Shown in pieces: positions 1 through 64,000 of a DNA stretch of 64,000 nucleotides. Within the stretch, counting starts at the first letter, position 1. Each line of letters starts with the position of its first letter. The DNA is taken from the NCBI RefSeq assembly GCF_001553115.1, contig NZ_KQ960171.1, positions 1 through 64,000 on the forward strand. Reading direction: 5' to 3'. The stretch comes from Aedoeadaptatus coxii. Its GTDB lineage: Bacteria > Bacillota > Clostridia > Tissierellales > Peptoniphilaceae. The translations under genes and the position numbers were made by a program. The notes under the pieces are model-generated. The model did no database searches. It was not told where the DNA came from and worked only from the letters and a program-made list of their open reading frames with translations.

Positions 1-137
1 GCCGTTTAATTCCTATTGGGCTGTGTCGCGGATAGTGACGTTTTGTTTCAGGCGATGTATTTTGCCGTCACAAGGTGAGCGTGACATTTTATTTCTCGCT
101 AGAGCGTAACTTCTTCTAGCGCCAGACAATAATCAGG
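1..137. other. Unassigned leader with hairpins
   Basis: No reading frame here looks like protein. Two hairpins can be drawn: GTGACG at 35-40 with CGTCAC at 66-71, and GCTAGA at 99-104 with TCTAGC at 115-120. They precede a terminator, so this may be the 3' part of a structured RNA or a 3' UTR cut by the window edge. I could not match it to a known RNA family. Confidence 0.3.
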
Positions 138-157
138 AAAATGCCGTAGGCATTTTT
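138..157 (+). terminator. Rho-independent terminator
   Basis: AAAATGCC pairs with GGCATTTT around a GTA loop and runs into T residues. It would end whatever transcript enters from the left edge. Confidence 0.55.
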
Positions 158-318
158 CGTTATAGTGCCGGCCGGAAAGGGAGATGGGGCGCGCGGGGAA
201 GAGGAAAACGCGGCCTTTGCCTCTGAGCCCTTTCTCTCTTCCCCGCGACATGGTTTTCGGGTTGTGTAAAACCGATTCAAAAACAATTATTTTGCGAGAA
301 TACAGATTTTATTTTTTT

Positions 319-350
319 TTGTTCTCTCCCCTTTCCCGAAAGGGTATAAT
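319..350 (+). promoter_or_regulatory. Promoter of the PspC-domain gene with an inverted repeat
   Basis: A perfect TATAAT lies at 345-350. The -35 region is poor (TTCTCT at 322-327, 17-base spacer). Directly against the -10 box sits a perfect 7-2-7 inverted repeat, CCCTTTC-CC-GAAAGGG at 329-344, which is well placed to be an operator. The 5' stretch 158-318 shows nothing else I can support. Confidence 0.5.
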
Positions 351-377
351 GTACTTAGCATTTTTTAGGAGGTTATG

Positions 378-569
378 ATGAATAAGCAATTAACCAGAAG
401 TATTACTGATCGTAAGATTGCCGGGGTCTGCGGCGGCATTGCCGAGTATTTCGGCATTGATTCGAACTTAGTGCGTATTTTATGGGTGCTGTTCGCGTTG
501 GGCGGCGGCAGCGGTCTTTTGATTTACATTATTTGCGCTCTTTTAATTCCCGAAGAACCTACTTGGTAA
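378..569 (+). CDS. PspC domain membrane protein
   Basis: A 63-residue protein made almost entirely of a PspC domain: a basic amphipathic start (RSITDRKIAGVCGGIAEYFG) followed by one or two hydrophobic segments at about residues 30-58. PspC proteins sit in the membrane and take part in envelope-stress sensing; a stand-alone copy of this size is common in Firmicutes. The AGGAGG at 367-372 fits the second ATG (378) better than the ATG at 375. Its 3' end overlaps the convergent gene ending at 559 by 11 bases. Confidence 0.85.
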   Translation: MNKQLTRSITDRKIAGVCGGIAEYFGIDSNLVRILWVLFALGGGSGLLIYIICALLIPEEPTW

Positions 570-1785
570 CAAGTGCTTCGCTTTCTCGGCGAAGTTCTTT
601 GTTTTCGGGGTTAAGTTCGCAGAGGGTTTCCAACAGGGTTTTTGCCTCGTCCCGTTTGCCTTCGGCGATGAGTGTGGCTCCTTGGCGAAGGGTGGCGTTT
701 TCGATGCTGCCCATCATGGCGGCGGCGTTTAAATAGTTTTGGCGATCGCCTTCCACGACTTTTCGGTAGTGGGCGTAAGCGCCGAGCAGGTTTCCCGCGC
801 GGTGAAGTTCCAGCCCTTGGCGGTAATGATTGGCGGAAGCTTTTAAGCCGTCGAGTTCTTCGATTTTCAGCGCCATGTCTTTGTTTTCCACAATGGGCGG
901 CAGAGTGTCGTAAATGGCGGATGCGCTGTCGTAATCGCCGGCGGCAATATAATTTTGCGCTTCTTCGTAATGGCGGCGCACGGTGACGCCGTCGTATGCT
1001 TTAAAGGCGACGGCGCTTAGGGCGATAATGCTCACGGATATGATGGCGAATAGAAGAATACGCTTTTTCTTGGAAAGGGTGTGTTCTTTTTTTTCTTCGC
1101 TTCGTTCCAAGTCGATTTCGTCTAAGGGGCGAATGGGCATGGTCTGTTCGGTGATGGTGGCTTGCTCGGCTTTTTCCCGATCTCTGTCGATGTAGAGCTG
1201 GAAGAGTTTTTTGTTGACTTGCCGTTCGGTCACGGCGGAAAGCACGAAATCCCTCGAGCGTTTGCAGTAGCGGCAGTTTTCGTCGTCGTGGCTGTTAACG
1301 AAGCCGCAAATGCAGCGCCAAAGTTCGGGGTAGCGGCCGCCGTAGGTATAAAAATCGGGACCGAAGAGTTTTTTCAGTTCGTCCTTTTTTTCTTTCGTTA
1401 TAATGGGCACGGTTTGGTAGTATTCTTTGGTGCGATCGTAGTATTTTCGCGTGCCGTCGTCGAAATGCACTTCGGATATACGGATGCGCACGCCTCTCGC
1501 CGTGTGGTGGCGTTCGTCGAGCATCCAGTAGGGAAGAAAGGATAGGGATTTGGGCTTCAGGTTCAGGTTTTCAAAGCCGTGTTGAAAGACGGTTTCGTCG
1601 AAAATGAATTTGCCGAAGGCGTTGATAAAGAGTACGTCTAATTTTAAATAGTGTATGGATTGGTAAGTGTTGTTGATGATGTCGATGACGAGGGCGAAGC
1701 CTGTTTCGTTTTGCGCCAGGTAGGCGTCGGCGATTTGCACGTCGTTGGCTTTTGAAACGCGCACTTTGGTAGATATGGTTCGCAT
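559..1785 (-). CDS. Zinc-ribbon, single-pass membrane protein with TPR-like C-terminus
   Basis: 408 residues with no family name I recognise. Order: an N-terminal beta-rich domain (1-130) that looks like the 'additional strands' type found with zinc ribbons; a zinc ribbon near 155-175 with Cys pattern CxC...CxxC (WRCICG ... CRYCKR); a charged linker; one hydrophobic helix at about 243-265; then helical repeats resembling TPRs (YIAAGDYDSASAIYD, HRAGNLLGAYAHYRKV, LIAEGKRDEAKTLLE) to the end. Predicted topology places the repeats outside the cytoplasm. It has its own promoter and SD (AAGGAGG). Function unknown. Confidence 0.7.
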   Translation of the reverse strand: MRTISTKVRVSKANDVQIADAYLAQNETGFALVIDIINNTYQSIHYLKLDVLFINAFGKFIFDETVFQHGFENLNLKPKSLSFLPYWMLDERHHTARGVRIRISEVHFDDGTRKYYDRTKEYYQTVPIITKEKKDELKKLFGPDFYTYGGRYPELWRCICGFVNSHDDENCRYCKRSRDFVLSAVTERQVNKKLFQLYIDRDREKAEQATITEQTMPIRPLDEIDLERSEEKKEHTLSKKKRILLFAIISVSIIALSAVAFKAYDGVTVRRHYEEAQNYIAAGDYDSASAIYDTLPPIVENKDMALKIEELDGLKASANHYRQGLELHRAGNLLGAYAHYRKVVEGDRQNYLNAAAMMGSIENATLRQGATLIAEGKRDEAKTLLETLCELNPENKELRRESEALVTK

Positions 1786-1803
1786 GGCGACCTCCTTGTC
1801 TTT

Positions 1804-1832
1804 ATTATAGAAAAGCCCTCGATGCCTCGCAA
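1804..1832 (-). promoter_or_regulatory. Promoter for the zinc-ribbon/TPR gene
   Basis: Read on the minus strand: TTGCGA (1827-1832), a 17-base spacer, TATAAT (1804-1809). It lies about 20 bases upstream of the ATG at 1785. Confidence 0.7.
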
Positions 1833-1840
1833 GTTGGGCA

Positions 1841-1867
1841 CAAAAAATAGCACCTTTTCGGTGCTAT
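1841..1867 (-). terminator. Terminator of the dppA-HAD-vanZ operon
   Basis: On the minus strand ATAGCACC pairs with GGTGCTAT around a short loop, followed by TTTTTT. The stop codon of the VanZ gene is part of the hairpin. Confidence 0.75.
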
Positions 1868-2427
1868 CGTCTGTAGCGTTTGGGATGAAAAAGTGTTTGG
1901 TGTTTTGAAAGGATGTAGCCGATGGCGATGCCCGCCATGTTCAGGAGCCAGTCGTCGATGTCGGCGCTTCTGCCAATGCGGTATTGCACGGCTTCGATGG
2001 CGACGAAGATGATGCCGTAGGCTAAAAATAAATAGCCCGGCTGTTTCATTTTTTCGAAGAGAACCGGCGTTAAAAAACCCAAGGGGATGGCGATTAAAAT
2101 ATTACCGAAGATGTTTAGGAAAATGCTCGACGGGGAGCCGTAATGGATAAAGAGTTGCAATGTTTTAAAGGGCACGAGGTTCAGTTGCCAATCGCTGCTT
2201 TCCGTATCCACGCCCAAGGGCACGCCCCAGGATTCCAGCATGCGGTTGTTGACGAGTAAAAAGAAGAGAAGCCAAAGGGAATAGGTGGCAAAGAGTAAGA
2301 GTAATCGCTCGCGACGGCGGTTGCTCTTTTTTTTGTACTTACCGAAGATTTGCGTGCGAAGGAGTGAAAAGCTTAAAAAGGCGACGACAAAAAGTAGGGG
2401 CGTCACTTTTAGTGCGTAGCGGATCAA
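1864..2427 (-). CDS. VanZ-like family membrane protein
   Basis: 187 residues with about five hydrophobic segments. The features of the VanZ-like family are the N-terminal membrane helix, the NLVPF motif near residue 84, FLNIFGNILIAIPLGF at about 103-118, and the acidic DIDDWLLNMAG near the end. VanZ relatives lower binding of teicoplanin-type drugs in enterococci, but most chromosomal homologues have no proven role. The start is a TTG that overlaps the TGA of the upstream HAD gene (TTGA), with GGAG eight bases ahead, so the two are translationally coupled. Confidence 0.8.
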   Translation of the reverse strand: MIRYALKVTPLLFVVAFLSFSLLRTQIFGKYKKKSNRRRERLLLLFATYSLWLLFFLLVNNRMLESWGVPLGVDTESSDWQLNLVPFKTLQLFIHYGSPSSIFLNIFGNILIAIPLGFLTPVLFEKMKQPGYLFLAYGIIFVAIEAVQYRIGRSADIDDWLLNMAGIAIGYILSKHQTLFHPKRYRR

Positions 2428-3068
2428 AAATATCGCTCCAAATCCACATGAAGGAGGCTATCCACTACTTCGTCGGCGGTGTCGACGATGTCGTCCCAAT
2501 AGGGGGCGTTGGAATCGTCTTTTACGCCGATGGTGTAAAGGCCGTATGCTTTTGCCGCTACGACGGCGTAATGGGCGTCGTCGAAGAAGAGGATGTCCTC
2601 CGGTTTTTCGCCGAGTTTTTTGGCGAGAATATCGTAAAATCTCGCGTCACTTTTTTCGATACCCACGCCGTTACAGGTTTGGATAAATTGGAAATAGGGA
2701 TTTAAGCCAAATCGCTCCAAGGCCGGGCCTAAAAATTCTTCGTTGGTGGCGGTGGCGAGGACGATAGGCGCCCGTTTATAGGCGCGCTTGACGAGATCCA
2801 TGGCCCCTTCTTTTAAGGGCAGGGTGTGGGAGTAGCCGTTCTTTAAAATGTCGCCCATTTCGTTAAAAATCTCCTCCACTGATTCCGGGAGTTCCAGTTC
2901 TTTTTTAAAAAAAGCGCTGGATTGATTTAAACTCATGGTGGTCACTTTGTCGTGAATGGCGTCGGTGTATTCTTTCCCTTTGGATTCCACAAAGTCGCGG
3001 CCCAAGCGGCGCCACATGCCCATGGAATCGATAAGGGTTCCGTCAAAATCAAATGCGATGGCTTTCAT
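2424..3068 (-). CDS. HAD-superfamily hydrolase (beta-phosphoglucomutase/phosphatase type)
   Basis: 214 residues. Motif I is FDFDGTLIDS at residues 5-14 with the two catalytic Asp; motif II Thr is in VLATAT; the Lys of motif III is in GIEKSDARF; motif IV is ILFFDDAHYAV. The helical cap inserted after motif I is of the phosphoglycolate-phosphatase/phosphoglucomutase kind, so a small phosphorylated metabolite is the likely substrate. The ATG at 3068 was chosen over an upstream in-frame ATG (3104) because AAAGGAA precedes it and the HAD core starts right there. It lies in one operon with the upstream D-aminopeptidase gene and VanZ. Confidence 0.82.
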   Translation of the reverse strand: MKAIAFDFDGTLIDSMGMWRRLGRDFVESKGKEYTDAIHDKVTTMSLNQSSAFFKKELELPESVEEIFNEMGDILKNGYSHTLPLKEGAMDLVKRAYKRAPIVLATATNEEFLGPALERFGLNPYFQFIQTCNGVGIEKSDARFYDILAKKLGEKPEDILFFDDAHYAVVAAKAYGLYTIGVKDDSNAPYWDDIVDTADEVVDSLLHVDLERYF

Positions 3069-3091
3069 AGCGTTCCTTTCTGTTTTGTGCC

Positions 3092-3922
3092 CTAGACGCG
3101 GCACATGGCTTCCAGTGTCATAAGTGTGTTGATGAGTTCCAATCCCGTTTGCGCCGTAAAGCCTACGCGGTAGCCGTCCAGGCGGGAAATGCCCGGCACG
3201 ATTTCCACTTTGTCGGCGTGGAGTGTGCGATTGGTTTCCACGACCACGCGGTAGGGCGCGTAAATGTCGCCGAGGGGAAGGGTTTTAAAATCTTTTGACA
3301 GGACATTTCCCACTTTTTCTATAATTTCCCGGCGAAGTTCGGCAAAGTTTTTGTGGCGCACGGCGTTGTGGCCTAAGCTTTCCTTTGTAATGACGTAATC
3401 TACATTGGGCATATAGCCTTCTAAAACCAATTGGCCGTAAAGCCCGCTGTCGCCGATGACCAGGCCTACGGGAATGCGGTAATCTTTGGCGACGATTTGA
3501 TTGACCAATGCTTCTGACACTTTAATGTCGTTGACGGTAATGCGATGGAAATAGGTGGAATAGCTGTGGTTCATGTTGCCGTGGTGATGGCCGCTGCCGG
3601 CGTGATAGCCTAAGAAAAAGACGATGTCGTGGCCTTCGAGGGCGGTCATCATAAAATCTTTTCGGGGATAGCCGCTAATGAGTTCGATGCGGGGATCCAT
3701 TTCCGAAAGGAGCAGGTAATCTAAATTTTTGCCTTCTGCGTGGCTGTCTACGATGGTAATGTGTTCCACATCGTCGTTGCGGCTCGATTGTTGAATGCCT
3801 TCGATGACGGCGCGAACGTGGGCGTGTATGGCGTCGCTGTAGCGTTTGGTTTGTTTGATTTCGTCGCTGAAGCGATCGATGCCGGCGATGCCTTCCATAT
3901 CGAATGAAATGTAAATGTTCAT
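3092..3922 (-). CDS. dppA: M55 family D-aminopeptidase (DppA-like)
   Basis: 276 residues, the usual length for family M55 (B. subtilis DppA). The zinc ligands line up with that family: Asp8 and Glu10 in SFDMEGIAGI, His61 in DSHAEG, His107 in GYHAG, and Glu137 in SEALVNQ. DppA is a zinc D-aminopeptidase that splits D-Ala-containing dipeptides, probably for wall-peptide recycling. In B. subtilis it is linked to a dipeptide transporter; here it is not, and instead leads a three-gene operon with a HAD hydrolase and VanZ. AAGGAG precedes the ATG. Confidence 0.88.
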   Translation of the reverse strand: MNIYISFDMEGIAGIDRFSDEIKQTKRYSDAIHAHVRAVIEGIQQSSRNDDVEHITIVDSHAEGKNLDYLLLSEMDPRIELISGYPRKDFMMTALEGHDIVFFLGYHAGSGHHHGNMNHSYSTYFHRITVNDIKVSEALVNQIVAKDYRIPVGLVIGDSGLYGQLVLEGYMPNVDYVITKESLGHNAVRHKNFAELRREIIEKVGNVLSKDFKTLPLGDIYAPYRVVVETNRTLHADKVEIVPGISRLDGYRVGFTAQTGLELINTLMTLEAMCRV

Positions 3923-4004
3923 GGTACTCCTTTCCGGGAAATGGGTTGTGTTAGGGCTTCTATTTTTTCCGCCTCACGTGGTAGGATAGAGTGAGGAGGT
4001 AGTT

Positions 4005-4451
4005 ATGGATCGAGATTCGTTTTTTATGGCACAGGCTCTGGACGAGGCGAAAGTATCCGCTGCCATGGGCGAGGTGCCTATCGGCTGTGTGATCGTCGAT
4101 GAGGGCGAGATTATCGGCCGCGGACACAATGAAATTGAATCCTTGGATTCTCCTTTGGCTCACGCGGAAATCATGGCCCTGGACGAGGCGGCGAAGAAAA
4201 AGGGCAGGCGCATCGGCGGAACCCTTTACGTGACGGTGGAGCCTTGCCCCATGTGCATGGGGGCGATTTTAAACGGCCGCATCGATCGCCTGGTCATTGG
4301 CGCGGAAAACCCGCGGTTCGGCGCGGCGGGATCGGTGGTCAACCTTGCGGCCTTTCGCGCCTTTAATCACAGCGTCACGGTGCGTCGAGGCGTTCTCCAA
4401 GGGGAATGCAGCGAGCTTATGCGCACTTTTTTTAAAGATCTTCGCCCTTAA
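4005..4451 (+). CDS. tadA: tRNA-specific adenosine deaminase TadA
   Basis: 148 residues of the CMP/dCMP deaminase fold. The zinc site is complete: His53 and the proton-shuttle Glu55 in LAHAEIMAL, and Cys81/Cys84 in PCPMCMGA. ARxxR-type tRNA contacts and the SVVNL region are as in TadA, which converts A34 to inosine in tRNA-Arg(ACG). A GAGGAGG SD precedes the ATG. The last 20 bases overlap the convergent gene at 4432. Of the nucleoside deaminases in the window this is the essential tRNA enzyme, whereas the one at 28776 is a dCMP deaminase. Confidence 0.93.
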   Translation: MDRDSFFMAQALDEAKVSAAMGEVPIGCVIVDEGEIIGRGHNEIESLDSPLAHAEIMALDEAAKKKGRRIGGTLYVTVEPCPMCMGAILNGRIDRLVIGAENPRFGAAGSVVNLAAFRAFNHSVTVRRGVLQGECSELMRTFFKDLRP

Positions 4452-4863
4452 GGCGCCCTTTGGCTTTTGCCAGTTCTTCGGCACTAAGACCTCTTGTAAT
4501 GGAAAAGGGATCGCCTTCGCCCACGGCGCGGGAGGGAAGCTTGGCATGTTGCGGCATGTGGGCATTCTCTTCCAAGATACTGTAATCGCCGGTGTAGACG
4601 AAGGGATCGACGACGACGCCTTTTTTCAGCGTGCTGTAATCTCCAATAGAGGCCATGGTGACGGTAACGTCATTTCCTACATGGGCGTAGTGGCCGATGG
4701 CGGTTTTATTTTCTTTGCCGCCGATAATGTGAATATTATTTCCGAAGACGACACCATCGCCTACGCAAATGGTGCCGTCTTTTGCGTCCAGCACCACGTT
4801 GTCGCCGCAGGTAATATTGTTTCCGAGAAGAACATTGCCTTTGCAATTTAGTTTATGATTCAT
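4432..4863 (-). CDS. Left-handed beta-helix (hexapeptide repeat) protein
   Basis: 143 residues dominated by imperfect hexapeptide turns (VLLGNN, ITCGDN, VVLDAK, ICVGDG, VVFGNN, AIGHYAHVGNDVTV, ASIGDYSTL), the signature of a left-handed parallel beta-helix as in gamma-carbonic anhydrases and acyltransferases. A C-terminal helix (LSAEELAKAKGRL) would pack on the trimer. No clear catalytic His cluster is visible, so I make no claim about the reaction. The ATG at 4863 has GAGG five bases ahead; an in-frame TTG at 4881 is a weaker alternative. Confidence 0.7.
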   Translation of the reverse strand: MNHKLNCKGNVLLGNNITCGDNVVLDAKDGTICVGDGVVFGNNIHIIGGKENKTAIGHYAHVGNDVTVTMASIGDYSTLKKGVVVDPFVYTGDYSILEENAHMPQHAKLPSRAVGEGDPFSITRGLSAEELAKAKGRLKGEDL

Positions 4864-4902
4864 TATAACCTCATTTTTCAAAATATGATGTGAAAATGGC
4901 GA

Positions 4903-4943
4903 TAAAAAACGCCCTCGCGGCTGCCGAGCATGTGCTGAGGGCG
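4903..4943 (-). terminator. Terminator after the LURP-one-like gene
   Basis: On the minus strand CGCCCTC (4937-4943) pairs with GAGGGCG (4910-4916), followed by TTTTTT. It lies seven bases beyond the stop codon at 4951. Confidence 0.75.
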
Positions 4944-4950
4944 GGCTGGT

Positions 4951-5475
4951 TTAATAGCTGTGAAAGTATACGTCCAATACGATGGCGGCGCCTAAATAAA
5001 CGGCGAGGGGAAGGGCGTCGGAGGAAATCTCCATGGCGTATTCTTTTCCGCCTGGAATGAGTTTTCCCCTAAAAGTCGCCAAGACGTCGTCGCCGCACTT
5101 TATGTAAAAGGTTCGGGCGCGGACAAAGCCTGTTAAATCGTAGCGTACGCCTTTATAATAAAAGGACGTATTGGGCAAACTGAAGCGCTCTTTGTCTTCT
5201 AAAAAATCCACAGAGCCCTGGGGACAATCTAAAGTAAATGCCGGTGCAGTTTGGGTGACGAGGGTTTTCTTTTTTAGGGAAAAACGCTCGTTTCCATCGG
5301 CATCGATTAGTGATAGAGTATAGGGTATAATGGGAAGTTCGCGAAAGGCGGAGGCGATCCCCGTTTGGATGACGTCGCCTTTAGTTTCCAAAAGTTTAAG
5401 ACCGCTTTCGTCGTAAAATGTATAATCGACGACGGAGGGAATCCGCGAGATAGCTTGTAAACTACATCGTATCAT
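4951..5475 (-). CDS. LURP-one/tubby-like domain protein (tentative)
   Basis: 174 residues, all beta-strand in character, without signal peptide. The pattern of short strands with charged turns (DYTFYDESGLKLLETKGD, DADGNERFSLKKK, VLATFRGKLIPGGKEYAMEI) followed by a final hydrophobic helix (ALPLAVYLGAAIVLDVYF) resembles the LURP-one-related (tubby C-terminal-like) family, e.g. B. subtilis YxjI, whose role is unknown. No catalytic motif is seen. It is a single-gene unit with a terminator and an SD (GGAAGGA) and is divergent from the UPF0291 gene. Confidence 0.5.
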   Translation of the reverse strand: MIRCSLQAISRIPSVVDYTFYDESGLKLLETKGDVIQTGIASAFRELPIIPYTLSLIDADGNERFSLKKKTLVTQTAPAFTLDCPQGSVDFLEDKERFSLPNTSFYYKGVRYDLTGFVRARTFYIKCGDDVLATFRGKLIPGGKEYAMEISSDALPLAVYLGAAIVLDVYFHSY

Positions 5476-5548
5476 GCTGTCACATCCTTCCTTTTCATTG
5501 TACTATAATGTAAAGAAAATTCAACAAAGCAGATAAAGGAGTTTTATA

Positions 5549-5785
5549 ATGATAGATTACTTACCGCGCATAAATGAGCTGGCGAAATTGGCAAAAGAAC
5601 GGGAATTGACGCCGGAGGAAATGGAAGAGAGAGACAGATTGCGCAAGGCCTATTTAAAGGAATTCAGAAAGGGCTTTCGCGAACAGCTTTTAAATACGAA
5701 GGTCGTAGACGAAGAGGGCAACGATATTACCCCGGAAAAATTGAAGAAGGCGAAAGAAGAAAGAGCGAAAAATCAAGAGGATTAG
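5549..5785 (+). CDS. UPF0291/DUF896 (YnzC-like) protein
   Basis: 78 residues, highly charged, two N-terminal helices. The start INELAKLAKERELTPEEM followed by ERDRLRKAYLKEFR is diagnostic of DUF896 (UPF0291, YnzC/YlbF-size proteins), found across Firmicutes and of unproven function. AAAGGAG precedes the ATG and TATAAT lies at 5504-5509. It is 13 bases ahead of trkA and probably shares its transcript. Confidence 0.88.
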   Translation: MIDYLPRINELAKLAKERELTPEEMEERDRLRKAYLKEFRKGFREQLLNTKVVDEEGNDITPEKLKKAKEERAKNQED

Positions 5786-5798
5786 TAAGGAGAATACC

Positions 5799-7178
5799 AT
5801 GCGCGCATTGGTTGTAGGCGGGGGGAAATTGGGCATGCGACTCGCCCGTTCCCTCGTGGAGGAAAATGTAGAGATCACGGTGCTCGATAATGATCCCCGA
5901 GTGATTCAAAAGGTAAATAACGAGTTGGACGTTTTGACCATTACGGGCAATGCGTTGGATTTTAATATTTTAAAAGAACTGAATATCGAGAAATACGATA
6001 TGATTATCGGCACGGTCACCAGCGACGAATCCAATGTGTTGGTAACGAGTATCGCCAAAAAAATGGGGTGTAAGCGCGCCATCGCCCGTATTCGTAATCC
6101 GGAATACCATTCCCAAATTCGCCTTATTAAGGAAGAATTGGATATCGACTACGTCATCAATCCCGAACATGCCGCCGCCACCGCCATCGAAAAGTATTTG
6201 CTGAAAAAATACTCTCTGATGAGCGACGAGTTCGCCGGGGGAAAGGTAAAACTCGTGGAATTTAACGTAGGGCAGGAGCAGGAGTTCGTCAATAAAAAAC
6301 TCATGGATTTAAACAATCTCCATAATCTCCTTATCGCCGCCGTTTCTCGAAAGGGCTACACCTTTATTCCCAACGGCAGTACCATGTTGAAGAAAAATGA
6401 CGTGATCCTCGTCATCGGCGCGCGAAAGAGCATCGACGAATTTGATCGCCTTCATTCCAATGTGCAGGCGGTGAAGCCGACGAAGAGCGTCATGATTTTA
6501 GGGGGCGGCAAGCTCGGCGATTATCTCTGCGGCCTCTTATTGAAAGACAGAATCGACGTCCTCGTCATCGAAAAAGATCACGACAAGGCGATAGCATTGA
6601 AAGAGCGCCATCCCGAAGCGGTGGTTATTCACGGCGACGGCACGGATTTCAACGTGCTGGAAGAGGAAGTGATCCACTCTTACGACGCCTTTGTCGGCGC
6701 TACGGGCATCGACGAGACGAATATTTTAATGGCCCTTTCCATGAAAGAAGAGGGCATTACGAAATCCGTAGCGAAAATTTCCCGTGTAAACTTTATTAAT
6801 GTGTTGGACAAATTAAATCTCGACGCCACGTTCAATCCCAGTTTTATTACGGCATCGATTATTTTAAAGCTCATTCGCGGAAAAGACGCCCTGGCCATTA
6901 ACTTAATGTACGACGGGGATACGGAAATCGCCGAAATTAAATTAAACGATAATTTGAAAATTTTAAATACGCCCTTAATGGATCTTTCGCTGCCCAAGGG
7001 GATTTTAATCGCCGCCATCGTAAGAGGGCAGGATGTCATTATTCCAAGCGGCCAATCGAAACTGCAACAAGGGGATCGCATTATCGTGTTCTGCAAACAT
7101 AAAAATGTGCGAACCATGAAAAATTATTTCTACACCAATCGAGGAGGATTCTTCAATGAATTTTGGCGCGGCATTTGA
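5799..7178 (+). CDS. trkA: Trk potassium uptake regulatory protein TrkA
   Basis: 459 residues with the full duplicated TrkA layout: RCK-N with Rossmann motif VVGGGKLG at residues 5-12, RCK-C at about 140-225, a second RCK-N starting at MILGGGKLGDYL near 232, and RCK-C to the end. TrkA is the cytosolic NAD(H)/nucleotide-binding ring that gates TrkH. The gene overlaps trkH by 23 bases, so the two are coupled. Both Rossmann motifs are intact, unlike in the third gene of this operon. Confidence 0.93.
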   Translation: MRALVVGGGKLGMRLARSLVEENVEITVLDNDPRVIQKVNNELDVLTITGNALDFNILKELNIEKYDMIIGTVTSDESNVLVTSIAKKMGCKRAIARIRNPEYHSQIRLIKEELDIDYVINPEHAAATAIEKYLLKKYSLMSDEFAGGKVKLVEFNVGQEQEFVNKKLMDLNNLHNLLIAAVSRKGYTFIPNGSTMLKKNDVILVIGARKSIDEFDRLHSNVQAVKPTKSVMILGGGKLGDYLCGLLLKDRIDVLVIEKDHDKAIALKERHPEAVVIHGDGTDFNVLEEEVIHSYDAFVGATGIDETNILMALSMKEEGITKSVAKISRVNFINVLDKLNLDATFNPSFITASIILKLIRGKDALAINLMYDGDTEIAEIKLNDNLKILNTPLMDLSLPKGILIAAIVRGQDVIIPSGQSKLQQGDRIIVFCKHKNVRTMKNYFYTNRGGFFNEFWRGI

Positions 7179-8610
7179 TGTTTTAGGCTTGCTGCTCGCC
7201 GTGGAAGGGGCTTTTATGTTGCCGCCTTTGATTTATGCCAAAGTCAACGGGGAAGGGAGCGTCATGGCGTTTTTAATCGCCATCGGTCTTTGCGCCCTGG
7301 CGGGGGTGGCGCTGTTTTTAGTGCCGAAAAAAGACGAACACCTTCGCGGCCGCGACGGGCTTTTCATCGTCGCTGCGGGATGGTTTATCGCATCTATTTT
7401 CGGTGCCGTTCCACTCTATCTCGGTGGAGCGACGCCCACCTATATCGACGCTATTTTTGAAATCGTATCGGGCTTTACCACGACGGGAGCCTCGGTGATC
7501 GACAATATCGAAATTGTGGATAAAAGCTTGGTGCTTTGGCGCAGCATGACTCACTGGATCGGCGGCATGGGGATTCTCGTGTTTACCCTAGCTCTTTTGC
7601 CGAGAGCGGGCACCAATGGCTTCCGCATTTTTAAAGCGGAAACGCCCGGGCCTGTGGCAGGTAAAGTGGAACCCAGAATGAAAAACACCGCCGTCACTCT
7701 TTACAAAATTTACTTATTGATTACCGTCGTCCTCTTTGTGTTGTTAAAGCTATTCGGCATGACCGCCTTCGATTCCGTCATCCATACCTTAGGGGTCGTC
7801 GGCACCGGAGGATTTTCTTCCCACGTGGCCTCGGCGGGACAGTACACGAATAATACGCCGGTACTCGTCACCATGTCCATTTTCATGGTGATGTGCGGCA
7901 CGAACTTCAGTTTATATTCTCGACTGGCTACCGGCCATTGGCGGGATATGTTTTTAGACGAGGAGTACCGATTGTATTTAAGAATCGTCATCTCCGCCAT
8001 CGTCCTCATCGCCGTGGATTTAATTTTCGGCACGGGGATGAAAATCGGCCTCGGATTCCGCGAGGCGGCCTTTCAGGTGACGAGTATTATTTCCACATCG
8101 GGCTTCGCCTCCATGGATTACGATTTTTGGCCGGGCTTTTCAAAATGTATTCTACTCGGCCTTTACTTCTTCGGATCCTGCGCCGGCTCCACGGCAGGGG
8201 GTATGAAAATTATTCGCATCCTCGTCCTTTGGAAAATCGTCAAGCGGGAGATTTTTAAATCCATTCACCCCAACGCCGTCATACCCATTCGCGTCAACGG
8301 AAAAATCGTAGAGGATCGTGTCATTCTCGGCATCGTCGCCTTTTCCGTGGTGTACTTTATGATTCTCGCCGTCGCCACGGTGATCGTGAGTTTATCCGGC
8401 GTAGACTTTCTGACGGCCTTTTCGGGATCCCTTACCTGCCTTTCCAATGTCGGGCCGGGATTTGCAGGCGTCGGGCCCACCAACACATTTTCAAGCTTCG
8501 GCGCGGGCTATAAACTTATCTTTTCTGCCCTTATGCTGCTGGGGCGCTTGGAATTTTTCACCGTCCTCGGATTATTCACCATGGGACACGGCAATCAGTT
8601 AATGGATTAG
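7156..8610 (+). CDS. trkH: Trk/Ktr potassium transporter membrane subunit TrkH
   Basis: 484 residues, polytopic. Four pore-loop repeats are visible with their filter sequences: SGFTTTGAS, GVVGTGGF, ISTSGFAS and NVGPGFAG. The Gly in each P-loop is kept, as expected for a potassium channel-like transporter. Start: ATG 7156 with GAGGAGG inside the end of trkA. It works with the TrkA ring encoded on either side. Length and filter match TrkH better than the shorter KtrB. Confidence 0.92.
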   Translation: MNFGAAFDVLGLLLAVEGAFMLPPLIYAKVNGEGSVMAFLIAIGLCALAGVALFLVPKKDEHLRGRDGLFIVAAGWFIASIFGAVPLYLGGATPTYIDAIFEIVSGFTTTGASVIDNIEIVDKSLVLWRSMTHWIGGMGILVFTLALLPRAGTNGFRIFKAETPGPVAGKVEPRMKNTAVTLYKIYLLITVVLFVLLKLFGMTAFDSVIHTLGVVGTGGFSSHVASAGQYTNNTPVLVTMSIFMVMCGTNFSLYSRLATGHWRDMFLDEEYRLYLRIVISAIVLIAVDLIFGTGMKIGLGFREAAFQVTSIISTSGFASMDYDFWPGFSKCILLGLYFFGSCAGSTAGGMKIIRILVLWKIVKREIFKSIHPNAVIPIRVNGKIVEDRVILGIVAFSVVYFMILAVATVIVSLSGVDFLTAFSGSLTCLSNVGPGFAGVGPTNTFSSFGAGYKLIFSALMLLGRLEFFTVLGLFTMGHGNQLMD

Positions 8611-8618
8611 GAGAGACT

Positions 8619-9953
8619 ATGCATATTACCATTATCGGAACGGAACCGGGCAGTCGCCTGCTCGCCCAGACGTTGGAGCGGGAAGGCCACGACGTTGAAT
8701 TTCGAATTGAAAGAGGAGCGGGGCGTTTTGATGAATATCGAGAGTTCCCCGTGGAATTTTTCGACGACGTTCGGGATTTTTTAGACGACGACGAATTCAA
8801 AACCGACGCCGTCGTCTTTTGCGATCGCACGCCGGGGGCTTTAGCCCTCGCCGGGCATATTAGTGCCATGAACGTACCCGTACATTTTGTAGCCTACGAC
8901 CCCGGCCTCGGCGAACTTTTAGAGCGGGAAAAAGAGCGCTTCGGCATCGATTACGTCTATGATTACGGAAAATATTTAGCCGAGCGCGTCCATCGCTTTT
9001 TCTACGCCGAAGAGGGCATGCAAACCGAGGTTTTCGAAAACTTCGGTTTCGCTCTCATCAAATGGGATATCGGCGATCACCCGGGATTTGTCGGTCGGCG
9101 CGTTCGAGATATCGGGCCCTTTGAAGATTTGGTTCTCGTGGTCATTCGCCGCGACGGGCGGATCATCGTTCCCGACGGCAACACGGTTCTCGAAGCCAAC
9201 GACGTGCTCCGCATGATCGGGAGCATGGATGCCATTCGCCGATTCAGACGACGCCACGTTCGCGTATTGCTCTTCGACGAAGAGGATACGCAAAAGTTTT
9301 TAATTTACGGCGACAGTCGCGGCGCGGCGTGTATCGAATCCTTTCTGTCCGATCGCAATGTGGACACGGTGACCATCGGCAACGTGAAGCGCCGAGGCAG
9401 CGTCACCATTCCTAAAAACAAGCCCATAATGGATATTTTGGAAAATGTCGACGTGGAATCTTTCGACGGTTTTATCGCCGCATCCTCAAGCGACGCCAAT
9501 AATTTTTTGGCGGCTACGGCGGCGCGCAATGCCCATATGGAAAATGTGGCCCTTTGTTTGCGAGACGAGCGGTTTATGGGCATTGTGGACGTAAGCCACA
9601 ACGGGGGCATTTTTTCCGGGGAACTATTGGTTTCCCAGCGCATCAAACATAATTTATTCGGCCATCCGGATATTTCCCTTCACCTTTTCCCGGGAAATTT
9701 GGATATTTACGAAATCGTCTTAAAAGACGACGCCTTTGCCTGCGATAAAACCATTGAAGAATTAAATCTTTCCGTGGGCTTTTTAATCGGCGGCATCGAC
9801 CGCGGAGGAGAAAGTATTCTCGCCAAGGGCAAGACCGTCTTAAAAGCGGGAGATCGCCTGATTCTCTTCCTCTTGCCGGAAAGCGCAGGAGATCTTCATT
9901 TATTTGTGCGGCGGAAACCGAAGCGTTTCCTGACGGAACTGTTTTCACTTTAA
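8619..9953 (+). CDS. Second, degenerate TrkA-like RCK protein
   Basis: 444 residues with the same RCK-N/RCK-C/RCK-N/RCK-C order as TrkA, but the nucleotide-binding loops are altered: the first reads IIGTEPGSRL instead of GxGxxG, and the second reads IYGDSRGAAC. The C-terminal RCK-C domains are well kept (FVGRRVRDI...PDGNTVLEANDVLRMIGS and SVGFLIGGIDRGGES...GDRLILF). It is eight bases after trkH with an AGGAGA SD. I infer a partner subunit of the TrkA ring that binds a different ligand or none. Confidence 0.75.
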   Translation: MHITIIGTEPGSRLLAQTLEREGHDVEFRIERGAGRFDEYREFPVEFFDDVRDFLDDDEFKTDAVVFCDRTPGALALAGHISAMNVPVHFVAYDPGLGELLEREKERFGIDYVYDYGKYLAERVHRFFYAEEGMQTEVFENFGFALIKWDIGDHPGFVGRRVRDIGPFEDLVLVVIRRDGRIIVPDGNTVLEANDVLRMIGSMDAIRRFRRRHVRVLLFDEEDTQKFLIYGDSRGAACIESFLSDRNVDTVTIGNVKRRGSVTIPKNKPIMDILENVDVESFDGFIAASSSDANNFLAATAARNAHMENVALCLRDERFMGIVDVSHNGGIFSGELLVSQRIKHNLFGHPDISLHLFPGNLDIYEIVLKDDAFACDKTIEELNLSVGFLIGGIDRGGESILAKGKTVLKAGDRLILFLLPESAGDLHLFVRRKPKRFLTELFSL

Positions 9954-9962
9954 GGGGGGCTT

Positions 9963-10619
9963 ATGCAATTCGGTAACGATTGGGACGCCATTATGGCGGA
10001 GGAAATGGGAAAAGACTATTATTTGGATCTGCGCCGTTTGCTCCTGAAGGAATACGCGCACCAACGCATTTTTCCCGAAGCGCAAAATATTTTCCGCGCC
10101 ATGCGGCTCACCTCCTTCGGTGACACGAAAGTGGTGATCCTCGGACAGGATCCCTATCACGGCGAAGGCCAGGCTCAAGGCCTTTCCTTTTCCGTGCCTA
10201 AGGGCATGAAACTGCCACCTTCCCTCGTAAACATTTACAAAGAACTGGAAGAAGATATGGGCATTAAACGGGAAGACGGCGATTTGACGCCCTGGGCAAA
10301 ACAGGGCGTGTTGCTGTTAAACACCACCCTTACCGTGCGTTCCGGGCAGCCCCTGAGCCACGGCAAAATAGGCTGGGAAATTTTTACGGATAAGGTTATC
10401 CAATGTATCGGAAATAAAAAAGAGCCCGTGGTCTTTATACTTTGGGGCGCCCACGCCCGGGGAAAGAAGCGGCTGATTCATAATAAAGAGCATTTGATTT
10501 TAGAATCTCCTCATCCGTCGCCGTTATCGGCTTATCGTGGATTTTTCGGTTGTAAATGCTTTTCAAAAACCAACGATTACTTAAGGAAACGGGGCGTGGC
10601 GCCCATAGATTGGAGATAA
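9963..10619 (+). CDS. ung: Uracil-DNA glycosylase (family 1)
   Basis: 218 residues. The water-activating motif GQDPYHGEGQAQGLSFSV (catalytic Asp), the LLNTTLTVR segment, the HPSPLSA minor-groove loop (in SPHPSPLSA) and FILWGAHA are all present, giving a complete family-1 enzyme that removes uracil from DNA. It is close to both neighbours (9 bases after the RCK gene, 1 base before the hydrolase), so probably part of the same transcript. SD: GGGGGG. Confidence 0.95.
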   Translation: MQFGNDWDAIMAEEMGKDYYLDLRRLLLKEYAHQRIFPEAQNIFRAMRLTSFGDTKVVILGQDPYHGEGQAQGLSFSVPKGMKLPPSLVNIYKELEEDMGIKREDGDLTPWAKQGVLLLNTTLTVRSGQPLSHGKIGWEIFTDKVIQCIGNKKEPVVFILWGAHARGKKRLIHNKEHLILESPHPSPLSAYRGFFGCKCFSKTNDYLRKRGVAPIDWR

Positions 10620-10620
10620 G

Positions 10621-11313
10621 ATGTATTTCAATGTAAAAGAAAAGGCGGTTTGTGCGGGAACTATTCCCGCCCTTTTAATCGAGCCTGCGACCATTAAAAA
10701 AGACATTGTCCTCATTTATTACCACGGCTGGGGAAGCAGCGTAACCTCTTCCCGTTTCCGCGCAAGCATTTGGGCGGCGGCAGGCTATCCCGTTCTCATC
10801 GTGGAAGAAAGCCTTCACGATTCCAGGGGAAGCTACGATTACGATCGCGATATGAACAAGCTGCCCCAAGTGCTTTTACAAAATATCGAGGAATACGAGG
10901 TCGTGGCAAAGTACTTAGACGATGTTTTTCCCAACTATAAGCGGATTGTCTGCGGCCATTCCCTCGGCGGTTTTACCGCCATGGGGCTTTTGTCTAAAGG
11001 CGATGTAACGGGGGTAATGGCGCTCAACGGCATGGGGGATTGGCAAGCCATGGCCAAAGGGCCGTATAAGGAAAAAATCGAAGAACTGAATCCCATCCGT
11101 CACGTGGAAGATCACGTGGAAAAAGCCATTTTGATGCTCAACGGAGAAGCGGATCAATCAGTGAACCCCGTGTACCAAAAAAACTATTACGAGGCCATTC
11201 GCCCCCTTCACAAGGGAACGAAGCCTTTGGTCTACGAATGCATGGAAATGACATCCCACGTAGTGACCACCAATATGATGGAGTTGTCGCTGGCCTTTTT
11301 AGAGGAACTCTAA
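10621..11313 (+). CDS. Alpha/beta hydrolase
   Basis: 230 residues with an alpha/beta-hydrolase core. The nucleophile elbow is CGHSLGG with Ser114; the oxyanion region is YYHGWGSS; Asp is likely in LNGEADQSV near 177 and His in MTSHVVT near the C-terminus. It resembles dienelactone-hydrolase/prolyl-oligopeptidase-type esterases (YitV-like). Substrate unknown. It starts one base after the ung stop with GGAG as SD. Confidence 0.8.
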   Translation: MYFNVKEKAVCAGTIPALLIEPATIKKDIVLIYYHGWGSSVTSSRFRASIWAAAGYPVLIVEESLHDSRGSYDYDRDMNKLPQVLLQNIEEYEVVAKYLDDVFPNYKRIVCGHSLGGFTAMGLLSKGDVTGVMALNGMGDWQAMAKGPYKEKIEELNPIRHVEDHVEKAILMLNGEADQSVNPVYQKNYYEAIRPLHKGTKPLVYECMEMTSHVVTTNMMELSLAFLEEL

Positions 11314-11346
11314 TTCCCCGATTCCTCCGAAGCAGTGGCTGCCATG

Positions 11347-11355
11347 TGTTATAAT
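11347..11355 (+). promoter_or_regulatory. Extended -10 promoter before tsaC
   Basis: TGTTATAAT (extended -10) lies 20 bases upstream of the tsaC ATG. No good -35 box is seen at the right distance, typical for extended -10 promoters. Confidence 0.5.
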
Positions 11356-11375
11356 GAACAGTTGAGGAGGAATCC

Positions 11376-12425
11376 ATGGAAACGAAAGTTTTACACATAG
11401 ATACAATCGATGAACGGGAAAAGATTAAAGAGGCGGCGGATCTTTTACGCGCCGGCGAATTGGTCATCTTTCCCACGGAAACGGTTTACGGTTTAGGTGC
11501 CGACGGTTTAAACGACGAGGCGGTAGATAAAATTTTTGCCGTCAAGGGGCGCCCCAAGGATAATCCCCTGATTCTTCACATTGCCGATCCCGAGCAGGTG
11601 CTGGATCTCGTCAAAGTGATTCCGCCCAAGGGAAAGGACTGCATGGATATGTTTTGGCCGGGGCCTTTGACGCTGATTTTCGAGCGTTCGGACATGGTGC
11701 CCGACAGTATTACGGCAGGGGCGGACACGGTGGCCATTCGCATGCCGTCACACCCCATCGCCCACGAAATTCTAAAAGAAGCGGCCATTCCCGTCGCGGC
11801 GCCGAGTGCCAATACATCAGGCAGGCCGTCGCCTACGCGCCTTTCCCATGTCTTGGAAGATATGAAGGGGAAGGTACCCATGATCGTCGATTCCGGCGAC
11901 AGCCATGTGGGCATCGAATCCACGGTGCTGGACGTTACGGTAGATCCGCCGGTGATTTATCGCCCGGGCGGCGTCACGAAAGAAGATTTAGAGGCGATTA
12001 TCGGGGAAGTGGGCATCGACCAGACGACCATCGACGCCTCCAATCACGAGGTTCCCAAAAGTCCGGGACAAAAATACAGACATTACGCGCCGAAAGGTGA
12101 CGCCACGCTTTTCGCCGGCGATTTGCGAAACATCGCCAAAGAAATTAATCGGCGCATCAAGGAAACGGAGCCGTCGAAACGCACGGCGGTTTTATGTACG
12201 ACGGAAACGAAAGAGGCCTATGAAGGAATGGATCTTTTAATCGACATGGGCTCTCGGGAAGAACTTGAATCAATCGCCCACGATCTTTTCGACAGTTTAA
12301 GGCGATGCGACGAAGAAGACATCGACGTCATCTTCGTAGAAGGCTTCGATTTTCGCGGCCTCGGCGTCGGCATTATGAACCGTCTCTTAAAGGCTTGCGG
12401 CGGAAAGGTGGTTTTAGGACTGTGA
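11376..12425 (+). CDS. tsaC: L-threonylcarbamoyladenylate synthase (Sua5/YwlC)
   Basis: 349 residues: an N-terminal YrdC domain (about 10-205; KxR-type contacts in FPTETVYGLGAD, KGRPKDNPL, APSANTSG) and a C-terminal Sua5 domain (about 215-349). It makes threonylcarbamoyl-AMP from Thr, bicarbonate and ATP for t6A37 in tRNA. The two-domain length fits Sua5/YwlC rather than short TsaC. It heads the ywlC-ywlE-rpiB-upp order known from other Firmicutes. Its TGA overlaps the GTG start of the next gene (GTGA). Confidence 0.93.
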   Translation: METKVLHIDTIDEREKIKEAADLLRAGELVIFPTETVYGLGADGLNDEAVDKIFAVKGRPKDNPLILHIADPEQVLDLVKVIPPKGKDCMDMFWPGPLTLIFERSDMVPDSITAGADTVAIRMPSHPIAHEILKEAAIPVAAPSANTSGRPSPTRLSHVLEDMKGKVPMIVDSGDSHVGIESTVLDVTVDPPVIYRPGGVTKEDLEAIIGEVGIDQTTIDASNHEVPKSPGQKYRHYAPKGDATLFAGDLRNIAKEINRRIKETEPSKRTAVLCTTETKEAYEGMDLLIDMGSREELESIAHDLFDSLRRCDEEDIDVIFVEGFDFRGLGVGIMNRLLKACGGKVVLGL

Positions 12426-12850
12426 ACATTCTCTACATTTGCACGGGCAACACATGCCGCAGCCCCATGGCAAAAGTGTTGACGGAAGTGGAAGCGGACA
12501 AGCGCAATCTCGGCTACACCGTCAGAAGCCGCGGCATGGCGGCTCACGACGGCGAGGGCATGAGCCATGGCGCGTTGAAAGTGTTGGCGGAAGAGGGCAT
12601 TAATGGAAGTTTTCATAGAGCCAAAACCCTTACCGAAAAAGATTTGGAATGGGCGGATAAAATTTACGTCATGACCCACACCATGGCGGCGAATTTAAAG
12701 CGCGGCTGGCCGGCTTACAGCGATAAAATCGAGCCATTCGCCGAAAAAGACGTGATCGATCCCTTCGGTGCTGACATGACCATTTACCGCTTTACGAAAA
12801 ATAGTTTGATGAAAGAAATCGAGCGTAAATTCGAGGAGGGAGAGCTATGA
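12422..12850 (+). CDS. Low-molecular-weight protein tyrosine/arginine phosphatase
   Basis: 142 residues from a GTG start that overlaps the tsaC stop. The P-loop is CTGNTCRS (Cys7, Arg13), and the general acid Asp is in VIDPFGADM near residue 116, where the family has DPYG/DPFG. The location next to tsaC and rpiB matches B. subtilis ywlE, a protein arginine phosphatase; the Thr at position 11 of the P-loop (CTGNT) is the residue associated with that specificity. Hence YwlE-like is the best guess. Confidence 0.87.
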   Translation: MNILYICTGNTCRSPMAKVLTEVEADKRNLGYTVRSRGMAAHDGEGMSHGALKVLAEEGINGSFHRAKTLTEKDLEWADKIYVMTHTMAANLKRGWPAYSDKIEPFAEKDVIDPFGADMTIYRFTKNSLMKEIERKFEEGEL

Positions 12851-13290
12851 AAATCGCCATGGGCGCCGATCACGGCGGCTTTCGCAGAAAGGAAGCGCTA
12901 AAAGCGTATTTGGAAGAAAAAGGCCACACCGTCGTCGACGTGGGCACGGATTCTACGGAATCGGTGGATTATCCCGAATTCGGTAAAAAAGCGGCGCAAC
13001 TGGTAGCGAGCGGAGAATGCGAGCGGGGCATTGTGATCTGCGGATCCGGCATCGGCATCGGCATCGCCGCCAATAAAGTAAAGGGCATTCGCTGCGCCAT
13101 GGTGTCCGAGCCCTATTCCGCCGCCCTTTGCCGCCGCCACAACGACGCCAACATGATTTCCATGGGCGCGCGTACCATCGGCGGCGACATGACAAAGGAA
13201 ATCGCCGATGTATTTTTAGAAGAACCATTTGAAGGCGGCCGACATATTCGCCGCGTGGAAGCTATTGAGGAGGAAGTATGGGAAAAGTAA
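12847..13290 (+). CDS. rpiB: Ribose-5-phosphate isomerase B
   Basis: 147 residues. MGADHGGF at the start, [15 protein letters not shown] with the catalytic-site Cys near residue 65, and CRRHNDAN with the His region identify RpiB. It interconverts ribose-5-P and ribulose-5-P. The ATG overlaps the previous stop (ATGA), and its end overlaps upp by 13 bases. Confidence 0.94.
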
Positions 13291-13907
13291 CTGTAACCGA
13301 TCACCCTTTAATTCAACACAAATTGACGCTCCTGAGAGACGTAAACACATCGAGTAAAGATTTTCGCCAATTGTTGACGGAAATTACCATGCTCATGGGT
13401 CACGAATTGACGAGAGATTTGCCCATTCAAGATAAAGTCATTCAAACGCCTATGGGAACGGCCACGGGCAAAGAAATGGCGGGTAAAAAACCCGTTATCG
13501 TTCCCGTTTTAAGAGCGGGACTCGGCATGGTCGATGGGCTATTAAACTTAGTTCCCGGCGCCCGCGTAGGTCATATCGGTCTTTACCGCGATCCGGAAAC
13601 CCTTCAACCGGTTGAATATTACTGCAAACTCCCGAAAGACGTTTCCGAACGGGAAGTCATTATCGTCGATCCCATGCTCGCTACGGGCGGTTCTTTAGCG
13701 GCGGCTATCGATTTTGTCAAAGAAAGAGGAGCAAGCCACATTCGCGCCCTCTGTTTACTTGCGGCTCCTGAAGGAATGGAAGCCCTTCAAAAAGCTCATC
13801 CCGATGTAGACATTTACGTATCGTGTATCGACGAAAAACTCGACGACAACGCATACATCGTGCCGGGTCTCGGCGATGCGGGAGATAGAATTTTCGGGAC
13901 GAAGTAA
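13278..13907 (+). CDS. upp: Uracil phosphoribosyltransferase
   Basis: 209 residues, the normal length. The PRPP loop is [14 protein letters not shown], and the C-terminal uracil-binding region is [15 protein letters not shown]. It salvages uracil to UMP, and sits three bases before the tagO-like gene. A GAGGAGG SD lies inside rpiB. Confidence 0.96.
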
Positions 13908-13910
13908 TTT

Positions 13911-14945
13911 ATGAAGACCATGATATTACCGTTTTTTATAGCGGCGATCATCAGTTTTCTCGCCACGCCGCCGGTGAGAAAGTGGGCCATGAGCGCGGGC
14001 TTTATGGATGTTCCAAAAGACGAAAGGCGCGTGCATAAAAAAGCCATTCCCCTGAGCGGAGGCCTTGCCATTTACTTCGCCGCCATGCTCGGCGTCCTCG
14101 TGTTTTTGCCCTTGGACAGGGAAAACATCGTCTACATGATCGGCGCATCCCTTATCGCTTTTTCCGGCCTTTACGACGACAAATACGATATGCCGCCGCG
14201 CTATAAATTCGGCATCCAAATTGTGGCGGCGGTTATATTAATCGCCGGTGGTGTGAAAATCAGCTTTTTCACCAATCCCTTTTACGGCACTAATCTTCTC
14301 GTCAATTTACAGTGGCTCGCCATCCCCATTACGATTTTTTGGGTCGTGGGCATTACCAACACCATTAACTTAATCGACGGGCTCGACGGCCTCGCCTGCG
14401 GCATCAGCGCCATTGCTTCCATTAGCTTAATGTTTGTGGCGCACCGCTTGGATCACGGGGAAATGAGCATGTTCGCTGCCATTTTGGCAGGTAGCTGCAT
14501 CGGCTTTTTGCCCTTTAACTTTAATCCCGCCAAAATATTTATGGGGGATACGGGAGCGCTCTTTTTAGGATTTACTCTGAGCTTTTTGTCCATACAAGGC
14601 GTTATGAAATCCGTGGCGCTCATTACCGTGTTTATTCCCGTGTTGATTTTGGCAGTGCCCGTCTTCGACACCACCTTCGCCATGATCCGGAGAAAACTTT
14701 CGGGTAAGAGCGTGACCCAGGCGGACAAAGGCCATTTACACCATCGCCTTTTGCGCCACGGCTTTAACCAAAAGCAAACGGTTCTCGCCCTTTACAGCGT
14801 CAGTGTTATTTTCGGCATCATCGGTAACATCGTAAGCACCATGCACGAAAAAAACGGCTTAATCGCCGCCTTGATTATTTTAGCCGCCGTCGGCATTCTC
14901 GCCTTAATGCTTGGATTTTTAAATGAGAGAGAGGAAGAAAATTGA
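13911..14945 (+). CDS. tagO: Undecaprenyl-phosphate GlcNAc-1-phosphate transferase (TagO/WecA type)
   Basis: 344 residues, about ten membrane helices, of the MraY/WecA/TagO polyprenyl-phosphate transferase family. Catalytic loops are visible: DDKYDMPPR near residue 86, NTINLIDGLDGLACG near 145-160, MGDTGALFLGF near 210, and the HHRLLRHG loop near 277. It loads GlcNAc-1-P on undecaprenyl phosphate to start wall teichoic acid or another wall polymer. The UDP-GlcNAc epimerase follows with a 4-base overlap, supporting a wall-polysaccharide role. Confidence 0.88.
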   Translation: MKTMILPFFIAAIISFLATPPVRKWAMSAGFMDVPKDERRVHKKAIPLSGGLAIYFAAMLGVLVFLPLDRENIVYMIGASLIAFSGLYDDKYDMPPRYKFGIQIVAAVILIAGGVKISFFTNPFYGTNLLVNLQWLAIPITIFWVVGITNTINLIDGLDGLACGISAIASISLMFVAHRLDHGEMSMFAAILAGSCIGFLPFNFNPAKIFMGDTGALFLGFTLSFLSIQGVMKSVALITVFIPVLILAVPVFDTTFAMIRRKLSGKSVTQADKGHLHHRLLRHGFNQKQTVLALYSVSVIFGIIGNIVSTMHEKNGLIAALIILAAVGILALMLGFLNEREEEN

Positions 14946-16054
14946 AAGTACTTTCCGTATTCGGCACACGGCCCGAAGCCATTAAAATGGCGCCTATCGT
15001 CTTGGAACTGAAAAAGCGAAAAGAAATCGAAAGCTACGTCGCCGTCACCGGTCAACACCGGGAAATGCTGGATCAGGTCCTCGCTATTTTCGACATAAAA
15101 CCGGATGTGGATTTGGATATCTTTACCCCCGGTCAAAGCTTGACGGACATCGCCGTGAGAAGCCTTCGCGGCCTGGAAGATGTATTGAACGAGCTGAAGC
15201 CCGATCTTTTATTGGTGCAAGGGGATACCTCGACGGTGTTCGCCGCCGCCCTTTCCGCTTTTTATCATCGGATTCCCATCGGCCACGTGGAAGCCGGGCT
15301 CAGAAGCCATAATCTTTACTCCCCCTATCCCGAAGAGGCCAATCGCAAACTGACCGGCGTCCTCGCCGAATACCATTTTGCGCCGACGGAATCCAATCGG
15401 CAAAACCTCTTAAAAGAAGGCTATGACGACGAGAAAATTTACATTACGGGAAACACCGTCATCGACGCATTGGCCTACACGGAGCGGAAAGATTTCGTCT
15501 TCGACGAGCCTTCGTTAAACGCCATCGACTTCGATAACAAACGGGTAATCCTCCTGACCTGCCACCGAAGAGAAAACTTAGGGGAGCCTATGGAGCGCGT
15601 GTTTCGCGCCGTGCGCCGCATCGCCGACGCATACGACGACGTGGAAGTGGTTTTCCCCATGCACCTTAATCCGAAAGTGCGCGCCATCGCCGAAGAAGCT
15701 TTCGGCGGCGCGAAAAACGTACATCGCATCGAGCCCATGGATTATCTTCCCTTCTCCAATCTCATGGCGAGAAGCAACATCGTCGTCACCGACAGCGGCG
15801 GCATTCAAGAAGAAGCGCCTCATTTCGGCGTGCCCGTTCTCGTGGCGCGGGAAGAAACGGAACGCTGGGAAGGGGTAGAAGCGAAAACCGCAAAGCTCGT
15901 AGGCACCGACGAAGAAAAACTTTACAGCGCCCTTAAAACCCTGCTCGACGATCAAAATGCTTACGAGTCCATGGCTCAAGCCGTCAATCCTTACGGCGAC
16001 GGCAAAGCCGCCGAGCGCATCGTAGATATTATTTTAAAAGACAAGCTGAAATAG
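14942..16054 (+). CDS. wecB: UDP-N-acetylglucosamine 2-epimerase (non-hydrolysing)
   Basis: 370 residues from a TTG start overlapping the tagO stop (TTGA). GTRPEAIKMAP at 7-17, GHVEAGLRS, YPEEANRK and TDSGGIQEEAP are the family motifs. It makes UDP-ManNAc, the next sugar in wall teichoic acid or capsule linkage units (MnaA in B. subtilis). Co-location with TagO suggests the GlcNAc-ManNAc linkage unit. Confidence 0.93.
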   Translation: MKVLSVFGTRPEAIKMAPIVLELKKRKEIESYVAVTGQHREMLDQVLAIFDIKPDVDLDIFTPGQSLTDIAVRSLRGLEDVLNELKPDLLLVQGDTSTVFAAALSAFYHRIPIGHVEAGLRSHNLYSPYPEEANRKLTGVLAEYHFAPTESNRQNLLKEGYDDEKIYITGNTVIDALAYTERKDFVFDEPSLNAIDFDNKRVILLTCHRRENLGEPMERVFRAVRRIADAYDDVEVVFPMHLNPKVRAIAEEAFGGAKNVHRIEPMDYLPFSNLMARSNIVVTDSGGIQEEAPHFGVPVLVAREETERWEGVEAKTAKLVGTDEEKLYSALKTLLDDQNAYESMAQAVNPYGDGKAAERIVDIILKDKLK

Positions 16055-16062
16055 GAGTTTGG

Positions 16063-17370
16063 ATGAAGTTACTAAAACGAAGTATTGCCCTATTGATGGC
16101 GTCGCTCCTCCTTATGGGGGCGGCGCCGCCGGCTCCAAACGGCGAGGGAGAAAATGCTCCGCCGCCAAAAGTGGAAGAGCCGAGAGACCAAAAAGAAAAA
16201 ATTCATACGGCAAAAGGCGTATTGCCCATGACTGCCACGGAGAAAAAAGCCTTCGACGAGGCCATGGCAAAGCCGGAAGCCGCCCTTTTAAAAAGCTACG
16301 TTCTCGGCGATTACGAAACGGGAAAAATTTACGCCGAGCATAATGCCGATGAAGTGGTGGGACTGGCGTCCACGTCGAAACTCATGGCCATGTACTGTAT
16401 TCTCGACGCCGTGGACAAAGGCGAAATCAGCATGAAAGACCAGGTCACCATTGGCCACGAAGCCGCTTCCATGAACGGAAGTACTTACAAAACAAAAGAG
16501 GGCGAAGTGTACACCGTGGAAGAACTCATTCACGCCGGCATGATCGTGTCGGGAAACGACGCCATGATTTCCCTCGCCATACACATTGCGGGAAGCCAAG
16601 AGGCATTTGTAGCGCGAATGAACGAAAAGGCGAAAGAACTGGGGTTGACCCATGCCCACTTCACCAACTGCCACGGCTTAACCGATTACGGAAAAAATGA
16701 CTACAATCAGGCCACGGCGCGGGAAATGTTCGAACTTTCGAGAAAACTCTTAAAAGACTTCCCCTACATTTTAAAAGTAACGTCGAGAGAAAAAATCGAC
16801 GAGCCTCAAAGACAATACTTAGCCTATAGCACCAATCCGTTACTGGGAATTTTGGCACCTATCGACGGGCTAAAAACGGGCTACACCGGCATCGCAGGCC
16901 GCTGCTTTATTGCGACGGGGGCGCAAGCAGGCCAAGGCCACACCCGCTATACGCGCTTTATCGGCGTCTACATGGGGGCGGAAAACGACATGGATCGCTA
17001 CGCTGCCGCCTTAAAACTTTCAAAGCGTGCCCTGGAATACCGCTCCGTCTACCTTTGCAAAAAAGATGAAGAAGTGGGCACATTGAAATTAAAAGACGCC
17101 TCCCCCAATCAATCGCCGGTTTACGCCGGGAAAGATTTGCTTTATTTGAAGCGTGATGGCGATGATATTAAGCGCTATGTCGATTTCTACGATATTACCG
17201 CGCCCCATTCCAAAAAAGAACCGGTGGGCCGTGTGCGCTACGTGTTAAAGGGAAAAGAAATCGGCCGCGCCGACGTCTTCGTAAAAGAAGACATTAAACA
17301 CCCGAACCCCATACTAAAATATAAAGACCTTATGGCGGATATCTTCCGCACCATGGAGAGCGCAGCTTGA
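16063..17370 (+). CDS. D-alanyl-D-alanine carboxypeptidase (S11 family, DacF-like)
   Basis: 435 residues. A signal peptide (KLLKRSIALLMASLLLMGAA) is followed by a Pro-rich spacer. The active-site triad of S11 penicillin-binding proteins is complete: S103-T-S-K106, S163-G-N165 and K271-T-G273. It trims D-Ala from peptidoglycan pentapeptides outside the cell. There is a C-terminal beta domain (about 325-420) as in DacA/DacF, but I see no clear C-terminal amphipathic anchor. Confidence 0.9.
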   Translation: MKLLKRSIALLMASLLLMGAAPPAPNGEGENAPPPKVEEPRDQKEKIHTAKGVLPMTATEKKAFDEAMAKPEAALLKSYVLGDYETGKIYAEHNADEVVGLASTSKLMAMYCILDAVDKGEISMKDQVTIGHEAASMNGSTYKTKEGEVYTVEELIHAGMIVSGNDAMISLAIHIAGSQEAFVARMNEKAKELGLTHAHFTNCHGLTDYGKNDYNQATAREMFELSRKLLKDFPYILKVTSREKIDEPQRQYLAYSTNPLLGILAPIDGLKTGYTGIAGRCFIATGAQAGQGHTRYTRFIGVYMGAENDMDRYAAALKLSKRALEYRSVYLCKKDEEVGTLKLKDASPNQSPVYAGKDLLYLKRDGDDIKRYVDFYDITAPHSKKEPVGRVRYVLKGKEIGRADVFVKEDIKHPNPILKYKDLMADIFRTMESAA

Positions 17371-17405
17371 CACTCCGAGGGACTATTGCTAAAATAGATC
17401 GGTAT

Positions 17406-17482
17406 GAACCCGTAGTTCAGCTGGATAGAACGTTGCCCTCCGAAGGCAAAGATCGTTGGTTCGAATCCAATCGGGTTCGCCA
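17406..17482 (+). tRNA. tRNA-Arg (anticodon CCG)
   Basis: A 77-nt cloverleaf with encoded CCA. The acceptor GAACCCG pairs with CGGGTTC, the anticodon arm is TTGCC-CTCCGAA-GGCAA giving CCG, and the T arm GTTGG-TTCGAAT-CCAAT is standard. Reads CGG codons. Confidence 0.95.
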
Positions 17483-17488
17483 GAATAA

Positions 17489-17527
17489 AGACAGCAAGGC
17501 TGTTAATTGCAGCTTGGCTGTCTTTTT
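17489..17527 (+). terminator. Terminator after tRNA-Arg
   Basis: A long hairpin AGACAGC-AAG-CTG ... CAG-CTTG-GCTGTCT followed by seven T residues, directly behind the tRNA. Confidence 0.85.
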
Positions 17528-17568
17528 TTGTGCGAAGAATGTGTCTGATAAGAGTCAACGGATGTGAA

Positions 17569-17597
17569 TTGAATAAGTGGGGCAGAGGTGTTATCAT
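17569..17597 (+). promoter_or_regulatory. Promoter of gldA
   Basis: TTGAAT (17569-17574), 17-base spacer, TATCAT (17592-17597). It lies about 64 bases before the ATG at 17661. Confidence 0.6.
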
Positions 17598-17660
17598 GAT
17601 GAAGTACGTTTGAAATTAGTCAAAGTTTCCGGCAAAAGAATATGGAAAAGAGGAGTGTCA

Positions 17661-18746
17661 ATGAGCAAAGTCATCTGTTCGCCGGGTTCTTATATACAAG
17701 AAAAGGGCGCTATTAAGAGATTGGCCGACTATTGCAAGGGAATCGGAGCAAAAAATGCCTACATCATCACGGGAAATTCTGCCAACCGTAAGTATAAAGC
17801 GGATATCGAGAAGTCATTTAAGGACAATGATATGGCCTGCACCATCGTTCTTTTCGGCGGAGAATGCTCCGATGTTGAAATTAAAAGGCACCAAGAGCAA
17901 TTAGGCGATGCGGATGTCATTTTCGGCATCGGCGGCGGAAAGACGCTGGATACGACCAAGGCCATTGCTTTTTACAGCAAGATTCCCATGGTCATCGTGC
18001 CCACGGCAGCATCCTCCGACGCACCTTGCTCAAGATTATCGGTGGTTTATACGGAAGATCACGAATTCGATTATTATCTGCCCCTTAATAAAAATCCGGA
18101 TATGGTCATTATGGACACGGATGTTATTGCCAATGCACCGGTGAAGCTTCTCGTTGCCGGTATCGGCGATGCCCTTGCCACCTACTATGAAGCCATGGCC
18201 TGTGAAAAATCCGATGCCGTGACCATGGCAGGCGGCCATTCCACAAAGGCCTCCATCGCCCTTGCCACCCTGTGCCTGGACACGCTTTTAGAAGACGGCT
18301 TGAAGGCAAAAGTGGCAGTGGAAAATAAGGTTGTGACAAAAGCCCTTGAAAATATTATTGAAGCGAATACCTATTTATCCGGTGTAGGCTTTGAATCAAG
18401 CGGCTTGGCGGCAGCCCATGCTATTCATAACGGCCTTACGGTGATCGAAGAAACCCATGATCTGTTGCACGGTGAAAAGGTGGCATTTGGCGTTCTTTGC
18501 CAAATGGTGCTGGAAAATGACGACCTCGAGGATATTTATGAGATCATGGAATTCTGCAAGGCCTTGGGTCTGCCGACGACGTTTGAAGACATGGGCATGG
18601 GCAATGTAAGTGACGAAAAGCTTCTTGAAGCGGCCGAGCTGGCGTGTGCCGAAGGCGACACCATGGTCAACATGCCCTTTGAGGTGACTGCCGAGGATGT
18701 GGTCGCCGCCATGAAGACGGCGGACAAGCTGGGCAAAAGCCTATAG
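17661..18746 (+). CDS. gldA: Glycerol dehydrogenase (iron/zinc alcohol dehydrogenase family)
   Basis: 361 residues. GIGGGKTLDTTKA near 91-103 (nucleotide loop), PTAASSDAPCS near 119-129, and the metal ligands in GIGDALATYYEA, AAHAIHNG and LLHGEKVAFG mark GldA, which oxidises glycerol to dihydroxyacetone with NAD or reduces small ketones. The ATG at 17661 has AGGAG ahead; longer upstream in-frame starts would run into the promoter. It is a single-gene unit with its own terminator. GldA-like enzymes can act on other 1,2-diols, so the true substrate is open. Confidence 0.88.
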   Translation: MSKVICSPGSYIQEKGAIKRLADYCKGIGAKNAYIITGNSANRKYKADIEKSFKDNDMACTIVLFGGECSDVEIKRHQEQLGDADVIFGIGGGKTLDTTKAIAFYSKIPMVIVPTAASSDAPCSRLSVVYTEDHEFDYYLPLNKNPDMVIMDTDVIANAPVKLLVAGIGDALATYYEAMACEKSDAVTMAGGHSTKASIALATLCLDTLLEDGLKAKVAVENKVVTKALENIIEANTYLSGVGFESSGLAAAHAIHNGLTVIEETHDLLHGEKVAFGVLCQMVLENDDLEDIYEIMEFCKALGLPTTFEDMGMGNVSDEKLLEAAELACAEGDTMVNMPFEVTAEDVVAAMKTADKLGKSL

Positions 18747-18785
18747 ACGCTGGAAAGCCGTGCTTTTCGGTAATAAAAGAGTTTT

Positions 18786-18823
18786 AATAGCCATTGAGGT
18801 GTGCATCCTCAATGGCTATTTTA
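18786..18823 (+). terminator. Terminator of gldA
   Basis: ATAGCCATTGAGG (18787-18799) pairs perfectly with CCTCAATGGCTAT (18807-18819), followed by TTT. Confidence 0.8.
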
Positions 18824-18859
18824 GAGTCTTATTTATTAGCCTAGAGGCTTTTGAGTATG

Positions 18860-18897
18860 AAAAAACCCCTCCATCCGATTTGGATGTTGGGGTTTTC
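18860..18897 (-). terminator. Terminator of the MFS/OYE/SnoaL operon
   Basis: On the minus strand AAAACCCC pairs with GGGGTTTT with an inner CATCC/GGATG stem, followed by TTTTTT. It is 57 bases beyond the MFS stop. Confidence 0.8.
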
Positions 18898-18953
18898 GGC
18901 TAAGGTCAATTAAAGTGTCGAACGGAAAAGGAAATTTTTAGCGGTATGAAGGA

Positions 18954-20213
18954 TTATTTTTCCTGTGCTCTTGCTTTCGAAAAGGCCAAGCCGATTAACG
19001 CAATGGTTACGAGGACCAGCACAACGGCCATTAGGAAGGGCTTGCCATAGCCTCCGGTGAGGCTGCGTAAAACCTCAATTAGGGTGACGCCCAAGGACGA
19101 GGCCACCGTGGTAACAAGGACGACATAGGAATAAATTTCGCCGTAATTTCTGTTGCCGAAAACACCTCGAACAATTAACGGAAGAAACATACTGGTCGTC
19201 GGAACGATGAAACCGAAAAGAATGGCGCCCAGACCATTGAGCAAGGGATTCGCGCCGGCAAGGTATAGGAGAATAAAGCCGACGCCGACGAGAGTCAAAA
19301 CGAGGCATGTGATTTTGGCGATTCCGAAGCGATCGCAGGCACCGCCTAACACAAATTTACTTAGTGTATTGGTCAACATGACATAGGAGATCATCGAGGC
19401 ACCAAAGACAGGGCTTAATCCCACCGACGGTGCGTAGGATGGCATATGATAGGTAAAGCAAGTTAAAATCATCATAAGGGCTGCTGCCAACAGGACATAG
19501 TAAAAGCTTGCGGAGTGGAGTGCTTGGGACTTGGTCATACCAGTCAGCTCTTGATTTTTTACAGATGGGGCATCGGCTGCTTCCTTTTCCTCTTTGTAGC
19601 CGTAAGGATGAAGGTTCATCTCTTTCGGGCTTTTTTTAATGAGGAATAAAGCGGGCAAGACGCCGAGGACAAATACTAAAAGGGCATAAAAGAGGTAGGC
19701 GCTTCTCCACCCGAATTTAGCGATGCAGGCTGCACCCAAGGGGCTTAGAATCATGCCGCCGATTCCGGAAAAACCGAGGGCAATCCCCAAGGCGAAGGCC
19801 ATTTTTTCTTTAAACCAATTGCCAATTAAGATAGGGGTTAAGACGTAAAAAACGACACTGGCTCCTATTCCGGCCATCACAAAGGCCAGGGCCATGGTTG
19901 TGAGCCCCGTGGCGCGGGACATAAGAACCAGGGAGAGGGCCATGAGGGTAAAGCTTCCCCCTGCCAGAAGGTTGACTTTTTTTCTTTGGATGAGCTTGAC
20001 GGCTAAGGGGCTTAAAAGACCGGTGACTAATCCGGAAAGGGTGGCCGTGGCAAGGGTAAAGGAGCTTTTTGCCACGCCGAGACTTTCAGCTACCGGTGTC
20101 ATAAAAATTCCCATACAGCTTCCGAAAATACTGATCCCTGCAATACTCATCAGACAACAGGCAATTAAAATAATCCAGGCATAATGAATTTTTTGCGGCA
20201 TATTCTTTTCCAT
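18954..20213 (-). CDS. Major facilitator superfamily transporter
   Basis: 419 residues with twelve hydrophobic helices and a central basic/acidic loop (about 195-225), typical MFS. The start (HYAWIILIACCLMSIAGISIFG) resembles the OFA/monocarboxylate-type branch. It ends a three-gene operon with an old-yellow-enzyme reductase and a SnoaL-type protein, so it probably carries their substrate or product, as BaiG does for bile acids. The ATG at 20213 has GAAAGGAA ahead; an in-frame upstream start (20261) overlaps the OYE gene and lacks a better SD. Confidence 0.83.
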   Translation of the reverse strand: MEKNMPQKIHYAWIILIACCLMSIAGISIFGSCMGIFMTPVAESLGVAKSSFTLATATLSGLVTGLLSPLAVKLIQRKKVNLLAGGSFTLMALSLVLMSRATGLTTMALAFVMAGIGASVVFYVLTPILIGNWFKEKMAFALGIALGFSGIGGMILSPLGAACIAKFGWRSAYLFYALLVFVLGVLPALFLIKKSPKEMNLHPYGYKEEKEAADAPSVKNQELTGMTKSQALHSASFYYVLLAAALMMILTCFTYHMPSYAPSVGLSPVFGASMISYVMLTNTLSKFVLGGACDRFGIAKITCLVLTLVGVGFILLYLAGANPLLNGLGAILFGFIVPTTSMFLPLIVRGVFGNRNYGEIYSYVVLVTTVASSLGVTLIEVLRSLTGGYGKPFLMAVVLVLVTIALIGLAFSKARAQEK

Positions 20214-20226
20214 GGCTGTTTCCTTT

Positions 20227-22164
20227 CTAATCCAGGGCGTAGGCGGCATCGAAGCCGTCACGCATGGCTTGACCGATGCGGCCGGTGGTTGCTACGGCAC
20301 TGCCGATGACACGAACGTTTTCGAAGCTGTCTTGAATCCTTTGGATTTTCTCATCATTGGGGCGGACACCTAAGGAAAGGATGACGGCATCGGCTTCTAA
20401 ATCAAAGACTTTTCCTGTTTGTAAATCTTCGATGGTGACTGATTTTTCTTGAATCGATTGAAGTGCGGAGGACGTGTTAAGGATCACATTTTTTTCCTTT
20501 AAGTGGTCCAGCTCCGGCTTAATGTAGGTGGGAAGGACGCCGATGCCAATGGCTTTTTGCATTTCCACAACCTGGACTTCATTGTCCTCTGCCAGGAAAG
20601 AAGCCACATCCAGCCCCGATAAGCCGCCGCCGATCACGACGATTTTCTTTCCGGAAAGTGTAACCTCTTGATCTAAAATTTGGCCTACGGTGTAAATATG
20701 ATCGGATTCGATGCCCGGAATTTTTTTAGGAATAACCGGATCCGCACCGGTTGCGACGAAGACGGCATAGGGATTTAAAGACTTAATTTCGTCGACAGTC
20801 GGCGCATGATTTAAATGGATCGTGACACCGTATTTGTCACATTCTCTTTTCAGAACCTCGGGCAATTGATGGGTCCAATCCTTCATGGGTGGTTGTCCCG
20901 CTAAGAAGGTATCACCACCTAAATGGTCCTTTTGTTCAAACAAAGTGACCTTAAAGCCCCGTTGACCTAAAACAGAGGCGGCTTCCATGCCGGCGACGCC
21001 ACCGCCGACAACGACTACTTGTCGTCCTTGGCCGTCGATTTTTAAAGGCTCAAGCTCAGATTCTCTGCCGGTTTTCGGATTGACGGCGCAGGAGACGGCT
21101 TTAAGCTTGCTTTCACAGTCGGCGCAATACAAGCAGGAAATGCAGTGATGGATGAGCTCCTCTTCCCCTGCCATGGCTTTTTTACACCAATAAGGATCTG
21201 CCAGAGACTGTCTTGCCAGGCCGACAAAGTCACTGACGCCCTCTTCGAGGAGGGATTCCGCGAAGTCCGGCGTTTTAATGGTGTTTACGGCAATAACGGG
21301 AATCTGAACAGCGGCTTTAATGGTTTTTGCCAAATGTTTTTTCCAGCCTTGGCCGTAAAAAACCGGTTCGATGACGGGCTTTTCGGCGCCGAAGGTCGAG
21401 TTGGAAATGTTTAAAGCGTCGGCTCCGGCCGCTTCGAGGAGCTTCGCCGTGATGACGGCATCCTCCAAGGTGGTGCCTCCCTCGACAAAATCCGAGCCGT
21501 TGATGCGGACACTGACGGGAAAATTCTTCCCGCATTTTTCTTTAATTCCGCGGATGATTTCGCAAATGACACGGGCACGATTTTCGTGGCTTCCGCCGTA
21601 GGCATCCTCGCGGCGATTTAAGTGAGGACTTAAGAATGTAGATAAAAGGTAGATGTGGGCGGCGTGAATCTCGACCCCGTCCGCTTCTCCGATTTGTGCA
21701 TAAACAGCCCCTTGAACAAATCGATCGATGAGTGCTTGTATTTCCTCGACGGTCATGGCCCGCACACGACGGCCGTCAGGGGTGGTCGATTCCGAAGGGC
21801 CAATGGGGTCTTTACCTTCCAATAAGAGGGGATTGGCTCCCTGTCCGGCATGGGCGAGCTGGGCAAAAAATTTGGCGCCGTGGCGATGAACGACTCTGGC
21901 GATTTTTTGAATGGACAGGGCGGAATTTACATCCAGCATAGTCAATTGGCTCGGTGCAGCTCGACCGGTTTCAAAGTCGATGTTGGCATATTCCGCGATA
22001 ATCAGACCGATGCCGCCCTTCGCTCTCTCCTCGTAATATTTCACCAGGGCTTCGTCGACTCGGCCGTAGGAATCGGCCAAAAGCGTCAGCATACCGGGCA
22101 TGACGACGCGATTTCTTATCTCCAATCTTCCGATTTTTCCTCTTGAAAACAAATGGGTATACAT
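20227..22164 (-). CDS. FMN/FAD/4Fe-4S oxidoreductase (BaiCD/BaiH, 2,4-dienoyl-CoA reductase type)
   Basis: 645 residues in the three-domain layout of this family. An FMN TIM barrel (1-350; HAAHIYLLSTFLSPHLNRR carries the substrate-site His/Tyr region), a cubane cluster motif CISCLYCADC near 341-350 plus a later Cys (KAVSCAVNP), then FAD (VVVVGGGVAGMEAA) and NADH (KIVVIGGGLSGLDVA) Rossmann domains. Such enzymes reduce enoates and enones (2,4-dienoyl-CoA reductase, BaiCD/BaiH of bile-acid 7-dehydroxylation, enoate reductases). The BaiE-like protein upstream and MFS carrier downstream suggest a small degradation or detoxification pathway. Confidence 0.85.
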   Translation of the reverse strand: MYTHLFSRGKIGRLEIRNRVVMPGMLTLLADSYGRVDEALVKYYEERAKGGIGLIIAEYANIDFETGRAAPSQLTMLDVNSALSIQKIARVVHRHGAKFFAQLAHAGQGANPLLLEGKDPIGPSESTTPDGRRVRAMTVEEIQALIDRFVQGAVYAQIGEADGVEIHAAHIYLLSTFLSPHLNRREDAYGGSHENRARVICEIIRGIKEKCGKNFPVSVRINGSDFVEGGTTLEDAVITAKLLEAAGADALNISNSTFGAEKPVIEPVFYGQGWKKHLAKTIKAAVQIPVIAVNTIKTPDFAESLLEEGVSDFVGLARQSLADPYWCKKAMAGEEELIHHCISCLYCADCESKLKAVSCAVNPKTGRESELEPLKIDGQGRQVVVVGGGVAGMEAASVLGQRGFKVTLFEQKDHLGGDTFLAGQPPMKDWTHQLPEVLKRECDKYGVTIHLNHAPTVDEIKSLNPYAVFVATGADPVIPKKIPGIESDHIYTVGQILDQEVTLSGKKIVVIGGGLSGLDVASFLAEDNEVQVVEMQKAIGIGVLPTYIKPELDHLKEKNVILNTSSALQSIQEKSVTIEDLQTGKVFDLEADAVILSLGVRPNDEKIQRIQDSFENVRVIGSAVATTGRIGQAMRDGFDAAYALD

Positions 22165-22173
22165 GGTGACCTC

Positions 22174-22647
22174 CTAGTCGTTTATATCGTCAAAAATGAC
22201 GCGGAAACGGTGAATCTTGCTGGTTTTGACCTTCCAGCAGCCATCAATTTTTTCGAATGTGTCGGTGTAATAGCCGTAGCCTGTGAAGGCGGCAAAGCCG
22301 TGGGCAATGACTTTATCCTCAAAGGGGAAATAGGCTTTTGCCGTCGTTTCTGATGTAAGTTCAATTTCAGGAATATGTCCCATATGGGCGCTCTGCGTTG
22401 CCGGGCCCATAAGCTTTTTAGAGTTTTGAATAATTTGCTCACAGGATCTCGAGGGCTCCAGCTTTGCCGGAATGTCCGGGTGTTGGCCCTTAATCGGGTC
22501 TCGGGTAGAGTCGGAAAGGTCAAATACAATATCATCTGCCAGTACGGTTCTCAGAAGCTCGAAATTTTTGGTATCGACAGCTCGCCAGTACCTTGCTTTA
22601 CATTGCTTGATTTCCTCGATTGCAAGTAGCTTTTCAACTTGATCCAT
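22174..22647 (-). CDS. SnoaL-like protein related to bile acid 7-dehydratase BaiE
   Basis: 157 residues of the SnoaL/NTF2-like cone fold. Against BaiE of C. scindens, as I remember it, the active-site residues keep their spacing: Tyr20 and Asp25 in ARYWRAVD (BaiE Tyr30/Asp35) and His88 in HMGHIPEIEL (BaiE His83 in HMGHTPEI). The SETTA and YTDTFEKIDGCW segments also match. This argues for a dehydratase or isomerase on a ring substrate. No baiB, baiA, baiF or baiI lies in this window, so a bile acid substrate is not shown. First gene of the operon, divergent from the PucR regulator. Confidence 0.78.
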   Translation of the reverse strand: MDQVEKLLAIEEIKQCKARYWRAVDTKNFELLRTVLADDIVFDLSDSTRDPIKGQHPDIPAKLEPSRSCEQIIQNSKKLMGPATQSAHMGHIPEIELTSETTAKAYFPFEDKVIAHGFAAFTGYGYYTDTFEKIDGCWKVKTSKIHRFRVIFDDIND

Positions 22648-22809
22648 AATGATCCTCCTTTTATTCGTCTTATTTGTAACAATACCTCCGTGCCATTAGT
22701 ATACGGTGGTGACAGGAAGGGCAACAATGGACGTGACGGACAAAAAAAGCTTGACCATTTGTGCAAAATGCACCAAAATAAAAGAACGCTGTTATTGGAG
22801 GGGCTTCTT

Positions 22810-24321
22810 ATGTACTTTAGCGAGCTTATTGAAATTTTAAAAAAACACGTTGCTGTCCAAGACCTGTCCACTCAAAAGGCTCCCGCCATTCGCGAGGTAC
22901 GTCTGTTGGATGGCAGTGAAGACATTTGCGAGGAAGACATTCTTTACTTTGCCTATGATTTTGGAGAGGATCCGCCTCTTCAGGGCTTTCTTTTTGGTGG
23001 GGCTGACATCAAGGGAGAGCGGCATTGCTTTGCCAGGTTTCCCGAGGACCGGCTTTTTTCTGTGTATAATTTGACCTTACAGGCCCTTCGAGAAAGGGAA
23101 GTGCCCGATCTTTATCAAGAATTTAAAGATCTGGCGCATCAGGCGAAGGACTTTGAAAGCTTTATCAATGCCCTTGCCCTGCGCTTAGATAATCCCTTGA
23201 TTCTTATCGATGCCGATTATCGCGTCGTCGCAAGCTCCAATTGCCCGCCGGTTAAGGAGGCCCTTTGGGCTCGAATCATTCAGCGAGGCTACTGCTTGTA
23301 TCCCTTGATTAAGGCAAGCGAGGCCTCGCCTCCTTTCCGGCTGGGACAGCGAAGCAGAGAAGCGTACATTGGAGAGATTTGTCAGCATACGCCCAGTCCG
23401 AAGATTTACAGCAAGATTTTTTTTAATGGCCGGTATTGGGGCGCCATCATCCTTATCGAAGAATCTTCCCCGCTTTCCGCGGTGCATTATGAAAATCTAC
23501 CGAAGATCAGCCGGCTTTTAGAAGAAATCCTGCCTCGACTCCTTCGCGCCACATCGCCGGAGGGGCGACCGGTGGATCAGGCATTTTATCGTCTCTTAGT
23601 GGGGGCGAATCCTGAAGATCTGGCCCATTCAAACGAATTACTTGCAAAGGGAGAGATCCACCGAATAGCCGTTTTAAAGGCGCGTGGGAAAGAAGAGAAA
23701 ATCGCGCCGCCTATGGCAAAGATTCGGCGGTACTTTCCTTCCGCTCCCTTGGCCCAAATTCAAGACCAAGCCGTTCTCTTTCTTTCCTATGCCAAAGAAA
23801 AACCTTCCTTTCCTCAAACATTGAAAAAATTGGAGGATCTGGCATCGGAACAACAGTTGTTTGTCGGCCTCAGCCATGGGTTTGAGGATTTAAACCGAGT
23901 ATCCGACTATTTTCGGCAAGGGCAAATGGCTTTAGAAACGCCAACCCCCGAGCCGGTCAACTCCTACGAGCAAGTCTTTTTTCTGGCCCTGTTACAAGAA
24001 TTTCAACGACGAAGTGAGAAGGATTTTTCTTGGGAAAATTACCTTCATCCCAGTCTGGAAATTCTCCTTAGCTACGATAAAAATAACCAAAGCCAGCTTT
24101 ACCGCACCCTTGAGGTTTACTTAGAGTCGGAAGCATCTGTCCAAAAAACAGCCAAGCGGCTTTACCTCCATCGAAACACGGTCAGCTATCGCCTTCATCG
24201 CATTACCGAGCTTTGTCAGGTGGATTTGGGCAACAGCCAAACGCGTTTTTTGCTCACTGTTTCTTTCCAAATTAGGTCCTACATTGATCAAGGCCTTTTA
24301 AATCGGGAAATTGAATCTTAG
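22810..24321 (+). CDS. PucR-family transcriptional regulator
   Basis: 503 residues. The N-terminal part is a PucR/CdaR-type sensory region without a clear known domain; the C-terminus (about 440-495) holds the PucR HTH: ASVQKTAKRLYLHRNTVSYR followed by LHRI. PucR relatives activate purine, amino acid or aromatic breakdown genes, often a divergent operon. Here it is divergent from the SnoaL-OYE-MFS operon across 162 bases, so it probably controls it in response to the pathway substrate. The ATG at 22810 has GGAGGGG ahead and starts the conserved region; a longer frame from 22639 overlaps the neighbour. Confidence 0.85.
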   Translation: MYFSELIEILKKHVAVQDLSTQKAPAIREVRLLDGSEDICEEDILYFAYDFGEDPPLQGFLFGGADIKGERHCFARFPEDRLFSVYNLTLQALREREVPDLYQEFKDLAHQAKDFESFINALALRLDNPLILIDADYRVVASSNCPPVKEALWARIIQRGYCLYPLIKASEASPPFRLGQRSREAYIGEICQHTPSPKIYSKIFFNGRYWGAIILIEESSPLSAVHYENLPKISRLLEEILPRLLRATSPEGRPVDQAFYRLLVGANPEDLAHSNELLAKGEIHRIAVLKARGKEEKIAPPMAKIRRYFPSAPLAQIQDQAVLFLSYAKEKPSFPQTLKKLEDLASEQQLFVGLSHGFEDLNRVSDYFRQGQMALETPTPEPVNSYEQVFFLALLQEFQRRSEKDFSWENYLHPSLEILLSYDKNNQSQLYRTLEVYLESEASVQKTAKRLYLHRNTVSYRLHRITELCQVDLGNSQTRFLLTVSFQIRSYIDQGLLNREIES

Positions 24322-24332
24322 ACAAACTAAAG

Positions 24333-24355
24333 CCCCCGATTGATTCAATCGGGGG
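24333..24355. repeat. Inverted repeat after the PucR gene
   Basis: CCCCCGATTGA and TCAATCGGGGG form an 11-base inverted repeat with a one-base centre. It is 11 bases past the stop codon. No T-run follows on plus, so it is a weak terminator or an mRNA 3'-end stabiliser. Confidence 0.5.
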
Positions 24356-24698
24356 GGCAAAGGGAGCGTCGCGGGCTTTATGAAGGAGCGTTTCTTTCAG
24401 GCCCTCGTGATGGTCGGGCTACGGAAAAGGAAAAAATACATCAACAAAAAGGTATTAGGTCAACGAGTGGGGAGTCTAGTGAAGGCCAGGCTCCCTTTTG
24501 TTTTTCTAATAGGAATAGGGTAAGATTACCTTGCACTTGCTTGACCTCCTGTATTATTTTGTAGTGCTTTAATTTTAGGCTTTAGGGAAAACAGGTGCTA
24601 TCTTTTGGACAAAAACAGCTATTGAGAGGTTACTCCCAACGAATAGTCCGGAGCCCTTTTTAATGTCGGGGTGCCGAGCCGGGGTAGAAAGAAAGGAC
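24356..24698. other. Gene-free stretch before the tRNA-Pro pair
   Basis: I see no convincing gene. A 47-codon frame (24380-24523) lacks an SD and family resemblance. GGGAG at 24470-24474 can pair with CTCCC at 24491-24495, followed by TTTTGTTTTT, a possible plus-strand terminator. The base composition differs from the flanks, which fits a junction of an acquired segment. Confidence 0.3.
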
Positions 24699-24727
24699 TT
24701 GTAAATTGGGTTCAGCACCTGTATAAT
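24699..24727 (+). promoter_or_regulatory. Promoter of the tRNA-Pro pair
   Basis: TTGTAA (24699-24704), 17-base spacer, TATAAT (24722-24727), 17 bases before the first tRNA. Confidence 0.75.
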
Positions 24728-24744
24728 GATAGGGTAAGTTGCTA

Positions 24745-24821
24745 CGGGGTGTGGCGCAGTTTGGTAGCGCACATGGTTTGGGACCATGGGGTCGAAGGTT
24801 CAAATCCTTTCACCCCGACCA
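24745..24821 (+). tRNA. tRNA-Pro (anticodon TGG)
   Basis: 77 nt with encoded CCA. Acceptor CGGGGTG/CACCCCG; anticodon arm CATGG-TTTGGGA-CCATG gives TGG. T arm with GTTCAAATC. Confidence 0.95.
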
Positions 24822-24839
24822 CTTTATACAATTTCATAG

Positions 24840-24916
24840 CGGGGTGTAGCGCAGTTTGGTAGCGCGCATGCTTCGGGAGCATGAGGTCGAAGGTTCAAAT
24901 CCTTTCACTCCGACCA
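24840..24916 (+). tRNA. tRNA-Pro (anticodon CGG)
   Basis: 77 nt with encoded CCA. Near copy of the preceding tRNA, with anticodon arm CATGC-TTCGGGA-GCATG giving CGG and one G-T pair in the acceptor stem. The 18-base spacing shows they are co-transcribed tandem duplicates. Confidence 0.95.
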
Positions 24917-24920
24917 AAGG

Positions 24921-24947
24921 AATCTGCCCATGGAGGCAGATTTTTTT
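24921..24947 (+). terminator. Terminator after the tRNA-Pro pair
   Basis: AATCTGCC pairs with GGCAGATT around CATGGA, followed by a run of T. Confidence 0.85.
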
Positions 24948-24981
24948 ATGCCCTTTTCTTTTTGACAAGATTTTACCGATT

Positions 24982-25010
24982 TTGTCACGATCTTGTTGAT
25001 GTGGTATATT
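24982..25010 (+). promoter_or_regulatory. Promoter of pta
   Basis: TTGTCA (24982-24987), 17-base spacer, TATATT (25005-25010), about 70 bases before the ATG. Confidence 0.65.
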
Positions 25011-25080
25011 TAGAGTAACTGTGGATGTTACTTCATGGAATGGATTTTAAAATTGTACAATGAGGAGAAAGGAAATCAAT

Positions 25081-26058
25081 ATGGATTTTATTCAAGAAAT
25101 GAGTGAACGCCTTAAAGGCAATCAAATGAGAATCGTCTTCCCCGAAGGCAGCGACCCACGCGTTCTTTGGGCAGCGGTAAAACACGCTAAAGACGGTTTG
25201 ATTAAGCCTATCGTCATCGGCGAAAAGGCTGCCGTTGAAGAAGTGGCAAAAAAAGAAGGTTTGGAACTTCAAGGTTTAGACATCGTAGAACCGGGCAATT
25301 GCGAACACGAAGATGAACTCGTTCAAAAATTTGTCGAACGCCGCAAGGGCAAAATCGACGAAGCCGGCGCCGTTGAAAAACTTAAAGACCCCAACTATTT
25401 AGGCACTATGATGGTCTATGCCGGTTATGCCGACGGTATGGTTTCCGGCGCGGAACACACCACGGGCGAAACCGTTCTTCCCGCTCTTCAAATCATTAAG
25501 ACGAAACCGGGCATTAGCCGTGTATCCGGTCTGTTTATTTTAATCCGCGAAGACGAACGCTACTTTATGGCAGACTGCGCTATCAACACTTCCATGGATA
25601 CGCAAACCATGGCGGAAGTTGCCGTCGCTACCCACGTATCGGCTAAGCAATTCGGCGTCGATCCCAAGATCGCCATGCTTTCTTTCTCCACTAAGGGTTC
25701 CGCTAAGAGCGACACGGTTACCATGGTAGCCGACGCTACTCAAATCGTGAAGGACGAACATCCGGAAATTAAAATCGACGGTGAATTACAATTCGACGCC
25801 GCTTTCGTTCCCGAAGTCGGCAAGAAAAAAGCGCCGGGTTCCGACGTTGCAGGCCAAGCCAACTCCTTTATTTTCCCGAGTTTGGAAGCGGGCAATATCG
25901 GCTACAAAATCGCCCAACGTCTCGGCGGTTTCGAAGCTATCGGCCCCGTTCTTCAAGGCCTCAATATGCCGGTGAACGACCTTTCCCGCGGTTGCAACCG
26001 TGAAGAAGTTTACCAACTTGCTATTATTACGGCAGTACAAGCTTATTTAGCTGAGTAA
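25081..26058 (+). CDS. pta: Phosphate acetyltransferase
   Basis: 325 residues, the short Pta form without the N-terminal regulatory domains. IVFPEGSDPRVLWAA near 20, GMVSGAEHTTGETVLPALQI near 128-147, FSTKGSAKSDTV near 203 and AGNIGYKIAQRLGG near 280 are family signatures. It converts acetyl-CoA to acetyl-phosphate for ATP formation by acetate kinase, which is not in this window. AAAGGAAA precedes the ATG at 25081. Codon use is of the highly expressed type, like the prd genes. Confidence 0.94.
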   Translation: MDFIQEMSERLKGNQMRIVFPEGSDPRVLWAAVKHAKDGLIKPIVIGEKAAVEEVAKKEGLELQGLDIVEPGNCEHEDELVQKFVERRKGKIDEAGAVEKLKDPNYLGTMMVYAGYADGMVSGAEHTTGETVLPALQIIKTKPGISRVSGLFILIREDERYFMADCAINTSMDTQTMAEVAVATHVSAKQFGVDPKIAMLSFSTKGSAKSDTVTMVADATQIVKDEHPEIKIDGELQFDAAFVPEVGKKKAPGSDVAGQANSFIFPSLEAGNIGYKIAQRLGGFEAIGPVLQGLNMPVNDLSRGCNREEVYQLAIITAVQAYLAE

Positions 26059-26068
26059 TCGAAAAGGA

Positions 26069-26095
26069 AAATGGCCCGAAAGGGTCATTTTTTAT
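26069..26095 (+). terminator. Terminator between pta and larE
   Basis: AAATGGCCC pairs with GGGTCATTT around GAAA, then T residues. The larE SD starts only a few bases later, so larE expression relies on read-through or on a promoter I cannot see. Confidence 0.75.
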
Positions 26096-26108
26096 ATAAG
26101 GAGTTACT

Positions 26109-26924
26109 ATGTCTGAAACGGAAATGTTTGAAAAACTGAGAGCCATCATCGAGCCCTACGGTTCCGTCGCCATCGCCTATTCCGGCGGCGTGGATTCTTC
26201 TTTTTTAATGGCTGCCGCCTCGGAAATTTTAGGCGCGGACAATGTTTTGGGGATTTATGTGGAAAATGATCTCCACCCGAAACGGGAAAAGTTCGATGCC
26301 TACGTTATGGCGGAAATGCTGGGCTGGAAGGTAAAAGTAGTTTCGGTCGGCCTGGACAGCGATCCGCGCATCGCCGAAAATACGAAGGATCGCTGTTATT
26401 ATTGCAAGCGCGCAGCTTTTCAAACGATTCGCGAGCACGCAAAGGAAGCCGGATTTTCCACCGTCATGGACGGCACCAACTGCGACGATCTCGGCGAGTA
26501 TCGCCCGGGGCTCAAGGCTTTAGGGGAGCTGAATATTGTAAGCCCCATTAGGGAAGCGGGGCTCGGCAAAGAGGATGTGCGGAAGATTTCCAAATCCCGC
26601 TACGATTTGCCCACGTGGAACAAGCCGTCCAATTCCTGTTTGGCGACGCGCATTCCCTACGGCACGCCCCTGACGCACGAGAATCTGAACATTGTGGAAA
26701 AGGGGGAAATTTTCCTTCACGAATTAGGCTATTTAGTGTGCCGCATGCGCCTTCACGGCAATTTGGCGCGCATCGAATTGCCCGTAGAGGACTTCACGAA
26801 ATTTATGTCCCTTCATCGGGAAACGGTGAGTGATTATTTTAAGGAACTGGGCATTCTTTACACCACTTTGGATGTTTTAGGTTTTCGATCGGGATCTCAG
26901 GATGAAAGCTTGGAGGTAAAATGA
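26109..26924 (+). CDS. larE: ATP-dependent sacrificial sulfur transferase LarE
   Basis: 271 residues. PP-loop AYSGGVDSSFLMAA near 24-37, the DRCYYCKRAAF region, and Cys177 in SNSCLATRIPYG, equivalent to the sacrificial Cys176 of L. plantarum LarE. LarE donates its own cysteine sulfur to make the pyridinium dithiocarboxylate part of the nickel-pincer cofactor. larC follows with a 4-base overlap. LarB and any LarA enzyme are outside the window. Confidence 0.92.
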   Translation: MSETEMFEKLRAIIEPYGSVAIAYSGGVDSSFLMAAASEILGADNVLGIYVENDLHPKREKFDAYVMAEMLGWKVKVVSVGLDSDPRIAENTKDRCYYCKRAAFQTIREHAKEAGFSTVMDGTNCDDLGEYRPGLKALGELNIVSPIREAGLGKEDVRKISKSRYDLPTWNKPSNSCLATRIPYGTPLTHENLNIVEKGEIFLHELGYLVCRMRLHGNLARIELPVEDFTKFMSLHRETVSDYFKELGILYTTLDVLGFRSGSQDESLEVK

Positions 26925-28204
26925 GAGCGTTATTTATCGATCCTTTCAGCGGCATTAGCGGCAATATGTTTATCGGCGCCATGTTGGACGGCGGCTACAA
27001 AATCGAGCCCTTTTTAAAGGGCTTGCACCCTCTGGGGATTCATCCCCATGACGTCATCGTGGAAAAGCGGGACAAGGCGGGTATTTCCGCCACCTATTTT
27101 AATTTAATCGGCGAAGAGGAAAAACTCTCAGAAACCGATGGCGTCCACGAGCATCATCACTCACATTCTCACGACCACAGTCATTCACATGCCCACGATC
27201 ATGAACATTCCCACGATCATGAACACTCCCACGATCATGAACACTCCCACGATCATGCCCATCATCACCGAGATTTAAAGGCAGTTCACGCTCTTATCGA
27301 CTCCTGCGATTTCTCCGACGAGGTAAAAGCCCTTGCGAAATCCATTTACCGTCCCCTCGCCGAAGCGGAAGCCAAGGTTCACGGAAAAGACCCCGACACC
27401 GTTCACTTCCACGAAGTAGGGGAGTTGGATTCCGTCGTCGACGTATTAGGAGCGGCTTATTTTACGGTACTCGCCGACGTGGATGCGATTTATGTCGGCG
27501 CCGTCAATCCCGGCGGCGGCACGGTGCATTGCGCCCACGGAGAATATCCCGTGCCCGCACCGGCCACTGCCTATCTTTTAGCGTCTCTCGATGCTCCCTT
27601 AGGGGGTCCCGATGCCAAAGTGGAACTCACCACGCCTACGGGCGCCGCTATTTTAAAGGGCATCGGCGCGTGCTACAAACCTCGCCCCGAAGGCCGGGTG
27701 CTGAAAGTGGCTTACGGCGCGGGAACGCGAAACGGTGTGGTGCCCAATGTGCTTCGTATTTTCTTCCTGGAAACGGAAGAGGCCACGAACCCGGTGTGGT
27801 ACAGCTGCAATTTAGACGACATGACCGGGGAAGCACTCGGCTTCTGCATGGAACGGCTTTTTGACGCCGGGGCGCGGGATGTAAGCTACACGCCTATTTA
27901 CATGAAAAAGAATCGCCCGGGGTACCGTCTGGACGTTTTAACCGACGGGGAAAAGAGCCGCGATGTTTGCGACGTGCTCTTTACCCATACGACGACTTTA
28001 GGCATTAAAAAGATTCCCCTGGAAAAAATCGAATTGCCGCGAAGAGTGGAAGAGACGGAGACGGAATGGGGCGACATTCGCACGAAAATCGCCACGTGGA
28101 ACGGGGCTGAAAAGGCGAGTCCGGAATACGAGGATTTGCGGAAGATCGCCCTGGAGCGCACACGTTCCCTCGAAGAAGTGCGCCATCAATGGGAGAGACG
28201 ATGA
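26921..28204 (+). CDS. larC: Nickel-pincer cofactor metallochaperone LarC
   Basis: 427 residues in one uninterrupted frame. It begins LFIDPFSGISGNMFIGAMLDGG, carries a long His/Asp/Glu-rich segment (about residues 73-108) in the middle, then the conserved VHFHEVGELDSVVDVLGA, PAPATAYLL and C-terminal domain with NLDDMTGEALGF. LarC inserts nickel with CTP into the LarE/LarB-made cofactor. In L. plantarum larC1 and larC2 are joined by a ribosomal frameshift; here they are fused without one. The His-rich run probably stores or delivers nickel. Confidence 0.92.
   Translation: MRALFIDPFSGISGNMFIGAMLDGGYKIEPFLKGLHPLGIHPHDVIVEKRDKAGISATYFNLIGEEEKLSETDGVHEHHHSHSHDHSHSHAHDHEHSHDHEHSHDHEHSHDHAHHHRDLKAVHALIDSCDFSDEVKALAKSIYRPLAEAEAKVHGKDPDTVHFHEVGELDSVVDVLGAAYFTVLADVDAIYVGAVNPGGGTVHCAHGEYPVPAPATAYLLASLDAPLGGPDAKVELTTPTGAAILKGIGACYKPRPEGRVLKVAYGAGTRNGVVPNVLRIFFLETEEATNPVWYSCNLDDMTGEALGFCMERLFDAGARDVSYTPIYMKKNRPGYRLDVLTDGEKSRDVCDVLFTHTTTLGIKKIPLEKIELPRRVEETETEWGDIRTKIATWNGAEKASPEYEDLRKIALERTRSLEEVRHQWERR
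27192..27257 (+). repeat. 18-bp tandem repeat in larC
   Basis: About 3.7 copies of an 18-base unit beginning CCCACGATCATGAACA encode HDHEHS repeats in the nickel-binding part of LarC. In-frame copy-number change would alter the number of His residues without breaking the protein. Confidence 0.85.
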
Positions 28205-28779
28205 GTAAATTTTACGCCGTACGGGCAGGCAAAACGCCCGGCATTTATACGGATTGGGAAAGTTGCAAATCCCAAGTTCACGGATTTAAAGGCGCCATTT
28301 ATAAATCCTTTAAGCGAAGAGAAGATGCGGAAGCCTTTATGGGAGCATCCAAAGAAGAGGAAACTCCCGAAGGCCTTATCGCCTATGTAGACGGCTCCTA
28401 TCGCGACGAGGACAAGAGCTACAGCTACGGCGTTGCCCTTTACGATGAGGACGAGGTGATCTGGGAAGATAGCTGCCGTTTTCAGGGAGATATGGCGAGT
28501 ATGCGCAACGTGGCGGGGGAAATTTTAGGCGCCCGTGTCGCCATGGAGCGGGCCATTGAAACGGGACACGACGCCCTCATTCTCCATTACGATTACGCCG
28601 GCATCGAACACTGGGCGAAGGGAGAATGGAAGTGCAATAAAAAAGGAACCATAGACTATAAAGCGTTCTATGATTCCATAAAGGATCGATTAAAGGTTCA
28701 CTTCGTAAAAGTAGAGGCCCACACCGGTGTGGAAGGCAACGAGCGGGCGGATACCCTGGCGAAAGAAGCTGAATTCTAA
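28201..28779 (+). CDS. rnhA: Ribonuclease HI with N-terminal viroplasmin domain
   Basis: 192 residues. N-terminal viroplasmin/RNase H1 hybrid-binding domain (KFYAVRAGKTPGIYTDWESC...GFKGAIYKSF), then an RNase H fold with catalytic acids in AYVDGSYRD, GEILGARVAMERAI, LHYDYAGIEHW and the HTGVEGNERADTLAKEA end. It cuts RNA in RNA/DNA hybrids. Start: ATG 28201 overlapping the larC stop (ATGA) with GGGAGAG ahead. The functional link to larC is probably only positional. Confidence 0.9.
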   Translation: MSKFYAVRAGKTPGIYTDWESCKSQVHGFKGAIYKSFKRREDAEAFMGASKEEETPEGLIAYVDGSYRDEDKSYSYGVALYDEDEVIWEDSCRFQGDMASMRNVAGEILGARVAMERAIETGHDALILHYDYAGIEHWAKGEWKCNKKGTIDYKAFYDSIKDRLKVHFVKVEAHTGVEGNERADTLAKEAEF

Positions 28780-29198
28780 TCGAATTTGCGAATGGGTATA
28801 TTATTTTTTTCAAAAAGGCTCACGGCGTAATCGTCCACTCGATAATCATTCTTGTAGACGATTTCGCTAATTCCCGCCTGAATAAGTGCTTTTGTGCAGT
28901 TTAAGCAGGGGAAATGGGTAACATAGCAAATAGTACCCTTTGTGGAAATGCCTTCTTTGGCGCAATATAAAATGGCGTTCATCTCCGCGTGAATGGTGGC
29001 GATGCAGTGGCCGTCGCGCATAGTGTGGCCTACATCGTCGCAATGGGGATTGCCGGCGACGGAGCCGTTGTAGCCCGTGGAGACGATGCGGTGATCTCGA
29101 TTGACGAGGACGCAGCCTACGAGGGCGCGATCGCAAGTGGAACGACTGGCGACGATTTCTGTAATTTCCATAAAGTAACTATCCCAAGATTTTCTCAA
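28776..29198 (-). CDS. comEB: dCMP deaminase / ComEB-type cytidine deaminase
   Basis: 140 residues. The zinc site is TIHAEMNAI (His, Glu) and PCLNCTKALI (two Cys); a further structural zinc may use the CDRALVGC and HCDDVGHTMRDGHC segments, typical of dCMP deaminases. The start is a TTG at 29198 giving LRKSWDSYFMEI, chosen because AAGGAGG lies seven bases ahead and homologues begin MRKSWDxYF. An extended -10 (TGCTATACT) is at 29218-29226. It makes dUMP for thymidylate synthesis. It overlaps the rnhA end by 4 bases on the opposite strand. Confidence 0.88.
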   Translation of the reverse strand: MRKSWDSYFMEITEIVASRSTCDRALVGCVLVNRDHRIVSTGYNGSVAGNPHCDDVGHTMRDGHCIATIHAEMNAILYCAKEGISTKGTICYVTHFPCLNCTKALIQAGISEIVYKNDYRVDDYAVSLFEKNNIPIRKFD

Positions 29199-29259
29199 GA
29201 TGCACCTCCTTAGCTTTAGTATAGCACGAGAAAATCGTGAGTACACGGAAAGGAATAAA

Positions 29260-29712
29260 ATGAAAAAAACACTGAGCGAATTTAAAGATTTTATCGCAAG
29301 GGGCAATGTCTTGGACATGGCCGTCGGGGTTATCGTCGGCGGTGCCTTCGGAAAAATCGTAACCTCTCTCGTGAATGATATAGTAATGCCCTTGATCGGC
29401 CTCATCCTTGGCGGCATCGATCTTACGAAAATGTACTTGGCACTGGACGGCAAGACCTACAGTAATCCCGTGGAAGCGGCGGAAAGTGGCGCGCCTATTT
29501 TGGCCTACGGTAATTTTATTCAAAACGTTATCGACTTTCTCATTATCGCCTTCGTCATCTTTATGGCGATAAAGCAAATCGGCAAGTTGAAGAGTCGTTT
29601 CGTTCACGAAGAAGCGGCGGCGCCCACGACGAAAAAATGCCCTTATTGCTTTGAGGAAATGAACATTCAAGCCACACGTTGCCCCCATTGCACGGCGGAA
29701 CTGGAGAAATAA
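29260..29712 (+). CDS. mscL: Large-conductance mechanosensitive channel MscL with C-terminal zinc ribbon
   Basis: 150 residues. The canonical MscL part spans 1-118: FKDFIARGNVLDMAVGVIVG with the gate-lining helix, an extracellular loop, and TM2 (VIDFLIIAFVIFMAIKQI). Instead of ending in the short helical bundle it continues into a zinc ribbon, CPYC...CPHC (about residues 127-144). The ribbon would form a cytoplasmic pentameric cap. The 61-base gap to comEB holds divergent promoters. AAAGGAA precedes the ATG at 29260. Confidence 0.9.
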   Translation: MKKTLSEFKDFIARGNVLDMAVGVIVGGAFGKIVTSLVNDIVMPLIGLILGGIDLTKMYLALDGKTYSNPVEAAESGAPILAYGNFIQNVIDFLIIAFVIFMAIKQIGKLKSRFVHEEAAAPTTKKCPYCFEEMNIQATRCPHCTAELEK

Positions 29713-30828
29713 ATGGCATACGGTTTAGTTTTAGAAGGCGGCGGCGCCAAGGGGAGCTATCAGCTAGGCGCTTATATGGCGGTTCAGGAAATGAAGCCCG
29801 ATATTCGCCTCGTCGTCGGCACGTCCATCGGCGCCTTAAATGGCGCCTTTATTGTGCAGGGAAATACCGACGAACTGGCGAGGATTTGGTCGAAGATTTC
29901 CTTCGACAACGGCGGCGAGCTGTCCTCTGCTCTCGTAGAAATCAAAAAGGGGATCGATCCCGTAAGCCTTGCCAAGACGGCGCGGGCTATGCGGCGAGTG
30001 GATCTGGAGCCCTTAAAGGAACTGATCCACCGCCACATCGACGAAGAGGCTATTCGGAAAAGTTCCATAGATTACGGACTCGTCGTCTACAGCGTCAGCG
30101 AGGCGAAGACGAAATTTTTGTACCTGGAAGATATTCCCAAGGGGCGTCTCGGAAATTATATTTTGGCGAGCTGTTGTTATCCCGTCTTTGCGCCGGTTAA
30201 AATCGACGGGAAGTTTTACGCCGACGGAGGCATCGGAAACAATCTTCCCTACGAAATGGTGTTGGCGAGGGATCTCGACCCCATTATTTTGAGGACCAAT
30301 CCCCCGAAAGGCGAGGTGTTTCCCGAAAACAGCATCGTCATCGGGCCGACCCAACCTATTGCGGAAACCATGCACTTCGATCCCGATCTCGCTTCCCGCA
30401 GAATGCACATCGGCTACCGTCACGGCCGCCGTATTTTAGGGGGCTACGACGGCATGGATTACATTTTCTATCCCTTTAGCGAAAGGGAAGCGTTAAAGCG
30501 GCTCGACGATTTATTTTTCGCCGCCACGGAAGATTTCCGCTATTTAGTGGAAGAAAAGGGATCGCCGGAGCGGGGCATCCACGACAATCTATGGCCGAAA
30601 CTCGCCGACGCTTTACATCTCGGCGAAGAATACAGCTACAAAGAGTTGCTCTTAGGGCTCGTAGAAGCCCGCGCCGATCAACTCCATATGGATCGGGATA
30701 AGATATACACTCTCGACGGCTTGCTGGATGCCATGGAGAAAAGGGGAGACGTGCGCCCGCCGGTGGAATCGATGGTGGAGCGCGTGCTCTATTTATTGTT
30801 TAGGGGAAAGAGGTTGGCCATTGAATAG
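29713..30828 (+). CDS. Patatin-like phospholipase
   Basis: 371 residues. The oxyanion glycine loop is LEGGGAKGSYQLGA (8-20), the nucleophile elbow GTSIG has Ser38, and the catalytic Asp is in YADGGIGNN near 175. The C-terminal 190 residues are helical and unlike the short RssA family, so substrate binding may differ. It starts directly after the mscL stop (ATG at 29713), so the two are co-expressed: a membrane-tension channel with a lipid acyl hydrolase. Confidence 0.85.
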   Translation: MAYGLVLEGGGAKGSYQLGAYMAVQEMKPDIRLVVGTSIGALNGAFIVQGNTDELARIWSKISFDNGGELSSALVEIKKGIDPVSLAKTARAMRRVDLEPLKELIHRHIDEEAIRKSSIDYGLVVYSVSEAKTKFLYLEDIPKGRLGNYILASCCYPVFAPVKIDGKFYADGGIGNNLPYEMVLARDLDPIILRTNPPKGEVFPENSIVIGPTQPIAETMHFDPDLASRRMHIGYRHGRRILGGYDGMDYIFYPFSEREALKRLDDLFFAATEDFRYLVEEKGSPERGIHDNLWPKLADALHLGEEYSYKELLLGLVEARADQLHMDRDKIYTLDGLLDAMEKRGDVRPPVESMVERVLYLLFRGKRLAIE

Positions 30829-31456
30829 GGAAAAAATTAAAAACTTACTGGATCATCACGTGCCGGAACCTCTCGGTTTGGAGCATCGCTTTTCGGTGTT
30901 GTGTCCGCTAATCGACGTAGACGGGGAAACCCACGTGCTCTTTGAAAAGCGATCCCTTCATCTTTCCAGCCACACGGGGGAGGTTTCCCTTCCCGGCGGC
31001 CGCATCGAAGAAGGGGAGACGCCGAGAGAGGCGGCTTTTCGCGAAACCATCGAGGAGCTGCGCATCGATCCTGCGCATTTAAACATTCTCGGCGAAGGAA
31101 ATTACCTCGTGGCGCGAAACAATCGGGCGGTGCACGTCTTTATCGGCACCCTTGAAGGCATTGCCGTGGAGGATATTTCTCCGGAGCCGGGAGAAGTGGC
31201 CTATGTGTTTACCGTGCCCCTTTCGGTATTTCTCAATACGGAGCCGGAGGAACACATTATCGAATTTAAAAAAGATAGGGACGACGGCTTTCCATACGAT
31301 TTAATTCCCCAAACCACGGTGGCGCCCTTTCGAAACATTAAAGATCGCATTTTCTTTTACAAAGAAGCGAAGGAAAAGGAACAGATCGTCTGGGGCATGA
31401 CGGCGAAAATCATGCGCGACGTGGGGAAACTGTTACGTAAAACAATTACAAATTAA
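30821..31456 (+). CDS. NUDIX hydrolase (coenzyme A pyrophosphatase type)
   Basis: 211 residues from a TTG start that overlaps the end of the patatin gene by 8 bases, with AAAGAGG ahead. The Nudix box is GRIEEGETPREAAFRETIEE, complete with all acidic residues. LPGG ahead of it and the SxHxGEVSLPGG layout are as in CoA pyrophosphatases (UPF0035), which cleave CoA to 4'-phosphopantetheine and 3',5'-ADP. The role with the patatin gene is unclear. Confidence 0.85.
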   Translation: MNREKIKNLLDHHVPEPLGLEHRFSVLCPLIDVDGETHVLFEKRSLHLSSHTGEVSLPGGRIEEGETPREAAFRETIEELRIDPAHLNILGEGNYLVARNNRAVHVFIGTLEGIAVEDISPEPGEVAYVFTVPLSVFLNTEPEEHIIEFKKDRDDGFPYDLIPQTTVAPFRNIKDRIFFYKEAKEKEQIVWGMTAKIMRDVGKLLRKTITN

Positions 31457-31476
31457 TGACAAACTCGTCGGATTTA

Positions 31477-31505
31477 TTGCGACTGAAACAGACCATTGGT
31501 ACAAT
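31477..31505 (+). promoter_or_regulatory. Promoter of the G5/3D-domain gene
   Basis: TTGCGA (31477-31482), 17-base spacer, TACAAT (31500-31505). A leader of about 70 bases follows, with the pair AAAGGTTAC/GTAAC(TTTT) able to form a small hairpin. Confidence 0.6.
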
Positions 31506-31578
31506 AGCCAAGTAAATGTAAGAAAGGTTACATTTTGTAACTTTTAATCGCAATGAATCTCAAAGGAGTTTGACATAG

Positions 31579-32541
31579 ATGAAAAAGACCTTGGCCCTTT
31601 CGGCATTGGCACTCAGCCTTTTAATCCCCTCTTCCGCAGAAGCGAAGACGTTTTTCATTGAAACAGCGGGAAAAGCCCCCGTGACCGTGGAATCCGACGG
31701 CCAAACGGTAGGCGAAGTGATTATGGAAAAGGGAATCGACATTCCCGAAGGCTTCGTTCCCTTCCCCAGTGCAACGGAAGCCATCCCCGAAGACGGCAAG
31801 GTTCGCATCGAAAAAGGCATGACGGTTCGCGTAAAAGACGGAGAAAACGAGTATGTGCGTTCCGTCAAAAGCGATCGCGTAGAGGATATTTTAAAAGAGC
31901 TGAAGATTACGCTGGGCAAAAATGATTCCGTGACGCCGCCTTTAAACGGCCGCATCGGAAAAGGCGAAATCCTCCGCATTAATCGGGAAAAAGAAGAGAC
32001 GGTGGTTCGCCAAAAACCCATGGACTTTGAAACCGTCGTGCGAGAAAATCCCGATCTTTACGAAGGCGTGGAAAAAGTTGTGCAAGAAGGCGCCAAGGGC
32101 TTGGTGGAAGAAACCCGCCTCGTTACCACGGTCAACGGCGAAGAGCGCGGCAGCATCGTCATCGGCTCCCGCGTGTTGGCGGAAAGCCGCAATAAAATTG
32201 TGGAAGTAGGCACAAAGAAAGCTGAAAACATCATTCAAGGCAAAAAGTATAAGAAGAAAATCGTTATGCGCGCCACGGCTTACGATCCCAGCGCCGGCAA
32301 ATGGACAGCGTCCGGAACGCGGGCGAGAGTTGGCGCCGTAGCCGTAGATCCTCGCGTTATTCCCTTAGGCACGAAACTTTACATCGAAAGCGCCGACGGA
32401 TTCCCCACTTACGGATTCGCCGTAGCGGAAGATACGGGCGGCGCCATTAAGGGTAATCGCATCGATTTATTTTACAACTCCAATAGCCAAGCCAGACGCT
32501 TTGGCAGACGAAACGTAGTGGTCTACGTTCTCGAAGATTAA
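31579..32541 (+). CDS. Secreted cell-wall protein with DUF348, G5 and 3D domains (YabE-like)
   Basis: 320 residues. A signal peptide (KKTLALSALALSLLIPSSAEA) is followed by one or two DUF348 ubiquitin-like domains (about 25-140), a G5 domain (about 150-220, EETRLVTTVNGE) and a C-terminal 3D domain (about 228-320) with ATAYDP, VAVDPRVIPLGTKLYIE, AEDTGGAIKGNRIDLF, the Asp-rich lytic-transglycosylase-like core of YabE/YocH/RPF-like proteins. It likely binds and cuts peptidoglycan. Monocistronic with promoter and terminator. Confidence 0.88.
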   Translation: MKKTLALSALALSLLIPSSAEAKTFFIETAGKAPVTVESDGQTVGEVIMEKGIDIPEGFVPFPSATEAIPEDGKVRIEKGMTVRVKDGENEYVRSVKSDRVEDILKELKITLGKNDSVTPPLNGRIGKGEILRINREKEETVVRQKPMDFETVVRENPDLYEGVEKVVQEGAKGLVEETRLVTTVNGEERGSIVIGSRVLAESRNKIVEVGTKKAENIIQGKKYKKKIVMRATAYDPSAGKWTASGTRARVGAVAVDPRVIPLGTKLYIESADGFPTYGFAVAEDTGGAIKGNRIDLFYNSNSQARRFGRRNVVVYVLED

Positions 32542-32546
32542 GAACT

Positions 32547-32568
32547 CGCCGGGAAACCGGCGTTTTTT
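32547..32568 (+). terminator. Terminator of the G5/3D-domain gene
   Basis: CGCCGG-GAAA-CCGGCG followed by TTTTTT. Confidence 0.85.
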
Positions 32569-32593
32569 ATTGGGAAAATAAAATTGATAAGAG

Positions 32594-32622
32594 TTGTCAA
32601 AAATGGAAAAGACCGATATAAT
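32594..32622 (+). promoter_or_regulatory. Promoter of the S-layer FMN-binding protein
   Basis: TTGTCA (32594-32599), 17-base spacer, perfect TATAAT (32617-32622), 29 bases before the ATG; a strong promoter. Confidence 0.8.
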
Positions 32623-32651
32623 GAGAATTAATATTATTAAGGAGGTCTTTC

Positions 32652-34631
32652 ATGAACAAGAAACTAAAATACTTACCGGCAGTTGCCGCGGCATTTGCCA
32701 TCGGCTTCGCCTTAAACGGCGGCGTTCACGCTCAAGGCTTTGAGGATATGCCCAAGGAAAATCACTGGTCTTATCGCCCTATTCGTTTTTGCTTGGATAA
32801 AAATTATTTGAAGGGAATGGATGAAGTACATATTGCCCCCAACGCGTCCCTTACGCGTGGTCAAATGGCGGCGATTATGAATCGCGTCAAAGGTACCAGC
32901 GAAAAAGCCGACATCAGTGCATTTAAAGACGTAAAAGTACAGGACTGGTTTTACGACGACATTGCAAAAGCTGTAAAGGCCGGCTTTATTTCCGGACGCT
33001 CTGCCAGTGAAATGGCGCCTAATGCCAAGATTACCCGCGAAGAAGCCTTTACCATTCTCGCCCGCGTTCTCGGCGAAAAAGAGGCGAAGCAACATCTCGA
33101 CGCTTTTAAAGACGGAAAAGATGTAGCGCCTTGGGCAGCTAAGGGCGTCAACTTTTTAGTGGATCAAAAAATCGTCAACGGAGACAACGGCAGCCTTCGC
33201 CCGAAAGACGGCATTACCCGCGCGGAATTTGCTCAAATCGTCTTCCAAGCTTTCGGAAAAGAAGAAGCGCCTCAAGTGCAAGAGGGCGTGCTCTTCGGCG
33301 ATGCCAATGTAGATCAACAACAATATCCCGCCATCGCACCGTTTGTTCACCCGCCCTTTTACAATGTGCGCGTGAAAGTGACGGTCGGTAAAGACGGAAA
33401 GATTCAATCGGTGGAAGACAACGAAACCATCGAAAAAGGTCTGGCTCCCGGCATGAAGAAAGATTTCTTCGAAAAGAAGAACGCGCCTTTCTTCAATCAA
33501 TTAAAAGAGCAAAAATTCTACGATAAAGTAAAAGGCTTGGATCGCGCAGGTGTCGAAGCGCTTAAAGTGAACCACGGGGAAGTAGACGCTTTAACCGGCG
33601 CCACGGAAACGGGTAAGGCTTTCAAACAAGCGATTTTAAACGCATTCGATAAAAAAGAAGGGAAGAAATTCCTCAGCGAAAAAGAAACCCTCGTAGCGGA
33701 AAAACCCATGGTCACGAAACAAGGGGTTACCGTTCACTTTAAAAATAATTTGCCGAAAGATTTTAAGGTAAAATTAGTCAGCGTCAACGCCGGCATTTAC
33801 AATGGCGAAAATGTCATTGACAGCTCCAAGATTCAATGGAAAGCGGCAAAAGACGGCTTCGATCTTACGATCGCAGGCGATTTGAAAGCCGGAAAATACA
33901 TGGTGAACATTGTGGATGAAAGCGGAAAATATCGCTCCCCGGATTTCGAAAGCGGACACGGAAGTCCGCGGAAATATCCCTTCTTCGTCATCGAAAAGGG
34001 CGCGAAATTAGCTTATAAAGACGGCAAACTCACTATTTCCGACAATGATTACGCCAACTTCCAACAAAATATCGAAGAAATTGTCGTAACGCCCTTAAAG
34101 GGTAACGAACCGATCAAAGATAAAGCCATGGACATCGAACCTGTGGGCCACCACGGAACCAAAGGGGATTACCAAAAGAACCCCATGTTCTTAAAAGACG
34201 GCAGCATTAGCGAAGCCGTTACCTTCGGCCGCAAGAAAGCACCCGTCTTTATGAAAGGTGTAAGCTACAAGATCGAAGTGGAAACCTATGGCTACGGCAC
34301 ATTGGAATTTACCTACACCGCTAAAGAAGGCATTAAAGAAGGGGAAGGTAAAAAAGACGGAAGCTACACGGGCAAAGCACCGGTGGGAAGCTTCGGTTAT
34401 GATTTCATCGCCGATGTGACGGTAAAAGACGGAAAGATTACCGCCATAAAAGACAACACGAAGCCGGACGGTGAAAGCGCCAAACGCCACAACGCATACA
34501 TCGACGCCAAGATGCTGGATAAATTCGTAGGCAAAAACGCCAAAGAAGTAAAGGGAATGGCGGACACCGTAAGCGGCGCCACCGCCACATCGAAAGCGGC
34601 ACAAGAAGCGATTTTAAACGCATTGAAATAA
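32652..34631 (+). CDS. S-layer protein with three SLH repeats and two FMN-binding domains
   Basis: 659 residues. Signal peptide (1-27, ending VHAQG); three SLH repeats (about 30-75, 90-140, 150-200; e.g. WSYRPIRFCLDKNYLKG, ITRAEFAQIVF) that bind wall polymer; an FMN-binding domain at about 225-335 ending in DALTGAT (312-318); a beta-rich middle (340-560); a second FMN-binding domain at about 570-659 ending in DTVSGAT (638-644). Both endings match the Dxx(S/T)GAT flavinylation motif where ApbE attaches FMN to the last Thr. Outside the cell this suggests electron transfer or reductase function. Strong promoter and SD (AAGGAGG). Confidence 0.87.
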   Translation: MNKKLKYLPAVAAAFAIGFALNGGVHAQGFEDMPKENHWSYRPIRFCLDKNYLKGMDEVHIAPNASLTRGQMAAIMNRVKGTSEKADISAFKDVKVQDWFYDDIAKAVKAGFISGRSASEMAPNAKITREEAFTILARVLGEKEAKQHLDAFKDGKDVAPWAAKGVNFLVDQKIVNGDNGSLRPKDGITRAEFAQIVFQAFGKEEAPQVQEGVLFGDANVDQQQYPAIAPFVHPPFYNVRVKVTVGKDGKIQSVEDNETIEKGLAPGMKKDFFEKKNAPFFNQLKEQKFYDKVKGLDRAGVEALKVNHGEVDALTGATETGKAFKQAILNAFDKKEGKKFLSEKETLVAEKPMVTKQGVTVHFKNNLPKDFKVKLVSVNAGIYNGENVIDSSKIQWKAAKDGFDLTIAGDLKAGKYMVNIVDESGKYRSPDFESGHGSPRKYPFFVIEKGAKLAYKDGKLTISDNDYANFQQNIEEIVVTPLKGNEPIKDKAMDIEPVGHHGTKGDYQKNPMFLKDGSISEAVTFGRKKAPVFMKGVSYKIEVETYGYGTLEFTYTAKEGIKEGEGKKDGSYTGKAPVGSFGYDFIADVTVKDGKITAIKDNTKPDGESAKRHNAYIDAKMLDKFVGKNAKEVKGMADTVSGATATSKAAQEAILNALK

Positions 34632-34641
34632 GGAAAAAGAA

Positions 34642-34667
34642 AGCGGCTCGAAGGAGCTGCTTTTTTT
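34642..34667 (+). terminator. Terminator of the S-layer FMN-binding protein
   Basis: AGCGGCTC pairs with GAGCTGCT around GAAG, followed by seven T. Confidence 0.85.
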
Positions 34668-34692
34668 GTGGGCGAAAAACAGTGGAAAAGGA

Positions 34693-34748
34693 TTGACGAA
34701 AAATGAAAATCGTTGTACATTATTGTTACCGACGGAACCGTCGGCAAC
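34693..34748 (+). promoter_or_regulatory. Promoter and operator of the TetR gene
   Basis: TTGACG (34693-34698), 17-base spacer, TACATT (34716-34721). At 34725-34748, overlapping the expected start of transcription, is an inverted repeat with 11-base arms: GTTACCGACGG-AA-CCGTCGGCAAC (one mismatch). This is placed for autorepression by the TetR protein. Confidence 0.75.
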
Positions 34749-34768
34749 AGAAAAAGGGAGGAGAGGTT

Positions 34769-35353
34769 ATGGTCAAAAAGCGTTTAAGTCCGGAGGCGCG
34801 AAAGAGAGAAATCTTAGCTGCGGCGGCAAAACTCATAACGGAAAAAGGCTATAGCCACGTCACCATGGAAGATGTTGTAGAGGCGACGGGGCTTTCCAAA
34901 GGCGGCCTATACCATTACTACAAAAGCGTCGACGACATTCTCTACGATTTAATGGTGGAGGGCATTCGCTACCGGAACGACATCATCAAGGGCGCCATGG
35001 CAACCTATGACGGCCCGATCGATCCGAAATTTGTGGCGGAGAGCATCGTGGACAAAATGCTCGACGACAACCCCTATATGCCGGTGTACGTGCAGTTTTT
35101 ACTCGCCAAACGTCGCAATGAAAAATTGGAAAAGCTGTTTTTAAAATTAAAGGAGCAAACCCTGGAAGAATTAAACACATTTTTATTTATCGAAGGGGGC
35201 GTGCAGATGAATGAGGACATGCTCGATTTGCTCACGGATTTCATCAACACGGTGATCCTCGGCAGCGAACTGTTAGATGCGCGGGAAAATTTTAAAAAGC
35301 ATCGCCAACTTCTTCTCGCTGCTGCCCAAAACATACTTAAATCGACAGTCTAA
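34769..35353 (+). CDS. TetR/AcrR-family transcriptional regulator
   Basis: 194 residues. The N-terminal HTH (residues 8-55: KREILAAAAKLITEKGYSH, VVEATGLSKGGLYHYYKS) is classic TetR; the C-terminal ligand domain is divergent. The ATG at 34769 with GGAGGAG ahead starts the conserved part. A hairpin with T-run follows its stop, so it is transcribed apart from the ABC/ECF operon downstream, although by position it may still regulate it. The ligand is unknown. Confidence 0.87.
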   Translation: MVKKRLSPEARKREILAAAAKLITEKGYSHVTMEDVVEATGLSKGGLYHYYKSVDDILYDLMVEGIRYRNDIIKGAMATYDGPIDPKFVAESIVDKMLDDNPYMPVYVQFLLAKRRNEKLEKLFLKLKEQTLEELNTFLFIEGGVQMNEDMLDLLTDFINTVILGSELLDARENFKKHRQLLLAAAQNILKSTV

Positions 35354-35371
35354 ATCGGTTTAAGTTTTTTT
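35336..35371 (+). terminator. Terminator of the TetR gene
   Basis: CTTAAATCGA pairs with TCGGTTTAAG (one G-T pair), followed by TTTTTTT. The stem includes the last TetR codons. Confidence 0.6.
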
Positions 35372-35398
35372 ACAAGATGTCGTGATAATTATTATCAT
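35369..35398 (+). promoter_or_regulatory. Promoter with perfect 7-1-7 Fur box
   Basis: TGATAAT-T-ATTATCA at 35383-35397 is a perfect 7-1-7 palindrome identical to the Fur consensus of Bacillus. It overlaps a likely -10 (TATCAT, 35393-35398) paired with TTTACA (35369-35374, 18-base spacer), so binding would block transcription of the ABC/ECF operon when iron is plentiful. Confidence 0.75.
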
Positions 35399-35413
35399 GA
35401 GAAAGGAGGTCTT

Positions 35414-37171
35414 ATGGCCATTTATAAAAAAATATTCGCATATGTACCCGAGGCGAAGGGCTATGGTTACTTATCTCTGCTTTTATCCGTTGCAAGCGCC
35501 GTAGGTCTCGTGGCAGGCTATTATTTCGTCTACTGCGTCATGGTGGCGTTGATTCAAGAAGGCAATGTCGCCCATGCCATGGCGCTCTCTATTCGCACCA
35601 TGATAACCTTGACGGTAGGCAGCTTGCTTTATTTTGCATCGGGCCTTGCATCCCATAAATTAGGATTTCATGTGGAAACCAATCTTCGCAAAAAAGGCAT
35701 CGACGGCGTAACAAATGCCAGTTTCCGCTTTTTCGATCTCAATCCAAGCGGCGTCGTTCGCAAAACCATCGACGACAACGCCGGGTTAACCCACCAATCG
35801 GTGGCGCACATGATTCCCGATTTAGGGCAAGCTTTCGTCGTGCCCATTCTAAGTGTGATCTTAGGTTTTTACGTGAGCATTCGTTTGGGCATCGTCCTCG
35901 TCGTTCTCATCGTTATCGGCGGTTTGCTCTTTAAATCCATGATGGGCGGGGAAACGAAATTTATGCAAATTTACCAAGACGCCTTAAAGCGTATGAGTGC
36001 CGAAACGGTGGAATACATTCGAGGCATTCAAGTTGTCAAAATTTTCGGCGCCGACGTCCAATCTTTTAAAGCACTGCACGACGCCATTCACGATTACGCA
36101 AAATACGCCTACGCCTATTCCAAATCCTGCAAATTGCCTTACACGGCGATTCAATGGCTCTTAATTGGCGTCATCGCCATCGTCATGGTTCCCCTGTCAT
36201 TATACTTACACCGGGTAGGCGATATGCGTTCTTTCTACGTGGAACTGATCATGCTCCTCTTTATTTCGGGGGTCACCTTTTCATCCCTCATGCGGATCAT
36301 GTATTCAAGCATGTATATTTTTAACGCCAACTACGCACTTTCCAATTTAGAAAAAATGTACGACGACATGCTGAAAGATAAAATCGCCTTCGGAACGAAG
36401 GAAACATTCGACGGGGAGGACATCGCCTTTTCCCATGTGGACTTCGGCTACGGGGACAAGAGCGTCTTTAAGGATTTCAATCTGAACTTGGACGGGGGCA
36501 AAACCTATGCCCTTATCGGCGCGTCGGGATCGGGGAAATCCACCCTCGCCAAATTGCTTTCCGGATTTTATAAAATCGACGGCGGCGACATTTTAATCGG
36601 CGGAACGCCTTTATCCGATTATTCGGAAAAAGCCGTGGCGGAAAACATCGCCTTTATTTTCCAAGATCCGAAACTCTTTAACGGCTCTATCTTCGACAAT
36701 ATCGCCGTCGCCAAAAAAGGCGCCACGGAAGAAGAGGTATTGAAGGCGCTGAAAGACGCCGCCTCCATGGACATTATCGAAAACCTTCCCAACGGCATAC
36801 ACACTTTAATCGGCGCCAAAGGCGTGTACCTTTCCGGTGGAGAAAAACAACGAATCGCTATTGCCCGCGCCATGTTGAAAGATGCAAAAATCGTGGTAAT
36901 GGACGAAGCAAGCGCCGCCATCGACGCCGACAATGAATACAAATTGCAGGCATCCTTTAAAAAGCTCATGGAAGGCAAGACCGTCATTATGATCGCCCAC
37001 CGCTTGACGAGCGTGCGAAACGTAGATGAAATCCTCGTCATGGAAAAGGGGAAAGTTGTCGAGCGGGGAAGCCACGACGTGCTGATGGCAAAAGACAGCT
37101 ACTACAAGCGGGAACTTTTGCGCTATAACATGGCCAATGATTGGAGGATCAACGATGAAAGAGCACTTTAA
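35414..37171 (+). CDS. ABC half-transporter, IrtA/YbtP-like (TMD-NBD)
   Basis: 585 residues: six-helix exporter-fold domain (1-320) then an ATPase (about 335-575) with Walker A GASGSGKST, Q-loop IFQDPKLF, signature LSGGEKQRI and Walker B IVVMDEAS. Exporter-fold half-transporters next to each other and under Fur control are the pattern of YbtP/YbtQ and IrtA/IrtB, which import iron-siderophore complexes despite their fold. First gene of a five-gene operon; overlaps the next gene by 17 bases. The alternative is export of a self-made metallophore. Confidence 0.82.
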   Translation: MAIYKKIFAYVPEAKGYGYLSLLLSVASAVGLVAGYYFVYCVMVALIQEGNVAHAMALSIRTMITLTVGSLLYFASGLASHKLGFHVETNLRKKGIDGVTNASFRFFDLNPSGVVRKTIDDNAGLTHQSVAHMIPDLGQAFVVPILSVILGFYVSIRLGIVLVVLIVIGGLLFKSMMGGETKFMQIYQDALKRMSAETVEYIRGIQVVKIFGADVQSFKALHDAIHDYAKYAYAYSKSCKLPYTAIQWLLIGVIAIVMVPLSLYLHRVGDMRSFYVELIMLLFISGVTFSSLMRIMYSSMYIFNANYALSNLEKMYDDMLKDKIAFGTKETFDGEDIAFSHVDFGYGDKSVFKDFNLNLDGGKTYALIGASGSGKSTLAKLLSGFYKIDGGDILIGGTPLSDYSEKAVAENIAFIFQDPKLFNGSIFDNIAVAKKGATEEEVLKALKDAASMDIIENLPNGIHTLIGAKGVYLSGGEKQRIAIARAMLKDAKIVVMDEASAAIDADNEYKLQASFKKLMEGKTVIMIAHRLTSVRNVDEILVMEKGKVVERGSHDVLMAKDSYYKRELLRYNMANDWRINDERAL

Positions 37172-38873
37172 AAAGAAATTCCATGTAACCGAAGAAGGTG
37201 CACAGGGATTGGTGCGTGCCGTGTGGGCGAGCTTTATCGTCAACGTCATCGCCATGTTTCCCGTCATGATTCTTATGTTGCTGGGTCAGCAGATTTTAGA
37301 AGGCACATTCCATTCGCAAACACTTTATTTCGCACTATCTCTCGGCATTTGCGTGATCTTATTTATTGCCCTTCTCGTCGAATACGAGCGCATGTATAAC
37401 GCCACCTACAAAGAATCGGCGAACTTGCGTGAAAATTTAGGGAAGACTTTGGCGAAATTGCCCCTGGCCTTTTTCTCAAAACGCAATTTAAGCGACTTGG
37501 CACAATCCATTATGTCCGACGTAGATACTCTCGAACACGCCATGAGCCACGCCATTCCGAAAATTTACGGGCTCTACCTCTTTATCCCCATTCTCGGCAT
37601 CATGCTGTTGGCGGGAAATGTTAAGCTGGGCCTTGCGGTCATCCTTCCCATGACGCTGCGCCTTTTAATCCTCGTCGCGTTTAAAGGAGAGGGCATTAAG
37701 AGTAATAAAAAATTCTTCGATCAGCTGCGGGCCAATGCGGAAGATTTTCAAGAGGCCATTGAACTCCATCAGGAAATCCGGAGCTACCATTTAACGGATG
37801 AGGTTCAAAAAGACCTTGACGAAAAAATGGACGAAAGCGAAAAGATCCAGATGAAGACCGAAGGCTTAACTATAGTCGTTATGGCCCTGTCGAATTTATT
37901 TTCCTTTATCAGTCTCGGGATCGTCCTTTACGTCGGCGTCGGGCTCCTCGCCAAAGGAGAAGTGAGCTTACTTTATGTCGTAGGCTACGTCCTCGCCGCC
38001 ATGAAGCTTAAAGATTTAATTGATCTTTCCAGCGAAACGGCTTTGGAAATTCGCTACATTACCCCTCGCGTCGAAAATATAGCCTCTATTCAAGATGCGC
38101 CCCTTCAAAAGGGAAAAGACGTGGATCTTCGACGCGTAAGCATTGATGTAGAAGATGTTCACTTCGGCTACGGGGACAATAACGTGCTGGACGGCGTGAA
38201 CTTCACCGCTCGCCAAGGGGACGTTACCGCCCTCGTCGGCCCCAGCGGCTGCGGCAAGAGCACCCTTTTAAAACTTATGAGCCGCCTTTACGATTACGAT
38301 TCCGGCGCCATACGCATCGACGACTACGACATTCAAAATGTTTCCACCGACTCCCTCTTTAAAAAGACATCCATCGTCTTCCAAGACGTGATGCTGTTTA
38401 ATACGAGCGTCATGGAAAACATCCGCATCGGGCGTTTGGATGCCACCGATGAGGAAGTAAAAGAAGCTGCGCGCATGGCCAATTGCATGGATTTCATCGA
38501 CGACATGCCCGAAGGGTTTGATACGGCCATCGGAGAAAACGGACAGGAACTTTCCGGCGGTCAACGGCAACGGCTTTCCATTGCCCGCGCCTTCTTAAAA
38601 GATGCGCCTATTTTAATTCTCGACGAAATCGCATCCAGCTTGGATGTAGAAAACGAACGGGCCATTCAACAATCCCTGAACCACTTGATTCAAAACAAAA
38701 CCGTGGTCATTATTTCCCACCGCTTAAAGAGCGTGGAAAAAGCGGATAAAATCGTCGTATTAAACAAGGGAAAAGTCGAAGGGGAAGGCAAACATGACGA
38801 ACTGCTGAAAACCTCGCCGACCTATCGAAACCTTATAGAAAAATCTGAAATGGCGGAAGCCTTTGTATATTAG
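37155..38873 (+). CDS. ABC half-transporter, IrtB/YbtQ-like (TMD-NBD)
   Basis: 572 residues with the same layout as its neighbour: exporter-type membrane domain, then ATPase with Walker A GPSGCGKST, signature LSGGQRQRL and Walker B ILILDEIAS. In the Walker B region Glu follows Asp, so the site is catalytically competent. It presumably forms a heterodimer with the upstream half. The ATG at 37155 has GGAGG ahead and lies inside the end of the previous gene. Confidence 0.82.
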   Translation: MKEHFKKKFHVTEEGAQGLVRAVWASFIVNVIAMFPVMILMLLGQQILEGTFHSQTLYFALSLGICVILFIALLVEYERMYNATYKESANLRENLGKTLAKLPLAFFSKRNLSDLAQSIMSDVDTLEHAMSHAIPKIYGLYLFIPILGIMLLAGNVKLGLAVILPMTLRLLILVAFKGEGIKSNKKFFDQLRANAEDFQEAIELHQEIRSYHLTDEVQKDLDEKMDESEKIQMKTEGLTIVVMALSNLFSFISLGIVLYVGVGLLAKGEVSLLYVVGYVLAAMKLKDLIDLSSETALEIRYITPRVENIASIQDAPLQKGKDVDLRRVSIDVEDVHFGYGDNNVLDGVNFTARQGDVTALVGPSGCGKSTLLKLMSRLYDYDSGAIRIDDYDIQNVSTDSLFKKTSIVFQDVMLFNTSVMENIRIGRLDATDEEVKEAARMANCMDFIDDMPEGFDTAIGENGQELSGGQRQRLSIARAFLKDAPILILDEIASSLDVENERAIQQSLNHLIQNKTVVIISHRLKSVEKADKIVVLNKGKVEGEGKHDELLKTSPTYRNLIEKSEMAEAFVY

Positions 38874-38881
38874 GAGGAAGT

Positions 38882-39463
38882 ATGAAGAATGAAAAATTAA
38901 AGATCAAAGATCTCGTTACCATCGGGATCTTTGCCGTTATCTATTTTATTGTAATGTTCGGCGTCGGCATGATGGGCATGATCCCTATTTTATTTTTAAT
39001 CTACCCGACCATTCTCGGCATCGTCAGCGGCGTCATCGTCATGTTGTTTATGGCGAAAGAACAAAAACCTTGGGCGCTTTTTATCTTCGGAATGTTGACG
39101 CCCCTCGGAATGTTTGCCATGGGGCATACTTACGTGGTGCCTGTCCACGCATTGGTGATCATGTTGATTGCCGAATTTATTCGCCGAGGCGGAAATTATC
39201 GTTCCTTTAAATATAACGCCATCGCCTTTGGTATTTTTAACATGTGGATTTGCGGATCCCTTATGCAAATGCTTCTGGCAAAGGAAAAATACTTGGAAAT
39301 GTGTGCCATGATGGGATCGGATTATACTCAAGCCCTTGAAAAACTTATCACCTACCCCCATATGGCCATAGTCTATGCAGGAGCTTTTATCGGCGGCATC
39401 GTCGGCGCGTGGATCGGCCGCGCCATGCTTAAAAAACACTTCATTAAGGCGGGCATTGCATAA
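38882..39463 (+). CDS. ECF transporter S component (MptD-like)
   Basis: 193 residues, six hydrophobic segments, short cytoplasmic start (KNEKLKIKDLVTIGIFAVIYFI). It resembles the MptD/Trep_Strep family of putative ECF substrate-binding subunits. With the T and A subunits following it forms a dedicated (group I) ECF importer. The Fur box suggests its substrate is iron-related (siderophore, haem or a metal precursor), but family members have no proven substrate that I know of. The stop overlaps the T-component start. Confidence 0.8.
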   Translation: MKNEKLKIKDLVTIGIFAVIYFIVMFGVGMMGMIPILFLIYPTILGIVSGVIVMLFMAKEQKPWALFIFGMLTPLGMFAMGHTYVVPVHALVIMLIAEFIRRGGNYRSFKYNAIAFGIFNMWICGSLMQMLLAKEKYLEMCAMMGSDYTQALEKLITYPHMAIVYAGAFIGGIVGAWIGRAMLKKHFIKAGIA

Positions 39464-40152
39464 TGAATGGAACGGTAAGTGTTTCATTTAATCCAAACCC
39501 CATTACGAAATTCATCGTTACCATGCTCGTAAGCTTTACCGTATTACACCCCATCGGACTGTTTGCGTGGGGAGTTATGGTGTGGATCAGTTTGTTTTTT
39601 TGGTTGAGAGGATTAAAAAAAGAAGCAGTGCAAAGCTTTTTGGTTTTCGCTCTTCTTTATTTCCTGCCGAATTTTGAAGGCGCCATGGCCCTTCCCGGAT
39701 TTTTAAAAATGTTTGTCGCCCTTTTAGTCGTGGTTAAAATGTTTTACCTGCCCTTTATGGCGGGGAAATACCTGATTCAAACATCCGATGTAGGCGATAT
39801 TATAACCTCCATGGATACCGTTCATGTACCCAGGGCCATTACCATCCCCTTCGCCGTCATGTTTCGCTTTTTCCCCTCCTTTAAGGAAGAACATCACCAC
39901 ATTAAGCAGGCGATGAAAATACGAGGGATAACGTTGAAAAATCCTTTGCGCTACGGGGAATATGTAAGTGTTCCGTTGCTCATTTTATCGTCGACTATTG
40001 CCGACGATATTGCCATGGCGGCGGAAACGCGGGGAATCGGCATTGAGGGAGAGAAAACACGCTTTCGGGAAGTGAAACGGGGCGTCGTCGACCTCGTGTA
40101 TTTTCTCGGCGTATTCGGTTTTGTATTGGGAGGCTGGTTATGCTCGAGATAA
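39463..40152 (+). CDS. ECF transporter T component (CbiQ/EcfT family)
   Basis: 229 residues with about five hydrophobic segments. The two cytoplasmic coupling helices with the A-R-G-type motifs are visible: ALMKIRGI-like KQAMKIRGITL near 147 and MAAETRGIGIEG near 190. EcfT couples the two ATPases to the S component. ATG overlaps the upstream TAA (taATGa context), and its end overlaps the ATPase gene by 13 bases. Confidence 0.87.
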   Translation: MNGTVSVSFNPNPITKFIVTMLVSFTVLHPIGLFAWGVMVWISLFFWLRGLKKEAVQSFLVFALLYFLPNFEGAMALPGFLKMFVALLVVVKMFYLPFMAGKYLIQTSDVGDIITSMDTVHVPRAITIPFAVMFRFFPSFKEEHHHIKQAMKIRGITLKNPLRYGEYVSVPLLILSSTIADDIAMAAETRGIGIEGEKTRFREVKRGVVDLVYFLGVFGFVLGGWLCSR

Positions 40153-41537
40153 AACATTTATCCCTAACGTACGGCGAGGCCGAAAAAAGCTTACACGACA
40201 TTACATTTTCTGTAGCAAACGGCGAATGCGTCTTGCTCACGGGGAAGAGCGGATCCGGTAAATCTTCCATTTTACGCGCCATTAACGGCATCGCCTCTTC
40301 TTACGACGGGGCATCTCTCGAAGGGGAGATACTGATCGACGGTCGAGCAGTCGAAAAAATGAGCATGGCCGATCTGTCCCAAATGATAGCCAGCGTGTTT
40401 CAAAATCCAAAGACCCATTTTTTCAATGTGGATACGACTTTGGAACTGGTATTTTATTTGGAGAACATAGGCCTTAGTCGCGAAAAAATGAAGGAGCGAT
40501 TGGAGAAAATGCTCGCTCTTTTCCATATTCGGCATTTAATGGATCGTGATATTTTTAAATTATCCGGCGGTGAAAAACAAGTGTTGAGCATCGCCGCGGC
40601 TTATATAAGTGGTGCGCCCATTATCCTGCTCGACGAACCGTCGTCAAATTTAGATGAAAAGACGACCCGAATCTTACACGATATGCTTTATGTGCTAAAA
40701 CGAGAAGGCATTACATTAGTGATTGCCGAACATCGGCTTTATTACCTTATGGATCTCGTGGACAGAGTATATCTTATGGAGAATGGAAAGCTGAAAACAA
40801 CTTTTAACAAAAGTGCGTTTTTGGATCTTTCCGAAAAAGCGTTGTATACCCAAGGGTTACGTTCGACACGCTCTGTAGAATTAAAGGAAAAATCAGGGAA
40901 TCATAACGGATCCGATCTCAACATTCACTGTTTACAGCACTTTTTTGAGGGATCGGTCAAAGGATTTTCCGTAGAAGGTATTGGCCTCGAAAAAGGAAAA
41001 GTTTACGGCATCGTCGGCACCAATGGCTGTGGAAAGTCCACATTCCTCAGAAGCCTTCTCGGCATCGAAAAGAGCGCGAAAGATGATATCGAGTTTAAAG
41101 GTGTAAAGATGCCAAAGCGTAAACGACTGGCACAATCCGCATTGGTTATGCAGGATGTGAACCATCAACTTTTCAGCGATACTGTGGCGGGGGAAGTCGT
41201 GCTCGGGCAAAAGACGATTGACGAGGAAAAGCGCGAACAAATATTGGATCGCTTAAACCTTTTGGATAAGAAAGAGCGCCATCCCATGAGTTTGTCCGGC
41301 GGCGAAAAGCAAAGGGTCGCCATCGCTTCGGTTTTATTAAGTGATAGGGAAATTATCGGCCTTGACGAGCCGACAAGTGGAATGGATTACGAAAACATGG
41401 TAAGTATTTCGGGACTAACGCGGTCGTTGGCAAAGGATGGAAGAATTTTAATCGTCGTTTCCCATGATACGGAATTTTTAAATCGTACGGCAGATGAGAT
41501 CATCGACATGCGTTCTTTCGGAATTCAAAAGCATTGA
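40140..41537 (+). CDS. ECF transporter double ATPase (EcfA-EcfA' fusion)
   Basis: 465 residues containing two ABC ATPase domains in one chain: Walker A GKSGSGKSS near 38-46, signature LSGGEKQVL and Walker B IILLDEPS in the first half (1-215); Walker A GTNGCGKST near 298, LSGGEKQRV and IIGLDEPT in the second (about 260-460). This duplicated form (as in YkoD-type) replaces separate EcfA1/EcfA2. It completes a five-gene Fur-box operon and is followed by a terminator. Confidence 0.9.
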   Translation: MLEIKHLSLTYGEAEKSLHDITFSVANGECVLLTGKSGSGKSSILRAINGIASSYDGASLEGEILIDGRAVEKMSMADLSQMIASVFQNPKTHFFNVDTTLELVFYLENIGLSREKMKERLEKMLALFHIRHLMDRDIFKLSGGEKQVLSIAAAYISGAPIILLDEPSSNLDEKTTRILHDMLYVLKREGITLVIAEHRLYYLMDLVDRVYLMENGKLKTTFNKSAFLDLSEKALYTQGLRSTRSVELKEKSGNHNGSDLNIHCLQHFFEGSVKGFSVEGIGLEKGKVYGIVGTNGCGKSTFLRSLLGIEKSAKDDIEFKGVKMPKRKRLAQSALVMQDVNHQLFSDTVAGEVVLGQKTIDEEKREQILDRLNLLDKKERHPMSLSGGEKQRVAIASVLLSDREIIGLDEPTSGMDYENMVSISGLTRSLAKDGRILIVVSHDTEFLNRTADEIIDMRSFGIQKH

Positions 41538-41540
41538 ACT

Positions 41541-41578
41541 AAAAAAGCAGGTTGCCCTTAGGGTCAGCCTGCTTTTTC
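41541..41578. terminator. Bidirectional terminator
   Basis: AAAAAAGCAGG ... CCTGCTTTTT with an inner CCCTTAGGG. It lies between the convergent ECF operon and YcxB-like gene and has T-runs in both directions. Confidence 0.85.
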
Positions 41579-41585
41579 TATTTTT

Positions 41586-42065
41586 TTATTGTATTTTGCT
41601 CTTTACATTGTCCGCTGCCATGTCTTTCGGCAAGAGGTAGGCGGAGGGGGCGTCTTTGTAAAAGATGTAATAAAATCCGCCGTCGCCTTCCATAACATAG
41701 CGAATGTCGTCGTAGGCAAATTCCACATCGCCGTCTTGGACGCCTTTTTCGTCGATGGTGGCGTGGTGATCGCCGATAGGCAGATCTTTTTTCATTTTTT
41801 TAATAAGCTGTTTTAGTTTTTTCTTCATGCTGCGATTAAAGAAAAACTGATACAAAAAGGGCCAAAGGACGAGGACGAGTCCGAGGGGCAGTAATCCCTT
41901 CAGTTCTTTTCCCGTAGCGTAATAAAAAATGGCGATGGCGATAAACACGACAATGGGCATGGCCATTTGAATGTACATGGTGCGTTTCGCCGTTGGGTTT
42001 GCCTTAAACATATGCCATTGGTAGTGAAAGTAATCTTCTTCTGTAATGGTAAATTTTTTCTTCAT
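41586..42065 (-). CDS. YcxB-like domain membrane protein
   Basis: 159 residues: a short N-terminal strand region (FTITEEDYFHYQWHMF), two membrane helices at about 32-70, then a beta-rich cytoplasmic domain (DHHATIDEKGVQDGDVEFAYDDIRYVME...FYYIFYKDAPSAYLLPKD), as in the YcxB-like family of unknown function. The start at 42065 has GGAGG five bases ahead; the longer in-frame start at 42110 does not. Monocistronic. Confidence 0.75.
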   Translation of the reverse strand: MKKKFTITEEDYFHYQWHMFKANPTAKRTMYIQMAMPIVVFIAIAIFYYATGKELKGLLPLGLVLVLWPFLYQFFFNRSMKKKLKQLIKKMKKDLPIGDHHATIDEKGVQDGDVEFAYDDIRYVMEGDGGFYYIFYKDAPSAYLLPKDMAADNVKSKIQ

Positions 42066-42230
42066 AGTGCCTCCTTCCTTGATTGTACTGAACTTAGAGG
42101 CGTTAAACAAGAAAAATAAAAGTCAAAAATAGACAAGTATCTTCCGCGGTGATAGACTGTTTTTAAGTTATATGATTCCCTGGGAAATAGGGTACGGACT
42201 TAACAGAATGAAGGAAATGAGGGGAATGTT

Positions 42231-42932
42231 TTGGCTTTTGTAGAATTTATCGAATCGACAAAGACCTACGGCAGCGGCGCGGCGAAAACCGTGGCCAATG
42301 ATCGGATCTCTTTTACCATTGAAGAGGGAGAATTTGTCGCCATTGTAGGCCCTTCCGGCGCGGGGAAGTCGACGATTTTAAATATTTTAGGTGGTATGGA
42401 CACGAATGATTCCGGAAAGGTGATGGTAGACGGAAAGGATATCGCCGCCATGACGGAGAAGGAACTTACCACCTATCGCCGCAACGATGTGGGCTTTGTG
42501 TTTCAATTTTATAATTTGATTCCCAATTTAACGGCGCTGGAAAATGTGGAGCTCGCCAATGCCATCGTGGACGACGCCATGGATGCGGAGGAGGTTTTGG
42601 ATCAGGTGGGCCTCGGCGAGCGGAAGAATCACTTTCCCTCTCAACTTTCGGGAGGCGAGCAACAACGGGTGGCCATCGCCCGCGCCCTCGGGAAGAATCC
42701 CAAGCTTTTGCTTTGCGACGAGCCCACCGGCGCCTTGGATTTTAAAACCGGCAAGCGCGTGCTCAAGCTGTTGGAAACGAGCGCGCGAAAGCACGATCAG
42801 ACGCTGATCGTCATTACCCACAATCGCGCCATTGCCGAAGCGGCGGATCGGGTCATCGAAATTAACGACGCCAAGGTGCGGGATATTTACGTCAACGAAC
42901 ATCCCAAGACCATAGATGAAATCGAGTGGTAA
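42231..42932 (+). CDS. ABC transporter ATPase (MacB/LolD-type)
   Basis: 233 residues from a TTG start (AFVEFIEST) with GAGGGG seven bases ahead; the nearby ATG at 42226 is out of frame. Walker [11 protein letters not shown]-loop [14 protein letters not shown], signature LSGGEQQRV and Walker [13 protein letters not shown] are intact and typical of the MacB/LolD class that drives FtsX-type permeases. The permease gene overlaps or abuts its stop. Confidence 0.9.
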
Positions 42933-42933
42933 T

Positions 42934-45900
42934 ATGACGCCGAGACAAAAAGATTTTATACGGGAAATGACGGGGCACAAAATGCGCTTCGCCTCGCTTT
43001 TGGCGCTGATCGCCATCGGCGTGTTTGTCCTCGTGGGGCTGACGGTGACGGGGCCCATTATGCGCCGCACCATTCAAAAGACCCTGGCGGAGGCAAATCA
43101 TTACGATCTAAAGCTTGATGTGGCGGAAGGTTTGGAAGATGAGGATTTGGAGCGGCTTAACGCTTTAGACGGGGTGGCGGCAAAGGAATATTTCCATACC
43201 GCCTATTTAACGAGCCGGCATCACGAGACGATTTATATTTCCTCTATGCCGAAACACATGAGTTTTCCTGATATTACCGAGGGTCGTGGGCCGAAAGCGG
43301 TGGATGAAATTTTATTGGATTGCCGAATGAAGGGCAAGTATGCCATCGGCGACACCATCGACTTTGAGCGGGAAGAAAATCCCTTCGATAAGGATGCCAA
43401 ACCCGTGTTCAATCGCTACTCTTATCGGGTAACGGGTTTTGCAAGAAGTATTTTATTTTTAGACGACGAGCAAAAAGGTACGACACCGAGAGGCGACACC
43501 ATCGACGGCTTCGGATTTGTATTGCCTTTGGCTTTTCGCGATCCTACGATTACACAGGCTCAGTTCCAGTTTGAGGATTTAAAGGGCCTGCCCGTTTACA
43601 GCGACGACTATGCCCGATTAAATGAGCGACACAAAGAGGGCTTTAAGGCTATTTTCAGCGATCGCCCGGAAGAGCGACTGGAAAAGCGAATCACCGATAT
43701 TCGCGGCGACATTCGCGACGGCGAAGAGGACATTCGCGACGGCTACCGCAAACTGGACGACGGCTGGAATGCCATTTTAGACGGGGAAGCGAACTGGGCT
43801 CGCGGCGAACGCGAGTTTTTAAAGGGTAAGGCCGATTTTAAGAAAGGCATGGCCCGGGGAGAGGCGACCCTTAGCGAATCCAAGCGGAAGCTGGACATGG
43901 CGCGAAACAGTATTTTGTTTCAGGAAAATCGTTTAAGCGCCGGTGAAAAGGCGTTGCTCGACGGAGAAAATGCCATTGCCGCCGGCATTATCGACGGCAT
44001 GGCGGGAAAAGACGAAGCCCTCGCCGGTATTCAAACGGCGGACGAGGCCATGAAAAAGATTCTCGACGAGGAGAAGGCTATCGGAGAGGCGAAGGCTCGT
44101 TTGGAACGGGGAGAAGCTCCCGCCCTTCGAAACATTCCCGAGCTTCCTTATTCGGATCGGGAAATTGCCGATGCTAAAAGCGAACTTTCCGCCATCGACA
44201 ATCGCAAGGCCGCTCTGCGAAAGAGCGCCGTGGATGAACAAAAAGAGGTGGCGACCATAAGGGATCGCTACGACGACGCCTTGGCAAATGTGAAAAAGAC
44301 AGGCGATGACGAAGAATCGATTCGCGAAAAAATAAAATCCATAGACGATCGTCTCGCCTCTTTAGGGGAGGGGAGTGAACGCTCGGCTTTAGAAAAGGAA
44401 AAGGCCGAGTTGGAAAATACCCTAAGCTCGCCGAGCTACCTGAAGGCGAAAAAGGAAGCGGATCGCCTGAAAAATGAAGGGGACAGGGCGAAAGAAGCCC
44501 TCGCCAAAAAACAAAGCACCCTCCTCGCCGACAATAAGCGCAGACGAGAACTGGCGTCCATGATCGCTGTGCAAAATGCCGCCAAAGAGGCCCGTAAAAA
44601 AGCCTTGGATCAAAAGGAGCGGGAACAACAAAACGGGGCAGCACGGGAAGAGGAAAAACTCGCCCGCGCCAAGGCGGAACTGGCCGCTCGGGAAAAGGAA
44701 GTGGCGGAGCAAAAGAAAAAGGCCCTCGCGGTCAAGGCGAAGGGTGAAGAGGCCCTTCAAAAACTGGACGCGAGTAAGCGGGATTTGGCATTGGCGGAAG
44801 CGGATCTCAAAAACAAAAAGCGCGAGCTCGCAGCGGGCAGCGCCGAGATTGCGGCGGCAAAAGTTAAATTAACCGAAGGGGAAAGGGAGTACCGAAAGGG
44901 AAAGGACACCCTGGACGGCAAACGAGCGGAAGGGGAAGCCAAGCTGGATCGCGCGGCGGCGGAACTTTACGAAGGCCGAGCGAATTTAGATGAAGCCCGC
45001 GCCGAATACGCCGCGGAAAAACCCGACGCCTTAAAGGATTTAAAAGACGGGGAAGAAGACGTGGCGAGAGCAAAGGATATTCTCACCATTATTGAAAAGC
45101 CCGTTTACGAACTGACTCCCATCGATCAGGAAGACATTACCTATACGTTTATCGATTACGGCTACCGAATCGATCAGCTGTCCATGGTATTTCCCGTGTT
45201 CCTCTTTGCCATCGCCCTTCTGTTGGCATCTACGGTCATGAACCGCATGGTGGATGAAGAACGTATCCTCATCGGCACGTACAAAGCCTTGGGCTATTCC
45301 GACGGCGCCATCGCGTGGAAATATGTTATGTTCGGCACTCTGGCCGCGCTATTGGGCGGCATCCCCGGCGGCATACTGGGGAACTTTATATTGAGCGGCG
45401 TCATCGCCGAAGCCTATTTAAGCGGCGCCGCCATTTCGGGCCTCGCCATGGCGTGGTACCCCTGGCACATTTTATTTTCCGTGGTCCTCGGCATGTTGGC
45501 GACAGGCTTCATCGCCTGGATCAGCGTGCGGAAAAGTCTGCGCCAAAAAACGGCGACACTCCTTTTGCCCAAGCCTCCCGCCAAGGGCACGCGGATTTTG
45601 TTGGAGCGGATCACGCCTCTGTGGAAGCGGCTGAGTTTCTTCCAAAAAGTGACGGCGCGCAATCTCTTCCGAGACAAAAAGCGCATGGCCATGACCGTCG
45701 TCGGCGTCATGGGGTGTGTGGCGCTCTTGGTTTTGGGATTCGGCATTCGCACCTCCGTCGACGGGCTGGTCAACAAGCAATTTAAAGAAATCGATCGCTA
45801 CGATTACATGGTGCGCTTCGAGCCTGCCATCGACCGGAAAGATCACGAAGAATATTTAAAAACCCTGAAAAACGACAAAAATATTCGCACCGCCGTGGCC

Positions 45901-46755
45901 GGTCATATGGAAACGCTCCACGTGGCTTTCGATAAAGGGCTGGATCAACGTGTGATGATGATCGTGCCGAAGGAAAGCGCAGCCCTCAGGAAAGTCGTCA
46001 ATTTAAGGGATCGCAAGAGCGGCAAACCTATCGACCTTACAAAGGGCGCCGTCATTACGGAAAAGCTCGCCGAAATCAAAGGCATTAAGCCCGGCGATAG
46101 CCTCGTCGTAAACGATGAAGACGACAGAGAATACAAGATTCCCGTGGCGAGCATCGCCGAAGGTTATGCAGGCCATTATCTTTACATGGATAAGAAAGAT
46201 TACGAAGAGATCTTCCACAAAAAGTACGAAGATAATATGGACTACCTGGCCACCGGCGGCAAAGATGTCTCCCGCTACAAAGATTTCGATTCCGTCGTCG
46301 CCCTGATCGACACCAACACGATGACGGAGCGGGTCGATCACGTGGCATCGCATATTAATTTTATCGTCATGGTGATATTGGCGGCATCGTCCACTCTCGC
46401 CGTCGTCGTGCTCTCCACGTTGACGACGATTAATATAGAAGAAAGGCGACGGGAAATTTCCACCATCCGTGTCTTGGGCTTTTACCCGAAAGAGGTGACC
46501 CGTTATATTTACAGAGAGACGGCCGCCCTTACCGTCGTGGGGATTATCCTCGGCTTCTTTGTAGGGAAAGGGCTCCATGGCCTGGTGATTCGCGTCGTCG
46601 TTCCCGATTTCGCCATGTTGGATCCCTCTCTCGGAATCATGAATTATCTTCTTCCCGCCGTGATTACCGTGGTCATTTCCACGTTGCTCATGGTTTGGTT
46701 CCACGGAAGATTGCAAAAAATCGACATGGTGGAAGCGTTGAAGAGTGTGGAATAA
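42934..46755 (+). CDS. Giant FtsX-type ABC permease with coiled-coil ectodomain
   Basis: 1273 residues. One N-terminal membrane helix (about 20-45), a MacB-like periplasmic/extracellular domain, then about 450 residues (about 253-715) of Ala/Glu/Lys-rich coiled coil (e.g. EEKLARAKAELAAREKEV), followed by a first FtsX three-helix unit (about 748-860), another single helix near 920, a second extracellular domain and a final FtsX unit (about 1142-1265). This duplicated layout fits the mechanotransmitter class, which moves an outer domain rather than a substrate. Start: ATG 42934 preferred; 42916 is in frame but overlaps the ATPase. Confidence 0.85.
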   Translation: MTPRQKDFIREMTGHKMRFASLLALIAIGVFVLVGLTVTGPIMRRTIQKTLAEANHYDLKLDVAEGLEDEDLERLNALDGVAAKEYFHTAYLTSRHHETIYISSMPKHMSFPDITEGRGPKAVDEILLDCRMKGKYAIGDTIDFEREENPFDKDAKPVFNRYSYRVTGFARSILFLDDEQKGTTPRGDTIDGFGFVLPLAFRDPTITQAQFQFEDLKGLPVYSDDYARLNERHKEGFKAIFSDRPEERLEKRITDIRGDIRDGEEDIRDGYRKLDDGWNAILDGEANWARGEREFLKGKADFKKGMARGEATLSESKRKLDMARNSILFQENRLSAGEKALLDGENAIAAGIIDGMAGKDEALAGIQTADEAMKKILDEEKAIGEAKARLERGEAPALRNIPELPYSDREIADAKSELSAIDNRKAALRKSAVDEQKEVATIRDRYDDALANVKKTGDDEESIREKIKSIDDRLASLGEGSERSALEKEKAELENTLSSPSYLKAKKEADRLKNEGDRAKEALAKKQSTLLADNKRRRELASMIAVQNAAKEARKKALDQKEREQQNGAAREEEKLARAKAELAAREKEVAEQKKKALAVKAKGEEALQKLDASKRDLALAEADLKNKKRELAAGSAEIAAAKVKLTEGEREYRKGKDTLDGKRAEGEAKLDRAAAELYEGRANLDEARAEYAAEKPDALKDLKDGEEDVARAKDILTIIEKPVYELTPIDQEDITYTFIDYGYRIDQLSMVFPVFLFAIALLLASTVMNRMVDEERILIGTYKALGYSDGAIAWKYVMFGTLAALLGGIPGGILGNFILSGVIAEAYLSGAAISGLAMAWYPWHILFSVVLGMLATGFIAWISVRKSLRQKTATLLLPKPPAKGTRILLERITPLWKRLSFFQKVTARNLFRDKKRMAMTVVGVMGCVALLVLGFGIRTSVDGLVNKQFKEIDRYDYMVRFEPAIDRKDHEEYLKTLKNDKNIRTAVAGHMETLHVAFDKGLDQRVMMIVPKESAALRKVVNLRDRKSGKPIDLTKGAVITEKLAEIKGIKPGDSLVVNDEDDREYKIPVASIAEGYAGHYLYMDKKDYEEIFHKKYEDNMDYLATGGKDVSRYKDFDSVVALIDTNTMTERVDHVASHINFIVMVILAASSTLAVVVLSTLTTINIEERRREISTIRVLGFYPKEVTRYIYRETAALTVVGIILGFFVGKGLHGLVIRVVVPDFAMLDPSLGIMNYLLPAVITVVISTLLMVWFHGRLQKIDMVEALKSVE

Positions 46756-46796
46756 TTTGACCGAAGGATAAAAAAGTGATAACATAGATTAGATAG

Positions 46797-46821
46797 AAAA
46801 AGGGCCGCGTGTGCCCTTTTT
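46797..46821 (+). terminator. Terminator of the MacB-type ABC operon
   Basis: AAAAAGGGC pairs with GCCCTTTTT around CGCGTGT. Confidence 0.8.
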
Positions 46822-46851
46822 CATTTGTCAAAAATTTACAGGAGGTGACCA

Positions 46852-48213
46852 ATGAAAGAAAATAGAATGGGCTACGAGCCGATTCCCAAGCTTTTGACGA
46901 GCATTTCGCTCCCCATCGCTTTATCTATGCTCGTGCAGGCCCTCTATAATATCGTCGACAGCATTTGGGTTTCCCGCGTGGGCGAAAGCGCCCTGGCGGC
47001 GGTGAGCGTGGCATTTCCCATGCAAATGCTCATTAATGCGTTTTCTATCGGCATCGGGGTGGGGATGAATGCTCTTTTAAGTCGTCACTTGGGCGAAAAA
47101 AACCATCGTGCCGCTAATCTTTGTGCCCAACACGGTCTCCTGCTCAATATGATCGTCGGCATTTTATTTGCCGTTTTCGGTACGCTGTCGGCGCCGAAAC
47201 TTATCGCCATGCAGACGAGCGATCCCGGCATTATTGCAGACGGCGTGCGCTACTTAAACATCTGCTTTATTTTCAGCATCGGACTGTGCGGCCAGATTTG
47301 TATGGAACGGCTGCTGCAATCCACCGGTCGCGCCGTCTACAGTATGTATACGCAACTTTTCGGCGCGGGGCTGAACATCGTGCTGGATCCCTTCTTTATT
47401 TTCGGCATCGGCTTTTTCCCGGAAATGGGCGTAGCAGGGGCGGCGGTGGCCACGGTAACGAGCCAAATATTAGCGTTTATCTTCGGCCTTTATTTAAATT
47501 TTGCGAAGAACAAAGAGCTGAATCTTCTGCAAGATCATTTCCATGTGAACGGAGAGATCATTAAAGGCATTCTCGCCGTCGGAATTCCCTCGGCCATTAT
47601 GATATCTGTCAACTCCGTGTCCGTCTTTGCCATTAACGCCATCCTCGCCGTCTTCGGCGCCACCGCCGTGGTGGCCTTGGGGATTTACTTCAAGGTCAAC
47701 AGCTTCGTGTTTATGCCCATCTTCGGTATGAACAACGGACTCGTGCCCATTATCGCCTTTAATTACGGGGCGGGGCATCGCGACAGAATTTACGAGGTCA
47801 TTAAGCTCGCCTATAAAGCGGCTCTGATTTTTATGACGGGAGGCTTTTTACTTTTCCAACTCTTCCCGGCGCAAATTATGGGCTTCTTCGATCCCTCGCC
47901 GGAACTTTTAGCCATCGGCGTTACGGCCTTTAGAATCACGTCTATTTCCTTTATTTTCGCGGCAGTGAGCGTTATCAGCTCCGGGATTTTCCAATCCTTC
48001 GGCAACGGAACCCTCAGTATGATCGTCAATTTAGTGCGTCAACTGATTTTAATCATCCCTCTGGCCTACCTCTTTTCAAAAACCGGCGTCCTCGCCTATG
48101 TGTGGTTCGCCTATCCCATAGCGGAATTGGTGGCCATGATCATCGCCATTTTCTTTATGAAGAAAATTGACGACAGCAAGATCAAACCTATGCTCTCTTT
48201 AGACGACGAATAA
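46852..48213 (+). CDS. MATE family efflux transporter
   Basis: 453 residues with twelve hydrophobic helices in two six-helix halves. The start (PIPKLLTSISLPIALSMLVQALYNIVDSIWVSRVGESALAAVSVAFP) is typical of the DinF/NorM MATE family, which export drugs or metabolites against a Na or H gradient. GGAGGTGA SD. Monocistronic with a terminator. Substrate unknown. Confidence 0.92.
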   Translation: MKENRMGYEPIPKLLTSISLPIALSMLVQALYNIVDSIWVSRVGESALAAVSVAFPMQMLINAFSIGIGVGMNALLSRHLGEKNHRAANLCAQHGLLLNMIVGILFAVFGTLSAPKLIAMQTSDPGIIADGVRYLNICFIFSIGLCGQICMERLLQSTGRAVYSMYTQLFGAGLNIVLDPFFIFGIGFFPEMGVAGAAVATVTSQILAFIFGLYLNFAKNKELNLLQDHFHVNGEIIKGILAVGIPSAIMISVNSVSVFAINAILAVFGATAVVALGIYFKVNSFVFMPIFGMNNGLVPIIAFNYGAGHRDRIYEVIKLAYKAALIFMTGGFLLFQLFPAQIMGFFDPSPELLAIGVTAFRITSISFIFAAVSVISSGIFQSFGNGTLSMIVNLVRQLILIIPLAYLFSKTGVLAYVWFAYPIAELVAMIIAIFFMKKIDDSKIKPMLSLDDE

Positions 48214-48240
48214 ACTCATCGAAAGATGGGTTTATTTTTT
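48212..48240 (+). terminator. Terminator of the MATE gene
   Basis: AAACTCATC-GAAA-GATGGGTTT followed by ATTTTTTT. Confidence 0.8.
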
Positions 48241-48353
48241 TATGAATTATAGAAAAACACAATAGACTTATTTTATAAATAATACATTGTAGGAAAACGC
48301 ATGGAAGCCTTGAAATTGTACTAAAAGTTTATGAAATGGGAATTTTGGCGTCC

Positions 48354-48382
48354 TTGACTGAAATAAAGGGGATTGCTATAAT
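48354..48382 (+). promoter_or_regulatory. Sigma-A type promoter of prdC-prdE
   Basis: TTGACT (48354-48359), 17-base spacer, perfect TATAAT (48377-48382). No -24/-12 (sigma-54) element, which drives prd genes with PrdR elsewhere, is seen. A leader of about 90 bases follows, before AAGGAG and the ATG. The region 48241-48353 holds nothing else I can support. Confidence 0.8.
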
Positions 48383-48478
48383 TCAAATGAGGTTGAATAG
48401 CCATAATCCAACAGAAAACGATTTTCTCCGAGATTTTTGTGGTTTCGGGGGATACAAGATCTATGAAGGAGTGTAGAT

Positions 48479-49813
48479 ATGGGAAGACAGTTCAAGTTTT
48501 TTCTAAAGCAAGGTGTCGGCGCACCGCCGGTAACATGTGTTAAAAAAGGTGACAAAGTTAAACGCGGTCAAGTTATTGCCGATTACGAACCTGAAAAATT
48601 GAGTGTGCCCTTGCACACCTCCGTTTCCGGTACTGTAACCGACGTTCAAGAAGATTACATCATCGTCGAAGCGGAAGGCAATCCCAGCGTTAACGACGAT
48701 TACGTAAAACTCGAGCCGGGCAAAGATGATGCTGAAACCGTCCGCAAGGCAGGCATCCTCGGCATGGGCGGCGCAGGCTTCCCCGCTTATGTCAAAATGA
48801 ACACCAAGCTCGAAGGCAATGATGGATATATCCTTTGTAACGCCGCAGAATGCGAGCCCATCCTCGATCACAACATGACCCAAATCATGGAAGAAACCGA
48901 TGCGCTCATTAGCGGTATGCAAATCGCTATGAAATCCACCGGTGCTACCAAAGGTATTATCGGCATTAAGCTTAAACATAAAGACGAAATCAAACACATC
49001 AACGGCATTTTAAAGGAAAAAGGAATCAAAGATATTCGCATCCTTCCCTTGAGAAACATTTATCCCGTTGGTGAAGAACGTGCACTCGTTCGCGACACCG
49101 TCAACAAACTGCTTCCCCCGGGCGCGCTTCCTGCTGAAGCAAACTGTGTCGTATTTAATATCGAAACCCTTTGCTGCATCCACCATGCCGTTAAGGATTT
49201 AAAACCCTGTATCGATAAATACGTTACCGTCGCAGGTAAATTTAAGAAATTCACCGAAAAGGGACAAAAAGAAGTTATTCACATTCCCTACGGCATGATG
49301 ATCGACGACCTTATCGAAGACTTCGGCGGTCTCGACGAACCCGTTGGCGAAATCTTAATCGGCGGACCCTACACCGGTCGCCGCAACAAAGAAGGCAGCT
49401 CGATTTACAAATTATACGGCGGCGTAACCGCTACTGAACCTTTCCAAGCTGCAAAAGGCCCCATGGGCATTATCCAATGTGCTTGCGGTCCGGCTAAGGA
49501 AAGACTTTATGAAATCGCTCAATCCTTAGGTCAAGAACCTATCGATTACCGCGTATGTAAAAATGCCGTCGAACAAAAGAACGGCACTTACAAATGTAAA
49601 GATCCCGGAAACTGCCCCGGCCAAGCTGAACACGTTCTCGCATTCAAAAAACAAGGTTGCGAATCTGTTCTTATCGGCCACTGCACCGACTGCTCCAACA
49701 CTGTCATGGCATCGGCTCCCAAGGCAGGTCTGGAAGTAAACCACGCTACGGATACGGCACTTCGTACCATGGGTATGCCGCTTATCCGTAAATTCGACGA
49801 AAACGCCCTATAA
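48479..49813 (+). CDS. prdC: Proline reductase-associated electron transfer protein PrdC
   Basis: 444 residues, RnfC-like. Order: N-terminal biotinyl/RnfC hybrid domain (FFLKQGVGAPPVTCVKKGDKV near 6-26), SLBB/NADH-binding Complex1_51K-like core (GMGGAGFPAYVKM, NAAECEPILDHN near 120-140), then a C-terminal region with Cys pairs (CACGPAKERL, CPGQAEH, GHCTDCSNTV) instead of classical ferredoxin motifs. PrdC is thought to feed electrons to proline reductase. Some PrdC proteins contain selenocysteine; this one reads straight through with Cys. First gene of a two-gene operon with prdE. Confidence 0.87.
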   Translation: MGRQFKFFLKQGVGAPPVTCVKKGDKVKRGQVIADYEPEKLSVPLHTSVSGTVTDVQEDYIIVEAEGNPSVNDDYVKLEPGKDDAETVRKAGILGMGGAGFPAYVKMNTKLEGNDGYILCNAAECEPILDHNMTQIMEETDALISGMQIAMKSTGATKGIIGIKLKHKDEIKHINGILKEKGIKDIRILPLRNIYPVGEERALVRDTVNKLLPPGALPAEANCVVFNIETLCCIHHAVKDLKPCIDKYVTVAGKFKKFTEKGQKEVIHIPYGMMIDDLIEDFGGLDEPVGEILIGGPYTGRRNKEGSSIYKLYGGVTATEPFQAAKGPMGIIQCACGPAKERLYEIAQSLGQEPIDYRVCKNAVEQKNGTYKCKDPGNCPGQAEHVLAFKKQGCESVLIGHCTDCSNTVMASAPKAGLEVNHATDTALRTMGMPLIRKFDENAL

Positions 49814-49834
49814 ACCAAAGATTGGGGGTAAATT

Positions 49835-50308
49835 ATGGGCATCGGTCCATCGACAAAAGAAACCAGCTTACACCATTTCAGAGATCCCATTGTGGAACTC
49901 TTAGGTGAAGACACGGACATCGATTTTCAAGGTGTCGTCCTCGTCGGCACACCCCAAGATAATTCGGACAAATACTTTGTAGGCACCCGCGCCGCATCCT
50001 GGATTGAAGGCATGCGCACCGACGGCGTGATCCTTTCGGCAGACGGCTGGGGCAACTCCCACGTCGACTTTGCCAACACCTGGGAAGAACTCGGCAAACG
50101 TGGCATCCCCACTGTCGGCGTTACGTTCCAAGGAAAACAAGCTTCCTTCGTCGTAAAGAATAAATACATGACAACCCTCGTCGATATTAATAAATCGGAA
50201 CAGGGCATCGAGACGGAAGTCGTCGGTGAAAACAATGTAGACCTTATGGACGCGAGAAAAGCTATTGCCCTTTTGAAACTGAAAGTTCGAAAAGAAGGCA
50301 GAAAATAA
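49835..50308 (+). CDS. prdE: Proline reductase-associated protein PrdE
   Basis: 157 residues, paralogous to the C-terminal part of PrdA (after Cys423): its start GIGPSTKETSLHHFRDPIV matches IGPASKEMSRHYFREPLV of PrdA; further on GVVLVGTPQDNSDKYFV, DGVILSADGWGNSHVDF, RGIPTVGVTFQGKQASFV and NKSEQGIETEV all have counterparts. It lacks the pyruvoyl-forming Cys because the protein starts just after that point. PrdE probably joins PrdD or the reductase complex. It sits 5 kb from prdA, behind prdC. Confidence 0.85.
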   Translation: MGIGPSTKETSLHHFRDPIVELLGEDTDIDFQGVVLVGTPQDNSDKYFVGTRAASWIEGMRTDGVILSADGWGNSHVDFANTWEELGKRGIPTVGVTFQGKQASFVVKNKYMTTLVDINKSEQGIETEVVGENNVDLMDARKAIALLKLKVRKEGRK

Positions 50309-50314
50309 AAATGA

Positions 50315-50346
50315 AGAACCTGATCTTATGGTCAGGTTCTTTTTTT
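50315..50346 (+). terminator. Terminator of prdC-prdE
   Basis: AGAACCTGA pairs with TCAGGTTCT, followed by six T. Confidence 0.85.
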
Positions 50347-50382
50347 GTGGAAACTTTTATAAAACGAAGGTGTTGACGGCAA

Positions 50383-50405
50383 CAAAAAACGCCCTCCGGG
50401 GGCGT
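50383..50405 (-). terminator. Terminator of the sel operon
   Basis: On the minus strand ACGCCC pairs with GGGCGT, followed by TTTTTT. It lies 17 bases beyond the small-peptide stop. Confidence 0.75.
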
Positions 50406-50421
50406 CTTGATTTTTTCATTT

Positions 50422-50523
50422 TTATTTTTTAGAGAATAGTTTCCGAAGAATGAGGACAGCCAAAATGGCAAAGACGATAAGGGCAAGAAAGCCGACGATA
50501 GGAGCTGTAGCGCACATTTCCAT
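50422..50523 (-). CDS. 33-residue single-pass membrane peptide downstream of selB
   Basis: A short frame MEMCATAPIVGFLALIVFAI continuing into a hydrophobic stretch and ending in RKLFSKK. It has one membrane helix (about residues 8-26) and a basic C-terminal tail. GGAGG lies five to six bases ahead of the ATG at 50523, and a terminator follows, so it has the signs of a real gene. It is 75 bases downstream of selB on the same strand. I do not recognise the family; a regulatory or accessory peptide for a membrane complex is possible. Confidence 0.6.
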   Translation of the reverse strand: MEMCATAPIVGFLALIVFAILAVLILRKLFSKK

Positions 50524-50597
50524 AAAGCACCTCCGATAAAAGAACAGTTATCTTACTTTCATTATAAAAATGAGGGGGTACTTGTCAAGTAAAAGGT

Positions 50598-52490
50598 TTA
50601 CGCCTTCACTCGAACTCCGTCTTTAAAGAGGGTGTAGCCCATTTCGTCCATTTTATCCAGAATATCCACGGCGTATTTTCTCGACGTGTCGATGGCATTT
50701 CTAAAATCGGCGAGTTTTAATGCGCCGTCTTTTTCGATCATATCCATAGCAAGGGCCACGGCCTTGTCGAAGTAATCTTTGTGAATGCGGCCGTTGGCCA
50801 GGGTCACCAGAGTGCCCGATTCGGTCATAAATTTCAGGATCTGATCGTATTTTTTGCCTACGCGTTTGAAATCGTCATCGTTTGCAAATTCAAAGCCGGC
50901 GTTTAAAGCGATTTTTTCCGCCGCATCCCATTGTTTTTCCTGCTCCGGCGTCAAGGTGGCGGTAAAGCCCGTTTCTTCCACGCGCAGACCGTGGTCTACT
51001 AATTTACGCATGGCGAAGAAAAGTTGAATGAAGCCGTCGGTAAGGCGATCGTCGTCCAAGTGTTCCACCTGTGCTAATTGATGGCGCAGGGATTGCTTGG
51101 GCATGCCCGTTTCCAAGGGAAAATCCTCGTGGTAGCGGGCGAGAATATTTTGCACGCTTAAAAATGCGCCGTCCACCGTGTCCTTGTGTACGGTGACGCC
51201 TTCGATCAGGGGAATGGCCACGCCTTCTTTTTGAAGCGCGCCTAAAGCGTCGGCGAAGCGAGTCGGCGTAAAGCCCAAGCGATGGGCGAGGGCTTCGTCG
51301 GAATCGTAGCGGTAGCGGTTTTCGGCGAGGGCCATGGCGAGGATCGTTGTATCGTCGCCGGTTTCTTTTTTGGCGAGCTCTTCGACGACGGCGGGATCCC
51401 GACGCTTGTGGCGTTTCGGTTTCACTTCCAGCACTTTGCCGCCGGCCATGGATTCCACCGGGGAGAAAAAGCGCAAGACGAAGGGATCGTCTTTTCGAAG
51501 TGGAATGGCCTCTTCAAAGCGAAGCTGGCCGTAGCCTTTTTCTTCGGGGTGGAGTTCGTCGTTTCCGAAGAGGATCACCCGCGCGATCACTTCGCCGCTT
51601 CCGTAATTTACGTGGACGCGGGAAGAATTCAGCAGGATTTTTTCCGTGGACTGGAACATGGTAATGGAAACGTCCACCTGCTCCGTAAGGGGAAGGGCGT
51701 TTGGCGGCGCGAGAACGTCGCCGATGGCGATGTCTTCTTTTTTCAGGGTCACATTGAGGGCGACCCGCTGACCGCCATAGGCGGCGTCCGCTTCTTTGGA
51801 GTGCACCTGAATGCTTCTTACCGTCGTTTCTTTTAACGAAGGATAGAGGGATAGGACGTCGCCTTTTTCGATGGAGCCTTCTACCAACGTACCCGTTACC
51901 ACCGTGCCGTGGCCTGCAATGGTAAAGACCCGGTCCACGGGAAGGCGCGCCAAGGATTTATCACGCGGAGGCCCGTCGATGGTTTCCGCCATATCTAAAA
52001 TGGTCGTGCGCAATTTTTCGATGTTGTCGCCGGTGTAAGCGGACACGGGAATCATGGGGGCGTCTTCTAAAAAGCTGCCCTTTACCATTGCCTTTACTTC
52101 TTCTTCCACCATGGGGACGAATTCGGGATCCACGAGGTCGGTTTTCGTAATGACGACAATGCCCTTATCGGAACCGAGGGCTTTGACGATTTCAAAGTGT
52201 TCCCGCGTTTGGGGCATAATGCCTTCTTCCGCAGAGACGAGAAGGAGTACCAAGTCCACGCCGCCGATGCCTGTGAGCATGTTGTGGACGAATTTTTCGT
52301 GGCCGGGCACGTCGATAATGCCGATGTCGATATTGCGGTCGTTTTCCAGTGTGCTGTAGCCGGGGTTAATGGTAATGCCCCGCTTTTGTTCTTCCTTCAG
52401 CGTATCTAAATCGACGCCGGTAAGGGCTTTTAGGAGGGTGGTCTTTCCGTGATCCACGTGGCCCGCCGTGCCGACGATGACATTTTTCAT
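50598..52490 (-). CDS. selB: Selenocysteine-specific translation elongation factor SelB
   Basis: 630 residues. N-terminal GTPase: GTAGHVDHGKTTLLKAL (G1), GITINPGYS (G2), DVPGHEKF (G3), TKTD (G4). Beta-barrel domains II and III follow, then the C-terminal winged-helix repeats (about 380-630) that bind the SECIS hairpin of mRNA. It brings Sec-tRNA to in-frame UGA codons, here in prdB. Second of selA-selB, five bases apart, with the selA stop next to a GAGGTG SD. Confidence 0.95.
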   Translation of the reverse strand: MKNVIVGTAGHVDHGKTTLLKALTGVDLDTLKEEQKRGITINPGYSTLENDRNIDIGIIDVPGHEKFVHNMLTGIGGVDLVLLLVSAEEGIMPQTREHFEIVKALGSDKGIVVITKTDLVDPEFVPMVEEEVKAMVKGSFLEDAPMIPVSAYTGDNIEKLRTTILDMAETIDGPPRDKSLARLPVDRVFTIAGHGTVVTGTLVEGSIEKGDVLSLYPSLKETTVRSIQVHSKEADAAYGGQRVALNVTLKKEDIAIGDVLAPPNALPLTEQVDVSITMFQSTEKILLNSSRVHVNYGSGEVIARVILFGNDELHPEEKGYGQLRFEEAIPLRKDDPFVLRFFSPVESMAGGKVLEVKPKRHKRRDPAVVEELAKKETGDDTTILAMALAENRYRYDSDEALAHRLGFTPTRFADALGALQKEGVAIPLIEGVTVHKDTVDGAFLSVQNILARYHEDFPLETGMPKQSLRHQLAQVEHLDDDRLTDGFIQLFFAMRKLVDHGLRVEETGFTATLTPEQEKQWDAAEKIALNAGFEFANDDDFKRVGKKYDQILKFMTESGTLVTLANGRIHKDYFDKAVALAMDMIEKDGALKLADFRNAIDTSRKYAVDILDKMDEMGYTLFKDGVRVKA

Positions 52491-52494
52491 AGTA

Positions 52495-53892
52495 TCACCT
52501 CATATAATCGAAGGCATCGACGATGATGTTTGCGTCGCCTTCTTGCAGCGTCCGGGGATCCAAGAGCAAATGATCCTTGGCGATGCGCCCGATAATGGCG
52601 GGTTCGTGCATTCTGAGGGCGTGTTCCAATTGGGAGGCGGAGCAGTTTTTATCCTCCACGCTTACGACGTAAGTATCCAGGGTTTCGCCGGGGCAGGAGC
52701 CGCCGCCGATTTGGCTCTTATCTTCTACGACCTCTGCAGCATAGCCCAATCGAATCAATTCGTATTTCAAAGCCTCCGCTTCTTTTTTAATATCTTCCAG
52801 AGGTTTGGTAATCATGGCGAGGGTGGGAATTTCCTTACGCGCCGCCTTGGGATTGCGATAGGATTCCAAAGTGGCTTCGAGGGCGGCAAAACTCATTTTA
52901 TCCATGCGCACTACCCGCGCCAGAGGATGGCGCTTCATGCGATCGATGTATTCCTTTTTGCCGATGGCGATGCCCGCTTGGGGGCCGCCTAAAAGTTTGT
53001 CGCCGCTAAAGAGGACGAGGTCGGCGCCGGATGCCAAGGCTTCCCGTACGGTAGGTTCGTAGATGCCCACGTCGGAAAGGGAATCCATTAGGCCGCTTCC
53101 CAAATCGTAAACTAAGGGAAGATCGTGTGCGTCGGCGATTTTTTTTAATTCTTCCAGTTCCACCTCTTGAGTGAAGCCCACCACTTTAAAATTGCTGGTG
53201 TGGACTTTTAACAGCACGTCGGCCTCTTCCGATGAAGCTGCCTTTTCGTAATCTCTCGGGTGTACTTTATTGGTGGTGCCGATTTCTTTTAAACGGGCGC
53301 CGGAAAGCTCGATAATTTCGGGGATGCGGAAAGAGCCTCCGATTTCCACAAGTTCTCCGCGGCTCACGACTACGTCGCCACCGTTTGTAAGTGCGCTAAT
53401 GGCGAGGAGCACGGCCGATGCATTGTTGTTCACCACCATGGCGTCTTCCGCACCTGTAATATCGCGGACGAGACCGTTTAAAATATCGTGGCGACTTCCC
53501 CGGCGGCCTTCGTCGATGGCATATTCCAAATTGGCGTAAGAGGGGGTGAGTTTTTCCACGCGCTCTAACGCCTTGCGGCTCAAGAGGGAACGGCCCAAAT
53601 TCGTATGCAAAATGACGCCGGTTGCGTTAATCACCGGGCGCAAATTCGGCGTCATTTGATCGTTTATGTTGCTGTAAATGCGATTTTGAATTTCTTCTAA
53701 AGAAGCGAGGGCTTCTAAAGGCGCCTCATCCTCCGCCGCCAAAATATCGCGGCGCACCGAATCGATGGCGTCGCGCACGGCATCTTTCAGCGCCACGGCG
53801 TCCATATTTTCCGCCTTCAGACTCTCCAGTACGTCGTTAACCTGGGGGAGTCTGCGCAGGTAATGTGATTTTTCCTTCATTGATATAGTCAT
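52495..53892 (-). CDS. selA: L-seryl-tRNA(Sec) selenium transferase SelA
   Basis: 465 residues. PLP enzyme with Lys299 in SGDKLLGGPQAGI (E. coli Lys295), N-terminal tRNA-binding part (RRLPQVNDVLES), INATGVILHTNLGRS near 88-102 and SPSYANLEY-like TPSYANLEY. It turns Ser-tRNA(Sec) into Sec-tRNA(Sec) with selenophosphate. The ATG overlaps the TGA of lysR (ATGA), so lysR-selA-selB are one coupled operon. Confidence 0.95.
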   Translation of the reverse strand: MTISMKEKSHYLRRLPQVNDVLESLKAENMDAVALKDAVRDAIDSVRRDILAAEDEAPLEALASLEEIQNRIYSNINDQMTPNLRPVINATGVILHTNLGRSLLSRKALERVEKLTPSYANLEYAIDEGRRGSRHDILNGLVRDITGAEDAMVVNNNASAVLLAISALTNGGDVVVSRGELVEIGGSFRIPEIIELSGARLKEIGTTNKVHPRDYEKAASSEEADVLLKVHTSNFKVVGFTQEVELEELKKIADAHDLPLVYDLGSGLMDSLSDVGIYEPTVREALASGADLVLFSGDKLLGGPQAGIAIGKKEYIDRMKRHPLARVVRMDKMSFAALEATLESYRNPKAARKEIPTLAMITKPLEDIKKEAEALKYELIRLGYAAEVVEDKSQIGGGSCPGETLDTYVVSVEDKNCSASQLEHALRMHEPAIIGRIAKDHLLLDPRTLQEGDANIIVDAFDYMR

Positions 53893-54800
53893 TTCGATTC
53901 CACCTTGTCGTGAATGTATTTTCTAAAGGCCTGTGCCGGTAAGGACAAGACCGTATTCTTATTCCATACCATATAAAAATCTCGGCTCATATTCAACTCT
54001 TTAATTTTAAAAATTAAATAATTGCGAGCTTCATAATTTTCGTAGGCGGATATTTTTGAAATAACGGAAATGCCCAAGCCGTATTCCACACACTTTTTAA
54101 TGGATTCGATATGGGTTAAAAGGGCGCTCATTCCCCATTGATAACTGGAATAGCCCAGCTTTTCCACTTCTTTTTCAAATTGACGACGGGTGGCGGAACC
54201 TTCTTCCCGCCAAATAAAATTCTCGCCGATAATTTCCTTAATGCTGATCGTTTTATCTTTATGATACATGGCCAGGTATTTTTCATTTTTCGGACAGATT
54301 AAAACCAGGGGATCGGTGAGGACTTTTTCCGACCCCAAAGCGGCGTTGGGTTTCTTTCCTAAAAAGCCGATGTCGCCTTGGCCTGCGAGCAAATTGTTTT
54401 CAACAATATCGCTGTCCGATTGGTCGATAAAAAAGCGGACGAAGGGATTTTCTTCCCGAAACTCCAACAAATGGCTCGGAAGCCAAGATTCTCCGATTAC
54501 GGAAGACACTTGCATGGAAAGCACGCCGGCAATATCTTCCCGCATGTCTTTCTTAACTTCCCGGAGGGCTTCGTCGCGAATATTCATAAGCTCCACGGCA
54601 TAACTGTATAATTTCTTGCCGTCTTCAGTGAGCACAGCCTCGCCACGGTTGCGATTAAGCAAAATCACGCCCAACTCCTTTTCGAGACTGATCACGTGGG
54701 CGGAAATAGTGGGCTGTGTTAAAAAAGCGGCGTCCGCGGCGCGGGAAAAGCTTTTATACTTCACCACATTTACAAAAGCATTGATTTGTTTGAAATCCAT
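53889..54800 (-). CDS. Selenium metabolism-associated LysR-family regulator
   Basis: 303 residues. Winged HTH at 1-60 (FVNVVKYKSFSRAADAAFLTQPTISAHVISLE), followed by a LysR substrate domain (about 92-300). A LysR family linked to sel genes is known in Clostridia. Encoded first in the lysR-selA-selB operon, and divergent from the PrdA-N paralog and prdA. No PrdR is present in this window, so this protein is a candidate controller for the prd genes as well. Its own promoter overlaps one arm of an inverted repeat at 54866. Confidence 0.85.
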   Translation of the reverse strand: MDFKQINAFVNVVKYKSFSRAADAAFLTQPTISAHVISLEKELGVILLNRNRGEAVLTEDGKKLYSYAVELMNIRDEALREVKKDMREDIAGVLSMQVSSVIGESWLPSHLLEFREENPFVRFFIDQSDSDIVENNLLAGQGDIGFLGKKPNAALGSEKVLTDPLVLICPKNEKYLAMYHKDKTISIKEIIGENFIWREEGSATRRQFEKEVEKLGYSSYQWGMSALLTHIESIKKCVEYGLGISVISKISAYENYEARNYLIFKIKELNMSRDFYMVWNKNTVLSLPAQAFRKYIHDKVESK

Positions 54801-54865
54801 AAGTCCTCCTGGTTAGCAATAGCGAAAAAACAATGTGAAAAATCCTGACGTACTATGTAAAGATA

Positions 54866-54917
54866 ATGTATCTATATTTTAACATAGAAAGCTAAGCAAA
54901 TTGACGAATAGATACAT
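54866..54917. promoter_or_regulatory. lysR promoter and candidate LysR operator
   Basis: ATGTATCTAT (54866-54875) and ATAGATACAT (54908-54917) are a perfect 10-base inverted repeat with centres 42 bases apart, i.e. four helical turns. Minus-strand promoter TTGCTT (54894-54899) - 17 - TATAGA (54871-54876) starts lysR, with its -10 box inside the left arm. This suits autoregulation. The rest of 54801-55095 is AT-rich with no gene seen. Confidence 0.6.
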
Positions 54918-55095
54918 AATATAAGAAAAGAAATCATATAGGCGAAATCAATAAGAGCCAATGGACAGAGACCATTATAATGACTAAATACAGACGGCGA
55001 CAAGGGAGAGAATAAAAAAGTGAAAAAATAGGGAGTATAGGGTTTTCGAATACGACTCCTTTACGAATAGAAAATATTTATCCTAAGAAATGGAT

Positions 55096-55124
55096 TTGAC
55101 CAAAAAATTTAAAGTTGATATAAT
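55096..55124 (+). promoter_or_regulatory. Promoter of the PrdA-N paralog
   Basis: TTGACC (55096-55101), 17-base spacer ending GTTGA, TATAAT (55119-55124). The -35 box, spacing, spacer end and -10 box are the same as in the prdA promoter at 55955. Confidence 0.85.
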
Positions 55125-55213
55125 TCTAATGTAAGAATAAATGGCGTTATGGAAACTGCCGCGCCCTTTGTTTCAAATCGAATGAACGATTCCACAATCA
55201 TTAGGAGGTTATT

Positions 55214-55642
55214 ATGTCCATTACAAAAGAAACCGCATTACAACATAAAGACGATCCGGCCGTAACATGCTGTCGTTTTGAAGCCGGCGAACTCGTCGAA
55301 GCTTCCATTTTGGAAGACCCGGCCATTTTCGCTGACTTGGAAGATTCCGGTCTCCTCGAAATCACCGACGACACCTTAACCATCGGCCAAGTACTCGGCG
55401 CAAAACTTAAAGAAACCGTCGACTCCTTAACTCCCTTAACCAAAGATCTTTTGGAAGACATTCCCGAAACACCTCTCGGCGAAGAAGGAGAAGAAGAGGA
55501 AGAAGCAGAGGCAGCTGCAGGCGAAGCCCAATTCGAAACCGTGCCCGTAGCTCAAGGAGCGGCACCTGTGGTAACAGGCTATGCAACCCTTAAAATTGCA
55601 AAAGGCGAAAACATCGAAATCTCTTTCCCGGTTTACGGTTAA
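55214..55642 (+). CDS. Stand-alone PrdA N-terminal domain paralog
   Basis: 142 residues. Residues 1-91 are identical to PrdA 1-91 at 79 positions by my count; an acidic/Ala linker follows (92-120), then GYATLKIAKGENIEISFPV, which matches PrdA up to residue 139, after which the protein stops (YG). DNA differs at many silent sites, so the copy is not recent and is kept under selection. It includes the conserved Cys pair at 19-20 (VTCCRF). AGGAGG precedes the ATG, and it has its own promoter and terminator. Role unknown; it could be an extra subunit or competitor for the reductase core. Confidence 0.82.
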   Translation: MSITKETALQHKDDPAVTCCRFEAGELVEASILEDPAIFADLEDSGLLEITDDTLTIGQVLGAKLKETVDSLTPLTKDLLEDIPETPLGEEGEEEEEAEAAAGEAQFETVPVAQGAAPVVTGYATLKIAKGENIEISFPVYG

Positions 55643-55871
55643 ATCGATTGTGCCCTCGGCGTTTTTTATGAATAGTATTTAATACAATAGATCGATTCGA
55701 AGAGCCTATTTATTTATCTATAGATCATTTTAATAAGATATAGAGAAAAATGCCAGGCTATCGACGTTATCAATATAAAAACTCCTTAGATAGAAAATGC
55801 TTTTTTTGGGAAAAAATATTATCTATCAAACGTTGAGAAACAAACGTTATAAATGGGACAAAAGGAAAACT
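55643..55871. other. Non-coding stretch after the PrdA-N paralog
   Basis: AT-rich with no supported gene; it does not resemble the rest of prdA in any frame I tried. It may be a long 3' UTR, since the only good terminator lies at 55872. Confidence 0.4.
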
Positions 55872-55905
55872 CGGGAAAAGGAAGCGACCTCATTTCCCGT
55901 TTTTT
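55872..55905 (+). terminator. Terminator between PrdA-N paralog and prdA
   Basis: CGGGAAA pairs with TTTCCCG, followed by six T. It separates the paralog from prdA. Confidence 0.7.
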
Positions 55906-55954
55906 CATTTCGAAAAACGAATGCTCCAAAAATTTTTGGGATTAGCGGACAAAT

Positions 55955-55983
55955 TTGACCTCATTTTCATCTGTTGATATAAT
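55955..55983 (+). promoter_or_regulatory. Promoter of the prdA operon
   Basis: TTGACC (55955-55960), 17-base spacer ending GTTGA, TATAAT (55978-55983). A leader of about 115 bases follows, with AAAGGAGG before the ATG. Confidence 0.85.
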
Positions 55984-56105
55984 TATGTCACAACGATGAG
56001 TCAGTCGGCTCCGATCATACTCAGTCGTTAAAAAAGGATGGAAATTGTTCGATCCGATAGAGATATGATGCGTCGTATCTCGATTAGCAAAAAAGGAGGA
56101 AGAAT

Positions 56106-58001
56106 ATGTCTATTACCAAAGAAACGGCAATGCAGCACTTAAATGATCCTGCTGTAACCTGTTGCCGATTCGAAGCCGGTGAACTCGTAGAACCTTCTAT
56201 CTTAGAAGATCCCGCGATTTTCGGCGACCTTCAAGACACAGGTTTGTTGGAAATCACCGACGAAACCCTCACTATCGGCCAAGTTATTGGTGCGAAACTT
56301 AAGGAAACGGTTGATTCTTTAACCCCCTTAACGAAAGATTTAGTAGAAGACCTTCCCGAAGTACCCCTCGGCGAAGAACCCGCAGAAGAAGTAGCTGAAG
56401 CAGCTCCCCAAGCAGCTCCTGCAGTAGCAGAAGCTCCCGCAGCCGTAGCAGCACCTTCCGTAGCAGGCTATGCTAACATAAAAATCGCTAAGGGCGAAAA
56501 CATCGAAATCAGCTTCCCCGTTGTTGGCGGTGCCGGCGTAGGTGCAGGCGCTCAAGCAGCAGCTGTAGCAGCAGGCGCTCAAGCTCCCGCAGCACTTGGA
56601 AAAGATGAATTCGTTGAAGGTGAAACTCACGAAATCCGTCACTTAAGAAAAGACTACTACACCATCGAAAAAGTAGAACGCGGTCCCGAAACCAAAATCG
56701 AAGGCACCACACTCTACATTCGCGAAGGTATCGAACAAGAAGTTATCGATTCTCAAGAACTCGTTAAAGACTTCAAGATCGACATCATCACCCCGGATCG
56801 TTACGATGAATACTCCGAAACCATCATGGACGTTCAACCGATCGCTACCAAAGAAGAAGGCGAATTAGGTTCCGGCGTTACTCGTGTACTCGACGGCGTT
56901 ATTATGATGCTGACCGGTACCGACGAAGGTGGCGTTCAAATCGGTGAATTCGGTTCTTCCGAAGGTGAAATGGATAGAAACATTTTATTCAACCGTCCCG
57001 GTAGCCCGGACATGGGTGAAACCTTCATTAAATGCGAAGTAACCATTCAAGCAAAGACCAACATGGAACGTCGTGGACCCATGTCTGCTCACCACGCTGC
57101 AGACCACTTAAACCAAGAAATCCGCGATGCATTGAAAGAACTCGAAGCAACTCCCGTTCGCTCCGAAGAATTCTCTCACGTTCGCAAAGAAGGCCGTAAA
57201 AAAGTTCTCCTTATTAAGGAAATCATGGGTCAAGGCGCAATGCACGACAACTTATTGCTCCCCGTCGAACCCTGCGGCTGGTTAGGCGGACACCCCAACG
57301 TCGACTTAGGTAACCTTCCGATCATGCTTTCTCCCCTCGAAATTCTCGACGGCGGCGTTCACGCATTGACCTGCATCGGACCGGCATCTAAAGAAATGTC
57401 CAGACACTACTTCAGAGAACCCTTGGTACTCGAAGCATTGGCTGATGACGAAATCGACGTAGTAGGCGTATTGCTCGTTGGTTCTCCCCAAGCAAACACC
57501 GAAAAATTCTATGTATCCAAACGTCTCGGTATGACCGTTGAAGCTATCAACCCCGACGGTGTTATTATCACCACCGAAGGTTTCGGTAACAACCACATCG
57601 ACTTCGGTTCTCACCACGAACAAGTCGGTTTGCGTGGCATCCCCGTTGTCGGCATGAGTTTCTGTGCTGTACAAGGTGCTCTCGTAACCGGTAACGAATA
57701 CATGGTAGCTATGGTCGACAACAACAAGTCCAGACAAGGTATTGAAAACGAAATTCTCGAAAACAACACCCTCTGTCAAGAAGACGCAATCCGCGCTTTG
57801 GCTATGTTGAAGAACCAAATGGCAGGCGAAGAAATCAAAGCTCCGGAACGTAAATGGAACCCGAACGTTAAGCTCAACAACATTGACTTAATCAAGGAAC
57901 AAACCGGTCGCGAATTCGACCTTGTAGAAAACGAAACCAGCTTGAAGATGAGCAAGAAACGTCGCGAAATTTACGAAAAGGACGAAGCAGGAGAAGAATA
58001 A
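56106..58001 (+). CDS. prdA: D-proline reductase proprotein PrdA
   Basis: 631 residues. N-domain (1-91), Ala/Pro/Glu-rich linker (92-135), a second module (about 170-420) and the C-terminal part after Cys423. The sequence GVHALTC-IGPASKEMS has Cys423, equivalent to Cys421 of C. sticklandii PrdA, where self-cleavage yields the pyruvoyl-bearing small subunit. With PrdB it reduces D-proline to 5-aminovalerate, the acceptor half of Stickland fermentation. First gene of a seven-element operon; codons are of the highly expressed type. Confidence 0.96.
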   Translation: MSITKETAMQHLNDPAVTCCRFEAGELVEPSILEDPAIFGDLQDTGLLEITDETLTIGQVIGAKLKETVDSLTPLTKDLVEDLPEVPLGEEPAEEVAEAAPQAAPAVAEAPAAVAAPSVAGYANIKIAKGENIEISFPVVGGAGVGAGAQAAAVAAGAQAPAALGKDEFVEGETHEIRHLRKDYYTIEKVERGPETKIEGTTLYIREGIEQEVIDSQELVKDFKIDIITPDRYDEYSETIMDVQPIATKEEGELGSGVTRVLDGVIMMLTGTDEGGVQIGEFGSSEGEMDRNILFNRPGSPDMGETFIKCEVTIQAKTNMERRGPMSAHHAADHLNQEIRDALKELEATPVRSEEFSHVRKEGRKKVLLIKEIMGQGAMHDNLLLPVEPCGWLGGHPNVDLGNLPIMLSPLEILDGGVHALTCIGPASKEMSRHYFREPLVLEALADDEIDVVGVLLVGSPQANTEKFYVSKRLGMTVEAINPDGVIITTEGFGNNHIDFGSHHEQVGLRGIPVVGMSFCAVQGALVTGNEYMVAMVDNNKSRQGIENEILENNTLCQEDAIRALAMLKNQMAGEEIKAPERKWNPNVKLNNIDLIKEQTGREFDLVENETSLKMSKKRREIYEKDEAGEE

Positions 58002-58004
58002 TTC

Positions 58005-58268
58005 ATGGATAGGCTCAAATATATTTCGACGGAACAATATGTCGAAGGCATTATCGTCAATCTAACCGATGTTTCGGTAACCATCGACTTTAAGGGCAGA
58101 ATGGGACAATTAAAAGTTCCCATGCGCAACATCATTTCCGAATATCCCCTTGAAGAGGGAATGGAAGTTGGTATGTTAATGACTATTCCCGAAGTCATCA
58201 ATGACGAAGTCAATGAGGGGTATAAACGAAATATCGAGCTTAGGCGTGAAAGAGGTCTTCTGGACTGA
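58005..58268 (+). CDS. Small proline-reductase-cluster protein (CBO2463/CBO2479-like)
   Basis: 87 residues, three bases after prdA and 22 before prdB. It looks like a small beta-barrel: GIIVNLTDVSVTIDFKGRMG and LKVPMRNIISEYPLEEGMEV, ending in a charged tail. I believe this is the CBO2463/CBO2479 domain found in clostridial proline reductase clusters, but no function is known to me. An S1/OB-like fold or assembly factor is possible. GGAGAAG precedes the ATG. Confidence 0.65.
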   Translation: MDRLKYISTEQYVEGIIVNLTDVSVTIDFKGRMGQLKVPMRNIISEYPLEEGMEVGMLMTIPEVINDEVNEGYKRNIELRRERGLLD

Positions 58269-58290
58269 GTTTGTTTAAGGAGGAAAAAGA

Positions 58291-59016
58291 ATGAAGCTTA
58301 CAACCGTAAAAGGCTTGCAATCTGAAATCTTCGTTCCCATTACCCCGGATCCTGTATGGACCCCGGTAACCAAGGAATTGAAAGATATGCGAGTCGCTAT
58401 TGCGAGTGCTGCGGGTATTCACTTAGTTAGCCAAGAACGGTTTAACTTAGCAGGTGACACGACTTATCGTGAAATCCCCGGTGACGCACAAGACGAAGAT
58501 TTAATGGTATCCCACGGTGGTTACGATAACTCGGACGTTAACAAAGACATCAACTGCATGTTCCCCATCGACCGTTTGAGAGAACTTGCAGATGAAGGAT
58601 TTATTAAAGAAGTAGCACCTTTCCACTACGGATTCATGGGCGGCGGTGGCGACCAAGACGCCTTTACGCACAAAACCGGTCCGGAAATTGCTCAAAAACT
58701 TAAAGATGAGGATGTAGATGCAGTTATCCTCACCGGTGGCTGAGGTACCTGTCACCGCACCGCGACAATTGTTCAACGTGCGATAGAGGAATCGGGTATT
58801 CCTACCATCTTGATCGCTGCATTACCTCCGGTTGTCCGTCAAAACGGATCTCCGCGTGCCGTTGCTCCTCGTGTACCGATGGGCGCTAACGCAGGTGAAC
58901 CTCACAACGTCGAAATGCAAACAGGCATTTTGAAGGCAACCTTAGAAGAGCTCGTGAAAATTCCAAGCGCAGGCAAAATTGTTCCCCTGCCCTTCGAATA
59001 TATCGCTCACGTATAA
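58291..59016 (+). CDS. prdB: D-proline reductase selenoprotein subunit PrdB
   Basis: 241 residues when the in-frame TGA at 58741-58743 is read as selenocysteine (residue 151). The frame continues directly after it (GTCHRTATIVQRAIEESG) to TAA at 59014-59016, giving the redox motif GGU-GTC, as in PrdB of C. sticklandii and C. difficile (Sec at 151/152). The Sec attacks D-proline together with the PrdA pyruvoyl group. AGGAGG precedes the ATG. The gene is intact; a stop at 58743 would be an annotation artefact. selA, selB, selC and selD are all within 8 kb. Confidence 0.96.
58741..58782 (+). promoter_or_regulatory. Sec UGA codon and candidate SECIS hairpin in prdB
   Basis: UGA at 58741-58743. 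Twelve bases on, CGCAC (58756-58760) pairs with GTGCG (58778-58782) around a 17-base interior with possible inner pairs. Bacterial SECIS elements lie here, but the exact fold needs a model. Confidence 0.5.
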
Positions 59017-59037
59017 AATAACTGTTGGAGGGATAGA

Positions 59038-59781
59038 ATGGAAGACATTCAAAAACGTCGCTTAGTGATCCGCGCTTTCCACGCAGATGAGGTTGAATTC
59101 GGCAATAAACCCGCTATGGTAGACGGCAAACTTACAGTAGTAGACCATGCCGAAAATACTAGCGATCTCGTCGTGAAATCGACAGTCGAAATCTTACAAC
59201 CCCATGAACACGATGTGGAAGTCAACAGCATCATGGACGTTATCCCTATCTCAACCAAGGTACTTGGCAGATTAGGTGAGGGTGTAACACACACCCTTAC
59301 CGGCTGCTATGTTGTACTGACAGGTGTCGATGAAGACGGCCGTCAAATCGGTGAATTCGGTTCATCGGAAGGTAACTTACAGGAACAACTTTATCTCGGT
59401 AGAAGAGGTACCCCGGGGGAAGACGATGTGATCATTCATATCGATGTCCTCGTTAAAGGCGGTCAACCCTTTAGCCGTGAGCTTGCCAATGCGGCATTCC
59501 AAGTTGCCGAAGATTACATTCAACCTATACGTAAGATGATGAAAGAATTAAACGGAGCAAAAGCTACCGAATCTCACGATTATTACGATATCGAGAGAAA
59601 AGGCGGCATGAAGGTCGTGCTGTTGAAACAAATTGCCGGCCAAGGTGCCATGTACGATAATATGATCTTCCCCTCGGAGCCCTCCGGCTTTGATGGACTC
59701 TCCATTATCGACATGTACAATATGCCCGTTTATTTAACACCGAATGAATATCGCGACGGTGCCATTCGCGCACTTGTATAA
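59038..59781 (+). CDS. prdD: Proline reductase-associated protein PrdD
   Basis: 247 residues, paralogous to the middle of PrdA (about 175-420): EHDVEVNSIMDVIPISTKVLG, EGVTHTLTGCYVVLTGVDEDG, GRQIGEFGSSEGNLQ, MKVVLLKQIAGQGAMYDN and the last residues EYRDGAIRALV match ILDGGVHALT of PrdA. It ends exactly where PrdA has its pyruvoyl Cys. PrdD is probably a non-catalytic partner that assembles with PrdE. GGAGGGA precedes the ATG. Confidence 0.88.
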   Translation: MEDIQKRRLVIRAFHADEVEFGNKPAMVDGKLTVVDHAENTSDLVVKSTVEILQPHEHDVEVNSIMDVIPISTKVLGRLGEGVTHTLTGCYVVLTGVDEDGRQIGEFGSSEGNLQEQLYLGRRGTPGEDDVIIHIDVLVKGGQPFSRELANAAFQVAEDYIQPIRKMMKELNGAKATESHDYYDIERKGGMKVVLLKQIAGQGAMYDNMIFPSEPSGFDGLSIIDMYNMPVYLTPNEYRDGAIRALV

Positions 59782-59791
59782 CTAAATAATT

Positions 59792-59878
59792 AATAAGGAT
59801 GCCGAGATCTTCGTCGATTTATTATCAGGATTATGGTATGATACCTATTGAGGGAGACCTCGGTTCTTTATCCTTATT
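59792..59878 (+). repeat. Long inverted repeat between prdD and selC
   Basis: AATAAGGAT (59792-59800) pairs with ATCCTTATT (59870-59878), and inside it CCGAG (59802-59806) pairs with CTCGG (59859-59863). Within the loop is an extended -10 (TGGTATGAT, 59834-59842). It could be a processing hairpin, a partial terminator or a regulated promoter for tRNA-Sec and prdF. Confidence 0.5.
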
Positions 59879-59899
59879 TATATTTCTTTTCATATTCCT

Positions 59900-59997
59900 G
59901 GGAGCAGATAGGTGTCTGGTGTGCCTCGCGGTCTTCAAAACCGTCGTGAGGAGTTCGAAGCTTCTTGGGTGGGTTCGATTCCCACATGTTCCCGCCA
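59900..59997 (+). tRNA. selC: tRNA-Sec (anticodon TCA)
   Basis: 98 nt with encoded CCA. Anticodon loop CTTCAAA gives TCA (UGA), the long variable arm is typical, and the T arm GTGGG-TTCGATT-CCCAC follows. The long acceptor arm (GGGAGCA/TGTTCCC) fits selC. It lies between prdD and prdF in the prd operon orientation. Confidence 0.93.
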
Positions 59998-60070
59998 TTT
60001 ATACATAAATGGTCGACGGGTTTATGTTCTGAAATGGGAAAATGTTTTTATAGTATTAAGGAGGATCACA

Positions 60071-61078
60071 ATGAAATTTTCTAGAAGCATCCACGCCGTT
60101 GACTCTCATACCGCCGGCGAAGCTACACGTGTCGTTATTGGCGGCATCCCTAACATTCCGGGAAAAAGTATGCCCGAAAAGAAACAATACCTCGAAGATA
60201 ATCTAGACTACTTGCGTACCGCCATTATGTTAGAACCCCGCGGACACAATGACATGTTCGGATCTATCCTTACCCAACCGACAAATGATGAAGCTGACTA
60301 CGGTATCATCTTCATGGATGGTGGCGGATACCTTAACATGTGCGGTCACGGTACCATCGGTGCAATGTCTGTTGCTGTTGAAACCGGCATCATTCCCTGC
60401 GAAGAACCCGTTACCAAAGTTGTTCAAGAAGCTCCTGCAGGCATTATCCGCGGCGAAGTAGAAGTTGAAGACGGTCACGCTAAAAAAGTTACCTTCACCA
60501 ACGTTCCCGCATTCCTTTACAAAGAAGACCAAGAAGTTGAACTTCCCGGCTACGGCAAGATCAAATTCGACATCTCCTTCGGCGGCAGCTTCTTCGCTAT
60601 CGTAAAAGTTGACCAAATCGGCGTTACCATCGAACCGGAAAACGCACAAGTTCTTAACAAACTTGGTATGCAACTTCGCGATATCATCAATAAAGAAATC
60701 AAAGTTCAACACCCCGAACTTCCCCATATTCACACCGTCGACCTTATCGAATGGTGGTCCGAAACCGATACACCGGGCGCAACCCTTAGAAACTGCGTCG
60801 TATTCGGTCAAGGCCAAGTGGACAGATCGCCCTGTGGAACCGGTACCAGTGCTAAAATGGCTACCCTTTACAAAAAAGGCGAACTTAAAGTTGGCGAAGA
60901 ATTCGTTTACGAATCCATCCTCGGAACTTTATTCTACGGCAAGATCCTTGAAGAAGCTAAAGTCGGCGATTTAGATGCCGTCATTCCTCAAATTTCAGGT
61001 TCCGCTTGGATCACAGGTTTCAACCACTTTGTAATCGACGAAACAGACCCTGTAAAACACGGTTTCATTCTCGGATAA
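60071..61078 (+). CDS. prdF: Proline racemase PrdF
   Basis: 335 residues, normal for proline racemase. The two catalytic Cys are Cys91 in MCGHGTIGA and Cys255 in PCGTGTSAKM, which act as paired acid and base; the start FSRSIHAVDSHTAGEATRVV is typical. It turns L-proline into the D-proline used by PrdA/PrdB. The ATG at 60071 follows AAGGAGG; longer in-frame starts would lie inside tRNA-Sec. Twenty-three bases ahead of the TSUP permease gene. Confidence 0.95.
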   Translation: MKFSRSIHAVDSHTAGEATRVVIGGIPNIPGKSMPEKKQYLEDNLDYLRTAIMLEPRGHNDMFGSILTQPTNDEADYGIIFMDGGGYLNMCGHGTIGAMSVAVETGIIPCEEPVTKVVQEAPAGIIRGEVEVEDGHAKKVTFTNVPAFLYKEDQEVELPGYGKIKFDISFGGSFFAIVKVDQIGVTIEPENAQVLNKLGMQLRDIINKEIKVQHPELPHIHTVDLIEWWSETDTPGATLRNCVVFGQGQVDRSPCGTGTSAKMATLYKKGELKVGEEFVYESILGTLFYGKILEEAKVGDLDAVIPQISGSAWITGFNHFVIDETDPVKHGFILG

Positions 61079-61101
61079 GTTCCATTAGATAGGAGTAGCA
61101 A

Positions 61102-61980
61102 ATGATTGTAACACTACTTTTAGGAGTATTGGGTGCCCTCACCCTTTACTTCCTATTCTTCTTCGTTAAAGACGTTGCCGCTAACAAAGAAGTTATGGCA
61201 CAAGAACAAGCCAGCTGGGTTAAATCTGGTTTCATCGGCGCATTTGTAAATTTCTTCGATACATTGGGTATCGGAAGTTTCGCACCTCTTACCGCTTTAC
61301 TCGACTTCTTTAAGCAATTAGACCACGACCGTTTACTTCCCGGTACTTTAAACGTATCCTGTACCATCCCCGTTATGACGGAAGCATTTATCTTTATTAA
61401 ATCGGTTGAAGTAGACCCGGTAACCTTGTTTGCCATGGTAGCCGCTGCAACCGTAGGTTCCTTCGTAGGATCGAGAACCGTATCCAAGCTTCCCGAAAAG
61501 AAAGTTCAATTCTACATGGGTCTTGCACTTCTCGTAACGGCAGCTCTTATGCTCTTAAGACAATTCGGTGCATTAGATGCTCTCGGAACCGGTAACGAAG
61601 CTGTTGCATTAACAGGCATCAAACTTATCATCGCCGTCGTTATCAACTTCTTCCTCGGCGCATTAATGACCATCGGTGTCGGCCTTTACGCTCCCTGTAT
61701 GGCACTTGTCTACATGCTCGGTTTAAACCCCTTGGTTGCATTCCCGATCATGATGGCATCCTGCGCAGGCTTAATGCCCGTAGCCAGTGCTGAATTTATT
61801 AAAGCAGGCGTTTACGCTCGTAAATCCAGTATCGCTATTTCCATCGGCGGTATCGTCGGCGTATTCATCGCAGCTAAATTCGTAACAGGCTTACCCATGA
61901 ACGTTCTTACGATTATTATTACCGCTGTTGTAATCTACACGGCTGTAACCTATATCCGTAAGTCCAAAGCAGCTGCATAA
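61102..61980 (+). CDS. TSUP (TauE/SafE) family permease at the end of the prd operon
   Basis: 292 residues with about eight hydrophobic helices in two halves. GSFAPLTALLDFF and GALMTIGVGLYAPCMALVY carry the Gly-rich motifs of the TauE/SafE sulfite-exporter family. Known family substrates are sulfur-containing anions, but its place directly behind proline racemase points to proline uptake, 5-aminovalerate export or selenium/sulfur anion transport. AGGAG precedes the ATG. It ends the operon. Confidence 0.75.
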   Translation: MIVTLLLGVLGALTLYFLFFFVKDVAANKEVMAQEQASWVKSGFIGAFVNFFDTLGIGSFAPLTALLDFFKQLDHDRLLPGTLNVSCTIPVMTEAFIFIKSVEVDPVTLFAMVAAATVGSFVGSRTVSKLPEKKVQFYMGLALLVTAALMLLRQFGALDALGTGNEAVALTGIKLIIAVVINFFLGALMTIGVGLYAPCMALVYMLGLNPLVAFPIMMASCAGLMPVASAEFIKAGVYARKSSIAISIGGIVGVFIAAKFVTGLPMNVLTIIITAVVIYTAVTYIRKSKAAA

Positions 61981-61991
61981 ACAGCAAACGA

Positions 61992-62018
61992 AAGCAGGTC
62001 CATAAGACCTGCTTTTTT
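61992..62018 (+). terminator. Terminator of the prd operon
   Basis: AAGCAGGTC pairs with GACCTGCTT around CATAA, followed by six T. Confidence 0.88.
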
Positions 62019-62066
62019 GATGCACAAAAGTTGCGACTGGATCGTAATTAATGAATGTAGATAGCA

Positions 62067-62096
62067 ACAAAAAACGGACCCGAAGGTCCGTTTTGC
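62067..62096 (-). terminator. Terminator of selD-yedF
   Basis: AAAACGGACC-CGAA-GGTCCGTTTT. On the minus strand it is followed by TTTTTTG, directly behind the yedF stop. It could also act on plus. Confidence 0.8.
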
Positions 62097-62106
62097 TTTT
62101 GGAAAG

Positions 62107-62697
62107 TTAGCAGGGCTTGACGACTTTGTATTGAATCATGAGCTCTGCAATGCGATACATATTGGTAATATCGCCGACTTGTAATTTTTCTTTTACTTCG
62201 TATTGATTGAGGCAAAGGCCGCAGGAAAGAACTTGTGTACCTTTCTTTTCCAGTTCCTTTAAATCGCCGATAACTTTTTCGTTAAGGGAGGGGAGAAGAA
62301 CGCCGGTGTTGTAGAAGATGACGTAGGTCGGTGTAATATCTTGTTCGGTAAGAGCGTAGATAAAGCCTTCCAATAAGTTTTTAGAAAAGGTTTCGTCACC
62401 CGTGCCCATTTTGTCGCTGGAAATGGCGACGACGTATTCGCCGCAAAGACCTTCTTCCGCAACGGCGACGCTTTCGCCATCGCCGGTTTTAACGAGGTGA
62501 ACCTCGTAATCCGTATTGGAATTGGTTTTAACATCGGCGGAGAAGCCGAGTTGTTTTGCCATTTTAGAAAGATTTTCCGTGGCGATTTTATTATCGACTT
62601 TGACGGTAACTTCTTCCAAGTTTTCTTCGCGAATGGCTTTTTTCGTTAAAATAACGGGGCGAGGACATGCGAGCCCCATGGCGTCGATTATTTTCAT
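62107..62697 (-). CDS. yedF: Selenium metabolism protein YedF (TusA/DsrE-like)
   Basis: 196 residues: a TusA/SirA-like domain (1-75) with the Cys-Pro motif ACPRP (Cys11), and a DsrE-like C-terminal domain (about 95-196) with Cys in LSCGLCLN. YedF is a sulfurtransferase-like protein confined to selenium users and may carry selenium to SelD. It starts four bases after selD and shares its transcript. Confidence 0.9.
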   Translation of the reverse strand: MKIIDAMGLACPRPVILTKKAIREENLEEVTVKVDNKIATENLSKMAKQLGFSADVKTNSNTDYEVHLVKTGDGESVAVAEEGLCGEYVVAISSDKMGTGDETFSKNLLEGFIYALTEQDITPTYVIFYNTGVLLPSLNEKVIGDLKELEKKGTQVLSCGLCLNQYEVKEKLQVGDITNMYRIAELMIQYKVVKPC

Positions 62698-62701
62698 TGT
62701 A

Positions 62702-63709
62702 TTACCTCACATAAATGGATTTTTCGGAAGGTTCGATCATTTCGCCAATGTAGGCGACGTCGATGCCTTTCTTTTTCATTTCGTCGAACATTTTTTTGCC
62801 GTCGTCGGGATCCACGCTGATTAAGAGTCCGCCCGATGTTTGGGGATCATATAGCACTTCTTCCAAGGCGAAGTCGTCGATTTCAAAGGCGATCTTGTCG
62901 CCGTAGGCGTTGCGATTCCGTTGGCCGCCGGCGGTAAAGAGGAAGTTTTCCGCCGCTTCTTTAGCGCCACTTAAAATATTAAGTTTGTCGGCGTAAATGA
63001 CGGCGCTGGCGCCATCGGTCATTTCGCATAAGTGACCCAATAGCCCGAATCCCGTGACGTCGGTTAAGGCGTGAACATCGTAGTTTTTCAAAACATCGTA
63101 GGGATGTTTGTTCAGGCGACACATGGAGTCCACGGCCGCTTGATAATCTTCTTTACTTACTTCGTCGACGGTGTAGCCGCTCATTAAAAGGGACACGCCG
63201 AGGGGTTTGGTAAGGTAAAGGGCGTCGCCGACTTTCGGCGTATTATTGCGCTTAATATCTTTCAGGTTTAATTTACCGATAACGCTTAAGCCGTATTTGA
63301 TCTTGGGGTCGTGAATGGAGTGGCCGCCGGTTAAGGTGGTCATGGCTTCTTTACAAACCTCGGCGCCGCCTTTTAGAATTTCATCTAAAATGGCTATGTC
63401 TTCTTCCTCGGGGAAGGCGACGATGTTCATGGCGCTAATGGGCTCGGCGCCCATGGCGTAAATATCCGAAAGGGCGTTAGCCGCCGCGATTTTGCCGAAG
63501 GCGTAGGCATCTTCCACCATGGGCGGGAAGAAGTCCAGGGATGTGACGATGGCGATGTCATCGGTAATTTGGATGATGGCGCCGTCTTCGTTGCCTTCGA
63601 AACCTGCGAGAATATCCTCGCGTTTATAAATGGGTAAGTTTCTTAAAATAGTGGATAGGTCGCCTGCGCCGATTTTGGCATTGCAACCTCCACAAACGTC
63701 TAAATGCAT
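62702..63709 (-). CDS. selD: Selenide, water dikinase SelD
   Basis: 335 residues. AIRS-type ATP-grasp-like fold: TSLDFFPPMVEDAYAFGKIAAANALSDIYAMG near 60-92, LTGGHSIHDPKIKYGLSVIG near 132, TDVTGFGLLGH near 215, and YDPQTSGGLLISV near 300. The N-terminus is short (starts HLDVCGGCNAKIGAGD) with Cys6-x-x-Cys9 and Lys12 instead of the CGCK of E. coli SelD. It makes selenophosphate for SelA. The ATG at 63709 has GGAGGG ahead; an upstream start at 63730 overlaps the promoter. Confidence 0.92.
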   Translation of the reverse strand: MHLDVCGGCNAKIGAGDLSTILRNLPIYKREDILAGFEGNEDGAIIQITDDIAIVTSLDFFPPMVEDAYAFGKIAAANALSDIYAMGAEPISAMNIVAFPEEEDIAILDEILKGGAEVCKEAMTTLTGGHSIHDPKIKYGLSVIGKLNLKDIKRNNTPKVGDALYLTKPLGVSLLMSGYTVDEVSKEDYQAAVDSMCRLNKHPYDVLKNYDVHALTDVTGFGLLGHLCEMTDGASAVIYADKLNILSGAKEAAENFLFTAGGQRNRNAYGDKIAFEIDDFALEEVLYDPQTSGGLLISVDPDDGKKMFDEMKKKGIDVAYIGEMIEPSEKSIYVR

Positions 63710-63728
63710 AGTATCCCTCCATGGCTTC

Positions 63729-63737
63729 ATTATAACA
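63729..63737 (-). promoter_or_regulatory. Extended -10 promoter of selD
   Basis: On the minus strand TGTTATAAT (extended -10) lies 20 bases before the ATG; the -35 region is not recognisable. Confidence 0.5.
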
Positions 63738-63815
63738 CAGGCGTAAAAAACGACATGTTTTTGCTTTATAAAATTAAATGATGAAGGAACAAAATGTATA
63801 GAAAAAATAAATAGA

Positions 63816-63843
63816 AATAAAAAATGCCCCGAAGGGCGATTTT
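63816..63843 (-). terminator. Terminator of the metY-like gene
   Basis: AAATGCCC pairs with GGGCGATTT around CGAA. On the minus strand it ends in TTTTTTA, right after the stop codon at 63844. Confidence 0.8.
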
Positions 63844-64000
63844 TTATAGAGCTTCTAAAGCTTGTTCGATGTCGGCGATAATGTCTTCTTTATCTTCGAT
63901 GCCTACGCTCATGCGAATGAGGTCGGCGCTGACGCCGGCGGCGAGAAGTTCATCGTCGTTCATTTGGCGATGGGTGGTGCTGGCCGGGTGGAGGACACAG
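63844..64000 (-). CDS. metY: O-acetylhomoserine aminocarboxypropyltransferase (MetY), C-terminus only
   Basis: The last 51 or so residues, cut by the window edge. [30 protein letters not shown] and [12 protein letters not shown] are the end of Cys/Met-metabolism PLP enzymes; the Thr-Thr-His and AAGV...RMSVGIE form fits MetY (homocysteine synthase) better than gamma-lyase. The active-site Lys is outside the window. Confidence 0.8.

Follow-up and report, generated by a model that had tools for sequence, protein, structure and literature searches.

PrdA is the D-proline reductase proprotein, and its pyruvoyl cysteine is known from PMC9908766. According to section 8 of PMC3091704, PrdD is a copy of the middle part of PrdA, and PrdE of its C-terminal part. 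That section also proposes that the C-terminal CxxU/CxxC of PrdC reduces the selenide-sulphide of PrdB directly, and describes a thioredoxin/GrdA relay for glycine reductase. What is new here is a stand-alone N-terminal module, probably an additional subunit of an enzyme whose middle and C-terminal modules have already been described in free-standing form. In a non-exhaustive search of the open-access PMC literature, no stand-alone PrdA N-terminal module, no assignment of that module to the SAF fold, and no link between such modules and the type of PrdC were found described.

The module is the 142-residue product of nucleotides 55214–55642 of the window, the 64,000-nucleotide stretch of Aedoeadaptatus coxii DNA analyzed here. 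For convenience, we name it PrdN. The N-terminal region of PrdA (TIGR04480) has the same SAF-like domain, Cys-Cys pair, linker, and hairpin, but PrdN is a separate polypeptide without the pyruvoyl-forming core. Like PrdD and PrdE, PrdN is a single PrdA module that stands alone, the third and N-terminal one. Unlike them, it is distributed patchily and, outside the window's genus, often adjoins prdC or a gene that resembles prdR by eye. SAF-domain proteins (type III antifreeze protein, FlgA, and sialic-acid-synthase-like proteins) share the predicted beta-clip fold with PrdN, which differs from them in its vicinal cysteines, acidic linker, hairpin tail, and prd gene context. Lipoyl domains are swinging carrier domains. 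By analogy, PrdN may be compared with them and with the thioredoxin/GrdA relay, as a small, flexibly tethered domain with redox capability that is sometimes present in several copies, but it has no lipoylation or Sec, its fold is different, and its redox role is a candidate one.

The prdN gene and its neighborhood

The prdN gene (55214–55642, + strand) starts with ATG, preceded by an AGGAGG ribosome-binding site (55203–55208, +), and is identified by its open reading frame, a partial TIGR04480 match, and orthologues in three congeners. The next gene is prdA (56106–58001, +; 631 residues; TIGR04480, 920.8 bits). In its product, residues 1–138 make up the N-terminal module, the core begins at about residue 170, and the pyruvoyl-precursor Cys423 is encoded at 57372–57374. 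The order of genes in the window begins with prdC (48479–49813, +; TIGR04481), which encodes an electron-transfer protein, and a PrdE-like gene (49835–50308, +; TIGR04480 profile positions 415–564), which encodes a stand-alone PrdA C-terminal (alpha) module. These are followed on the minus strand by selB, selA, and the gene of a selenium-metabolism-associated LysR regulator (53889–54800, −; NF040786, 351 bits), which is divergent from prdN. After prdN come prdA, a CBO2463-type gene, prdB, prdD, tRNA-Sec, prdF, and a TSUP-like gene, and the order ends with a YedF-like gene and selD, both on the minus strand. The gene that we take to be prdB from gene order and sequence (58291–59016, +) carries an in-frame TGA (Sec) at 58741–58743, and prdD (59038–59781, +; TIGR04482, 337.3 bits) encodes a stand-alone PrdA middle (beta) module. 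SelA, SelB, PrdF, TSUP, YedF, and SelD are likewise presumed names, given from sequence. Rfam at gathering thresholds gives tRNA-Sec as the sole match over 54000–61000.

The small CBO2463-type gene at 58005–58268 is also found between prdA and prdB in all mapped main clusters that extend that far. Three congeners, G002 (L057), G004 (L058), and G007 (L060), have a second prd-like operon between the PrdE-like gene and selB. It encodes a PrdA2 of about 590 residues, proteins resembling CBO2463 and PrdB (the latter 241 residues long in G002 and G004 and uninterrupted by a stop codon where Sec would be), and a fused PrdE-PrdD protein of some 414–425 residues. Neither G006 nor the window's genome has the operon at that site.

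The promoters of prdN (55096–55124, +) and prdA (55955–55983, +) both have the pattern TTGACC-N17-TATAAT, and TTGACC-N16/17-TATAAT is present upstream of all 4 PrdN genes and all 5 main PrdA genes examined in the genus. The sequence-only reading had described a common spacer end, GTTGA, for this pair; the promoters stand, but the GTTGA end is not kept among the promoters of the PrdN and PrdA genes of the genus. Exact copies of TTGACC-N17-TATAAT in the 1.84-Mb genome number 2, the prdN and prdA ones only. We do not regard this rarity as significant, because the reversed control pattern gives 2 as well. A promoter of similar shape, TTGACT-N17-TATAAT, lies upstream of prdC (48354–48382). The terminator proposed earlier between prdN and prdA corresponds to a terminator-like hairpin with a T-run (55872–55905, +), which is seen by folding and is absent from the consensus scan list. 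The segment 55860–55915 folds with −16.1 kcal/mol (z −1.8; 10 of 200 shuffles are equally good), and similar inverted repeats are visible by eye in the prdN–prdA interval of relatives. A hairpin at 55650–55662, an entry of the consensus scan, folds no better than shuffles. Inverted repeats are also visible by eye in the prdA leader (55990–56090), with similar ones in P. nemausensis, and they are possibly an mRNA-stability or regulatory element.

PrdN is identical to the neighboring PrdA at 79 of its first 91 residues and shares the GENIEISFPV block with it, as first read from the sequence. Of these 79 residues, 38 are encoded by a different codon. The NG86 estimates are dN 0.099 and dS 1.90, the LWL85 estimates are 0.091 and 1.66, and the maximum-likelihood dS is 24. 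The claim of diverged synonymous sites in a kept protein is thus borne out, but dS is saturated, and the paralogue dN/dS alone is therefore weak. The claim that PrdN ends where the second module of PrdA begins turns out to be wrong. PrdN stops just past the GENIEISFPV hairpin motif, and the PrdA core begins about 30 residues beyond that point, after a second disordered stretch. TIGR04480 matches PrdN with 134.6 bits over profile positions 1–132 of 587, below its curated equivalog cut-off of 700 bits, so PrdN is a PrdA module and not a PrdA. It has no Gly_reductase match, and it stops before the core with the pyruvoyl-forming Thr-Cys site. In NCBIfam at E ≤ 0.1, the partial TIGR04480 match is the only one to PrdN, with none to PrdD (TIGR04482) or the C-terminal part of PrdA.

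Orthologous PrdN proteins within the genus have dN/dS of 0.02–0.10 over 84 codons, far from the neutral value of about 1 (window/nemausensis, dN 0.021 and dS 0.581; pacaensis/urinae, dN 0.010 and dS 0.456). The values in other families are mostly below 0.08, several of them with saturated dS, and constraint is weaker in genus g24 (0.15–0.20). prdN is a real gene under purifying selection. The earlier proposal of a domain-level duplication retained under selection is supported by these values, together with the presence of PrdN in 4 of the 5 domain-positive members of the genus.

Predicted fold and the Cys-Cys pair

PrdN can be divided into three parts. Residues 1–85 (55214–55468, +) are predicted to form a SAF-like domain of the beta-clip, or type III antifreeze-like, kind, as suggested by AlphaFold2, by Foldseek and VIA, and by Pfam SAF matches in relatives. 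They are followed by an acidic linker rich in Ala, Pro, and Val (55469–55570, +) that is predicted to be disordered (block pLDDT 44–54 over residues 91–120), and by a conserved C-terminal beta-hairpin motif (KIAKGENIEISFPV; 55571–55639, +), with predicted strands at 120–128 and 134–141 and block pLDDT of 67–79. In the AlphaFold2 model of PrdN, made with 75 sequences, pLDDT is about 95 over residues 11–80. The top Foldseek and VIA-align matches to residues 13–85 of the model are type III antifreeze proteins and FlgA. The scores are middling, with Z up to 7.2, TM normalized by target up to 0.75, and a Foldseek E of 0.05 at best, none being under 0.04. Pfam SAF (PF08666) matches 41 of the 75 aligned members at E ≤ 1, the best at 2e-5; it does not match the window PrdN itself at E ≤ 1, and it matches a relative in genome G636 with 32.3 bits (cut-off 21). 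Sequence and predicted fold thus agree, at middling scores, on a SAF-like module with a beta-clip fold. A PDB sequence search with PrdA, PrdN, or the 75-row alignment returned nothing relevant. In the model of full-length PrdA, the N-terminal domain is set apart from the core by stretches with pLDDT below 50 (90–121 and 138–169), and the hairpin between these disordered stretches is also below 50.

The module carries a vicinal cysteine pair, Cys19-Cys20, encoded at 55268–55273 (+). Across 36 full-length PrdA proteins, no cysteines are invariant except C19, C20, and C423, the pyruvoyl precursor. The pair is present in all 124 PrdA first-domain rows, a few of which are one gene in two stretches, and in 26 of the 29 stand-alone copies. 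In the other three, all from genus g24, ALR replaces CCR. Two-domain proteins that differ in their first domain number 37, among them those of G636 and G673; the pair is in the first domain in 37 of 37 cases and in the second domain in 0 of 37.

The ALR copies of g24 and the second tandem domains without the pair indicate that extra copies are not always dithiols and that part of the module's job is non-redox. This makes an assembly or docking role the main rival to a redox role. On this view, PrdN, as a free SAF-like module, would act in structure or assembly by occupying docking sites, determining the oligomeric state, or aiding PrdA maturation, and the Cys-Cys pair would serve a structural or regulatory purpose. 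A protein-stabilizing role is suggested in section 8 of PMC3091704 for PrdD and PrdE, the free-standing forms of the two remaining PrdA modules. Some assembly chaperones contain SAF domains; one of them, FlgA, is a fold match here, and Pfam ChapFlgA matches the G636 protein, below its cut-off. We consider this role unlikely but worth keeping in view, as it accounts for the extra copies without the pair but leaves the invariant pair of PrdA unexplained.

Distribution and repeated origin or conversion

Searches with the N-domain profile find the domain in 5 of the 8 genomes searched in the genus and PrdN in 4 (G000, G002, G004, and G006). The last three, congeners of the window's genome, are Peptoniphilus nemausensis, A. 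pacaensis, and A. urinae, respectively, and their PrdN sits between lysR and prdA. In G007, prdA directly follows lysR, without PrdN. In the window's family, with 130 genomes searched, stand-alone PrdN is present in 7 of the 13 that have the domain; the figures are 8/47 in family f75 (71 searched), 6/31 in f58 (sample of 146), and 8/9 in f20 (sample of 148), or 29 of 100 in the four families together. The domain is present in 51 of 249 genomes of the order, with the same seven PrdN genomes and a two-domain form in G636. Across the phylum, an even sample of 398 genomes contains 17 with the domain, of which only the window's own has PrdN. The searches of f58, f20, the class, and the phylum are samples, and the stand-alone count leaves out G673, for its broken prdA frame, and G781 and G808 of f58, for contig ends. 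In G673 (L160), prdA is seemingly frame-broken into three pieces, by assembly error or real decay. Occurring in three congeners and three other families, PrdN is not specific to the strain.

Of the 29 PrdN genomes, 26 have prdN in linkage with prdA, prdC, or both. In two of the exceptions, G890 (L183) and G898 (L186), prdN lies away from the prd genes and adjoins genes of the 2-hydroxyglutaryl-CoA dehydratase D-component family; in the third, G929, it is on a different contig from the two PrdA genes. Such positions would fit a free PrdN that serves a second PrdC-like or an unrelated reductase, the prdA neighborhood being historical. With the linkage in the other 26 genomes, and with one PrdC and one RnfC-like protein in the window's genome, we regard this as quite improbable.

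Stand-alone copies mostly match their own PrdA at 59–78 of 80 residues (43 in G890 and 36–39 in g24), and they end at the hairpin motif or within about a dozen residues past it. A single ancient origin of all stand-alone copies is rejected: the one-clade tree is 449 lnL units lower (AU p 3.5e-69) in a test of 99 rows, 26 of them stand-alone, that excludes the three g24 copies and long-branch paralogues. One clade of PrdN within the genus is not rejected (p 0.705), and the four copies may form one. The genus-constrained tree is 16 lnL units above the free tree, indicating that the quick search is imperfect. In the quick tree, the window and nemausensis PrdN each stand beside their own PrdA (SH-aLRT 89). 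As the copies are near their own PrdA and do not form one clade, the module appears to have split off, or been converted, several times. PrdN is thus recurrent, as judged from trees of about 88 columns in which repeated duplication and gene conversion are indistinguishable.

A tandem 5′ duplication of prdA is plausible as the source, and PrdN is patchy in Clostridioides (3 of 8 genomes), as might be expected of a decaying, functionless fragment of such a duplication. The orthologue dN/dS, the conserved promoter, and several separate origins or conversions with like end points make this extremely improbable; a remnant or strain-specific fragment is ruled out by the orthologue dN/dS and the recurrence.

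Relation to PrdC and proposed role

The redox center of the window PrdC is CTDC (codons 49682–49693), without selenocysteine, as expected if extra modules go with Cys-type PrdC. We tabulate 143 distinct main PrdA loci with PrdC in the stretch, of which 59 have an extra N-terminal module (28 PrdN and 31 tandem only). PrdC has Cys instead of selenocysteine in 58 of these 59 loci, versus 16 of the 84 single-module loci, where the other 68 have Sec. The 16 include Clostridioides genomes and the congener G007, and the sole extra-module locus with Sec-PrdC is that of G558, which has PrdN. Four PrdA without PrdC in the stretch (L043, L047, L147, and L210) are left out of the table, L047 being from the PrdN genome G532 and L147 being the main PrdA of G636. 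Also left out are the PrdA2-type paralogues (core less than 57% identical to that of the window), which are a different system; all 13 rows have a single domain and Cys-PrdC. Of the 143 rows, 20 are contig loci, for which the search for PrdN under that record covers the locus and not the whole genome.

A Pagel-type test of dependent versus independent evolution gives a likelihood ratio of 53.7 (p 6e-11) for extra module and Cys-PrdC, and 21.4 (p 2.7e-4) for PrdN alone, with extra-module gains fitted only in the Cys state; the test is purpose-written, and single events can inflate such likelihood tests. Among 10 independent pairs, 4.8 are concordant, 0 are opposite, and 5.2 show no difference (sign test p ~0.06); for PrdN alone, 2.5 are concordant (p 0.25). 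With cores collapsed at 85% identity, p is 4.6e-6, and at 80% it is 0.074. At 75%, 3 clusters are left and the association is gone. The association rests on few independent events.

The gene arrangement also ties the module to PrdC. In 13 of the 29 genomes with PrdN, prdC is the gene immediately before prdN (six of f58, three of g24, three of f20, and G558). Of these, 11 are read from gene maps, in which prdF and prdR are named by eye, and the other two, G686 and G461, from coordinates. The order prdC, prdN, prdA, all on one strand, is seen in f58, g24, and part of f20. G264 and G761 have the operon prdC, prdN (with the Cys-Cys pair), prdA (whose only N-terminal domain lacks the pair), CBO2463, prdB, and prdD. 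The sole Cys-Cys domain of the main cluster is thus a separate gene between prdC and prdA, and each genome has a PrdA2 paralogue elsewhere with its own Cys-Cys domain.

These arrangements bear on another reading, in which PrdN, responding to redox state or proline, would be a regulator or decoy and throttle the enzyme by competing with the PrdA module for PrdC. This we consider improbable: although its own promoter and the terminator-like hairpin allow independent expression in the window, where prdN is divergent from the lysR gene, PrdN is no mere competitor in G264 and G761, and in f58, g24, and part of f20 its gene stands in line with prdC and prdA, flanked by them on the same strand.

In G636 (L159 and L247; 97% complete, two contigs), the single PrdC gene lies 19 bp upstream of a gene for a 216-residue protein that consists of a domain with the Cys-Cys pair, a domain without it, and the hairpin. 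The two lie some 1.6 Mb, measured along the contig (or 0.7 Mb should the contig be circular), from the prdA–prdB cluster, which has genes resembling prdR and prdF and no prdC. Other PrdC-like matches in this genome are weaker and partial, one with E 4e-34 over residues 9–302, which is probably RnfC, and one with E 1e-6. A structural or assembly role leaves this pairing with PrdC only, as well as the link to Cys-type PrdC, unexplained.

Our best explanation, to which we assign a probability of roughly one half, is that PrdN is an extra trans-acting partner subunit of PrdC that would relay electrons into D-proline reductase. PrdN would be an additional copy, working in trans, of a mobile PrdA N-terminal module, in which a SAF-fold domain with the Cys-Cys pair is joined by a flexible linker to a short docking-like hairpin. 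The CxxC or CxxU center of PrdC, the NADH-linked donor, would reduce Cys19-Cys20, and the reduced module would hand electrons on to the PrdA/PrdB catalytic core. Extra copies, free or in tandem in PrdA, would be gained where PrdC has Cys and not selenocysteine, and may offset the slower donor chemistry of Cys-PrdC, Cys being less reactive. We infer the redox chemistry at the Cys-Cys pair, the contact with PrdC, the docking of the hairpin, and the compensation. The published model of direct electron transfer from PrdC to PrdB counts against an added relay step via the module.

The sequence-only reading had offered three roles for PrdN. An extra subunit is the best supported because of the fission of the Cys-Cys domain in two genomes, the coupling to prdC, and the link to Cys-PrdC. 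An assembly chaperone is a live rival, and nothing specific speaks for a decoy. The recurrence of the module, its SAF-like fold, and the Cys-Cys pair were no part of that reading. More tentatively, the SAF-like Cys-Cys module could be the missing relay from PrdC to the core, of which bacteria with Cys-PrdC would repeatedly add copies, the donor arm being separable and tuned by copy number.

An invariant dithiol module that can separate from PrdA, accompany PrdC, and multiply where PrdC lacks selenium is a candidate for the step by which electrons from NADH reach the selenocysteine of D-proline reductase. It is relevant to the Stickland metabolism of anaerobes in the gut and urogenital tract, and it illustrates one way in which a pathway may adjust to the loss of selenocysteine.
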